Part shown: piece after piece, positions 1-64,000 of the stretch
Layout of the letters: every line of letters starts with the position of its first letter
How positions within the stretch are numbered: position 1 is the first letter of the stretch
Assembly: GCA_019454045.1 (NCBI GenBank)
Contig: SKCR01033649.1
Coordinates: forward strand, 186,001 to 250,000
Direction: 5' to 3'
Length of the DNA stretch: 64,000 bases
DNA from: Zanthoxylum bungeanum
Taxonomy: Eukaryota > Streptophyta > Magnoliopsida > Sapindales > Rutaceae
The notes under the pieces: generated by a model
What the model was told of the DNA's origin: nothing
The model's input: only the letters and a program-made list of their open reading frames with translations
Database searches by the model: none
Position numbers and translations under genes: made by a program

Positions 1-624
1 GTTTGCCGCGGCTCAGATCCGTTTAATCCGATTAATTGAATTTTCGTCGCTAAACAATTAAATCTTTATTAATATATCCGATATATTAATTTTAGCCCAT
101 ATCAATAAATTAAATAGAAAAATCAAATTTAACTATTAAATTTATTTTGCCGATTAATTCCAAATTAATCACGTTCTCTCTCTTCTGAACACATTTAATC
201 CCAAATTAAATAATACCTCAATTAATCCCAGATTAATTTTCTCTCTCTTAATTTAAGTCAACTGCCATCGATGAATCTTTGGGAAGCGACCCAAGAGACC
301 TCTAGATATGTTGGCAGTAAATCCGGTTATCGGACTATCCGATTAAGTGCGTACCTCGTACTACGTACTAACCATTTTACAAGACATTGTTGGCTTCTAG
401 CAAAGCACCATGCCTACCCAATTCTCCAGAAATATTCTTACTGGAATATACAATCTATGTCAGGCGTAGAATACGTAGTATTGCGTATAGCGATCCAGTA
501 TCAGATGTCACATGTAAAGCCTAGGGCTGGAATAGTGTCTGCCCCGTACCAATCATAAATCGGATCACAAGCAACTAGTCTCTTTAATCGGATAATCATG
601 ACGTTGTCACATTATCCCGATGGT
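1..624 (-). mobile_element. Copia A 3' LTR, first part (cut by window edge and by nested gypsy)
   Basis: This stretch matches 19842-20465 closely, and that region lies inside the complete right-hand LTR of the same minus-strand element. The match stops at 624, where a gypsy element begins, and resumes at 12684. The complete LTR starts at 19340, so roughly 500 bases of this LTR lie left of the window. An open frame at 271-558 recurs in the other LTR (20112-20399) but has no recognisable domain, so I treat it as LTR sequence. Confidence 0.9.
620..624. repeat. 5-bp target site duplication ATGGT, left copy
   Basis: ATGGT directly precedes the TGATGAG start of the gypsy element and is repeated at 12679-12683 directly after its CCGGTCA end. 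The uninterrupted copia LTR copy (near 20459-20465) has ATGGT only once. This fixes both ends of the nested insertion. Confidence 0.92.
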
Positions 625-1109
625 TGATGAGTGGTAATTATATCACTATTTCCCACTCATTTAACCTAATATTTTGTATAGTTTCTCGAGTTTTATGAAC
701 GTTTTGATGTGTTTTTATTTATTTTGCAGATAAAAATAATATTGGGACTTAATGGAATTAACTCGGGGCTAAAAGGATGAAATACGGAGGAAAAATGGTC
801 AAAAACAAAATTTTCTATACGCGTCAAGAAGTGTGGTCCTAAATTCCAGTTTTGCGCATGATTCGTATTTTGGCCATAACTTTTTCATCCGATATCTGAT
901 TGAGCTGATTCAAGTTTTAGCTTAAAGAATACCCAAAGATCTACAACTTTGAAGATTTAAATATTTTCGAATTCTGAAGTGTGGAAGGCCGAAATTGATG
1001 AACAATCCAGTATATTTTGAGTAATTACTAAAGTCATTTTCAAAATATAAAATAAAATTAATAAAAATAAAAATAAAAATTGTCAAACTTCCATCAAACA
1101 TGTTGCATG

Positions 1110-1205
1110 TTTGATGCCATATTTGGTGCCATGTTTGGTGTCATATTTGATGCCATGTTTGGTGGAGCAATCGGTGGAGCAATTGGTGGAGAAATTGGTG
1201 GAAGC
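1110..1205 (+). repeat. 12-bp tandem repeat in LTR U3 (8 units)
   Basis: Eight 12-base units of the type TTTGGTGCCATG grade into ATTGGTGGAGAA and end just upstream of the TATA box. The same array has 10 units in LTR 2 (5435-5554) and 7 in LTR 3 (11305-11388). Because the unit is divisible by three, it makes spurious ORFs with a short repeating peptide; I do not call those genes. Confidence 0.9.
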
Positions 1206-1218
1206 CTTTAGGTTTTTC

Positions 1219-1226
1219 TATAAATA
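1219..1226 (+). promoter_or_regulatory. TATA box of LTR 1
   Basis: TATAAATA lies just after the U3 minisatellite, the expected place for an LTR promoter; transcription would start about 30 bases downstream, near 1250. The same position reads CTACAAATA in LTR 2 (about 5567) and LTR 3 (about 11400), so only this LTR keeps a canonical box. Confidence 0.7.
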
Positions 1227-1490
1227 CCAAGCCATTTCATTTGTAATTCTGATGCTTTCCTCAGGTTTTTGTAAGAAATTTAAGGATTGCATCTTGTTTT
1301 TATTTATTTTCAGTATTTAATTTATGCATTTTTATTTTCAGTAATAGTAGTAGTTCTTCTTCTTCTTCTCTTTTCTTTTATGTTTAGTAGTTAGATTTCC
1401 GCTGGGGGAAGGGTGAAGCTTTTATTATTTTAATTTAGATTAATCTCCCTTAATTTTAATATGGAAATTATAATTCAAATTAAAAGGATT

Positions 1491-1674
1491 ACTGCATTAA
1501 TGGCTGGTTTTATTTATTTGACATCAAGTAACACCGCCTATATGGCTGGTCTTTAGGTGACAGATAAGTACCGCCTATATGGCTGGTTTATGGACAAATA
1601 ATAATACCACCTTTATGGCTGGTTAGACTTAATTAAAATCTAACTTAATGAGGAATACCGCCTATATGGTTGGT
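1491..1674 (+). repeat. Five hairpin-forming 18-bp motifs in transcribed LTR
   Basis: Five copies of a motif close to ACCGCCTATATGGCTGGT occur at 1491, 1533, 1570, 1606 and 1657, spaced 36-51 bases. Each is an imperfect inverted repeat (ACC.GCC pairing with GGC.GGT around TATAT). The array lies downstream of the TATA box, so it would be in the element RNA. Equivalent arrays are at 5840-6023 and 11674-11858. Function unknown. Confidence 0.85.
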
Positions 1675-2074
1675 TGGTAATATCATTGATAAATTCTATA
1701 TTATAGTAAGGGAGATTACTAATTTATAAATAGTAAAGGTGGATCCCCTAACCCCAACATTTTGTTTTTATTCTAGGGAAGTGATGAAACACAATATCCA
1801 CACTTAATAATTGATATAATTATTTATTGGGTAATTTTTTAGTTTGTTTATTGAGTCTTAAGTTTAATGCTTCTTGTTGTCTGATCACCAATAGGATTGA
1901 TGTGGTAAATCTAAAATGAACTTGGAAAATGGATTTTAGGTTTCAGCCTTAGATTCAATAGCCTACGATCTTCCTTGAGGATAAATAATATTTGCGTCTG
2001 ACCATCGGAAGAGGCTTTTGCATATCATCGTGTTCCAGGTTAGCAAACTAATTTATTACATATATACAAGAGAG

Positions 2075-2683
2075 CATGAAGTTGAACTTCATGTACCAAC
2101 TGCACCAACAACAGAGGATCAAACTTTCAATCCTCAAAATAAAGATCTTGGAGCATGCTTTGCAATGATGTTTGAAGAAGATCTACCTGAACCATCCATT
2201 CCAGTTGTATCAGAGGATGAAGACCTAATGTCAGAAACATCTTTACATCCTCAGGTAGACACTTATGAAGCATGCATTTCACAAATGACAGATGAAGAAC
2301 TAAATGCAGAAATCCTAAAATATATATGTGAAGAAAAGGTGGAGCAAGAAGTAGATCAAATGGAGGAGCAAATGTCTGACCTTAATGAAGATCCAGTGCA
2401 TTCAAGAGAAACATCACTGTTTTGGGGAGTACAAATCAAAGACATCACCCAGAAGCTTGACAAAATGAAACTCCCATTCCAATTCAAGCATCATACGAGA
2501 CCTCATGATTTTCTTTCTTTCTTTTCAGGAACCACTGAAGTGAAAAAGTTTAAGAAGGTGGCACAAGCACTGAATGAGACAAAATTATTTTTACGACCTT
2601 ACCGTTGGAAGAGACCTTTCAAAAGCAACGCTCATGGGATTGTCTATAATCGAACATCCAAGACGACACTGAAACCTCATTGA
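2075..2683 (+). pseudogene. Gag-like ORF, 3' part (copy 1)
   Basis: This is the C-terminal part of the same protein encoded at 6980-8017, joined to LTR sequence by a deletion that removed the start, the zinc-knuckle part and the primer site. The frame is open back to 2018 only because it reads into LTR sequence. At the position where copy 2 has a TGA stop (8015), this copy has TGG and continues for about 90 more codons, ending at 2683. The ancestral protein was therefore longer than the present copy-2 ORF. The sequence is very acidic. No structural domain is recognised here. Confidence 0.6.
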
Positions 2684-3213
2684 CAGATAGATTTCAGTCA
2701 CGTCTGGAAGAAGACAAAAAATTTATCGCTAGTAGGGAGGCAACCCATGTAATTTGTTGTAATTTTTATTTTTATGTTTTGTGTATACATGTTGTAGAGT
2801 TTTCAATTTTGTGTGTTATTTTTGTAGGGAAAGGCACAAACGAAGCATTTAGGGAGGAATGGTGTTTGGCAATCACAAAGATGAGACCTAATTCATTAGT
2901 GGTGGCTGAGTAAGGAATGGATTCTTGAGACGCATCCTAATGGATTTATATACCAAACGAGTGGCGTATTGCGTAAACAATTCTGTTGCCTTAATAATTG
3001 CTTTGATTTGCTTTTCTTTTGTTATTTTCCTTTATTTTCGCCGACAAGATCTATACTTTTTGACTTTAATGATTTATTTTAACGTTCTTCTAATAATTGT
3101 CATTTGGCAGATACTAGTGCAATTATTACTCACCCTTTTTCAGGTTCTATAAATTCAGCCCTATATTTCTTTCTTCAACGCATCCAGATATTCATCCAAA
3201 CAAGAGAGAGAAA
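2684..3213 (+). other. Spacer between gag-like and LOG regions, copy 1
   Basis: No gene. It includes the GGGAGGCAACCCATG block (about 2734) seen in Athila-type elements upstream of env, pyrimidine-rich tracts ending in AG that resemble splice acceptors (TTTTTGTAG near 2827, CCCTTTTTCAG near 3143), and the segment just ahead of the LOG start. The same order occurs at 8280-8850. Confidence 0.55.
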
Positions 3214-3586
3214 ATGGAAGCAACTTCACAGTATTGATTCAAGCGAATTTGTGTTTTCTGTGGATCCAACTCTGGTAATAAACCATATTCATTGAGGCTG
3301 CAAAGGAATTGGGGAGAGTCATAGCAGAACGAAATATGCACCTAGTATATGGCGGTGGCAATCTTGGATTAATGGGAAGCATTTCAAAAACTGTTCAGGA
3401 AGGTGGCGGACATGTTTTGGGAATCATCCAAAAACCTTTGGCGGATGAACAATTATTTGGACCAAAGGATTAACCGACCAAATCCTAGCATTTAAACCAA
3501 AAATCGACCCCATTCTTTCCAAGTTGAACTGGTCAGATATCGATCGTGATAAGAAGCGTAAATTGGACATAGACCTTAATCTGTAA
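3214..3586 (+). pseudogene. LOG-like pseudogene, copy 1
   Basis: Homologous to the LOG ORF at 8851-9564 and in the same element context. It begins with the same ATGGAAGCAAC, but an in-frame TGA occurs within the first ten codons, a small deletion shifts the frame near the glycine-rich start, and about 290 bases in the middle, including the PGGxGTxxE region, are deleted near 3468. The recognisable parts are the YGGGNLGLMG segment and the C-terminal lysine-rich tail. Here the tail ends with a TAA directly after LNL, probably the ancestral stop. Not functional. Confidence 0.85.
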
Positions 3587-4940
3587 TTTTTCGTAGATTT
3601 TCAGCTAACCAGGTACGACCTTCTTAACTCTCCTTCTACTGTTTAAGACAGGACAATGTCTCATTTAGGTTTGGGGGAGGGGAATAATTAATTTGTATCT
3701 TGTTTTTCTTAATTTTAGTCCTAAATTTTTTTTTCGAAAAACACAAAAATTGGAAAATTTTCAAAAATTATAAAAAAATATTTTGCGTTTTTGTGTTTTT
3801 TTTTTATTTTGACTAAAAAAGGTGAAATTGGTGAGGGATAGCTGTGTAAGGAGTTTCAACTCCTGAGACGTTTTTCAAACCCATTTTCGAAACAAGTTAA
3901 TGTTTGTTTATTTCCTTTTGAATTATTTAATTTGTGAATTCTCCATAAAACTGACTAAAATGAATATTCATATGCTCAGTTGGCAGGTATTATCAATATG
4001 CATAGTAATATACAGACATGAGCTGTAATTGAAAAGTTTGTAATATCCAGTGCTCTAGTTTAATTGGAGGAAGCATCTATAAATGACAATGGAGTAAAAA
4101 AAAGAAAAAGAAAAAAAAAGTGAAAAAAATGTCTGAGATCCGAGTCATTAAATCCGTAGGGGTGTTTTAACAACTAGTGCCCTAAAACCAACTGATTTGG
4201 GAGTCACTGGCCCAAAGCTCTCTACATGGATCAAAGATGTTGCCAAATAAATATATAAATATGAAGTCTGAGTAATTAAGTCTGTAGGGGTGTCTTAACA
4301 CCTGGTGCCCTAAAGCCAACTGGTTTGGGAGCCACCGACCCAAAGCTCGCTACATAGACAGAAGATATTGTATATAAACAAAAAATAAAATTAGGAAAAA
4401 AAAGAAAGAAAAAATCCGAAAAATCCGAAAAAATTATTCCATTGCTACAAAAAGTGTGAATTCTGATAAAACTTTAGGACAAAAATATTACTCTCTTATC
4501 AACTACACTTGTGACTGTTGTGGGCAAAAATGAATTGATTAATATTTTGTTAGCTGTGTATATGGAGAATGGTAAATATAATCGGAGAATTTACTTATTC
4601 TGTAGTTTAAAAAGAAAGAAAACAACTACTAAATTGGAGTAGAAGTTTCACCTGATTAGTCACTAACTTCTTTATTTTATTTTCTCTTGTCTTTTTGCTT
4701 TTGTGTGCATTAGTTTTACTTTCTTTTTACTTTTGTAAAATGTTTGTGTATCATTACTGTAAACCCTCACGAGACTATAACTCGTCCACTAGGGACACCT
4801 AGGAGTTTAAAGGTTTGTTGCATATGCTACATGCAACTGTGATCCCTACGAAAATGGTTTAGTTAATTTTATTTTTATTTTTATGTTATTTTATTTTATT
4901 ATTTTGCTCGAGGACTAGCAAAATGTTAGGTTTGGAGGTG
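3587..4940 (+). other. 3' non-coding internal region of gypsy copy 1
   Basis: No gene. It holds a purine-rich tract (AGGTTTGGGGGAGGGGA, about 3667-3683) just after LOG, a short perfect hairpin AGGAGTTTCAACTCCT (3849-3864), A-rich stretches, a tandem duplication (4131-4374), and the PPT-like AGGTTTGGAGGTG (4928-4940) directly before LTR 2. The order is repeated at 9565-10823. Confidence 0.8.
4131..4374 (+). repeat. Tandem duplication, unit about 110-135 bp
   Basis: Two diverged units both begin GTCTGAG and contain the CCCAAAGCTC..CTACAT block; the second starts at 4266. In gypsy copy 2 (about 10045-10260) the start of the second unit is deleted. Confidence 0.75.
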
Positions 4941-6845
4941 TGATGAGTGGTAATTATATCACTATTTCTCACTCATTTAACCTAATATTTTGTATAGTTC
5001 CTCGAGTTTTATGAACGTTTTAATGTGTTTTTGTTTATTTTGCAGATAAAAATAATATTGGGACTTAATGGAATCAACTCAGGGCTAAAACGATGAAATC
5101 CAGAGGAAAAATGGTAAAAAAACAAAATTTTACTATACGCGTCATGAAGTGCAGTCCAAAATTCCAGTTTTCCGCATGATTCGTATTCTGGCCATAACTT
5201 TTTCATCCGATATCTGATTGAGCGGATTCATGTTGTAGATTAAAGGAGACTCAAAGATCTAAAACTTTGAATATTTAAATATTTTCGAATTATGAAGTTT
5301 GAAAGGCCGAAATTGATGAACAATCCAGTATATTTTGTGTAATTACTATAGTCATTTTCAAAATATAAAATAAAATTAATAAAAATAAAAATAAAAATAA
5401 AAATTGTCAAACTTCCACCAAACATGCTTGCATGTTTGATGCCATATTTGGTGCCATATTTGGTGCCATGTTTGATTCCATGTTTGGTGCCATGTTTGGT
5501 GTCATGTTTGGTGGAGCAATCGGTGGAGCAATTGTTGGAGAAATTGGTGGAAGCCTTTAGGTTTTTCTACAAATACCAAGCCATTTCATTTGTAATTCTG
5601 ATGCTTTCCTTAGGTTTTTGTAAGGAAATTAAGAATTACATTTTGTTTGTATTTATTTTCAGTATTTAATTTATGCATTTTTATTTTCAATAATAGTAGT
5701 AGTTCTTATTCTTCTTCTATTTTCTTTTATGTTTAGTAGTTAGATTTCTGCTGGGGGAAGGGTGAAGCTTTTATTATTTTAATTTAGATTAATCTCCCTT
5801 AATTTTAATATGGAAATTATAATTCAAATTAAAAGGATTACCGCCTTAATGGCTGGTTTTATTTATTTGACATAAAGTAACACCGCCTATATGGCTGGTC
5901 TTTAGGTGACAGATAATTACCGCCTATATGGCTGGTTTATGGACAAATAATAATACCGCCTTTATGGCTGGCTGGACTTAATTAAAATCTTACTTAATGA
6001 GGAATACCGCCTATATGGCTAGTTGGTAATATCATTGATAAATTCTATATTATAGTAAGGGAGATTTCTAAATTATAAATAGTAAAGGTGGATCCTCTAA
6101 CCCCAGTATTTTATTTTTATTCTAGGGAAGTGATGAAACAAAATATCCACACTTGATAATTGATTTAATTATTTATTGGGTAATTCTTTAGTTTGTTTAT
6201 TGAGTCTTAAGTTTAATGCTTATTGTTGTCTGATCACCAATAAGATTGATGTGGTAAATTTAAAATGAACTTGGAAAAGGAATTTTAGGTTTCAGCCTTA
6301 GATTCAATAGTCTATGATCTTCCTTGAGGATAGATAACCCTTTAATAGATTTCCTTACAGGATAGGAATATACCTATCGGGCGGGGGTAGCCATAATTGG
6401 AACTTGACCTTAATGAATCCAGGTAATTTGGTTGACATAAACATATGGTTCAATTGGGTTATACTGGATATTTACGTCTGACCAACGGAAGAGGCTTTTG
6501 CATATCATCGTGTTCCAGGTTAGCAAACTAATTTATTATACATATACAAGAGAATCAATTCATCTTTTTAATAATATTGTGTGGAGTCACAACCCTAGAT
6601 CTTTGAGTCTTTTCTTTTATTTTCCTTAGTATTTTCTTTTGAGTCTGTTTTTATTTTAATTAGCAAAATCCACATTCAACCAACCAAAAACAATCAATTA
6701 TCTTCTCCTTCTGATTAGATACCTGTAAATAAATAGTATCAATAATTAATAACAACATTAGGAATTAAGTCCTCGTGAGATCGATATTTTATACTACTTG
6801 AACGATATGTACGCTTGCGTTATATGTGTGTGATTACGTCGGTCA
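4941..6845 (+). repeat. LTR 2 of LOG-gypsy element (complete, 1905 bp)
   Basis: Runs from TGATGAGTGG after a purine-rich tract to CGGTCA before the primer site. It serves as 3' LTR for copy 1 and 5' LTR for copy 2. It contains the 10-unit 12-bp array (5435-5554), the five hairpin motifs (5840-6023) and a degenerate TATA box. Confidence 0.92.
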
Positions 6846-6851
6846 AGTTTT

Positions 6852-6870
6852 TGGCGCCGTTGCCGGGGAC
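6852..6870 (+). promoter_or_regulatory. Primer binding site, tRNA-Asp type
   Basis: TGGCGCCGTTGCCGGGGAC begins six bases after the LTR end. It is complementary to the 3' end of plant cytosolic tRNA-Asp including CCA, the primer type known for Athila-like gypsy elements. It would prime minus-strand DNA synthesis. Confidence 0.85.
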
Positions 6871-6979
6871 TTATTTTTCTTGAGTTATTAATTTTGAAGT
6901 TATCTAATTTACTTGTATCTAATTTTCTTTATTTTTATTTGTAATTTTTATTTCTTTTTTTTTTTCAGGTGGTTGAAAA

Positions 6980-8017
6980 ATGGAACATTATTGGGAGATT
7001 GAGAGATTACGTGCTTTACAAGAAAATTCGCCCCAAATCTGGGAGCAACAATCCGATTTTCTGAGGCCTGTTTTCCAGCCCAACAACTATCACTGGATGT
7101 CAGAACCAATCAATACTACATTTTCTCAACAGAACGAAATGGGGAGATGTGTGATTTGTGATGGTAACCACCCGAGCGATCAATGTATATACCTTCCAAG
7201 GTGGCAGAGCTTTCAAAATCATTCATGGTATAAAGAGCCATCACATTTCACAGAACCACATTTTCCATCTTATCCACCACCCACCTACTATGATCTTCAT
7301 CAAGAACCAGAACCATCAGAGGAAGAACAATTGGTTGACATGCTCAAAGATTGGTTCAAGAAACGAGATGAAAAATTGGATACAATGCTTGAAACATTCC
7401 ATAATCAGCTCGAAAGTATTCAGAGACAATCAGAATCCATACAGAGAATGACAGATCAAATAAGACAATTAACAGAAAACCAGAGCTACATACCTCAAGA
7501 ACCATTACCAGATAACACTGATGAAGCCTTCGAATACCAATCATTTCACAATGACACTTTAGAAGAGGAGGAGGGTGTACAGTATCAACAACCAGAGGTA
7601 TTAGTTCAGGAGCCCAAACTAGCGAAGTCTCTATTTGACTTTTATTATTCGGAATCTGACGAGGATGAAGCTGAACTTCATGTACCAACTGCACCAACAA
7701 CAAAGGATCAAACTTTCGATCCTCAAAATGAAGATCTTGGAGCATGCTTTGCAATGATGTTTGAAGAAGATCTACCTGAACTATCCATTCCAGTTGTATC
7801 AGAGGATGAAGACCTAATGTCAGAAACATCTTTACATCATCAGGTAGACACTTATGAAGCACGCATTTCACAGATGACAGATGAAGAACTAAATGCAGAA
7901 ATCCTAAAATATATATGTGAAGAAAAGGTGGAGCAAGAAGTAGAGCAAATGGAGGAGCAAATGTCTGACCTTATTGAAGATCCAGTGCATTCAATAGAAA
8001 CATCACTGTTTTCGTGA
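6980..8017 (+). CDS. Reduced gag-like protein of LOG-gypsy element
   Basis: 345 codons, the first long ORF after the primer site. A strong pyrimidine tract ending in CAG (about 6953-6968) sits just before the ATG and could be a splice acceptor. Residues 57-69 form a zinc-knuckle-like motif (C-x2-C-x3-H-x4-C, one residue shorter than the canonical spacing). Residues 70-105 are rich in aromatic residues and proline, about 115-170 are Gln/Glu-rich and likely coiled coil, and the C-terminal half is strongly acidic. I see no typical capsid core and no protease. The stop at 8015 replaces a Trp codon present in copy 1, so the ORF is C-terminally shortened. Whether it packages RNA is not known. Confidence 0.65.
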   Translation: MEHYWEIERLRALQENSPQIWEQQSDFLRPVFQPNNYHWMSEPINTTFSQQNEMGRCVICDGNHPSDQCIYLPRWQSFQNHSWYKEPSHFTEPHFPSYPPPTYYDLHQEPEPSEEEQLVDMLKDWFKKRDEKLDTMLETFHNQLESIQRQSESIQRMTDQIRQLTENQSYIPQEPLPDNTDEAFEYQSFHNDTLEEEEGVQYQQPEVLVQEPKLAKSLFDFYYSESDEDEAELHVPTAPTTKDQTFDPQNEDLGACFAMMFEEDLPELSIPVVSEDEDLMSETSLHHQVDTYEARISQMTDEELNAEILKYICEEKVEQEVEQMEEQMSDLIEDPVHSIETSLFS

Positions 8018-8850
8018 GTACAAATCAAAGACATCACCCAGAAGCTTGACAGAATGGAACTCCCATTCTAAGTCAAGCACCATATGAGACCTTCTGATTT
8101 TCTTTATTTCTTTTCAGGAACCACTGGAGCGAAAAAGTTTAAGAAGGTGGCACAAGCACTGAATGAGACAAAATTCTTTTTGCTACCTTACCGTTAGAAG
8201 AGACCTTTCAAAAGCAACGCTCATGGGATTGTCTGTAATCGGACATCCACGACGACACTGAAACCTCCTTGACAGATAGATTTCAGTCACGTCTGGCTGA
8301 AAATGAAAAATTTAGCACTAGCAGGGAGGCAACCCATGCAATTTATTGTAATTTTTATTTTTATGTTTTGTGTATACATGTTGTATAGTTTTTAATTTTG
8401 TGTGTTATTTTTGTAGGGAAAGGCACAAACGGAGCATTTAAGGAGGAATGGTGTTTGATAATCACAAAGATGAGACCTAATTCATTATTGGTGGCTGAGT
8501 AAGGATTGGATTCTTGAGACGCATCCTAATGGATTTATATACCAAACGAGTGGCATATTACGTAAACAATTCTGTTGCCTTAATAATTGATTTGATTTGC
8601 TTTTCTTTTGTTATTTTCCTTTATTTTCGCCGACAATATCTATACTTTTTGACTTTCACGATTTATTTTAACGTTCTTCTAATAATTGTCATTTGGCAGA
8701 TACTAGTACAATTATTACTCACCCTTTTTTAGGTTCTATAATGGCAGATACTAGTACAATTATTACTCACCCTTTTTTAGGTTCTATAAATTCAGCCCTA
8801 CATTTCTCTCTTCAACGCATCCAGATATTCATCCAAATAAGAGAGAGAAA
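8018..8850 (+). other. Post-gag spacer and LOG leader, copy 2
   Basis: No intact gene. The first part is the decayed end of the gag-like frame with new stops. It carries the GGGAGGCAACCCATG block (about 8324-8338) and several pyrimidine tracts ending in AG (near 8117, 8416, 8699 and 8732). A roughly 48-bp segment just before LOG is tandemly duplicated (8694-8789), which creates an ATG at 8741. Confidence 0.6.
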
Positions 8851-9564
8851 ATGGAAGCAACTTCACAGCAGCGATTTAAGCAAGTTTGTGTTTTCTGTGG
8901 ATCCAACTCTGGTAATAAACTAGAATTCATTGAGGCTGAAAAGGAATTGGGGAGAACCATAGCAGAACGAAATATGCACCTAGTATATGGCGGTGGCAAT
9001 CTTGGATTAATGGTAAGCATTTCAAAAGTTGTTCAGGAAGGTGGCAGACATGTTTTGGGAATCATCCCAAAACCTTTGGCGGATGAGCAATTATTTGGAC
9101 CAACGAATGGAGACGAACGCATCGTATCAGGTATGTCTGAACAACTTCTTGAAATGGTCAATACTGTTGATGCATTCATTGCTTTAACAGGTGGGCTCGG
9201 AACATTTGAAGAAATATTCACAGTGGCATCATGGGCGCACTTGAACATTTATCGGAAGCCCATTGGATTACTCAACATTGATCATTTTTTCGATTTTCTG
9301 TTTGTATTTCTTACGGAAGCCAAAAGACATGAGTTCGTCACAAAGTCAGTACAAGATATTTTCCTGACTGCGACAAAGGCCGAAGAATTAATCAACCAAA
9401 TCCTAGCCTTTGAACCCAAAATAGACCCCATTCTTTCCAAGTTGAACTGGTCAGATATCGATCGTGATAAGAAGCGTAAATTGGACATAGATCTTAATCT
9501 GCAATTTTTCGTAGATTTTCAACTAACCAGGTACGACCTTCTTAACTCCCCTTCTACTGTTTAA
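8851..9564 (+). CDS. LOG-family protein (cytokinin-activating enzyme family) inside gypsy element
   Basis: 237 codons, uninterrupted. The LOG family hydrolyses cytokinin riboside 5'-monophosphates to the active free base plus ribose 5-phosphate. Visible family motifs are VCVFCGS (12-18), YGGGNLGLM (46-54), GGRHVLGIIP (64-73), DAFIAL (107-112), TGGLGTFEE (113-121), SWAHLNIYRKPIGLLN (127-142) and the tail DKKRKLD (206-212). Deviations: the P of PGGxGTxxE is Thr113, the Gly after YGGGNLGLM is Val55, and the conserved Arg before the motif reads Gln98, so catalysis is doubtful. There are no introns, unlike host LOG genes, which suggests capture from mRNA. The stop is displaced: copy 1 stops after LNL, while here CAA reads through for about 20 more residues. 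Confidence 0.88.
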   Translation: MEATSQQRFKQVCVFCGSNSGNKLEFIEAEKELGRTIAERNMHLVYGGGNLGLMVSISKVVQEGGRHVLGIIPKPLADEQLFGPTNGDERIVSGMSEQLLEMVNTVDAFIALTGGLGTFEEIFTVASWAHLNIYRKPIGLLNIDHFFDFLFVFLTEAKRHEFVTKSVQDIFLTATKAEELINQILAFEPKIDPILSKLNWSDIDRDKKRKLDIDLNLQFFVDFQLTRYDLLNSPSTV

Positions 9565-10823
9565 GACATTGTGGACAATGTCTCATTTAGGTTTGGGGGA
9601 GGGGAATAGTTAATTTGTATATTGTTTTTCTTAATTTTAGTCCTAAATGTTTTTCGAAAAACACAAAAAAATTGAAAAATTTTCAAAAATTAAAAAAAAA
9701 ATATTTTGTGTTTTTTTTTGTGTTTTTTTTTTTTGACTAAAAAATGTGAAATTGCTGAGGGATAGCTGTGTAAGGAGTTTCCACTCCTGAGACGTATTTC
9801 AAACCATTTTCGAAACAAGTTAATTTTTGTTTATTTCCTTTTGAATGATTTAATTTGTGAATTCTCCATAAAACTGACTGAAATGAATCTTTATATGCTC
9901 AATTGGTAGGTATTATCAATATGCATAGTAACATACGGACATGAGCTGTAATTGAAAAGTTTATAATATTCAGTGCTCTAGTTTAATTGGAGGAAACATC
10001 TATAAATGGCAATGGTGTAAAAAAAAGAAAAAAAATTGAAAAAAAATGTATGAGATCTGAGTCATTAAGTCCATAATGGTGTTTTAACACCTAGTGCCCT
10101 AAAACCAAGTGGTTTGAGAGTTACTGGCCCAAAGCTCGCTACATGGATCAAAGGTGTTGCCAAATAAATATATAAATATGAATTCTGAGTAATTAAAGCC
10201 AACTGGTTTGGGAGCCAGCGACCCAAAGCTCGCTACATAGACAGAAGATATTGTATATAAATAAAAAATAAAATCAGGAAAAAAAAGAAAGAAAAAATCA
10301 GAAAAATCCGAAAAAATTATTCCATTGCTACAAAAAGGTGTGAATTCTGTTAAAACTTTAGGACAAAAATATTACTCTCTTATCAACTACACTTTTGACT
10401 GTTGTGGGCAAAAATGAATTGATTAATATTTTGTTAGCTGTGTATATGGAGAATGATAAATATAATCGGAGAATTTACTTATTCGGTAGTTTAAAAAGAA
10501 AGAAAACAACTACTAACTTGGAGTAGAAGTTTCACCTGATTAGTCACTAACTTCTTTATTCTATTTTCTCTTGCCTTTTTGCTTTTGTGTGCATTAGTTT
10601 TACTTTTTTTTTTTTACTTTTGTAAAATGTTTGTGGGTATCATTGCTGTAAACCCTCACGAGACTATAACTCGGCCACTAGGGACACCTAGGGGTTTAAA
10701 GGCTTGTTGCATATGCTAAATACAACCGTGATCCCTACGAAAGCGGTTTAGTTAATTTTATTTTTATGTTATTTTATTTTATTGTTTTGCTCGAGGACTA
10801 GCAAAATATTAGGTTTGGGGGTG
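9565..10823 (+). other. 3' non-coding internal region of gypsy copy 2, with PPT
   Basis: No gene. It repeats the layout of 3587-4940: an internal purine tract AGGTTTGGGGGAGGGGA (9589-9605), the hairpin around 9773-9787, a partly deleted tandem duplication, and the terminal polypurine tract AGGTTTGGGGGTG (10811-10823) directly before the LTR start, which would prime plus-strand DNA synthesis. Confidence 0.82.
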
Positions 10824-12678
10824 TGATGAGTGGTAATTATATCATTATTTCTCACTCATTTAACCTAATATTTTGTATAGTTTCTCGGGTTTTATGAACG
10901 TTTTGATGTGTTTTTATTTATTTTGCAGATAAAAATAATATTGGGACTTAATGGAATCAACTCGGGGCTAAAACGATGAAATCCGGAGGAAAAATGGTCA
11001 AAAACAAAATTTTACTATACACGTCAAGAAGTGCAATCCTAAATTCCAATTTTGCGCATGATTCGTATTTTAGCCATACCTTTTTCATCCGATATTCGAT
11101 TGAGCTGATTCAAGTTGCAGATTAAAGAAGACTCAAATATCTACAACTCTGAAGATTTAAATATTTTCGAATTCGGAAGTTTGGAAGGATGAAATGGATG
11201 AACAATCCAGTATATTTTGAGTAATTACTATAGTCATTTTCAAAATATAAAATAAAATTAATAAAAATAAAAATTGTCAAACTTCCACCAAACATGCTTG
11301 CATGTTTGATGCCATGTTTGGTGCCATGTTTGATGCCATGTTTGGTAGAGCAATCGGTGGAGCAATTGGTGGAGAAATTGGTGGAAGCCTTTAGGTTTTT
11401 CTACAAATACCAAGCCATTTCATTTGTAATTCTGATGCTTTCCTTAGGTTTTTGTAAGGAATTTATGGATTGCATTTTGTTTGTATTTATTTTCAGTATT
11501 TAATTTATGCATTTTTATTTTCAATAATAGTAGTAGTTCTTATTCTTCTTCTCTTTTCTTTTATGTTTAGTAGTTAGATTTCCGCTGGGGGGAAGGGTGA
11601 AGCTTTTATTATTTTAATTTAGATTAATCTCCCTTAATTTTAATATGGAAATTATAATTCAAATTAAAAGGATTACCGCCTTAATGGCTGGTTTTATCTA
11701 TTTGACATAAAGTAACAACGCCTATATGTCTGGTCTTTAGGTGACAGATAATTACCGCCTATATGGCTGGTTTATGGACAAATAATAACACCGCTTTTAT
11801 GATTGGTTGGACTTAATTAAAATCTGACTTAATGAGGAATACCGCCTATATGGCTGGTTGGTAATATCATTGATAAATTCTATATTATAGTAAGAGAGAT
11901 TTCTAAATTATAAATAGTAAAGGTGGATCCCCTAACCCCCAACATTTTATTTTTATTCTAGGGAAGTGATGAAACACAATATCCACAGTTAATAATTGAT
12001 TTAATTATTTATTGGGTAATTCTTTAGTTTTTTTATTGAGTCTTAAGTTTAATGCTTCTTGTTGTCTGATTACCAATAGGATTGATGTGGTAAATCTAAA
12101 ATGAACTTGGAAAAGGGATTTTAGATTTCAGCCTTAAATTCAATAGCCTACGATCTTTCTTGAGGATAGATAACCCTTTAATAGATTTCCTTACAGGATA
12201 GGAATATAGCTGTCGGGCGGGGGTAGCCATAATTGGAACTTGACCTTAATGAATCCAGCTAATTTGGTTGATATAGACATATGGTTCAATTGGGTTATAC
12301 TGGATATTTGCATCTGACCATCGGAAGAGGCTTTCTCATATCATCGTGTTCCAGGTTAGCAAACTAATTTATTACACATATACAAGAGAATCAATTCATC
12401 TTTTTAATAATATTGTGTGGAGTCACAACCCTAGATCTTTGAGTATTTTCTTTTATTTTCCTTCGTATTTTCTTTTGATTATGTTTTTATTTTAATTAGG
12501 AAAATCCACATTCAACCAACCAAAAAAATCAATTCTCTTCTCCCTCTGATTAGATACCTGTAAATAAATAGTATCAATAATTAATAACAATAGTAGGAAT
12601 TAAGTCCTCGTGGGATCGATATTTTATACTACTTGAACGATACGTGCGCTTGCTTTATACGTGTGTGATTATGCCGGT
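10824..12678 (+). repeat. LTR 3 of LOG-gypsy element (complete, 1855 bp)
   Basis: From TGATGAGTGG after the PPT to CCGGTCA before the right target duplication. It has the 7-unit 12-bp array (11305-11388) and five hairpin motifs (11674-11858). The ORF at 11294-11503 is a by-product of the 12-bp repeat. Confidence 0.93.
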
Positions 12679-12683
12679 CAATG
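12679..12683. repeat. 5-bp target site duplication ATGGT, right copy
   Basis: Partner of 620-624; the copia LTR sequence continues from 12684 (TGCAACACATT, compare TGCAACTCATT in the intact LTR near 20466). Confidence 0.92.
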
Positions 12684-13352
12684 GTTGCAACACATTAGAG
12701 TACCAGTTCTGTATCCCTGCATGATCATCATCTCCATATGCCTGAAGTGATACTTCCATCTTGACATCACACCCAACACACTACGATTCTCAATAAACCC
12801 AGAAAAGGCGTACATAGAACCTGTTAAAGTCCCGGATGACCAAAACTAAAGCGTAATAATTGTTGCATGTATTAGCGATGCAAGTCTCAGCTTAAGACCA
12901 TATACACCTACCCTGAATCGGATTCCCATAGACACATAGTCATACTACCAATGAGATTCCGAGGGGTCTATCCGGAGCGAAGCTGTTTCCGTACCATCGA
13001 TAAACACAACCTCATATCACACTTGCATAAGCATCCAATACTTAAATATATGAGAACTATGCCGTTATGCTCCCACAACGCGCACAAGTGTAATACTAGT
13101 CTATTCCGTATTATCGATGTCCAATCTCGATAATACTACGACTAGAGATGTTTAATGATTAAACTTTAGTGGATTGATATTGTCTCATATCTTATAATCC
13201 TGAACTAATCATAAGGACTTTTATCATTTTATATTTAAGTAATCCAATTACAAAATGATAAAATAGTAATTTCCATAATCACATAGTTAATTTGTACAAA
13301 AACCATAATGTCTTTTACAAATAGTGATGCTATGGGTCATAATTGTCTAACA
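12684..13352 (-). mobile_element. Copia A 3' LTR, second part
   Basis: Continues the LTR interrupted at 624 and matches about 20466-21131. It ends on the plus strand with GTCTAACA, i.e. TGTTAGAC at the minus-strand LTR start. The adjoining ATCTCCCACTT (13353 on) is, read on the minus strand, the polypurine tract AAGTGGGAGAT. Confidence 0.92.
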
Positions 13353-14710
13353 ATCTCCCACTTGGCCTGTAGCCAGTCACTCAAGCATCTAACACCTGAA
13401 CTATGTATATGTCGCTCAAACTTTTACTGTGAAATAGCTTTCGTCAGCGGATCTGCAATGTTGTCATCTGATGCAACCTTCTCGATCTTCAGCTGCAGCA
13501 ATGTACTCTGCTTCTATTTTTGAATCGGCAACAGTCTCTTGCTTGGAAGATTTCCAACTTACTGCTCCATTGTTCAAACAAAATACATACCCAGATTGTG
13601 ACTTAGAGTCGTCTTTATCGGTTTGGAAACTTGCGTCGGTATACCCAGTTACCTCAAGTTCTCTATCTCCATAGATTTAGAAGACATCCTTGGTTCATCT
13701 AAGATACTTAAGGATTTACTTAATCGCCATCCAGTTACCATCACCTGGATCGGCCTGATAGCGACTACACATGCTCAAAGCATACGAGACATCAGGTCGC
13801 GTACATATCATGACATACATGATCGATCCGACTACCGAAGCGAACAAGATCTGACTCATGTTGTCTCTCTCATATTGAGTTTTAGGACACATGTCCTTAG
13901 ATAGAGTGACGCCATGTCACACTGGAAACAGTCCCCTCTTGGACTAATCCATGTTGAATCGCTTCAACACTTTGTCAATGTACGTGATCTGGGAGAGTCC
14001 AAGCAGTTTTCTAGATCTATCCTGGTAGATCTTTATTCCTAAAATATAGGCTGCTTCTCTCAGATCTTTCATGGAGAATTTTAATGAAAGCCAAGCTTTC
14101 ACCGACGTTAACATGAGAATGTCATTGCCCATAAGGATACATCATCAATATAAAGGACAATGAATGTCAGTGCGCTCCCACTAACCTTCTTATATACACA
14201 AGGGTCATCCTCGTTTTGAATGAAATCATATTCTTTGATGATCTCATCAAAACGTTGGTTCCAAGAACAAGACGCTTGCTTCAATCCATAAATGGATCGA
14301 TTTAACTTACAAACCTTGTTTGCAAGTTTTGGTACGAAAAAACTGTCAGGCTGTTGCATATAAACATCCTCCATAAGGTTTCCGTTAAGGAAAATGGTTT
14401 TGACGTCCATCTTCCATATCTCGTAATCGAAATATACAGCAATAGCAAGCATAATCCGAATGGATTTAATCATGGAATCTGGTGAAAATGTTTCTTCGTA
14501 ATCGACACCATGTCGTTGACGATACCCTTTCGCTACAAGCCTAGCTTTGTACGTTTGTATGTTGCCATCCATGTCGGTCTTCTTCTTGAAGATCCACTTA
14601 CAACCAAATAGGCTTTACGCCTTCTGGTGCATCAACCAGTGTCCAAACTTGGTTGGTGTACATGGAATCCATTTCGGACTTCATGGTTTCTTGCCATAAA
14701 GAGGAGTAGA
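13353..14710 (-). pseudogene. Copia A reverse transcriptase / RNase H (broken)
   Basis: Reading the minus strand, the RT part carries the PxxMIKSIRIMLAIA segment, KMDVKTIFLNG, VYMQQP and the catalytic LYIDD (about 14135-14150), then a frame change, then LKFSMKDLREAAYILGIKIYQDRSRKLLG (13944-14132). RNase H is shortened: an EAEYIAAAE-like segment lies near 13480-13530, and ADPLTKA sits shortly before the polypurine tract. Several frame changes and stops make the polyprotein non-functional. It is the 3' portion of a Ty1/copia pol with RT after integrase. Confidence 0.85.
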
Positions 14711-16249
14711 TATCTTATATCGCTTCCTCATATGTAGCTGGTTCATCTTCCTCAATAAGATTGACATCCACGTGAGGTGAGATCAGAAACCTATACCTCT
14801 CAGGTTGGTTTCTGACTCTCTGCGACCTACGCGGTTCTTGTGTATTCGAAGGTTGTGGTACAGTTTCATCTCTGAACTGTTCTTGTTCCGTTGAGGATTC
14901 TGTGCCAGGAACAGTATCACTCCGATTTTCTTCGAGTTCTACTTTCCTCCCACTAACCACTGCATTAAAGAATTCCCTCTCAAGGAAAACTGCATGTAGA
15001 GCAACAAATACTTTGTTCTCTTGTGGATTGTAAAAGTAATATCCTTTGGTTTACCTAGGATAACCTACAAATAGACATTTATCCGATTTGGGTTCTAGTT
15101 TGGTGGCTTCCAAACATTTAACGTATGCCCAGCATCCCCAAATCTTTAGGAATGAGAAACTCGATTTTTTTCCTGTCCATATCTCATACGGAGTCTGTTG
15201 AACAGACTTTGACGAAACCTTATTCAAAATAAGTATTGCACTGTTCAATGCATATCCCCATAAGGAAATAGGTAGCTCTGTGTGACTCATCATAGACCTT
15301 ACCATATCCAATAAAGTTTGATTTCTCCATTCAGACACACCATTTAATTGGGGTGTTCTGGGAGGAGTCCAATGTGAAAGAATACCATACTCTTTCAAGT
15401 AATCAAGAAACTCATTGCTCAAGTATTCTCCACCAAGGTCCGACCGTAATGTCTTAATACTTTTACCAGTCTATTTTTCTACTTCGTGTCGAAACTCTTT
15501 GAATTTCTCAAAGGTTTCCGACTTGTGTCTCATAAGATACACATAACCATAACGCGATGCATCATCCGTAAAGGTTACGAAGTATTCATATCCACCTCTA
15601 GCCTGGCTAGACATGGGCCCACATACGTCAGTATGAACGAGGGCTAACAGTTTGGTGGCACGTATACCTTTACCGCTAAAAGGTGATTTAGGTATTTTGC
15701 GTAATAAGCAAGATTCGCAAACGTCATATGAATTTGGATCAAATCCGTCCAAGTACCCATTCTTCGAAAGTGTGGATATACGAGTCTTGTTAATATGTCC
15801 CATACGACAATGCCACATATAAGTTTCATCTTTGTTACTTAGTTTGAGCATTTTGTTTGTTATATTATATGTTTGAGATTTGTTTATATTCAAAATATAA
15901 AGACCATTATTAGCATCAGCAGAACATATCTCAAAATCATCTTTATAGACAAAACACCCAGTGTTTCGGAATACAAAAGTGTACCCACACTGGGTCAAAC
16001 AAGATACAGAGATAATATTCCTAGTCAAACTAGGTACATAATAACAGTCTAAAAGTTTAAGTACATGCCCCGATGGCAGTTCTAAAACAAAAGTGCCAAC
16101 GGCCAAAATGGTGACCCGTGTCCCATTTCCAACGCGTAGATCAATCTCCCATGAGGCCAGTCTCCTGCTAATCTACAGATCCTGAACATCAGTACATATA
16201 TGAGTACCACAACCGGAATCAAAAATCCAATTTTTAAAACTAGTAGTAG
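14711..16249 (-). pseudogene. Copia A integrase and protease-adjacent region (broken)
   Basis: The 211-codon frame 15471-16106 contains the pre-integrase zinc-binding residues (WHCRMGH and CESCLL) and the start of the integrase core (VHTDVCGP, first catalytic Asp). A stop at 15471 separates it from 15051-15422, where RSD.GGEY (second Asp, just upstream) and GVSEWRN (catalytic Glu) follow. 14715-14960 is the variable linker before RT (RRSQRVRNQPERY). The order integrase before RT marks Ty1/copia. Stops and frame changes inactivate it. Confidence 0.87.
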
Positions 16250-17122
16250 ACATGCTTATTTCTATAACAAGCATACCTGAAGCCGGTGCTTTGCCCGCTT
16301 TCTTATCCTTCATCTGCTCCTTGTACTCACGACAGTCACGCTTCTAGTGACCCCATTTGCCACACTGCAGGTAGACATCTTGGGATTTATCCCTTGACTT
16401 CCCAGAAGTCTTTGACGATTTGGCCTTGCCTTTCTTCTTCTTCTTCTTGTTCTTGATACCTCCAGTCGCCTTGGGCCAAGCCCTAGGAGACCGAGATGTT
16501 GAAGCGAAGTGCGCCTCGCACATCTTTCCCTTTAGAAGCTCCTTTTCAGCTTCTTTCAGTATGGACATAAACTCTCCAAGGGTATCATCTTGATCATATT
16601 GTAGTTCATGATGAACCCATTCCAAGTGTCGGGGAGAGACTGTAAGATCAAATCTATCAAAGTCTCAACCTCGAAGAGAATGTCCAACTGTGCCCGCTGA
16701 TCGATGTCAGCAATCATCTGTGACAGATGGTGCTCAACAGACGTACCCTCCGACATGAGAGCACGAACAAGTTTCTTCTGTAACTCATATCTTTGTGATC
16801 TAAGATTAGATCGATGAAGATCATTCAACCTCGCAATCATCTCATAGGGATCCAATCCTTTATTTTGACGAAGAAATTGTTGAGTCATAGCAGCAAGCAT
16901 TATAGATTGAGCAGATGAGTTGTCATCGCTATGAGTCTTCCAAAGCTCTAGCTCAACTATCTGATCAGATCTAGGCTTAGGCTCAAGAGGTTTCTCTAAA
17001 GTATAGAGTAACTTCTAAGATCCCAGGACAATCCTGAGATTCATTTCCCAGTCAGAAAACTTCACGCCGTTGAAGGCATTATCACCCATGATGATGTCTT
17101 GGACACTGTTCTTTCCTGTCAT
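16250..17122 (-). pseudogene. Copia A gag (broken)
   Basis: The minus-strand ATG at 17122 opens a typical copia gag, but an in-frame TAG occurs after 35 codons (17015-17017). The frame resumes at 16556-16900, which has the UBN2-type gag core (residues around MLAAMTQQFL and LPDTWNGFI). A frame change near 16600 leads to 16344-16625, a lysine-rich stretch and the first half of a zinc knuckle (CGKWGH), followed by another stop before the second half. It would form the nucleocapsid of the particle; now a pseudogene. Confidence 0.83.
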
Positions 17123-19325
17123 CTTAATTGCAATAGTCAAATTACTCAATTAACGATGTATGGGTACAGTCTAACTGTTACAAGAAAAATAAAATATTAG
17201 TCCAACTAATAAACATTTATAATTGACGAAATAATTTGAAAGCGCGTAAAGCTAAGTATTTGAACAAAATTGCAAATTCAATATTAGCCTCCCACTATTT
17301 TTTGACGAGCCTCTAACCCTATGTTGAGTACTCGGGAAACTTAGTTTCCTAGTGGGCTAGGATCCCGTTAAATAACACACAACCTTGACTTTGGCCAACA
17401 AGCTATATGATATTTAACTAGGTAGATCTCTAAGATCAATTGGATATCATCCAATTCCTAGATCCGGTAGGTGGACCTCCAAGTCCGAAACATATATACA
17501 ATATATATGCCAATATATCCAATATATTTGCCTAACCTTTTCCTCTGAATCAACTAAGCCTTGGCGTCGGCACAACAAGCTTAATGATTCCAGTCAAGCG
17601 GGACCCGTTGACTTTGGAAAGCTTCGTAATCCATGTCGATGAACAAGAAGTGATCTTGACTTTGGTAAAAAAATAACAACTTGGCCAAGACATGCGATGT
17701 GGAACAAAGCCTTCATGATTCAAACACATCCTCGATGGACAAAGTCTTGACTTTGGCCAACAAACCAATGCCAATCTTGGATCTTGAGAATGAATCATTC
17801 AATGGAAGGAAAACGCTTAATATTTGTTGAGGGCTTTTCACGTAATTGGAAACCAATTAATTATCTTTGATTAGGTCTCATCATACACCCTTAAGCATGC
17901 ATTCTAAAAGCATAATAAGGCGCGATAAATAAATTAATAATGATATGCGGATGGATATCTCACAAATTATTCCTAGAACAAATCACTCCATTTCCTCTCC
18001 CCAAGCTAGCACTATTCTAACTTCTACCCAATTACATAATACAATTAAAGAAACCTTATTAACATTGAGGGGAATTGGTGAGAAGAGAATTACAAAGAAA
18101 TAAAGAGATAATAGGCTGGACACGCAGGCCCAATTTAATAAATTCTAAATTTATTACAATTTCCAAAATTGCCCTCACCCTTCTAATATCCATCCGATAT
18201 ACATTATTCATACAACTCATTCAAGTATTCAGATAAAACATTTTATTCAATCAATCTAATCCAATTAATTAATCTTTGAATTAATAACTATCCAATGTTC
18301 AAACAACAATTTGATTTGCGCAAGTCCAACTCGTTTAAGAATAAATACTTTTAAGTATGTATTCTTGAATTATATCGAACTACAACTTTAAATCTAATTT
18401 ATTTCTATTCAATACTAATTCCAATTTAATTCTAAATTAAACATTTACACTTATTTATATGCCTTAAAGACTTGGATTCCAAATCCATTCTTGATGGGTC
18501 TCAAAGGCCTAATAACATCCAATGCCATTTTAATTAAAGTCCAATGGGCTTTTAATTGATTCTTAATGCATGTGCTTTGGCCATAATGGATCAAACCCAA
18601 AATGCCAAGGCCCAATAGGAATCACCCTATTGCCAACAAATCAATTTAGGCCCATTAGGCCCAATTAAAATCTTTAAAGGGCCAAGTGATGTATTTGGAC
18701 TTTATGGAATTGATTTTGGGCCCAATTGGATCCAATCAAAAAGTCTAAAACCAAACTTGGTCAAACCAAGCCCATTAAGCCCAAATACACACTTTTAGCC
18801 CAATTAAACTTTAAAGGCTAATTATTAATATAATTATAATATTCCAAATATCACAATTATTTTAATTAAAGTGTATTAGCCATGATTAATTAATTAAACT
18901 TAATATTTCCAAAACACTAATTAACCAATTAATCATGCTAAATTAATCAATTTATGCTCAACATAAATTGAAGCAAAACATATCATTTTCATGCTCAACA
19001 TGCTATTTGAATTTAACATAAACATTATTGAATTTGATTCTAATCTAATCAAACCAACAATCAACATTTAATCATGCATTTAAACACATCCAATGTTGTA
19101 AAAAAAAAATTTCAAAATGAGCAGCCCACTGTCTTCATATTCGGCCAAGGTAAGGTGATTTTTAATTTTTGATCCAATAAAATTTTCTCAAATCTAATCA
19201 TGCACAACTCTAAGTTGTCATATTCTAAGCATACTCAAACAATCAATTTGAAGAAATCATATTTAAAACATAAAAACCCCAAATTAAAGTCTCAAGAACC
19301 CTAGAATTTTTCATGCTTAAAATTT
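17123..19325 (-). other. Copia A long untranslated leader
   Basis: No gene seen over 2.2 kb between the primer site and the gag start. The sequence is AT-rich with TTAATTAA-type stretches. Read on the minus strand it contains several copies of TTGGCCAAAGTCAAG or close variants (about 17390, 17600, 17655 and 17755). The same motif occurs in the leader of copia B at 27620-28010. The frame at 17550-17798 is a by-product of these repeats. Confidence 0.65.
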
Positions 19326-19338
19326 GCTCATGATACCA
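19326..19338 (-). promoter_or_regulatory. Primer binding site of copia A (Met-tRNA type)
   Basis: The minus strand reads TGGTATCATGAGC one base after the LTR end (ACTAACA). It resembles the TGGTATCAGAGC site complementary to initiator Met tRNA used by most plant copia elements, with one extra base. Confidence 0.75.
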
Positions 19339-19339
19339 T

Positions 19340-21131
19340 TGTTAGTGTTCCTAGAACATGCCAAGGATCTAATAAGCATGAATGTGTGTGAATAATTCAT
19401 TATAAGATGCGGAATATACTTACAATGAATGGTTTTGGCTTTTCAAAATTTTGAGAAGATCTCAAAGATCAAAGCTATGTATGTTGATTCCAAGCTTTGA
19501 GTTGTTTCTCCATCACCTTTGTTGATCTTTGAAGTGCTAGCTAACTTGATTTTGCAACAAAACCAATGAGAGAAGAACAAGGAAGCTCACACCCAAGCTT
19601 GTGTGTTCTAGGGTTTTGATTTGTGCTCTTTACCCAAAATGAGAGAGAGAGAGATGGGTTTTGGTAAAAGCCAATTTACCCTTTTCACCTAAACAAGGTG
19701 GTTGGGTAACTGGTTTCACCAAAACCATTTCAAGGTGGTTGGAAAGTTGGTGGTATGGCATAAATGTCAACCACTCTCCCAACTACCACATGTGAAGTGA
19801 GCCCCACTTTTGAATTCAAAATTCAAATGGTTTCTACGAATGTTTGCCGCGGCTCAGATCCGTTTAATCCGATTAAATGAATTTTCGTCGCTAAATAATT
19901 AAATCTTTATTAATATATCTGATATATTAATTTTAGCCCATATCAATAAAATAAATAGAAAAATCAAATTTAACTATTAAATTTATTTTACCGATTAATT
20001 CCAAATTAATCGCGCTCTCTCTCTTCTGAACATATTTAATCCCAGATTAAATAATACCTCAATTAATCCTAGATTAATTTTCTCTCTCTTAATTTAAGTC
20101 AACTGTCATCGGTGAATCTTTGGGGAGCGACCCAAGAGACCTCTGGATATGTTGGTAGTAAATCCGATTATCGGACTATTCGATTAAGTATGTACCTCGT
20201 ACTACGTGCTAACCGATTTTCAAGACATGGTTGGCTTCTAGCAAAGCACCGTGCCTACCCAATTCTCAACAAATATTCTTACTGGAATATACAATCTATG
20301 TTAGGCGTAGAATACGTAGTATTGCGTATAACGATCCAGTATCAGATGTCACATGCAAAGCCTAGGGCTGGAATATTGTCTGCCCCGTACCAAGCATAAA
20401 TCGGATCATAAGTAACTAGTCTCTTAATCAGATAATCATGACGTTGTCACATTATCCCGATGGTTGCAACTCATTAGAGTACCAGCTCTGTATCCCTGCG
20501 TGATCATCATCTCCATATGACTGAAGTGATACTTCCATCTTGACATCACACCCAACACACTACGATTCTCAATAAACCCAGAAGAGGCGTACACAGAACC
20601 TGTTAAAGTCCCGGACGACCAAAACTAAAGCGTAATGATTGTCGCAAGTATTAGCGATGCAAGTCTCAGCTTAAGACCATATACACCTACCCTGAATCGG
20701 ATTCCCATAAACACATAGTCATACTACCAATGGGATTCCGATGGGTCTATCCGGAGCGAAGCTGTTTCCATACCATCGGTAAACACAACCTCATATCACA
20801 CTTGCATAAGCATCCAATACTTAAATATATGAGAACTATGTCGTTATGCTCCCACAACGCGGACAAGTGTAATACTAGTCTATTCCGCATTATCGATGTC
20901 CAATTTTGATAATACTACGACTAGGGATGTTTAATGATTAAACCTTAGTGGATTGATACTGTCTCACATCTTATAATCCGGAACTAATCATAAAGACTTT
21001 TATCATTTTATATTTAAGTAATCCAATTATAAAATGATAAAATAGTAATTTCTATAATCACATAGTTAATTTGTACAAAAACCATAACGTCTTTTACAAA
21101 TAGTGATGCTATGGGTCATAATTGTCTAACA
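19340..21131 (-). repeat. Copia A 5' LTR (complete, 1792 bp)
   Basis: On the minus strand it begins TGTTAGAC (21131) and ends CTAACA (19340), the inverted TGTTAG/CTAACA ends of a copia LTR. It is the intact counterpart of 1-624 plus 12684-13352. The base after 21131 begins foreign copia coding sequence (copia C), so copia A inserted inside copia C. Confidence 0.9.
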
Positions 21132-23540
21132 TGACTGCCGCGAGTACAAGGCACACATGAAGGAAATCAAGGAGGGCAAGGCATCGGCTTCGCTGTTTTC
21201 GCCGTTGGCACTTTTATTTTGGAACTGCCATCGGGGCATGTACTTAAACTTACAGACTGTCATTATGTACCTAGTTTGACTAGGAATATTATTTTTGTAT
21301 CTATGTTAGCCCAATGTGGGTATACCTTTGTATTTAGAAACACTGGGTGTTTTATGTATAAAAATGATATGGAAATTTGCACTGCTGATGTAAATAATGG
21401 TCTTTATATTTTGAATATAATCAAATCTCAAACATATAATATAACAAACAAAATGCTCAAACTAAGTAACAAAGATGAAACTTATATGTGGCATTGTCGT
21501 ATGGGACATATTAACAAGACTCGTATATCCACACTTTCGAAGAATGGGTACTTAGACAGATTTGATCAAAATTCATATGACGTCTGCGAATCTTGCTTAT
21601 TACGTAAAATACCTAAATCACCTTTTAACGGTAAAGGTGTACGTGCCACCAAATTGTTAGCCCTCGTTCATACTGACGTATGTGGGCCCATGTCTAGCCA
21701 GGCTAGAGGTGGATATGAATACTTCGTAACCTTTACGGATGATGCATCACATTATGGTTATGTGTATCTTATGAGACACAAGTAGGAAACTTTTGAGAAA
21801 TTCAAAGAGTTTCGACATGAAGTAGAAAAACAAACTGGCAAAGGTATTAAGACATTACGGTCGGACCGTGGTGGCGAATACTTACGCCATGAGTTTCTTG
21901 ATTACTTGAAATAATATGGTATTCTTTCACAATGGACTCCTCCAGGAACACCGCAATTAAACGGTGTGTCCGAACGGAGAAACCAAACTTTGTTAGACAT
22001 GGTAAGGTCTATGATGAGTCGCACGGAGCTACATATTTCCTTCTGGGGATATACATTGAACAATGCAATACTTATTTTGAATAAGGTTCTGTCAAAGTCT
22101 GTTCAACAGATTCCGTATGAGATATGGAAGGGAAAGAAACCGGGTTTCTCATTCCTGAAGATTTGGGGTTGCTGGGCATACATCAAATGTTTGGGAGGTA
22201 CCAAACTTGAACCCAAATCAGATAAATGTCTATTTGTAGGATATCCTAGGGAAACCAAATGATATTACTTCTATCACCCACAAGAGAACAAAGTATTTGT
22301 TGCTCTACATGCGGTTTTCCTTGATAAGGAATTCCTAAATGCAGTGGTAAGTGGGAGGAAAATAGAACTCGATGAAAATCGAAGTGATACTGTTCCTGGC
22401 ATAGAATCCTTAACGGAACATGAATAGTCCATCAGAGATGAGACAGTACCATAATCTTCAAATACACAAGAACCGCGTAGGTCGGAGAGAGTCAGAAAAC
22501 AACCTGAGAGGTATAGGTTTCTGATCTCACCTCATGTGGATATTAATCTTATTGAGGATAACGAGCCGGCTATGTATGAGGAAGCTATACAAGATATCGA
22601 TTCTGCTTTATGGCAAGAAGCCATGAAGTCCGAAATGGATTCCATGTACACTAAGCAAGTTTGGACACTGGTTGATGCACCAGAAGGCGTAAAGCCTATT
22701 GGTTGCAAATGGGTCTTCAAGAAGAAGACTGACATGGATGGCAACGTACAAACGTATAAAGCTAGGCTTGTAGCGAAAAGGTATCATCAACGACATGGTG
22801 TCGATTACGATGAAACTTTTTCACCCGTTGCCATGATTAAATCCATTAGGATAATGTTTGCTATTGCTGCATATTTCGATTACGAGATATGGCAGATGGA
22901 CGTCAAAACCGTTTTCCTTAACGAAAACCTTTTGGAGGATGTTTATATGCAACAGCCTGAGGGTTTTGTCGTACCAAGACTTGGAAACAAGGTTTGTAAG
23001 TTAAATCGATCCATTTATGGATTGAAGCAAGCATCGCGTTCTTGGAACCAATGTTTTGATAAGATCATAAAAGAATATGATTTCATTCAAAACGTGGATG
23101 ATCATTGTCTATATAAAAAGGTTAGTGGGAGCGCACTGACATTCATTGTCCTTTACGTTGATGATGTATTACTTATTGGCAATGAAATTCCCATGTTAAC
23201 GTCGGTGAAAGCTTGGCTTTCATTGAAATTCTCCATGAAGGATCTAGGAGAAGCAGCCTTTATTCTAGGAATAAAGATCTTCCGAGATAGATCTAGAAAG
23301 CTGCTTGGACCCTCCCAGAGCACGTACATTGACAAAGTGTTGAAGAGATTCAACATGGATCAGTCCAAGAGGGGACAGTTGCCAGTGTCACATGGTGTCA
23401 CTCTATCTAAGGACATGTGTCCTAAAACTCAAGTTGAGAGAGACAACATGAGTCGAATACCATTTTCCTCAACAGTCGTATCGATCATGTATGCCATGAT
23501 ATGTACGCGACCTGATGTCTCGAATGCTTTGAGCATGTGT
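21132..23540 (+). pseudogene. Copia C gag-pol fragment (zinc knuckle to RT)
   Basis: A truncated plus-strand relative of copia A. It begins within the zinc-knuckle region (CREYKAHMKE), has an internal deletion before the pre-integrase domain, then WHCRMGH/CESCLL, VHTDVCGP (first catalytic Asp), RSDRGGEYL and GVSERRN (catalytic Glu). Stops occur at 21783, about 21912, 22260 and 22425. The RT part is open for 339 codons (22536-23555) with RLVAKRYHQRHGVDYDE, QMDVKTVFLNE, VYMQQPEGFV and the catalytic LYVDD. The match ends near 23535, where an LTR-like sequence begins, so RNase H and the 3' LTR are missing. Confidence 0.88.
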
Positions 23541-24058
23541 TGTAATGACCGGTAGTAATTACTACTACCTATGACGATATTATTACGTACGAGACAAAGG
23601 AACGTAAAATAAATCATGTTGGGATTCAAATACAATTATGAGAAGACTTTGAGAATGACCGGTAAATTTCTCGAAGTCCCGAGAAGAAATTGTACCATAA
23701 GCCCCTTTTGTAATATATATAGTATTTGAGGCATAACATTTTCATACGAACTCAGATTTTTATGAATTTTATATCGTCGGAAATTTTAGACCAAGACCTA
23801 TAACTCCAGCGTTAAACATTTCTTCAATTCGGACCAGAATCGGGTCAAAAGCGCGAGTCAAAATCTAAATGAATAGTGATTTCGGACTAAAAAAGTAAAA
23901 ATCTCAATTTCTCTACAACTTTCTACACACTTCTTCAACTTGTAAAATATATAAGCCCCCCACTATATAAAAAGAATACTATTCATGAAACAAAAAATTT
24001 GGAAAGACAAAAGGAGGAGAAAAACGTGAAGGAAGGAGGAGAAGAAGAAGAAGGGGGT
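23541..24058 (+). repeat. LTR-like fragment, unclassified
   Basis: Starts TGTAATGACC directly at the break in copia C and stops where the copia B LTR begins. It has a TATA-like CTATATAAAAAG (about 23963), then an A-rich and finally purine-rich stretch. The 5' TG, TATA position and lack of coding sequence suggest the U3-R part of another LTR truncated by copia B. No CA end or primer site is seen. Confidence 0.4.
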
Positions 24059-26046
24059 GTTGGACAATTATGACCCATAGCGTCACTATTTGTACATATC
24101 ATGGTGTTGTTGTACAAATTAACTATGTGACAAAAGAGATTACACTCTTATCATTTGTGATTAGATCACTTAGATATATAAGTGATAGGAGGTCCATGTG
24201 ATTTGTTCCTGGATTGAGAATGATATGAGACAGTATCAGTCCACGAAGGATAAATCATTGAATATACCTAGTCAGAGCATTATCGAGATTGGACATCGAT
24301 GAATGCGTAAAAGACTAGTATTACACGTGTGCGCGTTGTGAGGGCACAACGATATAGTTCTCATATATTTGGGTATAGGATACTCATACAAGTGTAATAG
24401 GAGGTTGTGTTTCACCGATGGTACGGGAAATAGCTTCGCTCTGGATAAGACCCCCTCGAAATTCCATTGGTAGTATGACTATGTGTCTATGGAAGTCCGA
24501 AATCAGGGTAGGTGTATTTGGTCTTAACCTGAGACTTGCACCGCTAATACTTGCAACAATCAATATACTTTGGTTGAGGTCGTCCAGGGCTTTAACAGGT
24601 TCTATGTACGCCAATACTGGGTATATTGAGAATCGTAGTGTGTTGGGTGTGATGTCAAGACGAAAGTGTCACTCCAGTCATATGGAATTGATGATCGCGC
24701 AGGGATACAGAACTGGTTCTCTAAATAAGGTTGCAACCATCGGGATAATATGACTTGGTCATGATTATCTGATATTAAAGAGACTAGTTGCTCGTTATCC
24801 GATATATGCTTCGTACGGGGCAGACACTGTACCAGCCTCAGGCCTCACATGTGATCATCCGATACTGGACAGAAATACACAATACTATGTATACTACGCC
24901 TGATACAGATCCTTATATTCCTGTAAGGATATTTCCGGAGAATGTAGTACGAGGTACCTACGTGTTCGGATAGTCCGACGACCGAATTTACTGCCAATAT
25001 ATTCGGGGATCTAATGGGTCGCTTCCCAAAGATTCACCGATGACGTATGACTCACACTTTAATTAATCTAGGATTAATAACATAAGAGAGAAAATTAATT
25101 TGGGATTAATTGCAGAGATATTTTATCTGGGATAAAATATCATTTAAAGAGAGATAACGATTAATTTGAAATTAATCGAGAAATTAATATATTTGATATA
25201 TTAAACGAAATTAGATTTCGACGCGGAATTAAAATTAGATTTTAATTCGGGCGAACGAATTAATTTAGAATTAATTCGTTAGCGATGTGAATAGTGATTT
25301 CGCTAGGCGTAATCATTTAATTACGACGCAACAGAAAATTCGTTAATTAGGAATTAGCGAACCCGAGCCCGAGATTATTTGTGAGCGCATTCGCATTTCA
25401 AATTCGAGCACGGCACGTCAAATTGCTAGTCGCATCTAGCATCACATCAAGCGTCAAATCACTTGTCACTTTGAGTGATTTGACTTGACAACTTGATTGA
25501 CTTGTGTGATGTGAATAGTTGATGTGGTGGTTGGCAAAACTTAAATTCCATTTGATTTTTTGGAAAAACAAAATGGAAAATCAATTTTAGAAATTGATTA
25601 AGTGTATATGATACACTTTTTAGCCAAACACACACAACACTCTCATCTCTCCTTTCTTTTCCCTCTTCTCTCCTCACGCCATTTTCTTCTTCTTGTAAGG
25701 CAGTGAACTGCCAAGAGTTTGAAGAAATGAAGGGAAGCAAGTGCGATTTGCTTGGCAAAATCAAGAGTGCTAGCACACTCCGGGATCATGCGAAGGTGAT
25801 AGGGAAGTCCACCCATGAGCCGGGAACCATTCGACGAAGCTTGGAGCTTGACGAAGGACCTCCAATGGCCGTAAATCAGTGGACTATCACAACAGCTTAC
25901 TGCCGAATAATAGAGCCATAAAATAGAATTTTTGTTGCCCAAAGCATCGCTCAACTGCTCGATGTAAGTATTTCGCGACTTCTCGATTGTATTCTCACAT
26001 GTTAATGCTTTATTTTTGATCATTGGGACCTAGATAATCTCCAACA
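24059..26046 (+). repeat. Copia B 5' LTR (1988 bp)
   Basis: Begins TGTTGGACAATTATGACCC and ends ATCTCCAACA, directly followed by a primer site. Its start matches the copia B 3' LTR at 31621, and it shares blocks with the minus-strand LTRs ending at 37222 and 55979. The frames inside it (for example 24418-24753 or 25643-26023) recur only as LTR sequence and show no domains. Confidence 0.88.
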
Positions 26047-26047
26047 A

Positions 26048-26060
26048 TGGTATCAAGAGC
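26048..26060 (+). promoter_or_regulatory. Primer binding site of copia B (Met-tRNA type)
   Basis: TGGTATCAAGAGC begins one base after the LTR end. It resembles the plant copia primer site TGGTATCAGAGC with one extra A. Confidence 0.8.
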
Positions 26061-28440
26061 TTGGTTAAAAGCATGAAAAATGTTTAGGGCTTAAAATTGG
26101 GCAAACTTGATTTTGAGCATGATTAATGAAATTGGATGGATTAGTATGCTTAAATGTGTTTGAATGAAGGATTGATTGGATCAATTTGTTGAAATTATGT
26201 TTGGAACAAGTTTCCCCAATTTTTGGTGTTAGCCGAAAATGTGATGCCCTAAAATGTCTTAGGATTTTTGATTTTTGACAATTGGATGTGTTGGAAATCA
26301 TTCGGGAATATGATTTAATGTCGATTATGGGTTTAATTGGATTGAAACCGAATCGGACATAAATTACCCCTATATTGCCGAGACATTATGAGCATGATTG
26401 GGTTTGATTTTTTGTTAATTTGTGTTGGACACTAATTGATGTAGATAAGCAAGATTAATTAGCCAAATTTGTGTTTTGGAAATAATGATTTGGGTGATTA
26501 ATTATGTTAATGCACTTTAGGTAATTAAATTGGGAATTTGGCAATTTGGCAATTTAATTCAATTGGGCTAATTTTGGAAATTGGGCTTGAAATGTTGTAA
26601 ATTGGCTTATTGGGCTTTGTTGTACAAAGTTGGGTTAAGGAAAATTGGATTGGATCCAATTGGGCCCAAAACCGCATCCATAAAGCCCAAATGCGACTTA
26701 ATGGACCTTTAAAGTTTAATTGGGCCTAATGGGCCAAGATTGATTTCTAGGCTTATGGGGTAACTCCCAGATTTGATTTTGATTATTCGGTTTGATCCGA
26801 GTTGACCAAAAGTCCACGCCTTAAGAAATTAATTAAAAGCCCATTGGACTTTAATTAAATTGACGTTGGACGTTTATCGGGCTTTGAGACCCGTAACGAT
26901 TAAATTTGGAATTTAAGTCGTAAAATGTTTATTAATAAAGTGTGATATTTAATTTGGAATTAAATAGCGAATTAGAATTGAATGCATATTAAATTGGATT
27001 TAATTGTGTAGTTTAATTTAATTCGGGAATTCGTACTTTAAGTACTTATTCGTAAAAATGAGTTTGACTCGAGCAAAATCAAATCGTTGTTTGAACATTG
27101 GATGATCACTAATTATTAGATTAATTAATTTGATTAGATTGATTGATAACATGCTTATGTGAATACATGGTTACGATGCATGAATAATGTATATCAGATG
27201 GATATTAGATGGGTGGGGCAATTTTAGAAATTGTTGTAATAAATTTGATTTATTAATTGGACCTACGAGTCCAGCCTTATCACCTCCTTATTCTTTGTAT
27301 TCTCTTCTCACCTATTCCCCTCAATGTAAATGAGGTTTCTTTAGAAGTGTAGTGTAACGGGTAGAAGAAAATTTTGTGCTAGCGGGAGAGAGAAAGTGAG
27401 AGATTTGATCTAGGATCAATGTGTAAAGTATCCATCCGCATATCATTATTATTTTTCATATGCGCTTTACTATGTATTTAGAATGCATGTTTAAGACTGT
27501 ATGATGATGAGACCTTAACAAAGATAATAAATTGGTTGCCAATTTGCACTCGAAAAACCCTCGCATAATATTAAGCGTCTTTCCTTCCATTGAGTGATTC
27601 TCACTCAAGATCTAAGACGGCATTGGTTTGTTGGCCAAAGTCAAGGCCTTTGTCTGTCGAGGATATGTTTGAATCACGAAGGCTTTGTTACATGTCAGTG
27701 TCTTGTCCAAGTTGTGGTTTTTTGGCCAAAGTCAAGACCACTTCTTGTCCATCGACATTGATTACGAAGCTTTCCATGGTCAATGGGTCGCGCTTAACTG
27801 GGATCACTAAGTTTGTTGTGCCAAAGCCAAGGCTTAGTTGATTCAGAGGAAAAAGGTTAGGTAATACATTAGATGTATTGGCATATATAAGATATATATT
27901 TCGGACTTGGATATCCCCTTACCGGATCTAGGAATTGGATTGGATCCAATCGATCTTAGAGATCTACCTAGTTAATTATCATACAATTTATTGGCCAAAG
28001 TCAAGATTATGTGATATTTAACGGGATCCTAGCCCACTAGGAAATGCGGTTTCCCGAGTACTCGACAGAGGGTTAGAGGCTCGCCGAAAAATAGTGGGAG
28101 GCAAGAATTGAATTCGCAATATTCGTTCAATTACTCACCATACGCGCTCAAACAAATATCATTCGTCGTTATAAATTAAATGTTAGTTGGACTAATATTT
28201 AAATGTTGTTTTAATAAATAGTTGGACTATATTCAAACTATTCATTTATAGTTGATTTTATAATTGGATTATAGTAATCAATATAATTGATTTTAATCTA
28301 TTAAATTATAGTTGATTAAATAGTTGGACTATTGTAATCATGATAATAAATAGTACCTAAATCGTTGATTAAATAGTTGGACTATTAGAATCAAGATATA
28401 AATTGAAAGATTGACGTTTAATACATAATCCTAGGGAAAA
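26061..28440 (+). other. Copia B long untranslated leader
   Basis: No gene. It is AT-rich and matches the copia A leader in organisation. TTGGCCAAAGTCAAG occurs near 27634, 27725 and 27991, with a variant at 27820. The frame at 27590-27841 is the counterpart of the repeat-derived frame in copia A. Confidence 0.65.
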
Positions 28441-31400
28441 TGTATTTAAATGGTTTAATTTTCAAAATTGGGAATAGAGTTTCAGGATGGTCCTGGAAAC
28501 TAATAATAAGTTACTTTATTTGATAAAATAACATATTATGCCTAAGCCTGGAGTTAAGCAAACAGTAGAGCATAATCTTTGGAAGATTATGTGATGATAA
28601 CTTTAGTGCTTAATCCATTTAGCTGGTCGCAGTAGACTCCTGGAGTGTTGAAAAAGGCAAAGGCAAAATCATTATAGTCTTATGGGAAGATAAATGACAT
28701 ATCCCAAAATGTCTACTAAATGTGGCAAATGAGATCGCGGAAGCATGACTGCCGTTTGAACAAAGCAGACATGAAGGAATTGAAGACGAGCAAGGCTCTG
28801 ACTTCAAATATGGTTGTCATAAATATGTTCATTACTAATATTAAAATTGGATTTTAAATACTTAGTATGATACATAAAATATATATATATTGATGCCCAG
28901 AATCTGTTTTGAACAGGATACTGACCTCAATTGAGATTTAATCTGCGGATTGGAAACGGGACGAAAGTCGTTGCTTTAACCGTAGATACCTGATTTTAGG
29001 AACTACCCTCGAGTGTATACCTAAAATTGGAAACTGTTATAATGTAACTAGTTTGACTAGAAACATTATCTCTATATCAGTGTTTAACCCGCTACAGGTG
29101 AACCTTTATATTCTAGAACACTAAAATGTTTCATTATATAAAGATGATATTGAGATAAACACATTTGATGTGAATGACAGGATTTATATTTTGAATATAA
29201 ATAAAATCTCAAATATATAACATGACAAACAAATAGCTCAAACTAATTTGATCAGATGAAACTTAATTATGGCATTGTTGTCTAGGACACAATCAAACAA
29301 CACTCCTATATCCGCATTTTTGAAGTGTGGGTACTAGGACTAATTTGATTCTATTCAAATAAATTCTACGAATCTAGTTTATTATGCAAAGTGTCTAAAA
29401 CACATTTACTTGGTAAAAGTGTAAATGCCACAGAACTGTTAGCCCTAGTTCATAGTGAAGCAAGTGGGCCCATGTCTAGCTAGGCTAGATGTGGATATGA
29501 ATATTTCGTGACCTATACGGATGTGGCATCGCGTTATGGTTATGTGTTTCTTTTGAAACACAAATCAGAAACTTTAAGTTTCGACACAAAATAAATAAAC
29601 AGATCGGCTATAGTATTATATCGTCATGATAAGACCGTAATGAAAATACTTAAGCAATAAGTTTCTTATATACTTGAAAGAGTAAAGTATTGTTTCAAAA
29701 GAGGACTCCTCCCGGAACACGTCAAGTTGACGGTGTGTCCGAAATGAGTGACCGAATTTTATTGGACATAATAAGGTTAATCATGAGTCGCTCTGAGCTA
29801 CCATTTCCTTCAACGGATAAGCTTTGACAGTGCAGAACTTATTTTGAATAAGGTTCCATTAAAATTTGTTTGACAGATATCATATTAGATATGAACAGGA
29901 AAGAAACCAGGTTTCTCAATCTTGAAAATTTGGGTGTGCTAGGCATACGTTTGGATGATACCAAACTAGAACTCAAATTGGATAAATGCCAATTATAGGT
30001 TATCCTAGGGATACCATAAGTATAGTACTTATACAACTCACAAGAGAATAATTAGATTATTGCTCGCCATGTGGTTTTCCTAAAAGGAATACTGATATCC
30101 AGTGGTAAGTGGGAGGATAGTAAAACTTGATGAAAATCAGAGTAAATTATTCCAGGCATCGAATCCTAATTGAACACATATAGTTCATCAAGGATGAAAC
30201 TATAACATTAATCTTCGTATACACAAGAACCACGTATGTTGGAGAGAGTCAGAAAATAACCTAGGGTATGGGTTTCTGATCTCACCTCATAAAGATTTAT
30301 ATCTTATTAAGGTATACCAACTGACTACGTATGAGGAAGTGATACAAGGTATCGACTCCATAATTATGACAAAGTATCATGAATCCGAAATGGATTCCAT
30401 GTATATCAACAAGTTTGGATACTAGTTGATGTACCGCAAGGCATTGTGCCTATTGGTACTATAAGTCTTCAAGGAAGACGTACATGGATGGCAACATACC
30501 AACGTGTAAAGCTAGGCTTTTAGCGGAAAAGTATCGTTATCAATATTGTGTTGATTACGATTCAACCTAGTTGTTGCCACAGTAAATCCATTTGGATAAT
30601 ACTTGCTAATTCTGCATGTTTCATTAGTGAAATATGTCAGCTTAACAGGAAAATCGCTTTCCTGAAAAGGAAACCTTTTGGAGGATATTTATAACATCAT
30701 GTCAATTTTGTCGTACCTTAACAAGCAAACTAGGTTTGCAAGTTATTCGATCCATGTTTGGATTGAAGCAAGCATTAGGTTCTTGGAATTATCGTTTTGA
30801 TGTAATCATAATAGTTTATGATTTAATTCAAAACGAAATGATTCTTGTGTATATAAAAGGGTTAGTGGGAGCGCACTGACAGTGGCTGTCCTATAAATAA
30901 TGATAATATGTCATTTCTTGGAAATGATATTCCCATAATAATAATAATCGGTGAAAGCTTGGATTTCATAAAACTCTCAGTGGAATCGTACATTGAAAAA
31001 TGTACGCGACCTGGTGTCTCATACGCTTTGAGCATATGGATTCACAAACAGGCCAATCCGAGTGATAGTCACTGGATTGAAGTTAAGAACATACTTAGTG
31101 TCTTAGAGAAATAAGGATGCTATCTTAATCTGTGGAGAAGGAGAACTTGAAGTGACTGGGATCACTGTAGAAAGTTTCCTAAATCGATAAAGACGACTAA
31201 AAGTCGCAAACGGTACTATACAGTTTGAAAGACGGAACAGTGAGCTGGAAATCTTCTAAGCAAGATATTGTTACCGAATAAACAACAAATGCGGGTTATT
31301 GCTGCAGCTGAAGCGGCAATAGAAGCCTTATGGGTCGATAAATAAATCTAATTAGATTAGATTTAATTCTGTTAGCAGCTGAGCTAGGCTTGAGCACAGG

Positions 31401-31607
31401 CTAAAGAATTAATGGTCTTATCAAAGATTCAGATATATACTTCGATATTCATCTGATTCGTTCAGATCATACATCGTGGAGATGTGATGATCGAATAAAT
31501 CGCATCAAGATGATAATCATGTAAATCCGCTGACGAAAGCTTTTCTCAGCAGTTTGAGCCAACGGTACATAGTTCAGGTGTAAGACACTCGAGTGACTGG
31601 CTATAGG
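28441..31607 (+). pseudogene. Copia B gag-pol remnant (heavily decayed)
   Basis: Nucleotide-level resemblance to copia A and C coding sequence without any usable frame. The gag start lies near 28480-28600. A large deletion leads to the zinc-knuckle end near 28745. Integrase remnants run from about 29040 to 30000 (GTGGGCCCATGTCTAGC marks the first-Asp region, about 29464). RT remnants lie between 30340 and 31000, and RNase H remnants (GCGGGTTATTGCTGCAGC, 31291) run to the polypurine tract. Dense small indels and stops suggest this is older than copia C. Confidence 0.75.
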
Positions 31608-31620
31608 CTAAGTGGGAGAT
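31608..31620 (+). promoter_or_regulatory. Polypurine tract of copia B
   Basis: CTAAGTGGGAGAT directly precedes the 3' LTR start TGTTGG; the same sequence precedes the LTRs of the other copia elements here. Confidence 0.8.
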
Positions 31621-32279
31621 TGTTGGAAAATTATGACCCATAGCATCACTATTTGTACAGATCATGGTGTTGTTGTACAAATTAACTATGTGACAAAGGA
31701 GAATGCACTCTTATCATTTGTGATTAGATCACCTAGATATATAAATGATAGGAGGTCCCTGTGATTTGTTTCTCATATATTTGGGTATAGGATACTCATG
31801 CAAGTGTAATAGGAGGTTGTGTTTCACCGATGGTACGGGAAACAGCTTCGCTCTGGATAAGACCCCATCGGAATTCCATTGGTAATATGACTATGTGTCT
31901 ATGGAAGTCCGAAATCAGGGTAGGTGTATTTGGTCTTAACTTGTGACTTGCACGGCTAATACTTGCGACAATCAATATACTTTGGTTGAGGTCGTCCAGG
32001 GCTTTAACAAGTTCTGTGTACACCAATGCTGGGTATATTGAGAATCATAGTGTGTTGGGTGTGATGTCAAGACGGAAGTGTCACTCCAGTCATATGGAGT
32101 TGATGATCGCGCATGGATACAGAATTGGTTCTCTAAATAAGGTTGCAACCGTTGGGATAATATGACTTGGTCATGATTATCCGATATTAAAGAGACTAGT
32201 TTCTCGTTATCCGATATATGCTTCGTACGTGGCAGACACTGTACCAGCCCCAGGCCTCGCATGTGATCATCCGATACTG
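31621..32279 (+). repeat. Copia B 3' LTR (truncated)
   Basis: Matches the copia B 5' LTR from TGTTGG, with an internal deletion of several hundred bases near 31770 relative to 24200-24360, and breaks off at about 32279 where reverse-oriented LOG-gypsy sequence begins. The remaining part of this LTR is not found to the right. Confidence 0.8.
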
Positions 32280-32823
32280 GATCTCAGATGTTGTTTTTTT
32301 TGCTCTCCATCACTTTTTGAGATGCTTCCTCCAATTAAACTACAGCACTGAATATTACAAACTTTTCAATTACAGCTTATGTATGTATGTTACTATGTAT
32401 GTTGATAATATCTGTCAGAATGAGCATATGAAGATCCATTTTAGTCAGTTTTATGGAGAATTCACAAATTAAATAATTTAAAATGAAATAAACAAAAATT
32501 AACTTGTTTTGATAAAGGTTGAGATACGTCTCAGGAGTGGAAACTCCTTACTCGGCTATCACTTACACCAATTTCACCTTATTAGTCAAAAATAAAAACA
32601 TAAAAACATGAAATATTTTTGTAATTTTTGAAAATTTTTCAATTTTTTTTGTATTTTTCTTTCGAAAAATTTTGACTAAAAATATAATAAAAATAACCCA
32701 AAATAAACAAGATATTAATCAACTATTCCCTCCCCCAAACATAAATGAGACATTGTCCCCAATGTCTTAAACAGTAGAAGAAGAGTTTAGAAGATCATAC
32801 CTGGTTAGCTGAAATTCAGAAAA

Positions 32824-33480
32824 CTAAAGGTTAAGATCCAGATTTATCTTATGCTTCTTACCACGATCGTCCTCGGACAATTTTATCTTGGATATGATTG
32901 GGTCAATTTGTGGTTCAAAGGCTAAGATTTGGTGAATTAGATCTGGGGCAGTTCTGGAAGTAAAGATGAGTTCTTTAATAGGTTTTGACACGAACCCATT
33001 TCTCCGGGCATCATCAAGAAACACACAAAGAAAATCATAAAATCCCTCAACGTTAAACAGCCCAATCGGTTTCTGATGTATGTTCAAGTTCGCCCAAGAT
33101 AGAACTATAAAAATTTACTCCAATGTGCCCAAGCCTCCTGGCAAAGCAATGAAAGCATCAGCACAGTTAATCATTTCCACCAGTCTCTCGGACATACCTG
33201 GCACGATGAGTTCTTCTCCGTTTGATAGTCAAATAAGATTCGCCTGCGCTAAGGGTTTTGGGATGATCCCCAAGACTGGACTGCCTCCATCCTGTACAGC
33301 TTTTGAAACGATCCCCATGAGTCTAAGATTACCTCCACCGTATACTAAATGCATATTCCTTGCCGCTAAGACTCGACCCAATTCCTGTGCTGCTTCTATG
33401 TATTGTGGCTTAGTACCAACATTAGTACCGCAAAACACACAAATGTTCTCAACTCGTCTTCTTGAAGTGGCTTTAATTTT
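32824..33480 (-). pseudogene. LOG-like pseudogene, copy 3
   Basis: Minus-strand relative of the LOG ORF at 8851. The start codon is lost. The frame carries ICVFCGTN, YGGGNL.LMG, GGSPVLGIIPK, then an in-frame stop and a short disrupted stretch near 33229. It then has the GMSER..EM segment with the conserved Arg, [10 protein letters not shown] with the family Pro intact, and a TAA where the motif's final Glu would be. The last part, SWANLNIHQKPIGLFN and a lysine-rich tail, ends LNL-stop (32824). It keeps signature residues that the open copy at 8851 has changed, but cannot make a full protein. Confidence 0.85.
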
Positions 33481-33654
33481 TTATGTATTTCTTTCTCAAA
33501 CTTGGATGCCTTCAAAGTGCAATAACGAGCTGAATTTATAGTACCGGAAAAAGAGTGAGTAATAATAGCACTAGTATCTTCCAAAGGACACTTGTTAGCT
33601 AAACAACAAAAGAAACTGTGAAAGGTCAAAGAGTCTGGATCTTGTCTGCGAAAA

Positions 33655-33695
33655 TCACGCTAGTGACCCGGGTTCGATCCCCTGCAACGGCGCCA
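33655..33695 (+). other. tRNA-Asp-like 3' half fused to LTR end (extended primer site)
   Basis: The plus strand reads like the 3' half of a plant tRNA-Asp: anticodon-arm 3' side, GTGACCCGGGTTCGATCCCC (variable loop and T-arm) and an acceptor strand ending GCGCCA, with about three differences from the tRNA sequence I know. The first 18-19 bases from the CCA end are the normal primer site; the other about 22 bases have no counterpart in the element at 6852. No 5' tRNA half is present, so it is not a tRNA gene. Confidence 0.8.
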
Positions 33696-33701
33696 AAAAC
33701 T

Positions 33702-34183
33702 TGACCGGTGCAAACACACGCGTATAACGCAAGTGCACATATCATTCAAGTAGTATAAAAATATCGATCCCACAAAGACTTAATTCATACTATTGTTATT
33801 AATTATTGATACTATTTATTTACAGGTATCTAATTATAGGGAGAAGGGAATTGATTGCTTTTGGTTGGTTGAGTGTGGATTTGCTAAATAAAATAAATAA
33901 AGACTCACCCTTCCCCCAGTGGAAATTACCTACAAAACATAAAAGAAAATAGAAGAATAAGAACTATTATTATTACTGAAAATTAAAATACATAAATTAT
34001 TTATATTTACAAAAACTAGATGCAATCCTCTAAAAATAGGGTAAAGCTCCCAAGGAAAGCACGAGGAAATAAAGTGCGGAAGGCCTCAATTTATAGGTAA
34101 AAATTCAGGCTGGCATCGCTACGCTGAAGGGCTTGGCGTCACGACGCTCGGACGCGTATCTGGTCCACGCGGGTTGACCACGC
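33702..34183 (-). repeat. Partial LTR of LOG-gypsy (U5 side)
   Basis: Matches the U5 end of the 10824-12678 LTR in reverse, with a large deletion that removes the hairpin array. A TATA-like CCTATAAATTG (minus strand, near 34095) and a CG-rich stretch (34110-34183) follow. It stops where a copia LTR begins (TGTTGG at 34184). Confidence 0.7.
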
Positions 34184-34917
34184 TGTTGGATTTCTAGGTT
34201 AATCCCAAGATCAAATCAAGCATAAAATGTGAATGAATAATCAAAGAAGAGTGGCGGAAACACACTTACATTGAGTGGCTAATGGATGCGTCAAATAAAA
34301 AAATCTTTTCTTCAAGATACTTTAAGATTCGGTCAAGAAGAAAAGGTTCCAAGCTCCAAGCTTTTGAAGATTCCAAGCTCTTGTGTTGGTTTCCCTAACA
34401 CCTTGTATGATTCTTTGATGAGTGCTAGCCCTTAGAAATTTTGCAACAAAACTTCTCTTCTCTCTTTGAACCTCACGACAAAGGAAGAAAAAATGGAGAG
34501 TCTTTTATTTCCTCAAAGTGGCATGAATGTGTGTATGTGAGAGAGTGAGTTGGTTTTGTTAAATTGATTTTGTATTTCAAAAATTAAAATCATTTACCAA
34601 AACCAAATATTTGGTAAAAGTCATACTTCATGTCATGACTTTGAGTGTTGAACACTTCTCCACTAACTCACAAAAACCCATCACAATAAAGCTACATTAA
34701 AGTGACAAGTGATGTGATGGTTGATGTGACATGTGGGCCCCACTTAATTCAAAATGCGAGTGGGCCCGCAAACACTCTAGCGCTCGAGTTCGCTAATTCT
34801 GAATTAACGAACTTTCATCACGACGTAATTAAATCGAATTTAATTAAATAATTATGCCTAGAAAAATTACTATTCACGTCGCTAACGAATTAATTCTAAA
34901 TTAACTCATTTGCCCGA
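34184..34917 (-). repeat. Copia LTR fragment (U5 side)
   Basis: Starts TGTTGGATTTCTAGG on the plus strand, the reverse of a copia LTR end, and resembles the 3' portions of the LTRs at 35171 and 53953. It breaks at about 34917 inside the GAATTAATTC-rich block and joins copia RT sequence. Confidence 0.75.
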
Positions 34918-35170
34918 ATTTCTTGGATTGATCCATGTTGAATCACTTCAATACTTTGTCAATGTACGTACTCTGGGAGAGTCCAAGCAGCTTTCTAGAT
35001 CTATCCCGGTAGATCTTTATTCCCATAATAAAGGATGCTTCCCACAGATCTTTCATGGATAATTTTAATGAAAGCCAACTTTCACCGATGTTAACATGGG
35101 AATGTCATTGCCCATAAGCAATACATCGTCAACATAAATGACAATAAAAGTTAGTGCACTCCCACTAACC
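34918..35170 (-). pseudogene. Copia RT fragment
   Basis: Minus-strand 250-base piece of copia reverse transcriptase including the catalytic YVDDVLL segment (about 35118-35140) and the following GIKIY.DRSRKLLGLSQ region. It is wedged between two copia LTR pieces: the upstream RT and the downstream RNase H, PPT and U3 are missing. Confidence 0.82.
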
Positions 35171-37222
35171 TGTTGGAGTTCTACGGTCCCGAGGATCGAA
35201 TAACAAGCATAACAATACATGCGAATACATACGACGAAGTTGTGGAATACTTACATCGATCGGTTGAGCGACGCGGTGGACAAAAAAAATCCATTTTCTG
35301 CCCTCTAGGTGCTCACGGCAGTGAGCAGTCCACTGTCCTCCATATTCAGTTTTTGGATCATCTTCCAAGCTCCAAGCTTTGTCATGGTGATTCCAAGCTC
35401 ATGGGTGGACTGCCCTATCACATTCGCATGTCTCTCAGAGTGCTAGCTCATGATGTTTTTGCCATAAAAACCATCACACTTGCTTCCCTTTGCTCACGGT
35501 TTTTGCCCAAAAAAATAGTGAAGAAAATGCCCAAATGGGCGTGAGAGAGAGTTGTGTAATTGTTAGGTTGATGATTTTTTGGTAAATGATTTTCTAAAAA
35601 TCATGTACACAAATTTTGGCTTTTTAAATTCAAACAAATCAAAGCCAACAACCACTCCAACAACTACATCAACTCACATCAAGTCAATCAAGTTGTCAAG
35701 TCACATCACTCAAAGTGACAAGTGATTTGACGCTTGAAGTGACTAGCGATTTGACGCTTGATGTGACTAATGATTTGACGCTTGATTTGACTTACGTGCC
35801 GCACTCGAATTCGAAATGCGAATGCGCTCGCAAACAATCCCGGGCTCGGGTTCGCTAATTCCAAATTAACGAATTTTCCATTTCGTCGCAGTTAAATCCA
35901 ATTTAATTAAATAATCATGCCTAGCATAATTACTATTCACGTCGCTAACGAATTAATTCTAAATTAACTCGTTCTCCCGAATTAAAATATAATTTTAATT
36001 CCGTGTCGAAATCCAATTTCGTTTAATATATCGAATATATTAATTTATCGATTAATTCCAAATTAATAGTTCTCTCTCTTTAAATGATATTTTATCCCAG
36101 ATAAAATATCTCCGCAATTAATCCCAGATTAATTTTCTCTCTCATCTAATTAATCCCAGATTAATAAAGTGCGAGTCATTTGTCATCAATGAATCTTTGG
36201 AAAGTGACACATGAGATCCCTGGATATGTTGGCAGTAAATCGGGTTGTCGGACTATCCGAACACGTACGTACCTAGTACTACGTTTTACCGATTTACAAG
36301 ACAAGGTTGGCTTCTAGCAAAGCTCCATGCCTACCCAATTCTCCAGAAATATCCTTATAGGAATATATTGATCTATATCAGGCGTAGTATACGTAGTATT
36401 GTGTATTTCGATCCAGTATCGGATGATCACATGCGAGGCCTGGGGCTGGTACAGTGTCTGCCCCGTACGAAGCATATATCGGATCACTAGCAACTAGTCT
36501 CTTTATTATCGGATAATCATGACCAAGTCATATTATCCCGATGGTTGCAACCCTTTAGAGAACCAGATCTGTATCCATGCGTGATCATCATCTCCACTAT
36601 GACTGGAGTGATACTTCCGTCTTGACATCACACCCAACACACTACGATTCTCGATATACCCAGAAGAGGCATACACAGAAACCGGTTAAAGCCCTGGACA
36701 ACCAAAACCAAATTATATTGATTGTCGCATGTATTAGCGGTGCAAGTCTCAGGTTAAGACCAAATACACCTACCCTGATTTCGGACTTCCATAGACACAT
36801 AGTCATACTACCAATGGAATTCCGAGGGGGTCTATCCAGAGCGAAGTTGTTTTCCGTACCATCGGTAAAACACAGCCTCCTATTACACTTGCATGAGTAT
36901 CCTATACCCAAATATATGAGAACTATGTTGTTATGCCCTCACAACGGGCACAAGTGTAATACTAGTCTCTTACGCATTTATCGATGTCCAATCTCGATAA
37001 TACTCTGACTAGGGATATTTAATGATTTATCCTTCGTGGACTGATATTGTCTCATATCATTCTCAATCCAGGAACAAAGCATAAAGACCTCATATCATTT
37101 ATACATCTAGGTGATCTAATCAAAAATGATAAGAGAGCAATCTCATTTGTCACATAGTTAATTTGTACAACAATACCATGATCTGTACAAATAGTGATGA
37201 TATGGGTCATAATTGTCCAACA
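35171..37222 (-). repeat. Copia D 3' LTR (2052 bp)
   Basis: Plus strand TGTTGGAGTTC to TTGTCCAACA, followed at 37223 by ATCTCCCACTTGGCC, the reverse of a copia polypurine tract. It shares its layout with 53953-55979. The frames inside (35173-35544, 36577-37008) are LTR sequence without domains. Confidence 0.85.
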
Positions 37223-38930
37223 ATCTCCCACTTGGCCTATAGCCAGTCACTCGAGTGTCTTACACCCGAACTATATACGATTGGCTCAAAGTGCTGAGGA
37301 AAGGCTTTCATCAGCGGATTTACATGATTATCATCTGATGCGATTTATTTGATCATCACATCGCCTCGATGTATAATCTGAACGAATCAGATGTATATCG
37401 AAGTATATATCTGGATCGTTGATGAGACCATTAATTCTTTAGCCTGCGCTGTGGCCTAGCTCAGCTGCTAACAGAACTATATCTAATCTAATTAGATTTG
37501 TTTTTGACCCAGATGGCTTCTATTGCTGCCTCAACTGTAGCAATAACCCGCATTTGTTGTTTATTCGGTAACATTATCTTGCTTTGAAGATTTCCAGCTC
37601 ACTGTACCGTTATTCAAACTGTATAGTACCTTTTAGCGACTTATAGTCGTTTTTATCGGTTTAGGAAACTTACAGCAGTGATCCCAGTCACTTCAAGTTC
37701 TCCTTCTCCATAGTTTAAGACATCATCCTTAGTTCACTAAGATACTAACGGATGTTCTTAACATCAATCCAGTGATTATCACTTGGATTGGCCTATTTGT
37801 GAATCCATATGCTCAAAGCGTATGAGACACCAGGTCACGCACATTTTTCAATGTACGAGTTCTCGGAGAGTCTTAACAACTTTAAATCTATCCCAATAGT
37901 TCTTTATTCCTTGAATAAAGGTTGTTTCTCCTAAGAATTCTACGGAGAATTTTCTCGAAAGCCAAGCTTTCACCGATTGTTATTATGGGAATATCATTTC
38001 CAAGAAATGATGTATTATCATTATTTATAGGACAGCCACTGTCAGTGCACTCCCACTAACCTCCTTATATACACAAGAATCTTTTTTTTTGAATTAAATC
38101 ATACACCATTATGATTACATCAAAACGATAATTCCAAGAACCTATGTTTGCTACAATCCAAGCATGGATCGAATAACCTGCAAACCTTGTTTGCTAGTTT
38201 TGGTACGACAATATCGTCAGGATGTTGTAAACATCCTCCAAAAGGTTTCCTTTTCAGGAAGGCGATTTTCCCGTTCTGCTGCCATATTTAATAAATGAAA
38301 CATGCAGCATCAACAAGCATTATCCAAATGGATTTACCGTGGCAAAAGGTAAAAGGTTGAATCGTAATCGACAAAATGTTGATAACGATACTTTTCCGCT
38401 ACAAGCCTAGCTTAGTACGTTGGTATGTTGCCATCCATGTATGCCTTCCTTGAAGACTTATATGGTACCAATAGGCACAATGCCTTGCGGTATATCAACT
38501 AGTGTCCAAACTTGGTTAATATACATGGAATCCATTTCGGATTCATGGCACTTTTCCATGATAGGGATTCGATACCTTGTATCACTTCCTCATACGTAGT
38601 CAGTTGGTATTCCTCAATAAGATTGAAATATTTATGAGGTGAGATCAGAAACCCATACCCCAGGTTGTTTTCTGACTCTCTCCGAACTACGTGGTTCTTG
38701 TGTATTCAAAGATTAATGGTATAATTTCATCCTTGATGAACTATTTGTGTTTCATTAGGAATCGGTGCCTTGAATAGTATTACTCCGATTTTTATCGAGT
38801 TTTACTATCCTCCCACTTACCACTACATATAGGTATTCCTTTTAGGAAAACCGCACGGTGAGCAACAATCACATTGTTCTCATGTGAGTTGTATAAGTAG
38901 TATACTTATGTATCCCTAGAACTGTGCTTT
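37223..38930 (-). pseudogene. Copia D RNase H / RT / integrase end (heavily decayed)
   Basis: Minus-strand copia pol remnant recognised by nucleotide resemblance to 55980-57660 and to copia A. It shows the polypurine tract, RNase H traces (37500-37580), an RT core near 37960-38290 with the YVDD region disrupted, the RT start with K/P-rich traces near 38400-38540, and the linker (about 38600-38860). No frame longer than about 60 codons survives. Confidence 0.7.
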
Positions 38931-40022
38931 ATGAGTTTTTATCACAAAAGCATTAGATGCTCATTCTATATAGTAAAGGATGGTCTGATATGAGATCACA
39001 CAACATATCCTTATCCGTTTAATGAATATTGTATTCAGGAAGTGATTAAATCTCATTTAACGGGTGATTGTCATTGGACCACAAATTTATTAATATAATA
39101 CTTTGGAACTATACAATTTAATGAATTAGAAATTGCCTTGTATAGTTTTCTTTGCTTCGAAACTCAGTTAATGAATTGTCATTACTTAGTTACGTGTTTA
39201 TACTAGAGAACATGTTGAACATCTTAAATTGTTCAAGAAATGTTGATATGTTTCTAATGAAACTCAGATAGAATATTTTAAATAGATCAAATATATTTTA
39301 TCTGTAGTACTGAAAAATGTATCTTAAGAAATTCATTGCGCGCCTTTGAATTGTTCGAAGATATTTGATATGATCAAATGCATGAATTTAAGGTAATTAG
39401 TTCTAAAGTTATTTAATGAATATGATTCCTACTCAATATTAAACTTCCGCGATTCCATTTTTGATAGAATTGGTCGGTGGGAGTTATCGAATCTTAAATG
39501 ATTTGATTCGTTGATATTGAGTGTTACCGACTTGGTTTTCAATACTTTTGGGGTTATGCTCCAGTAACATTAATTTATCTATTTAATTATTGTTCCGTTA
39601 GTATCTACTGTTACATATATGATATGTATAGTGGAAAACTCGAATCTTGAAAAGTTTGAGATTCGAGACTTTCTTTTGTATAATGGTTATATAATTGAAA
39701 GTACTTGTACCTCGGAGGTATGAGTCATAGGTTTATCATCCATTCTATTTAATGAAAAATTGTATTCTGTTTGATAGAATATATTTTATACAATCCCGAG
39801 TAATAAAATTATTTTGTTACTTGGTGGTTAACATTGGATGTTGACGATTGAGGAAAAGTTTTGGCTTAGTGAAGTCAAATGTGAGAATGATAAACTGTGA
39901 TGGAACTACATAATTAATAAGATGAAAAAACCCTTTGAAGACTTCCGTATAAGTTTAATAGGATGTCAGAATTGTTTACAAAGTATAAGATACTTAATGA
40001 TTCTGTTGTTTTCTTATCGAAG
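38931..40022. other. AT-rich region without a gene
   Basis: About 1.1 kb with strong AT bias and no frame longer than about 65 codons. I recognise no domain, LTR end or primer site. It separates decayed copia pol from the next copia LTR, so it may be old element sequence, but I cannot assign it. Confidence 0.5.
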
Positions 40023-41120
40023 TGTTGGAGTTTCTACGGTCCCGATGATCGAATATCAAGGAAGAAACATGTATGAATACATCAAAGGAAGTTGCGAAAT
40101 ACTCACAATGATCGGTTGAGCAATGCGTCGAAGAACAAAAAACTTTTTAAGCCATTTGAACCCTCCTAGAGTGCTCGGCAGTCCACTGTTTTTCCTTCCT
40201 CAAATTCGACCATGTGTGGTCTTCATCAAGCTCCAAGCTTTAGTGTATAATTTCATGCACACATGTGGGTTTCCCTATCACCTTTTTATGTCTCCATTGT
40301 GTGCTAGCACTCTTGATTTTTGCCACAAAAATCATCAATAGCTTCTCCTTCATATTCGGCCTTCACCAAAAATGGAGGAAGAAAGAAAATGCCCCTTGGG
40401 CGTGAATGAGAGGGAGAGGAGAGAAGAGAGTGTTGTGTGTTGGTTGGTATTTGATTTCAAAAATCAAAACATATACCAAAAATTAAATAACAATATATAT
40501 CATTCAAGCTTTCAAAAAAGCTTTCCAACCACTTCCATCAAGTCACATCACTCATGAATAGTGACTGGTGTCAATCACTCAAAGTGAAAGACATCTATCA
40601 CTTGATTGACGAATGATGTGACGCTTGATGTGATTTGCGTGCCGCACTCGAATTCGAAATGCGAATGCACTCGCAAACATTCTCGGGCTCGGGTTCGCTA
40701 ATTCCAAATTAACGAATTTTCTGTTGCGTCGTAATTAAATCTAATTTAATTAAATAATCATGCCTAGCATAATTACTATTCACATCGCTAACGAATTAAT
40801 TCTAAATTAACTCATTCGCCCGAATTAAAATCTAATTTTAATTCTGCGTCGAAATCCAATTTCAATTAATATATCGAATATATTAATTTTATCGATTAAT
40901 TCCAAATTAATCGTTCTATCTCTTTAAATGATATTTTATCCCAGATAAAATATCTCTGTAATTAATCCCAGATTAATTTTCTCTCTCATCTAATTAATCC
41001 CATATTAATAAAGTGCGAGTCATACGTCATCGGTGAATCTTCGGGAAGCGACCCATGAGATCCCCGGATATGTTGGTAGTAAATTCGGTCGTCGGACTAT
41101 CCGAACACGTAATTACCCAA
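40023..41120 (-). repeat. Copia LTR fragment (truncated)
   Basis: Plus strand TGTTGGAGTTTCTACGG onwards, matching the first about 1.1 kb of 53953-55979. It stops at 41120, where an unrelated TGTAGGCACT sequence begins. The flank left of 40023 has no copia primer site, so it cannot be confirmed as the 5' LTR of copia D. Confidence 0.75.
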
Positions 41121-42489
41121 TGTAGGCACTGCATTTTTGCATATGAGTCCCTATGATGAGTCTCATTTGGAGACACTACCTTTTAAGTCACGGGAAACGG
41201 ACGTCGGAAGGGGAAATTCAGAATGAGCATGTCATCCGATTCATTTCACAAGTTCACTATTTTCGTTCGTGCTGCATTCGTTGACACGTTCGAACGTCAA
41301 GCAGATTGCGGGCATTCGAATCGACGTTCGAACGGCATCGATATTTCTGGTTTTGCTGCTAGCCTCACGCCCAAGCCCAATTAGCCCACCAAAGCCCATA
41401 AAACACATCCCAATTAATAAAACACATATTTAGCACATGGGGAATTAAATAAAATCTAAAAATCACATACCAAATTAAAATCAATCAACAAATTTTATTC
41501 CTAATCAAGAATATTGTATTCCTAACTTAACAAATATCATGCCTAAACAATACAAATTAAATATACTAACTTCCTAATTTGAACTAATTTTGTCCCCCTT
41601 CAATCTTTGGTTTTCGTTGTTTGAAACTAAATCATATCCTAATTAAATGCACAAATCCCTTCCTTATCAAGCAAGGACTCACCCATCCCCTTTGTCTATA
41701 AAAGAAACACATTGCCAAGACACATCCCCTTCACTCTCACTCCCTCACACGCATATAAAAAGAATAACAAGTAAAGAATTTTTCTCTTTTTCTCCTCTCT
41801 ATTGCCGAACATATCACTTAAAAAATCCCATTCCATAGCCAAAAAATCACACCCCATAAACACCATACAACCACTGAAAAACAGCAGTCCATATACCTCT
41901 GGCCTAGTTGGGAATATGGAGTAGCCCACGGGGGAACAAAACATGGAGTCGCCACCCGGTGTGAACCGAGAAAATGATTTAAGGCTGCACTCACCCCTCG
42001 CAATGGAAGACCTTAAACCGTTGGGTTCAGAATGGTCTCTACTTATGCCACTTGTAATGATGTGATTTTTGCAATAATTTAACCAAGCCTAAGCAACATA
42101 TATTTCCAAGGATAATCTACTCATAAATTCGCATGTATAAAATAAATCATCATAACGGCAAACATACAATAATCTCATGAACATGTTGAATTATCAAACA
42201 TGAAAAATAAATAACAATCTAAGCATAAACGTGAATTGAATGCCTATTGCGAAAGAAGATAATCAAATCATGCATAAAGGAATAACGTACTAATAGCCTA
42301 ATCATACTTAAGAACCAAGTAACATACTAATGACCTAATCATGCTTGAATACCATCTCATGAACACATCAAATAGATAAATACGGGGATACAAATAGATG
42401 ATAACATTGAAAATATCAATAATGGAATGGTATGGTTAATTACATAATGCAAGAGAAATCACCCAAGAAGCAATCATGCATGAAATGTG

Positions 42490-42840
42490 ATTAAAAGGAC
42501 TCAGTTCAGTGTATGTGCGTTCGTGTAGCGTTTGAAAACATGTTCGAACGGTAAACATAAGGTTCTCGTTCATTTAGCATTTGATAAAGCGTTCGAACGG
42601 GACAAGACCTGAGGAAATAAAATGCATGCGCGTTCGAGTAGCGTTCGTAAACGCGTTAACACGAAAACAGAAGGTTCGCATTCGTATAGCGTTTGATAAC
42701 GCATTCGAACAGGGAAAGACCTGATGAAACGGAATGCATGCAAGTTCGAGTAGCGTTCGTAGACGTGTTCGAACGCGAAACAGAAGTTTTACATTAGTAT
42801 AGCGTTCGTTAACGCGTTCGAATGGTACAGGACCTGATGC
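42490..42840. repeat. Minisatellite with GTTCGAACG motif
   Basis: Roughly six related 56-57 bp units, alternating as a period of about 113 bp, each with a GCGTTTGATAACGCGTTCGAACG-like core (core shortened here) separated by GACCTGATGAAA or ACAGAAGGTT spacers. Similar cores occur in the LTR arms near 41270-41340 and in an unrelated element at 61300-61640. Confidence 0.7.
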
Positions 42841-42869
42841 TTGATAGATGACGCAAACACATACACATA

Positions 42870-43240
42870 TGCACAATGTAAGACCCTGTGTGCCTGATTG
42901 AACTAATTCACATTCAATCAAGCATACCTCATCCGGCGCGGCAAAACATCGTGGTAAAGATAGCCTTTTAGGCATTTCCCTCGAATAGAGGACCTTTAAT
43001 CCACCCTAGCTAGCCCATGCGCATTACATCATAATGCATAAAAATGAATAAGACAATAATGTGGACTTCCATATATCTGATTAAACGTATCTCACATTCA
43101 ATCAAACACACTTCGTCCGGTGCGGCAAAGTATTGTCGTAAAGGTAGCCTTTTAGACTTTTCTCCCCTCAAATTGAGAACCTTTAGACCAATATACTAAG
43201 CCCATGCGCATTACATCATAATGCATAGAAAGTAAAATAC
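42870..43240. repeat. Tandem duplication, about 180-bp unit
   Basis: Two diverged units inside the long LTR, each with CATTCAATCAA, CGGCAAA, GTAAAGRTAGCCTTTTAG and CCCATGCGCATTACATCATAATGCATA. The second begins near 43060. The other LTRs of this family here lack it, which explains why this LTR is longer. Confidence 0.7.
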
Positions 43241-44632
43241 AGAAAATAATAGCATACTAACGATTAAATCATGCTTAAAAGATAAATAACATGCTAGCAA
43301 CCCGATCATGCTCGAATACAAGGTTGGATGAAACAAAATATGTGAATCTCTCAAGTGATACGTGGCATTGTATCCCGAGTGCAAATCGCAATACCATCCA
43401 TTCGGATTCAGCTACGGAATTTACGTCCGAGTTTCCATTTGATATACCACAAGAGAGAACACATATTTCATTCATTCAAGGACCACAACATATATTAACA
43501 AACGACTCTCATGCGAGGGAATTCTAATAAACAAACAAAAAAGATGAGAATAAATAAAAAGGGTGCCCTCAGGTCTAACCTCTTAGGAGGTCTAACCTCT
43601 TAGGTCGTCTCTCGAAAGTGTGTTATACGGCCGTCGGAAGGGTTGGTGCTTCGTAATTCCTCTGGTTCACTGGTCCAACTGCTCTCGTTCACTGCTTCAC
43701 GGTTTTGAGTCGTCGTTTCCTATGTTTTGCTGCTGTTTTGCTGTTATTTTCACTGTATTAAGGGACTATTTTTGTGTATTTGGGCTGCTGTTTGGGTGTG
43801 ATTTTTGGTGATTATAATACAGTTTCAGGGGGTGTTTTTCGGTCACTACAGGGACTGTTATGGGATGCAGATTTTTGGTGGTGCGGGGGTAATTTTCAGG
43901 GGGTGTTTCGGTGATGTAGGGGCTGTCTGGAGTTATGTTTCGGTGGTCATTTATGCTGCAATGGTGGGGATTTTTTGAATGCTTTGAGGTTTCTTGCGAA
44001 TTTTATGTGTGAATGGACCAAGAGTTTTTTTTTTGTGAATCAGCTAGGTATTCTAAGGGTTGGATTTGTGTCTCTTTTATAGACAAAGGCTAGGGTGAAT
44101 CCTTATTTGAAAAGGAATGAGATTTTTTAATGAATGTGATATCTTTTAATTAGTGACAAGATTTGGCTAGATTATGAATATCATATATTTGATTTATTTA
44201 ATTAGGCATTAGATTTCTTTTATTTAGGTATGTGATTATTTAGATTGGATTTGATTTGGGATGTGATTTATCAAATTTAGGAAGGATATTATTTTAATTT
44301 GTGACATGAGTTTTAAATATTTTAATTATTTTGGATGGGCTTTGGTGGGCTAATTGGGCTTGGGCGTGAGGCTAGCAGCAAAACCAAAAGTACCGACACC
44401 GTTCTAACACCGATTCGAACGCTACACGAACGCCCACAATCTGTTTGACGTTCGAACACGTTAACGAACGCAGCATGAACGAAAGCAGTGAATATGTGAA
44501 TTGAATATGATGACATACTTATCCTGAATTTCCCCTTCCAACATTCGTTTCCCGTGACTTTCGCAACCTAAAGAGTAATGCCTCCGTACGAGACTCATCA
44601 TCGGGACTTATATGAAAAATGCAGTGCCTACA

Positions 44633-46303
44633 CGTACTAATGGCTAAATCATGCTTAAGGAATAAATAACATTCTAGCAACCTAATCATGCTCGAATACA
44701 AGGTTGGATGAAATGAAATATGTATGTCTCTCAAGTGGTACGTGGCATTGTATCCCTAGTGCAAACCATAATACTGTCTATTCGGATTCGGCTACGGAAT
44801 TTACGTCCGGGTTTCCATCCGATATACCGCAAGAGAGAACACATATTCTATTCATCCAGAAATCACATCATGCACCAATCTGCAATACTCATATGAAATA
44901 AAGTACTAAAATAAATAAAAATAAAGGATAATAAATAAAGAAGGTGCCCTCAGGTCTAACCTCTTTAGTCATCTCTCGAAAGTGCGGTGTGCGATTGTCG
45001 GAAGGGTCGGTGCTCCGCAACTCTTCCGGTTCACTGGTTCAACGTTCCTCTTCACTGTTTCGCTATTTGGACTGTTGTTTTACTCTGTTTTATGGCTGTT
45101 TCTGGTTACGGTATTGGCTTACTGTTTTATGGTAAAGTTGGACTGTTTTGGGCAGTTTTTAGGTGCAATTTTGGGTTAATTCGGGGACTATTTTGGAAGT
45201 TTTTGGGTGTAGTTTTGGGTCAATTCGGGGACTATTTTGGTGGGTGAGTGGATGCTGTTTTGGTGCGTGAGTGGCTGTTGTTTCAGTGTGTGGGTGGCCG
45301 TTGTTGAATGAGACTTTTAGCGTGAAATGAGTGTGTTACTTTTAAGTTTACGTACAGGGAGGGGGCTGTGTGGTTTGTGAATTGAATGGCAATGGCGTGA
45401 GGGGTGTTGGCTTGTGAATTGAGTGGCAGTGGTGTGTGAATGGCTTGTTGCATGAACGTGTGGAGGGATCTGTGAGTGGAGTTAGGGGTTGTGCATGTGC
45501 TATTGGTGCGTGGAGTGTGAGTTGAGAGGGAATGGCGTGAAGGGTAGTATGTGGTCTGTGTGAAGCGGTGAAGGGCTGGCTGGGTTGTAGGGTACATGCG
45601 TGAAGGTGAGGGTAGTCTGAGTTAAAAGGTACGTACGGCAGTGGAAGAGGGTTTTAGGCGTGAATGAACTAGGTTATTTTCTTTGTGTTTTCGTGAGAAT
45701 CAGCCAGGGTCTTGGATGTGTGGTGAAGGCTTCTTTTTATAGGAAAATGGATGGGGGTTATCCTTGTTTGAAAAGGAAACGATTTGTGTAATTATTGGAG
45801 ATATTTTTAATTATTACGTGATAAGGAAAAATCTTTTAATTAGGGAAGTGATTTGATTTAATTTGATTTCTTCTCTTTTAGTTAGGGATATGATTTGATT
45901 TAATTAGGTAAGGGATCCATGGGATTTCTTTAATTTAGGAAGGGGATTTGGCTTGATTTATGCATGTGTTTAATGTGTTTTTTAGTATTTTGGAAGGTAA
46001 GTGGGCGTGTGCTTGCTCTTGTTTGGGCGTGTGGGCTTGGTCCATTTAGTGGGCTTGGTGTGTGGCTTAGTGGTGTGCGGGTTTGGTGTATGTCTTGCGG
46101 GGTTTTGGGCTAAGGATGTGTTTTGAAACAGAGGTCCAACAAGCAAACCCGGAGCTAATCTAGCGAATTAAATCCAACAAAAATGTCAATTCTTGACTCT
46201 TCCCTTCCGACATCCGTTTCCTGCGACTTCCACAATCTAAAGAGGTATTTTCTCCATACGAGACTCATTATCTGGACTTATATGCCAAAATACAGTGCCT
46301 ACA
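44633..46303 (-). repeat. 3' LTR of non-coding gypsy-type element (U5 truncated)
   Basis: Matches 50176-51767 of the 5' LTR. Its minus-strand start TGTAGGCACTG is at 46303, next to the polypurine tract. At 44633 it breaks off and abuts the inverted LTR structure, so the last about 470 bases of the LTR are missing. The frames inside (44944-45247 and others) recur in the other LTR (50487-50678) with different stops and show no domain. Confidence 0.82.
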
Positions 46304-46318
46304 GTCGCCCCCACTTTG
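46304..46318 (-). promoter_or_regulatory. Polypurine tract
   Basis: The minus strand reads AAAGTGGGGGCGAC directly before the LTR start TGTAGG. This fixes the element's orientation and its 3' LTR boundary. Confidence 0.8.
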
Positions 46319-46429
46319 TTGGGACTTGTGCAGTGTGTAACAGTGACAATCCTATCAAAGTTATGCAATGCATTTTTACTTACCTGGCTCGCCAGCTGCC
46401 ACCTAACTTGCCTGCTGCTTTGAATTAAG

Positions 46430-47765
46430 TTGATGATGATGCAGTGGGCCCTCAACCTTGGGACGCATCCCGGAACTACAACTGATGTGTGTGGGCCCTT
46501 GACCCTGGGACACATCCTAAAAGTGATGATGTAGTGGACCCTCGACCTTGGGACGCATCCCGGAACTACAACTGATGATGTAGTGGGCCATCGACCCTGG
46601 GACGCATCTCAGAACTACAATCGAAAACGGGGGCCCTCGACCCTGGGACGCATCCCAATACCTCTGACAATATGGGCCTCGCCCTCAAACTGATGATGTA
46701 GTGGGTCCTCGGCCCTGTGACGCATCCCGAAACTACAACTGATGATGTAGTGGGCCCTCGACTCTGGGAAGCATCCCGGAACTGCAACCGACAATGGGAG
46801 CCCTCGACCCTGGGACGCATCCCAATATCGCGGAAAATGTGGGCCTCGCACTCAAACTGATGATGTAGTGGGTCCTCAACCATCAAATTTATGATGTAGT
46901 GGGTCCTCGACCCTCAAACTGATACTGATGTGGGCCTCACCCCCAAACTAATGCTGATGTAGGCCTCGGCCCCAAACTGATACTGATGTGGGCCTCGCCC
47001 CCAAACTGATACTGATGTAGGCCTCACCACCGGGACTCATCCCTAAAACTGATATTGATACTGATGTGGGCCTCGCCCCCGGGACTCATCCCCAAAACTG
47101 ATACTGATACTGGTGTGGGCCTCGACCTAGGGATTCATTCCAAAATTCTGGTGATGTGGGCCTCGACCCTGGGATTCATTCCAAAATTCTGACGATGTGG
47201 TCCTCGACCTTGGGATTCATTCCAAAACTCTGATGATGTGGGCCTCGACCCTGGGATTCATTCCAGGATTCATTCCAAAATTCTGACTATGCGGGCCTTG
47301 ACCCTGGGATTCATTCCAAAATTCTGACGATGTGGTCCTCGACCTTGGGATGCATTCCGGATGCATTCCAAAACTCTGATGATGTGGGCCTCGACCATGG
47401 GATTCATTCCCGGATTCATTCCAAAATTCTAACGATGCGGGCCTCGACCATAGGATTCATTCCCGGATTCATTCCAAAATTCTGACGATGTGGTCCGCGA
47501 CCTTGGGATTCATTCCCGGATTCATTCCAAAACTCCGATGATGTGGGCCTCGACCCTGGGATTCATTCCCGAATTCATTCCAAAACTCTGACGATGTGGG
47601 CCTCGACCCTGGGATTCATTCCCTAAACTGCTGATAGTGTGGGCCTCGGCCCTGGGATTCATTCCTGAAACTGTTGATAGTGTGGGCCTCGACCCTGGGA
47701 TTCATTCCCGAAACTGATATTGATGTAGGCCTCGACCCTGGGATTCATTCCCGAAACTGATGATG
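46430..47765. repeat. Minisatellite of about 31 degenerate units
   Basis: Units of about 28-53 bp with the core GTGGGCCTCGACCCTGGGA, followed by TTCATTCC or CGCATCCC and a short variable tail. Two subtypes: CGCATCCC with ACTACAACTG tails (46430-46870) and TTCATTCC with AAATTCTGA tails (about 47110-47765), with shortened units between. Frames in it, such as 46566-46886, merely translate the repeat. Confidence 0.88.
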
Positions 47766-49683
47766 CTATGTTGTTGTTTCTGGTTGGCTTGCATTTGCCG
47801 CTTTCTCATTTTCTTTAAAACTTGTGAATACAAAACAGAACAAACACAAAAAAGAATGTAAGTACGTTACGTGTATGCATACATGCATGAATGAATTTCC
47901 TATTCCGTTGGGTTAGGTCTTCCTCCAGTTCTCCAGGTGATTGCTCGGTCTTCTCTCTGGTCTCATGGCTCAATTTCTTGTTGTTTCCCTTATTTACGAG
48001 GTGGTAGACTGGTCGCCTCCAGTCTTGATTTAGCTTTATGCTCTTCGCTGCTTGTAATAGGTCAAGGTGAACCACGTGATGTGGCATTCCATATCATCAT
48101 ACTATATCACATGCTACAAAATAGTCCCAATGGGTATACATATTATTGCCCTCAAGGAATGCTCAGTAATGAAACCAGAGAACCTTCAAAACATTCAACG
48201 CAACTCAAATCCAAGTCTTTGAATAAATGATCTAATCCAGACTCAAAGTGTGTGTGTGTAAAGGTTCCTTTGCAGATTCATCCCCAGGTGAGCCAACTCA
48301 ATGATTTTGTCAAAAAATTGGGATCGATGGGTCAAACCAACCTAGATGTCTCAATTATGCCTGCAGTTGTTTTTCTGTGCTTAATGTGGTATGGTTTTCT
48401 TTCTCTTTTGTCTCTTTCTTTTTTCTTTTCATTTTCAGCTTCTTTTTTTTTTTCTTTTTTTTTTCTTTCTCTTTTTTTTTTCTTTCTCTTTTTTTTTCAA
48501 CACACCTACCCTTTAAGGTATCATTTCTTCTCATGGTGGTCCTAATACTCGCCCATGGGTAGCTTCACGCTTTTCGGTTATAGGTGGTTCAATTCTTTTC
48601 TTTAGAGACTTTTCTTTCATTTTCAACCATACCACACATCATAACATAAGAAAATCAAGATAGACATCTAAACAAACGGTCATTCACCGACCTATAATTT
48701 CTTCAACTAGTCACCTTGCTAACTACTCGGGTTTTTATTACTAAGAACCTATAGTGAAGTGCTTACGAGTCTAACATAGATCAATCTTTCAAAGTATCAG
48801 ATAAAAGCGCATCAAGAGTTTATCGTTTCTAAGATTTCACCCAAAAGCAAACGATTTCATCATTTGACTTTTGTCTAACTATTAGGGACTAAGAACAACA
48901 ATTTTTTTTTCTTTTTTCTTTTTTTCATTTTTTGGCCCACCATGGTCTTTCTATCCTTGCCGTAAAATTTTCTGTTTCTAGACTTCCTTTTCCCGATATC
49001 CATGTTTGCTAAACTCTTCTTGACAAATCTTTTTTTTCTCTAACCCAACGGATATCTATGATGGCTTTTAAGACACAGGGGTTAACATGATGCATGTATG
49101 CATGAGATGCATGAGATGCGTGCGATGTACGAGATATAATATGCATGTGGTTATCAAAATCATAAAGGGATAATTTCTATTGGTCCTACGACTATGGTTC
49201 ACATGTGGGTTTATGAGAGTGTAGACAAAGGCTCTCGCCGGCGAAGGGTTGCCCACAACCAGGACTCCCCACTCAAGGGTTCGAGTGACCAAGTGAGTTC
49301 ACCTTTTTTATACCTTAAGGTACCTGCCAACGAGTTATGGTGCGTGACTAACTGTCAAATGGATTTCCCATTGTAGATTCCCCAGATGGAGGGTGGAGCG
49401 AACTCTCTTAAATACCCAAGCCTCTTAGGCTCTTATCGCCTTGGTGACAGGAATAAACAACAAGTCCTCCAAATTAGTCTGTCACAGTGAGATACAGGTA
49501 AGTGATTATCTAGGTGCCTTCACAGCTTTTCCTTATAGAAAGTTAGTGAACGAAGGAAGACATCAAACCATCACCTAGCCTTAACAATGCCTTTGATTAA
49601 ACCTCCTCAACCCACTATAGACACGATTAACTAAAGCACAAATCACAATCACTACAAGACATTATTTCGGGGCCGATTCTCTA
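47766..49683 (-). other. Internal leader of the LARD-like element, no gene
   Basis: No supported ORF. It contains pyrimidine tracts on the plus strand (48380-48500 and 48902-48935), i.e. polypurine runs in the element RNA. The frames 48252-48562 only translate these tracts. The rest is anonymous sequence up to the primer site. Confidence 0.6.
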
Positions 49684-49701
49684 TCCCCAGTAAAGTCGCC
49701 A
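49684..49701 (-). promoter_or_regulatory. Primer binding site, Arg-tRNA-like
   Basis: The minus strand reads TGGCGACTTTACTGGGGA three bases after the LTR end (CCTACA). It begins with the TGG required for CCA pairing and resembles the TGGCGACTC type reported for Ogre-like elements. The tRNA identity is an inference from memory. Confidence 0.65.
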
Positions 49702-49704
49702 GAT

Positions 49705-51767
49705 TGTAGGACACAGAAATCGGTGATGCTGTAATAGGCTCGCGGCCTAGTCGGGAGTACGGAATAGCCCGCGGGGAACTAAACCGAAGAAATAACATGG
49801 AGTCGCCACCCGGTGTGAACCGAGAAAATGATTTAAGGCCGCACTCACCCTCGCAAAGGAAGACCTCAAACCGTTGGGATCGGAATGGTCCCTTACTTAT
49901 GCCACTTGTAATGAAATGATTTGTACAATAACTTAACTGAATCTACACAACATATATATCCAAGAATAACCTAGATCTAGTTCGCATTCATGAAAGTAAA
50001 TCTTACGTCTAAGTTTGCATGCTTTGAAAGTAAGTTATCCTAACGGCAAACATACGATATCACACAATGTGCATGTTGAATTATCAAATATAAAGAATAA
50101 ATAACATCATAAACATAAACGTAAATTAAATTCCTATTGTGAAAGAAAATAACTACAACATACATAAAGAAACAACGTACTAATGGCTAAATCATGCTTA
50201 AGGAATAAATAACATACTAGCAACCTAATCATGCTCGAATACAAGGTTGGATGAAACGAAATACGTGTGTCTCTCAAGTGGTACGTGGCATTGTATCCCG
50301 AGTGCAAACCGTAATACCATCCATTCGGATTCGGTTACGGAATTTACGTCCGGGTTTCCATCCGATATACCGCAAGAGAGAACACATATTCCGTTCATCT
50401 GGAAATCACGTCATGCACCAATCCACAATACTCATATGAAATAAATTACTAAAATAAATAAAAATAAAGGATAATAAATAAAGAAGGTGCCCTCAGGTCT
50501 AACCTCTTTAGTCGTCTCTCGAAAGTGCGGTGTGCGGTTGTCAGAAGGGTCGATGCTCTGCAACTCCTCTGGTTCACTGGTTCAACATTCCTCTTCACTG
50601 TTTCACTGTTTGGGCTGTAGTTTTACTTCGTTTTACGGCTGTTTTTGGTTGCGGTATTTGTTTACTATTTTTCGGTAAAGTTGGACTGTTTTTGACAGTT
50701 TTTTAGGTGCAGTTTTGGGTTAATTCGGGGACTTTTTTGGTGGGTGAGTGGCTGCTGTTTTGGTGCATGAGTGGCAGCTGTTTTGGTACGTGGGTGGCCG
50801 CTGTTGAATGAGACTTTTGGCATGAACTGAGTGTATTGCTTTTAAGTTTACGTATAGGGAGGGGGATGTGTGGTTTGTGAATTGAATGGCAGTGGTGTGT
50901 AAATGGCTTGCTGCGTGAACGTTTGGAGTGATCTGTGAGTGGAGTTGGGGGTTGTGCGTGTACTATTGGTGCGTGGAGTGTGAGTTGAGAGGGAATGGCG
51001 TGAAGGGTAGTATGTGGTCTGTCTGAAGCGGTGAAGGGCTGTATGGGTTGAAGGGTACGTTCGTGAAGGTGAGGGCAGTCTGAGTTGAAGGGTACGTGCG
51101 GCAGCGGAAGAGGGTTTTAGGCGTGAATGAACTAGGTTATTTTCTTTGTGTTTTCGCGAGAATCAGCCAGGGTTTTGGATGTGTGGTGAATGCTTCTTTT
51201 TATAGGCAAATGGATGAGGGTTATCCTTATTTGAAAAGGAAAGGATTTTTGTAATTATTGGAGATATTTTTAATTATTATATGATAAGGAAAAATCTTTT
51301 AATTAGGGAAGTGATTTGATTTAATTTGATTTCTTCTCTTTTAGTTAGAGATATGATTTGATTTAATTAGGCAAGGGATCCATGGGATTTCTTTAATTTA
51401 GGAAGGGGATTTGGCTTGATTTATGCATGTGTTTAATGTGTTTTTTAGTATTTTGGAAAGTGAGTGGGCGTGTGCTTGCTCTTGTTTGGGCGTGTGGGCT
51501 TGGTCCATTTAGTGGGATTGGTGTGTGGCTTAGTGGTGTGCGGGCTTGGTGTATGTCTTGTGGGGTTTTGGGCTAAGGATGTGTTTTGAAACAGAGGTCC
51601 AACAAGCGAACCCGAAGCTAATTCAGCGAATTAAATTAAAACAAATATGTCAATTCTTGACTCTTCCCTTCCGACGTCCGTTTCCCGTGACTTCCACAAT
51701 CTAAAGAGGTAGTGTCTCCATACGAGGCTCAACATTGGGACTTATATGCAAAAATGCAGTGCCTACA
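49705..51767 (-). repeat. 5' LTR of LARD-like element (complete, 2063 bp)
   Basis: Plus strand TGTAGGACACAG (49705) to GTGCCTACA (51767), so TGTAGG/CCTACA inverted ends. A TATA-like TATAAAAAG on the minus strand lies near 51205 (plus strand CTTTTTATAGG). It contains GGAGTCGCCACCCGGTGTG (49801), also found at 41945 in the inverted structure. Confidence 0.85.
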
Positions 51768-53600
51768 ATGTAGGCCATAAGCATAAATAAATGTTTATTT
51801 AAGAATGAGAAAATTTTACTCACATTTATGGTATCTGTTGTCCTTCTTGTAATTCTGCGAGGGTCACTACAAGCGAGGCTCTTCTGAAAACATCTTATCT
51901 ACATCCCAGCATTCCATGCATCCGGCCGGATGACTTCCGCTATCAGCATTGGTCGACCTCCAAGGCCAACTGGTCTATGCACTCATCGAGATAGCCTTTT
52001 TTTACTAGATCTTCCATCTGCTCCTGCAGGTCTCTACATCCGTCCGGATGACTTCCGCTATCAGCATTGGTCGACCTCAAAGGCCAACTGGTATATGCAC
52101 TCATCGAGATAGCCTTTTTTTACTAGATCTTCCATCTGCTCCTGCAGGTCTCTACATCCATTCGTTGCATGTCCCCTAACATTATGGTAGATACAATAAG
52201 CCCTGCTATTTCCCTCCTCAATCGGGAACCTCCTCACATCAGGCTTGACCAATAACCCTTTATCCTGGATTTCCCAACTATCTGGGTTAGTGGTCTGTTC
52301 AGGGGGGTATACACTGTCCTCCCCGTGACATGGTTGACTTGGACAGACGATCTTATTTCTTGAACATGATTACTCTGTAGTGTCGGCATGAGCTCTTTCT
52401 GGCTCGGAACTGGTCTCCTCACCTTTATGATCAAATCCCGTTGATTATCTGACCTGATTATCTTGGTCCTCCGGGTGCCCCCCTCGTGTAATCTTTTTAT
52501 CCTCCTCCATTAAAGTAAACTTCCTGGCCGTCTCTAGGGCGGTGGCATAATCTGATACGTCTTGGATCCTCAGGTGAGTCCATAACTTCCCAACCTTCAG
52601 ACCTCCCTTGAGACTTTCCAGCGCCTCCGATGACTCGTACGCTCCCACCCCAAGTACCAAATTATGGTATTTTTCAATAAAATTCCTCAGGCGCTCATCA
52701 TCCCCATACTTCATCAGTCTCAATTCTCCCACCATTTTCTTTGGAACACACGCTTCTTTAAAATACCGAATGAACAATCTCCTAAGCTGTGAGAAACTAT
52801 TAATGTTCCCTGGAATCAAACTTATGAACCACATAATTGTAGGTCGTCCAGGGTCAAAGGGAACACCTTGCAGATGGCCTCTCCCACCATCCTCTGAATC
52901 TCCATTATCAGAACAAACCTTTCGACATGGGAATTGGGGTCGGTATGACCTTTGTAAGAGCTCATTACGGGTATGGTGAACCGCCTAAGGAATTTAATAG
53001 ACAAATTTTCTCCTGTAAAGGGAGATGCTGCTTCTTTGTCCTGACCATCTCTCTCATCTGCCTTCATGTTTTCTTCTCGCTTCCTTATTTCTTCTCTAAA
53101 CCAGGCTTTCATATGGTTATTGGTATCACTGTGCTACCTCCAGCAGACTTCTTCACACCTGCTACTCCGAGAACGACGCATACCCCGACTAGAGACCTCC
53201 CGATCCCTACCACCATATCTCATATAATCCCCTTATCAAAGTGGGGGATGTTACTGGAGGATTCTGGTGACTGCCTCTCCTCTTCTTCTTCCCACATGTT
53301 CTCCATCTGCAAAGCTTTCGTCATTACTACAGACCTCATTCTCTGGGAGTCCTCCATCCCGGGCTCATCATCCCCACTTATATCTACAACCATATTCCCT
53401 TTGGCTATCTCGCTTCGCTTCCAGTTTGTTCCGGCTTCTAATCTTTCATCGTTCCTCTTCTCTATTCCTTCCAACTTATCCATTAGAGATTTCATGAGGG
53501 TCTGCTTTTCCTCCCTATCTTTTCTCCTGCTTTCCTCCATTTTTCCCATCCATTCTGTTGTTAGTGTCTCCGATGACCTGTGGTTTCCACCTTCCGCCAT
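51768..53600 (-). pseudogene. Ty3/gypsy gag (Tat/Ogre-like), broken
   Basis: The minus-strand ATG at 53600 begins a charged N-terminal region (53220-53600, Glu/Lys/Arg-rich, likely coiled coil). After frame changes the capsid (Retrotrans_gag) domain follows in 52822-53112 (FTIPVMSSYKGHTDPNSHVERF) and 52445-52834 (LRRLFIRYFKE, LRNFIEKYHNLVL). The zinc-binding CIYHNVRGHATNGC (C-x2-H-x4-H-x4-C) lies in 52061-52252. The 118-bp duplication follows, and the element ends at 51768 where the LARD LTR abuts. 51768-51920 has no recognisable domain. No pol is present. Confidence 0.8.
51921..52156. repeat. 118-bp tandem duplication in gypsy gag
   Basis: Two nearly identical units start TCCGGCCGGATGAC (51921) and TCCGTCCGGATGAC (52039). 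They repeat the end of the zinc-knuckle region of the minus-strand gag and disrupt its frame. Confidence 0.88.
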
Positions 53601-53630
53601 CGTCTTACTATGCGAGTTGCTTTTTGCTCT

Positions 53631-53649
53631 TTCCCTATAGACGGTGCCA
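53631..53649 (-). promoter_or_regulatory. Primer binding site of the gypsy gag element
   Basis: The minus strand reads TGGCACCGTCTATAGGGAA two bases after the LTR end CGTCAACA and about 30 bases before the gag ATG. It resembles the TGGCGCCGTCTGTGGGAA type of several plant gypsy elements. Confidence 0.72.
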
Positions 53650-53651
53650 AC

Positions 53652-53952
53652 TGTTGACGGGTGATTTTGGTCTCGACGGTAAAATTGGGATAGAGCTCGC
53701 GAGACAATCCTCCCCTAACTGTGAATTTGTTTGGTTATGGGGGACCAAAAGCAAACCTTGACAAAAAGCGGATAAAACACACAATCAACGAAGAGTTTTT
53801 ACGTGGTTCGGCGGGATTAATCCAGCCTACGTCCACGGGCACAAAATGAGTGGGGGTGTTTTATTACTAGAATGAGTTCGGCCGACCTATTTTACGACTG
53901 GTCAAAGTGGATCGAGCTGTTTGTGTTATGCCTTTTACAAGATAGTTCTATT
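53652..53952 (-). repeat. Partial gypsy 5' LTR
   Basis: The plus strand begins TGTTGACGGG, the reverse of the LTR end, next to the primer site. Only about 300 bases remain before the copia LTR starting at 53953. It includes GTGGTTCGGCGGGATTAATCC, a block I associate with gypsy U5/R regions. Confidence 0.65.
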
Positions 53953-55979
53953 TGTTGGAGTTTACTAAAGTCCCAAGGATCAATAAACAAGCATGAACAT
54001 GTGTGAATACAATCGAGGGAGTTGCAGAATACTCACATCAATTGGTTGACTGAAGCGCGAGGCAACAAAAATCTTCACTACCCTATTTACTGCTCACGGC
54101 AGTGCACTGCATTTTGCTCCTCATTTTTGGCCATTGGAGGTCCTTGAACAAGCTCCAAGCTTCGTCAAATGATTCCCGGCTCATGGGTGGACTTCCCTAT
54201 CACCTTTGCATGTCTTTGGGAGTGCTAGCTCTCTTGATTTTGCCACAAAATCAAGCACTTGCTTCCCTTATTACTCACGGTTTTTCTAAAAATAGAACAA
54301 GAAAAGCCCTTGTTGGGCGTGAGATGAGGAAAAGAATGGAGAGAGAGAAGAGTTGTTATGTTACGTCAAGAAAATGGTAAATGATTTTCCAAAAATCATA
54401 TACACAAATTGATTTCAAAAAAGTCAACAAATGACAAGCTTTAAAAGCTCCCAACAACTCCCATCAAGTCACATTTATCAATCAAGTTGTCAAGTCACAT
54501 CACTCAAAGTGACAAGTGATTTGACGCTTGATGCGACTAATGATTTGACGCTTGATTTGACTTGCGTGCCGCACTCGAATTCGAAATGCGAATGTGCTCG
54601 CAAATAATCCCAGGCTCAGGTTCGCTAATTCCAAATTAACGAATTTTCTGTTGCGACGCAATTAAATGATTACGCCTAGCGAAGTCACTATTCACGTCGC
54701 TAACGAATTAATTCTAAATTAATTCGTTCACCCGAATTAAAATCTAATTTTAATTCCACGTCGAAATCCAATTTCGTTTAATATATCTAATTTATTAATT
54801 TATCGATTAATTCCAAAGTAATCGTTCTCTCTCTCTTTAAATGATATTTTATCCCAGATAAAATATCTTGCAATTAATCCCAGATTAATTTTCTCTCTCA
54901 TCTTATTAATCCCAGATTAATTAAAAGTGCGAGTCATATGTCATCGGTGAATCTTCGGGAAGCGACCCATGAGATCCCCGGATATGTTTGCAGTAAATTC
55001 GGTCGTCGGACTATCCGAACACGTAAGTACGTAGTACTACGTTTATACCGATTTACAAGATAAGATTGGCTTCTAGCAAAGCACCATGCCTACCCAATTC
55101 TCCAGAAATATCCTTACAGAAATAAAGGATCTATATCAGGCGTAGTATATGTGGTATTGCGTATTTCGATCCAGTATCGGATGATCACATGCAAGGCATG
55201 GGGCTGGTACAGTGCCTGCCCCGTACGAAGCATATATCGGATTACGAGCAACTAGTCTCTTTATTATCAGATAATCATGACCAAGTCATATTATCCTGAT
55301 GGTTGCAACCTTTTTAGAGAACCAGTTCTGTATCCCTGCGCGATCATCAACTCCATATGACTGGAGTGACACTTCCGTCTTGACATCACACCCAACACAC
55401 TACGATTCTCGATATACCCAGAATTGGCGTACACTGAACCTGTTAAAGCCCTGGACGACCGCAACCAAAGTATATTGATTGTCGTAAGTATTAGCGGTGC
55501 AAGTCTAATGTTAAGACCAAATACACCTACCCTGATTTCGGATTTCCATAGACACTTAGTCATACTACCAATGGAATTCCAAAGGGGTCTATCCAGAGCG
55601 AAGCTGTTTCCCGTACCATCGGTGAAACACAACCTCCGATTACACTTGCATGAGTATCCTATACCCAAATATATGAGAACTATGATGTTGTGCCCTCACA
55701 ACGCGCACAAGTGTAATACTAGTCTTTTATGTATTCATCGATGTCCAATCTCGATAATACTCTGACTATGGATATTTAATGATTTATCATTCGTGGACTG
55801 ATACTGTCTCATATCATTCTCAATCCATGAACAAATCACAGGGACCTCCTATCATTTATATATCTTGGTGATCTAATCACAAATGATAAGAGTGCAATCT
55901 CTTTTGTCACATAGTTAATTTGTACAACAACACCATGATCTGTACAAATAGTGACGCTATGGGTCATAATTATCCAACA
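53953..55979 (-). repeat. Copia G 3' LTR (2027 bp)
   Basis: Plus strand TGTTGGAGTTTAC to TTATCCAACA, followed by ATCTCCCACTTGGCC (reverse polypurine tract). It interrupts the gypsy LTR on its left. Closest in layout to 35171-37222. The frames 55291-55668 and 55424-55765 occur inside it on both strands and are not genes. Confidence 0.87.
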
Positions 55980-58440
55980 ATCTCCCACTTGGCCTATAGC
56001 CAGTCACTCGAGTGTCTGACACCCGAACTATGTACGGTTGGCTCAAATTGCTGAGGAAAGGCTTTCGTCAGCGCATTTGCATGATTATCGTCTGACGCGA
56101 TTTATTAGATCATCACATCGCCACGATGTATGATCCGAATGAATCAGATGAATATCGAAGTATGTATCCGGATCGTTGATGAGACCATTAATTCTTTAGC
56201 TTGTGCTGACACCTAGCTCAGCTGCTAACAGAACTATATCTAATCTAATTAGATTTATTATCGACCCAAATGGCTTCTATAGCTGCCTCAGCTATAGGAA
56301 TAACCCGTATTTGTTGTTTATACGGTAACATTATCTTGCTTGGAAGATTTCCAGCTCACTGTGCCGTTATTCCAACTGTATAGTACCATTTGCGACTTAT
56401 AATCGTCTTTATCGGTTTGGAAACATACAGCAGTGATCCCAGTCACTTCAAGTTCTCATTCTCCATAGTTTAAGGCAACATCCTTAGATCTCTAAGATAC
56501 TAAGTATGTTCTCAACTTCAATCCAGTGACTATCACTTGGATTGGCCCAATTGTGAATCCATATGCTCAAAGCGTATGAGACACCAGGTCGCGTACATTT
56601 TTCAATGTACGAGTTCTCGGAGAGTGGTAACAACTTTAAATCTTTCACAGAAGATCTTTATTCCTAGAATAAAGGTTGTTTCTCCCAATAATTCTACGAA
56701 GAATTTTCTCGAAAGCCAAGCTTTCACCGATTGGTTTTATGGGAATATCATTTCCAAGAAATGACATATTATCATTATTTACAGGACAGTATTGTCAGTG
56801 CGCTCCCACTAACCCTCTTATATACACAAGAATCATTTTTCATTTTGAATTAAATCGTACTCCATTATGATTATATCAAAATGATAATTCCAAGAACCTA
56901 TGATTGCTTCAATCCAAACATGGATCGAATAACCTGCAAACCTTGTTTGCTAGTTATGGTAAGACAAAACCGACAGGATGTTGTAAACATTCTCCAAAAG
57001 GTTTCCTTTTCAGGAAAGTGATTTTCCCGTTAAGCTGACATATTTCATAAATGAAACACGCAGCTTTAGCAAGCATTATCCAAATGGATTTAGCATGGCA
57101 ACTGGTAAAAGGTTGAATCGTAATCAACACAATGTTGATAACGATACCTTTCCGCTACAAGCCTAGCTTAGTACGTTGGTATGTTGCCCTCCATGTATGT
57201 CTTCCTAGAAGACTTATAAGTACCTATAGGCACAATGCCTTGCGGTACATCAACTAGTTCTAAACATGTTGATATACATGGAATCCATTTCGGAATCATG
57301 GTACTTTTCCATAATAGGAAGTCGATACCTTGTATCACTTCCTCATACGTAGTCAGTTGGGATACCTCAAAAGATTGACATCTTTACGAGGTGAGATCAG
57401 AAACCCATACCCCAGGTTGTTTTCTGACTCTCTCCGACATACGTGGTTCTTGTGTATTCGAAGATTAATGGAATAGTTTCATCATTGATGAGCTATTTGT
57501 GTTCTATTAGGATTCAGTGCCTTGAATAGTATTACTCCGATTTTCATCGAGTTTTACTATCCTCCCACTTACCACTGCATAGCAGTATTCCTCTTAGGAA
57601 AACCGCATGGTGAGCAAAAATTACATTGTTCTCTAGTGAGTTGTATAAGTACTATACTTATGGTATCCCTAGGATAACCTAAAATTCGCACTTATCCAAT
57701 TTGGGTTTTAGTTTGGTATCATCCAAACATATGCCTAGCATACCCAAATTATCAGGATTGAGAAACCTGATTTCTTTCCCGTTCATATCTAATATGAAGT
57801 CAGTCAAACAGATTTTTATGGAACCTTGTTCTAAATAAGTTCTGCACTATTTATGTTTATCCGTTGAAGGAAATGGTAGCTCAGAGCGACTCATGATTAA
57901 CCTTATCATGTCCAACAAAATTCGGTTACTCGGTTCGGACACACCGTCACTTTGACGTGTTCCATTAGGAGTCCTCATTGAAAGAATAATATACTCTTTC
58001 AAGTATATAAGAAAATTATTGCTTAAGTATTTTCCATTATGGTCTTACCACGACGGTTTAATACTAGCCGATCTGTTTGTCTATTTCGTGTCGAAACCGT
58101 AAAAGTTTCTGATTTATGTTCTTCAAAAGAAACACATAACCATAACGCGATGCCACATCCGTAAAGGTCACGAAATATTCATATCCACCTCTATCCTAGC
58201 TAGACATGGGCCCACTTGCTTCACTATGAACTAGGGCTAACAGATCAGTGGCATTTACACTTTTACCAAGTACATAGTGTTATAAGCACATTGCCCAATA
58301 AACTAGATTCGTAGACTTTATTTGAATAGAATCAAATCAGTCCGAGTACCCACTCTTCAAAAGTGTGGATATACGAGTCTTGTTTTAGATTGTGTCCCAG
58401 ACAACAATGTCACAAATTAGTTTCTTCTGATCAAAATTAA
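55980..58440 (-). pseudogene. Copia G pol remnant (heavily decayed)
   Basis: Minus-strand copia pol recognised by nucleotide resemblance to copia A, B and D: RNase H traces (56040-56400), RT (about 56690-57260), linker with the ACGTGGTTCTTGTGT block (57440), and integrase (57690-58290; the GACATGGGCCCACTTGC stretch near 58203 is the first-Asp region). It breaks at about 58440 in the pre-integrase region. Gag, leader and 5' LTR are absent. Confidence 0.75.
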
Positions 58441-59324
58441 AGGTAAATTATAGGGACTGAAAAAAAAAATTACCTTTAATTTTTAAACCAGACCTTAAGT
58501 AAAGTCCTTAAAAATAATATCTAGGTGTATAGCTCTCTCACTCTTTGTAACAATTTCATAATTAATTACCAATCATTTCGAGTTTCTTAGCAAAATAAAC
58601 AATTTGCTTCGCAACTAATGAATCCAATAATCAAATCATTAATGAGAAGCAAGAATTTGTTAATATCATCAACTTTATTATTGTTTAGGGAAAAGCACAT
58701 ATACATTTCAAAAAATTTATATAATGGATAAACACATCTCTTTATTTTTTTAAAATCTACTTATGTATCTCATAACCTAAAATTTTGTAAAAAAGACAGA
58801 TACATCCTAAAATTTCATAAAAAATACGTAAATATTTTAATTTGATAACATAATATATATGGTTAGTTTTTTTAACTATTGAACGAAATTTTGGTGATGT
58901 AATTATCATTTTTTAAGAAACTTGGGAGTTTATATGTCATTTTCCATGTAATCCTGAAATTGATTTTTTCTAGAAATATGACCAAAATAGCTTTAATTTT
59001 GCATCAATTTCGTGATCTATAAGGTAAAGTGATGACGAAAAAAATAAGAGATAGCTAAGTAAATAAATGGACATTGATTGAATTCTACTTTATTCTTCTA
59101 TAAGAGCTACCCTACAACTAATATCTGATGAATTGTCAATTAGTATGGTCAATTGTTGGCACCTCCAAACCCTAAACATTTCAAAGTTATTTTTTTTAAG
59201 GAAATTAACCAAAACCCTCTTTATTTTTTTAGGAAATTAACAAAAACCCTATTGGCAAAATTAATTATGGAGAGATTTGACATTTTCTACTTCAAAAATG
59301 TATTGTTTATTCTATCAGCATGAG
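58441..59324. other. AT-rich region without a gene
   Basis: About 0.9 kb of AT-rich sequence with many short A and T runs. I see no ORF, LTR end, inverted repeat or RNA gene that I can support. Confidence 0.5.
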
Positions 59325-59500
59325 GTTTTTTAGTGAAATGTTGGAAATCCGTCGTCAAATCACCCGATTCGAGCTTAAATAGAATAGGTAAAATCCATAA
59401 CTGTCTCAAACTCTTATAAGAAATACATACCTGGAATCAAATCCAAGACTTAACAATAAAATTTTAAACCATTTGCCACCAAACCACATCTATTGGGGCA
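59325..59500 (-). repeat. SINE-like copy 1 (diverged)
   Basis: On the minus strand it has an A-box-like TTTGGTGGCAAATGG, a B-box-like GGATTTGATTCCAGG about 45 bases later, a shared 3' body ending GGATTTCCAACAT, and a short A tail (plus-strand T run 59326-59331). It is paralleled block by block by the copy at 59514. Confidence 0.45.
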
Positions 59501-59513
59501 TTATGTTATAATA

Positions 59514-59690
59514 ATTTTTTTCGGAAACGTTGGAAATCCAACCTCCAAACCACCCGACTTGGGCTTAACGGAGTAGGTAAAACCTCCAACTGCCACATGC
59601 TCTTACAACAAACACACCCACTAGATTCGAACCCATGACCTAAAGGTCAGATCCTGAATCCAACACTATTTAACAGTTTGGTATACTTTT
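59514..59690 (-). repeat. SINE-like copy 2
   Basis: Minus-strand GGGTTCGAATCTAG is a good RNA polymerase III B-box. The downstream body (ACCTACTCCGTTAAGCCC to GGATTTCCAACGT) matches copy 1, and the copy ends in an A run (plus-strand T run near 59514-59521). tRNA-derived origin is inferred from the B-box; the A-box is weak. Confidence 0.5.
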
Positions 59691-59914
59691 AAAGATAAAT
59701 TTAGTTTTATTTTTTTTATTTTTTTAATAATAGACAAATTTGATAGTTGAAAACAAATAAAATTTTAACATTATTATAAAGCAACAAATGCAATCAATAG
59801 ATAACGAAAAATTATTAACATAAGGAGATCTTTGGTAGGTTTTAAAATACGAAGAGTGAAATAGTTAATTTCGCTAAACAAGATGAAAGTTTTGGTCATT
59901 TTCTCTATTTTTGT

Positions 59915-60430
59915 TAGGAGTGACAATTTGGGTTAATATTCGTTTATTTGTTCGATTCGATTCATTTTATATGGATTTGAAAAAATGGATTCGTTTAATA
60001 AATGGGTCAAATCGATTCGATTCGTTTATTGAACGAATCGAATACGAATTTAAGCTGATTGATTCGTTTATTTGTTTAGTATTCGTTTTATTATTTTATT
60101 TTTATTAATTATTGTTATTTTTTAATTAAGAAACGAGAAAATATAGTTAATTACCGTAGAAAAAAATAATATTGTCGATATTTGATTAGATATTTTAAGT
60201 AAATATATTAATTACATATTTCATATGTATATGTTTATAAAAAAATTAATGTAAATAAATTATGATAAATTATGTTATTGAGTAATATCATGACTAAACG
60301 AATATTCGTATTCGATTCGTTTAATAAACGAATCGAATACGAATCGTGATATTAAGATTCATTTAATAAACAAATAGAATACGAATCAATCACATTTTGA
60401 TTCAATTCGTTAATTCATTTTGCCACCCTT
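59915..60430. mobile_element. hAT-like MITE
   Basis: About 515 bp, non-coding. The ends form a degenerate inverted repeat: AGGAGTGACAATTTGGGTTAA on the left against AAGGGTGGCAAAATGAATTAA from the right (20 bases compared), resembling the GGGTGGCAAA ends of hAT-type MITEs. The interior is full of GATTCGTTTATT and its reverse, including a perfect palindrome at 60304-60344. I could not establish a clean 8-bp target duplication. Confidence 0.6.
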
Positions 60431-62239
60431 CAGTATTTTCATGGTATATGCAAAAAGTACTTTGGACATATTTGGGGTTCTAATTCTATCATTAAGACAA
60501 AACAACATCCTACGTAATATATTGACAACATATTATATCTATATAAAAATAGCGGGCAATAATGTGAAGAAAGTAAAAAATGAAATTAATTGAAGATCAT
60601 CATGTTGTAAATTCTTCAAATATTCAAATATTTTGTGTTGGATGGAGGAGTGACATGTCCTTTGGATGATACCCCTTAGGGACATGTCCTCAATTTGTGT
60701 GTTACATGGTCCTATGCTCAAGGGATGCATAGGAGGGGTGAAACCCTTTGGAGGGTTGCACTCTAACCCAAAGGGTGCCCTTGAGGCACCCTTCCATGCT
60801 TATAAAAGGAAGCCATTATGTTCCTTTTAGGACACACAAATGAAATATGAATTTCTTCCTACAAGTGAGAGTCTGAATTGCTTTCTTGAGTCAAGAGAGT
60901 ATTCCACCATATTCCAAGTTCAAGATCTTGTTAAGGAGTGCACCTTGAACAAGAGGAATTCGGGTTATCATATGAGAACATTGGCCACAAATCCGTAGAG
61001 CACTGAAACGGGGCCGATAAGTTCTTAAGGACAGAGAATCTTCTCGATCCGGACTACTATTTTTCGTCTTTATAATAAGTTTTTTCTGATTCTCAAGTTT
61101 TAAAGGTTTTTTTTTGGGTTTATACATATTAGATCTATTTTCTGGTTTGATTTATTTGTTGCATGTTGATTTCTTGTTTAATGACACTATATGGACTACA
61201 ATCTTAAGAACTTATCAACTCGTGTTGTTAAATAGTAAATCACATGCGTAGTTAAGAAAATTTCTGGGAAAATATACAGACTGTGCATGAAAAACCCGTA
61301 GGGCGTTCGAACGTCCGATGCACGCGAAGGAAAAAATCTGAAAATTTGTAAAAATATTCGAACGCGTATTCAAACGCAACTCGAACGCAAGCCTTCTGCC
61401 TAAGAACGTTCGAATGCGTCCTAAACGCAACTCGAACGCAAACTCTCTGGAATTATTCTGTTCGAACGCGTTCTAGAATGCTATACGAACGTGAACTCTC
61501 TGGAAACATTCTGTTCGAACGCGTTATCAAACGCTACATGAACGTGAACTCTCTGGAACACTTCGTTTGAATGCGTTATCAAACGTAACACGAACGTACA
61601 CACACTGGACAATCTCGTTCGAACGTAGATACGAACGGGACACTAACGAAATAGTCATGGAATTGTTATAAACTGCAAAGACTTATATTAATATTAACTT
61701 GGTTAATCATATACTGAATCACTATAATCTTGGTAGTATAGATTTAAGTTATTATTAGGTTGTTCAATTATCACAAGCATACACTTAGTGATAAAGTTGA
61801 AAAATTTATTGTGTGTTGCATACTTGGTTGAGAATTTAAAGTGTAATTTTACACAAGTAATTCCATCCAATCTTGATTGACACTTACACATATATCTACA
61901 CATATCGTATACAGTTTGTGCTATTAAATAAGTATAATACTAGGTTTGAATTGCTAAAAGATCTTATTGAAAAAGTGTTTAAAGAATATTCTGTCAAAAA
62001 AGCGATAAGAGCCTAAGTGGTCAGGGATTTAAGTGGTTACTCCGGACCCCCGTCGTCCTCTGGGAATATTCGTTTATTCATTTTTCTAAAGAATCTTTAG
62101 TTTAAATTCAAGGACTTGTGTTTATTGGAACCACCGTCCAATAGAACAACAAGTGGTTACTTAGTATATCACTTTGAACAAGATCATTTGTTGATCGTTG
62201 TGCAATTTGTCTTTTGTAGACCTATTGACCCCTGTTGAT
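60431..62239 (+). other. Probable promoter and leader region of copia F
   Basis: No ORF with a domain. A TATA box (TATAAAAG, 60801-60808) is followed by about 1.4 kb before gag, which suggests a 5' LTR plus leader, but I could not find clear LTR ends or a primer site. It contains a TTCGAACG-rich repeat block (61296-61640). Confidence 0.4.
61296..61640 (+). repeat. GTTCGAACG repeat block in copia F leader
   Basis: About six diverged units of 50-57 bp, with cores like TTCGAACGCGTTATCAAACG and spacers like GTGAACTCTCTGGAA. The core matches that in the gypsy-type minisatellite at 42490-42840. Confidence 0.72.
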
Positions 62240-62274
62240 TTTTCAAAGCAGAAACATCACAGTACCAGTCTCTC

Positions 62275-62805
62275 ATGGATAAAATCCGGAAAAGTTTGGT
62301 GGGGCAATCTTCAAACAGTGGCAGAGCAAAATACTGTTCTACCTGACAACTTTGCAGTTGGCTAAGTACCTCAAAGATCCTCCGGGTCCTGTGGAGGGTG
62401 AATCAGAGGTAGCCAAGGAACTACGAGAAGAGACATGGTCTTCTGGCGACTTCCTATGCAAGAACTACCTTATGGGTGGTCTTGACAATACCTTGTACAT
62501 TGTGTACTAAGGCATGTCTTCTGCGAAGATTCTCTGGGAATCTCTCGAGAAGAAATACAAAACTGAGGATGCCGGACAAAAGAAATTTATCGTGGGTAGA
62601 ATGATGTCTCAGTTAGGTGAACTGTAGTTGATCATTCATGAAATACTGAGTGAAGGAATGAAATCTGTGAGAATTTTCAAGTTGCCACCATAATTGAAAC
62701 GTTGCCTCCATCATGGAAGGACTTTAGGAGCTATCTAAAACATAAAAAGAAGCAGATGAGCCTTGAATACCTTGGAGTTCGATTGAGAATCGAACAAGAC
62801 AACAA
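62275..62805 (+). pseudogene. Copia F gag, N-terminal and core (broken)
   Basis: In one frame: [50 protein letters not shown] and KKFIVGRMM, the usual succession of a Tork/TNT1-type copia gag (UBN2). The frame has a stop after LYIVY (about 62509) and frame changes near 62285 and 62630. It supplies the particle shell in intact elements. Confidence 0.75.
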
Positions 62806-63372
62806 ATGTCCGAGAAGGCCAACTACAAGACTATGGAGTCTAAAGCCAACATCATTGAGGGTGTAAAGGGTAGCAACAAGAGAAACAGTGGAGCTGATTC
62901 TTCCCAAGCGAATAAGAAGTTCAAGATGAAGTGCTACAACTGTGAAAAGAGCGGTCATATGACAAAGGACTGCAGAAACAAGAAGTCTCAGGATAAGGGC
63001 AAGAAAAATGAGGCCTATGTCGTTGAAGATGAGCAGTTAACTGATGAGATTTCAGAAATGAACCTCTCAGCAGTGGTAACTGAAGCCAACTTGGTTGGGA
63101 ATCCGAGAGAATGGTGGGTAGACACTGGGGTTACTCGTCATATCTGTGTTGATAGCAAGATCATTTCCTCGTATCAGAAGGTCAATGGCGGCGATCATCT
63201 GACAATGGGAAACTCGTCTACCTCTAGAGTGGTTGGACAAGACACAATAGTTCTGAAAATGATATCTGGAACGGAGCTTACATATAAGAATGTTTGCATG
63301 TTCCAAATATTCAGAAGAACTCGGTCTCAGGTTTGTATTTTTTTCCGACAAGATTGTATTGACCAAAAATGA
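62806..63372 (+). CDS. Copia F gag C-terminus and protease fragment
   Basis: 188 open codons, ATG at 62806, but continuous with upstream gag only through a frame change, so the ATG is probably not a natural start. Residues 43-56 form a canonical zinc knuckle (C-x2-C-x4-H-x4-C: CYNCEKSGHMTKDC) after a lysine-rich stretch. WWVDTGVTRHIC (about 102-113) is the retroviral-type aspartic protease active site (D-T-G), followed by MGN and a typical protease body. The tail after about residue 165 is frame-shifted. Confidence 0.72.
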   Translation: MSEKANYKTMESKANIIEGVKGSNKRNSGADSSQANKKFKMKCYNCEKSGHMTKDCRNKKSQDKGKKNEAYVVEDEQLTDEISEMNLSAVVTEANLVGNPREWWVDTGVTRHICVDSKIISSYQKVNGGDHLTMGNSSTSRVVGQDTIVLKMISGTELTYKNVCMFQIFRRTRSQVCIFFRQDCIDQK

Positions 63373-64000
63373 TGTCTATATATGAAAATGATACCTCGCT
63401 GAGGGCCTTTTCAATGACTGTCAATTGTGCTACTAATAAAGCTGAAACTTCTGCTTATATTATTGAGTCACAAAATGTATGGCATGAGAGGTTAGGACAT
63501 GTTAATTATGATACAATGCATACATTAATTAACATGGACCTTATACCCAAATTTGCATTGATAGCCAACATAAGTGTGAGGCATGTGTTGAAACTTGTAC
63601 ACACTAACGTGTGTGACATGAATATTATGCAAACAAGAGGCGGTAAAAAGTACTTTGTCACTTTTATCGATGAAAGCACAAGATTTTGTTAAGTGTATTT
63701 GTTGAGGTGCAAAGCTGAAGCTATTGAGAGCTTTATACACTGAGAACGAAGTTGCAAGTCAACTTGGCAAGGAAATCAAAAGAATCAGGAGTGATAGCGG
63801 TAGTGAATATGTTTCATCATTCAGTGAATATTATTTTGTGCACGGAATTATTCATGAAACCTCTGCTCCTTATTCTCCTCAACAAACGGGATTGTTGAGT
63901 GCAGAAATCGAACGTTGAAGGAAATGATGAATGTCATGTTGACTAGTTCTGGTTTACCTCAGAACTTATGGGGGAAAGCCCTGCTTTCCGCGAACTACGT
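63373..64000 (+). pseudogene. Copia F integrase, start (runs off window)
   Basis: Continues the polyprotein in shifted frames: a pre-integrase segment WHERLGHVNYDTM (about 63479), then an internal deletion of the Cys pair, HTNVCDMN (first catalytic Asp apparently replaced by Asn), GGKKYFVTFIDESTRF, a stop at 63690, IRSDSGSEY (second Asp, 63784 on) and SPQQTGL...ERTLKEMMNVML in shifted frames up to the window end. Broken. RT and RNase H would lie beyond 64000. Confidence 0.75.

Follow-up and report, generated by a model that had tools for sequence, protein, structure and literature searches.

Why an LTR retrotransposon of a plant should carry a gene of the LOG (cytokinin-activating) family, and what its product might do, is the question raised by an open reading frame (ORF) at positions 8851–9564 (plus strand) in Zanthoxylum bungeanum. 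The window, i.e. the whole stretch of DNA that was analysed, comprises 64,000 nucleotides (contig SKCR01033649.1, positions 186,001 to 250,000), and all coordinates refer to it. In the first-pass annotation, the frame had been described as a 237-codon LOG gene between a gag-like ORF and the polypurine tract (PPT) of a gypsy element. As a member of the LOG family it proved to be real: it matched Pfam PF03641 with an E-value of 1.5e-27, reached 132.6 bits with TIGR00730 (cut-off 96.35) and gave a structure match to At2g37210 (E 3e-52). With the NCBIfam equivalog for LOG enzymes, NF058542, it stayed far below the cut-off (85.5 vs 300 bits). According to the structure model, the LOG fold is retained by this protein and its group. 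A chance reading frame of 237 aa was rejected, as no ORF longer than 162 aa arose when the internal region was shuffled 300 times in dinucleotide blocks.

The ORF is flanked by two LTRs at 4941–6845 and 10824–12680 that are 94.7% identical (K2P 0.056). In self-BLAST they formed part of a composite of the order LTR-internal-LTR-internal-LTR (625–12680) with LTR starts at 625, 4941 and 10824. The composite lies inside a Copia element and is bounded on both sides by the target-site duplication (TSD) ATGGT (620–624 and 12681–12685). A second Copia copy within the window is uninterrupted and has a single ATGGT at this empty site. The first LTR (625–2043, plus strand) starts with TGATGAGTGG and is damaged in its 3' part (aligned by self-BLAST to 1988). 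It is followed by the first internal region (2072–4940, plus strand), which has lost its 5' part and holds a gag-like remnant and LOG copy 1. The middle LTR (4941–6845, plus strand, self-BLAST) reads TGATGAGTGG...CGGTCA, and just 3' of it lies the primer binding site (PBS) TGGCGCCGTTGCCGGGGA (6852–6869, plus strand), which we take to be complementary to tRNA-Asp. The complete internal region (6846–10823) contains the LOG ORF and a gag-like ORF of 345 aa (6980–8017, plus strand) with a zinc-knuckle-like motif C-x2-C-x3-H-x4-C. The latter is called gag by position and knuckle only, and its Pfam matches were all below the cut-off. The PPT-like TTAGGTTTGGGGGTG (10809–10823, plus strand) abuts the 3' LTR (10824–12680, plus strand, self-BLAST). 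LTRs of the TG...CA type, a 5-bp TSD, a PBS and a PPT are thus present, as is usual for LTR retrotransposons. The purine run near 9590 that had been taken for the PPT was discarded since it is not at an LTR and the real tract is found ∼1.2 kb further on; the position of the LOG ORF inside an LTR element and after a gag-like ORF was upheld.

Pfam scans of 11 of the 27 internal ORFs (at least 45 aa), the longest included, revealed no pol domain. The name gypsy is therefore not demonstrable from the element itself, which is filed as a non-autonomous LTR retrotransposon only; this much of the earlier classification is borne out by LTRs, PBS, PPT, TSD and empty site. An Athila-like affiliation is probable on the basis of the literature and of the PBS type, which is listed for non-chromoviruses in the accessible part of PMC6317226. 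The K2P distances were 0.056–0.060 between LTR pairs and 0.056–0.071 between the compared internal parts. As divergence is similar among the three LTRs and between the two internal regions, the tandem dimer was probably formed about the time of integration or earlier.

The length of 237 codons did not stand. The LOG-derived frame, as seen from Pfam, structure match and copy alignment, covers 217 codons (8851–9501, plus strand; copy 2 in the following) and ends with KKRKLDIDLNL. The 20 codons behind it, up to the next stop (9502–9564, plus strand), are a read-through extension because codon 9502–9504 is CAA in place of TAA in copy 1 and TAG in copy 3. A native length of 237 aa was rejected, since residue 217 is the last one in copies 1 and 3 and in most full-length relatives. 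The two further copies that had been reported, one of them in a separate element, were both confirmed, and both are decayed. Copy 1 (3214–3586, plus strand) sits in the same tandem composite as copy 2; its frame is damaged by an internal deletion, a frameshift and an in-frame stop, and it ends with KKRKLDIDLNL followed by TAA. Copy 3 (32824–33477, minus strand) is a pseudogene of another subfamily with the tail KKHKINLDLNL followed by TAG. Its start codon is gone, it contains two in-frame stops, and its element is separate and more diverged (75% identity over 1286 aligned bases). Copy 2 is itself decaying. In contrast to the genes of plant LOG enzymes, all window copies are intronless, as had been noted before for the frame of copy 2, and capture of LOG from mRNA is plausible.

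Beyond the LOG stop, the frame is open in all three copies (9505–9564, 3587–3646 and 32767–32823) over 19 codons, or 18 in copy 3, and ends at a second stop in every copy (copies 1 and 3 were read by eye beyond the alignment). Of 14 codons compared here between copies 2 and 3, six differ synonymously and two nonsynonymously. The stretch is very short, and an RNA signal or read-through of the stop might lie behind its open frame.

The third element shows a further peculiarity at its PBS, which is about 32 or more bases long and not 18 (region 33640–33695, minus strand). The extended PBS GGTTCGATCC (33664–33695, minus strand) is complementary to the 3' end of a tRNA, with the T-loop included; presumably, this tRNA is tRNA-Asp. 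An Rfam search with the extended PBS gave no match. The sequence looks as if reverse transcription had passed its usual stop in the tRNA primer. The gag region is absent at the junction, because the sequence resumes shortly after the PBS at the equivalent of 8623. Possibly, this loss of gag was an internal deletion born during reverse transcription which left a LOG-only element.

Copies 2 and 3 were compared for selection over 215 codons. With dS 1.29 and dN 0.245, dN/dS was 0.19 (bootstrap 0.11–0.30), a rough value only since a dS near 1.3 approaches saturation. The other two frames of the same alignment gave 0.86 and 1.65. It follows that LOG evolved under constraint during the replication of the element. 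For the recent pair, copies 1 and 2, the ratio was 0.78 (121 codons), as expected for decay after insertion. Two pseudogenes (copies 1 and 3) and a third frame without its original stop (copy 2) would suit a functionless passenger, i.e. a captured host sequence that is merely amplified with the element. A dN/dS of 0.19 over a dS of ∼1.3, a length largely constant at 217 and a tail conserved across diverged clades argue against it and make it very unlikely. The earlier proposal that LOG is a stable part of the mobile unit gained support from two divergent element lineages in the window, from this ratio and from the grouping of the relatives.

A first protein search yielded 240 relatives, the best 120 of which were listed; a profile search gave 7998 matches (best 120 listed, 93 rows new) and a separate plant-LOG search 8000 (best 120 listed, 116 rows new). 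The nearest relatives among the matches listed were up to 87% identical and came from short contigs. Among the matches listed in the profile search were Populus proteins named LOGL10, Xanthoceras proteins annotated as hypothetical and a Citrus cluster of 705 members. The phylogeny that had been suggested as a check was calculated from 74 rows, namely 73 of 329 fetched proteins and the window ORF, with the tail cut off beforehand. Element-type relatives grouped together: a single branch held 33 such rows (100/96). It was joined by P0202 and four Xanthoceras rows (100/96), and the whole was sister to 28 plant LOGs (98/96). The pairing of P0202 with Xanthoceras was weak (86/46), and the 34 rows labelled element-type, P0202 included, formed a single branch in just 6% of 200 bootstrap trees. 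The placement of the element group outside LOG1/3/8 may be an effect of fast evolution. On this tree, the simplest reading would be a single acquisition or one ancestral donor lineage.

Eight proteins that adjoin the element group (P0121–P0124 and P0139 from Xanthoceras, P0202, P0207 and P0208) have no LxLxL end and keep H97, K100 and E125; P0122–P0124, P0139 and P0202 were included in the tree. The Xanthoceras and P0202-type proteins could possibly represent the donor lineage or an early form of the element. Three LOG-like models from Citrus (P0062, P0074 and P0076) carry an N-terminal match to PF01623, a carlavirus nucleic-acid-binding protein, with E-values of 1.7e-4 to 4.7e-4, above the gathering score in two of the three. 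These may be gene-model fusions with endogenous viral sequence. The window LOG had no relative in a search against viral contigs; the family alignment hit 23 distant loci there.

That the family is an unusual host LOG subfamily which elements picked up several times is the least probable of the explanations weighed here. The names given by annotation pipelines, LOGL10 for some Populus copies and hypothetical protein for those from Xanthoceras, speak for it. Against it stand the cluster of 705 members and the 46 of 120 listed relatives (best of 240, counted by eye) that belong to one Citrus hybrid. Moreover, the leader of P0001 upstream of the start codon matches the window element in 18 of 32 residues, and that of P0004 is similar by eye. 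The abstract of Steinbauerova et al. (2011, Genetica) is said to name two Athila-like elements similar to LOGL4. In the accessible text of PMC9289625 (2022), a YgdH (LOG) domain is reported in LTR-retrotransposon consensuses of Citrus sinensis and C. clementina, and of Populus trichocarpa with a filter off, a finding described there as in line with the 2011 survey it cites. This is again at odds with a host subfamily, and the window element is therefore not the first LOG-carrying family, as the first-pass annotation had supposed. There as here, the LOG domain is an extra ORF of a plant LTR retrotransposon, and Citrus and Populus proteins group with the window ORF. The window element differs in having no recognised pol, and tail, site loss and selection are not described in the accessible part of that paper. 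The retrotransposon context was observed directly in this window; elsewhere it is taken from this one paper, cluster sizes and homology.

The LOG of C. glutamicum served as reference for the active site. According to the part of PMC4979012 that was available, R99 and E122 are proposed as catalytic and the adenine site consists of M96, K100 and E121. The likely prenyl site, made up of M96, H97, K100, E125 and W129, is the same in AtLOG3 and different in M. marinum LOG. The window ORF has kept E122 within the motif TGGLGTFEE and carries H97S, R99Q, K100L and E125T. With S, Q, L and T at these four positions, the designation as a cytokinin-activating gene was not borne out. Among the matches listed, H97, K100 and E125 were found in all 119 plant-set rows (P0071, P0072 and P0075 plus the 116 rows that the plant-LOG search added, some of these unnamed) and in 19 of 19 bacterial rows. 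The element-type rows listed were grouped by sequence pattern into 80 Populus-like, 44 window-like, 56 Citrus-type and three Orobanche rows. None of these 183 had K100 or E125 and four had H97, with five Citrus rows gapped at K100 and five rows gapped at H97. This count excludes five Xanthoceras and three P0202-type proteins, set apart after tree and tails had been seen, which keep H97, K100 and E125 and lack LxLxL; P0202 was thus counted as element-type in the tree and set apart here. Compared to AtLOG3 (At2g37210) and AtLOG8 (At5g11950), every readable element-type row is without K100 and E125, nearly all are without H97 and some without R99 or E122, and a C-terminal basic and LxLxL tail is added.

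The remaining catalytic residues are more variable. Among the matches listed, R99 was kept in 74 of 80 Populus-like and 28 of 44 window-like rows, with Gln in the other 16. The Populus-like rows mostly kept both R99 and E122. In the 56 Citrus-type rows listed, G116D occurred in 54, G118A in 50 and E122A in 53. The motif PGGLGTLEE was present in 75 of the 137 non-Citrus rows listed, with close variants in others. Some hydrolase activity may remain, because most Populus-like and window-like rows keep R99 and most PGGxGTxxE. Likewise, the changes may mean another substrate, since a deviating prenyl site is noted for M. marinum LOG as well (PMC4979012, in part). The element could accordingly encode a working cytokinin-activating LOG, or a phosphoribohydrolase with another substrate, and raise local cytokinin or alter nucleotide pools, for instance by keeping cells dividing so that it is copied in the meristem or germ line. 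The retained fold, PGGLGTLEE and its variants, R99 and E122 in most Populus-like and many window-like rows, and purifying selection on the ORF make this the strongest of the alternatives. It is nonetheless unlikely in view of K100 and E125 missing from all 183 element-type rows listed (five gapped at K100), of H97 missing from nearly all, of R99Q in the window subfamily and of a Citrus type without E122 and two motif glycines.

Most full-length element-type proteins end with a short tail, e.g. KKRKVNLDLNL, KKLRLDLSLRL, KKYKLDLTLRL or KKRKIDLNLTP. Its pattern is a basic K-K-x-K/R followed by LxLxL, the consensus of the EAR repression motif. The basic patch conforms to K-K/R-x-K/R, the classical nuclear signal. 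In a comparison of 24 proteins from four groups, cross-clade identity was 0.86, 0.93 and 0.83 for Leu 213, 215 and 217 and 0.79 and 0.80 for the two Lys; it was 0.06 and 0.14 at the spacers 214 and 216 vs a linker mean of 0.30. Invariant Leu with variable spacers are what would be predicted for LxLxL. A strict LxLxL or DLNxxP in the last 16 residues was found in 81 of the 93 new profile-search rows and in none of the 116 new plant-LOG search rows, in both cases among the matches listed. The tail pattern occurred in 62 of the best 120 of 240 relatives, 44 of them strict, with P0060 and P0066 probably false pattern hits; strict tails were absent from 22 bacterial and plant controls and appeared in 1.9% of shuffles. 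In 40 rows, K100 and tail were both lacking. Most of these proteins were short or truncated or had an out-of-frame end, and three Orobanche proteins and P0179 were among the 40. P0202 types end after KRRRLD, exactly where LxLxL would start. The EAR consensus is present in copy 3 (LDLNL), and the window ORF has LDIDLNL; the window subfamily is not strictly EAR, because its closest relatives end with LDIDLN-R/L. The end of the tail was of low confidence in the structure model and is probably disordered.

The EAR motif, by definition LxLxL or DLNx(x)P, is found most often at the C-terminus (PMC9956375, accessible part). The C-terminus DLNLTP of P0029 resembles LDLNLTP of ZCT1/2 in the same source. 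Alternatively, the LOG-fold protein could have its role in the particle as an RNA-, nucleotide- or gag-binding accessory, the tail being a packaging or assembly peptide and not EAR. The ORF does follow a gag-like ORF in an element without recognised pol, and the basic patch adjoins an alternating hydrophobic tail. Three fixed Leu with free spacers are the EAR prediction, though, P0029 ends like ZCT1/2 (PMC9956375, accessible part), and copy 3 has no gag beside it, albeit perhaps by later deletion. A role in the particle is thus considered quite improbable.

Tail and active site were linked in their distribution. Strict EAR and K100 were never found together in 324 proteins among the matches listed (120 had EAR without K100, 146 K100 without EAR and 58 neither). 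On the tree, K100 changed once, E125 once, H97 three times and the tail three times. The loss of K100/E125 can be placed on the branch on which the tail was gained; a link is suggested and not proven, as this is a single unreplicated event. Both tail and active-site change appear to be new. In a literature survey of partial coverage with few subscription papers, neither was described, and no paper connected an EAR motif with LOG or with an ORF of a retrotransposon; the tail may be described elsewhere. LOGL4 and cytokinin are not mentioned in PMC7264820 and PMC6317226, nor cytokinin and LOG in PMC11728184.

The favoured explanation, with a probability of just under one half, starts from an ancient capture of LOG, after which the protein would have preserved the LOG fold and come to act by means of its tail, perhaps through contact with corepressors of the TOPLESS type. 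The capture would have taken place in a lineage of LTR retrotransposons, probably an Athila-like one, in which the plant LOG gene was kept as an extra ORF. The protein has a predicted LOG fold, lacks residues with which adenine and the prenyl group of cytokinin nucleotides are bound, and has gained a C-terminal tail, probably disordered, with a basic K-K-x-K/R patch and an LxLxL motif. These features, the element context in the window, selection, the grouping of the relatives and the conservation of the tail are the part that was observed. We infer a nuclear (pseudo)enzyme scaffold, in which a LOG dimer would present two EAR-type peptides and bind TOPLESS/TPR corepressors. By this means, host genes that hold the element in check could be repressed, the corepressor could be diverted, or the particles or integration of the element could be directed to repressed chromatin. 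In its more specific form, a LOG turned pseudoenzyme would hijack host TOPLESS via the EAR motif as the element's own transcription or silencing effector, conserved across several plant orders; this is held more tentatively.

A comparable case is the oomycete effector HaRxL21, whose C-terminal LxLxL binds TPL and is needed for its function, according to the accessible part of PMC7446885. Changes of Leu to Phe, Ala or Ile abolished TPL binding as given in a supplement legend of that paper. Ten other LxLxL effectors tested there did not bind TPL, which is why the EAR scaffold is held just under one half. The proteins described here share with such EAR-motif proteins the C-terminal LxLxL or DLNxxP, at a model end of low confidence. 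They differ in that the candidate motif sits on a retrotransposon-borne LOG-fold scaffold, with an Ile inside the motif of the window subfamily. A second parallel, from the accessible text of PMC9289625, is found in Phalaenopsis gypsy elements with an ORF for an AlkB-type m6A demethylase, likewise a captured enzyme gene that was fixed and kept through diversification. That demethylase is active in vitro, whereas the active site of the window type is changed.

In plant retrotransposons, extra ORFs are common and for the most part have no known domain (PMC9289625, in part). For the present one, a testable function can be assigned because a single protein group joins a changed enzyme site with the gain of a named interaction motif. 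As a warning, the label LOG or LOGL10 in plant genomes may in some cases stand for a retrotransposon protein that has no cytokinin activity. If the favoured explanation is true, a transposon would make use of the corepressor-binding trick of some pathogen effectors.
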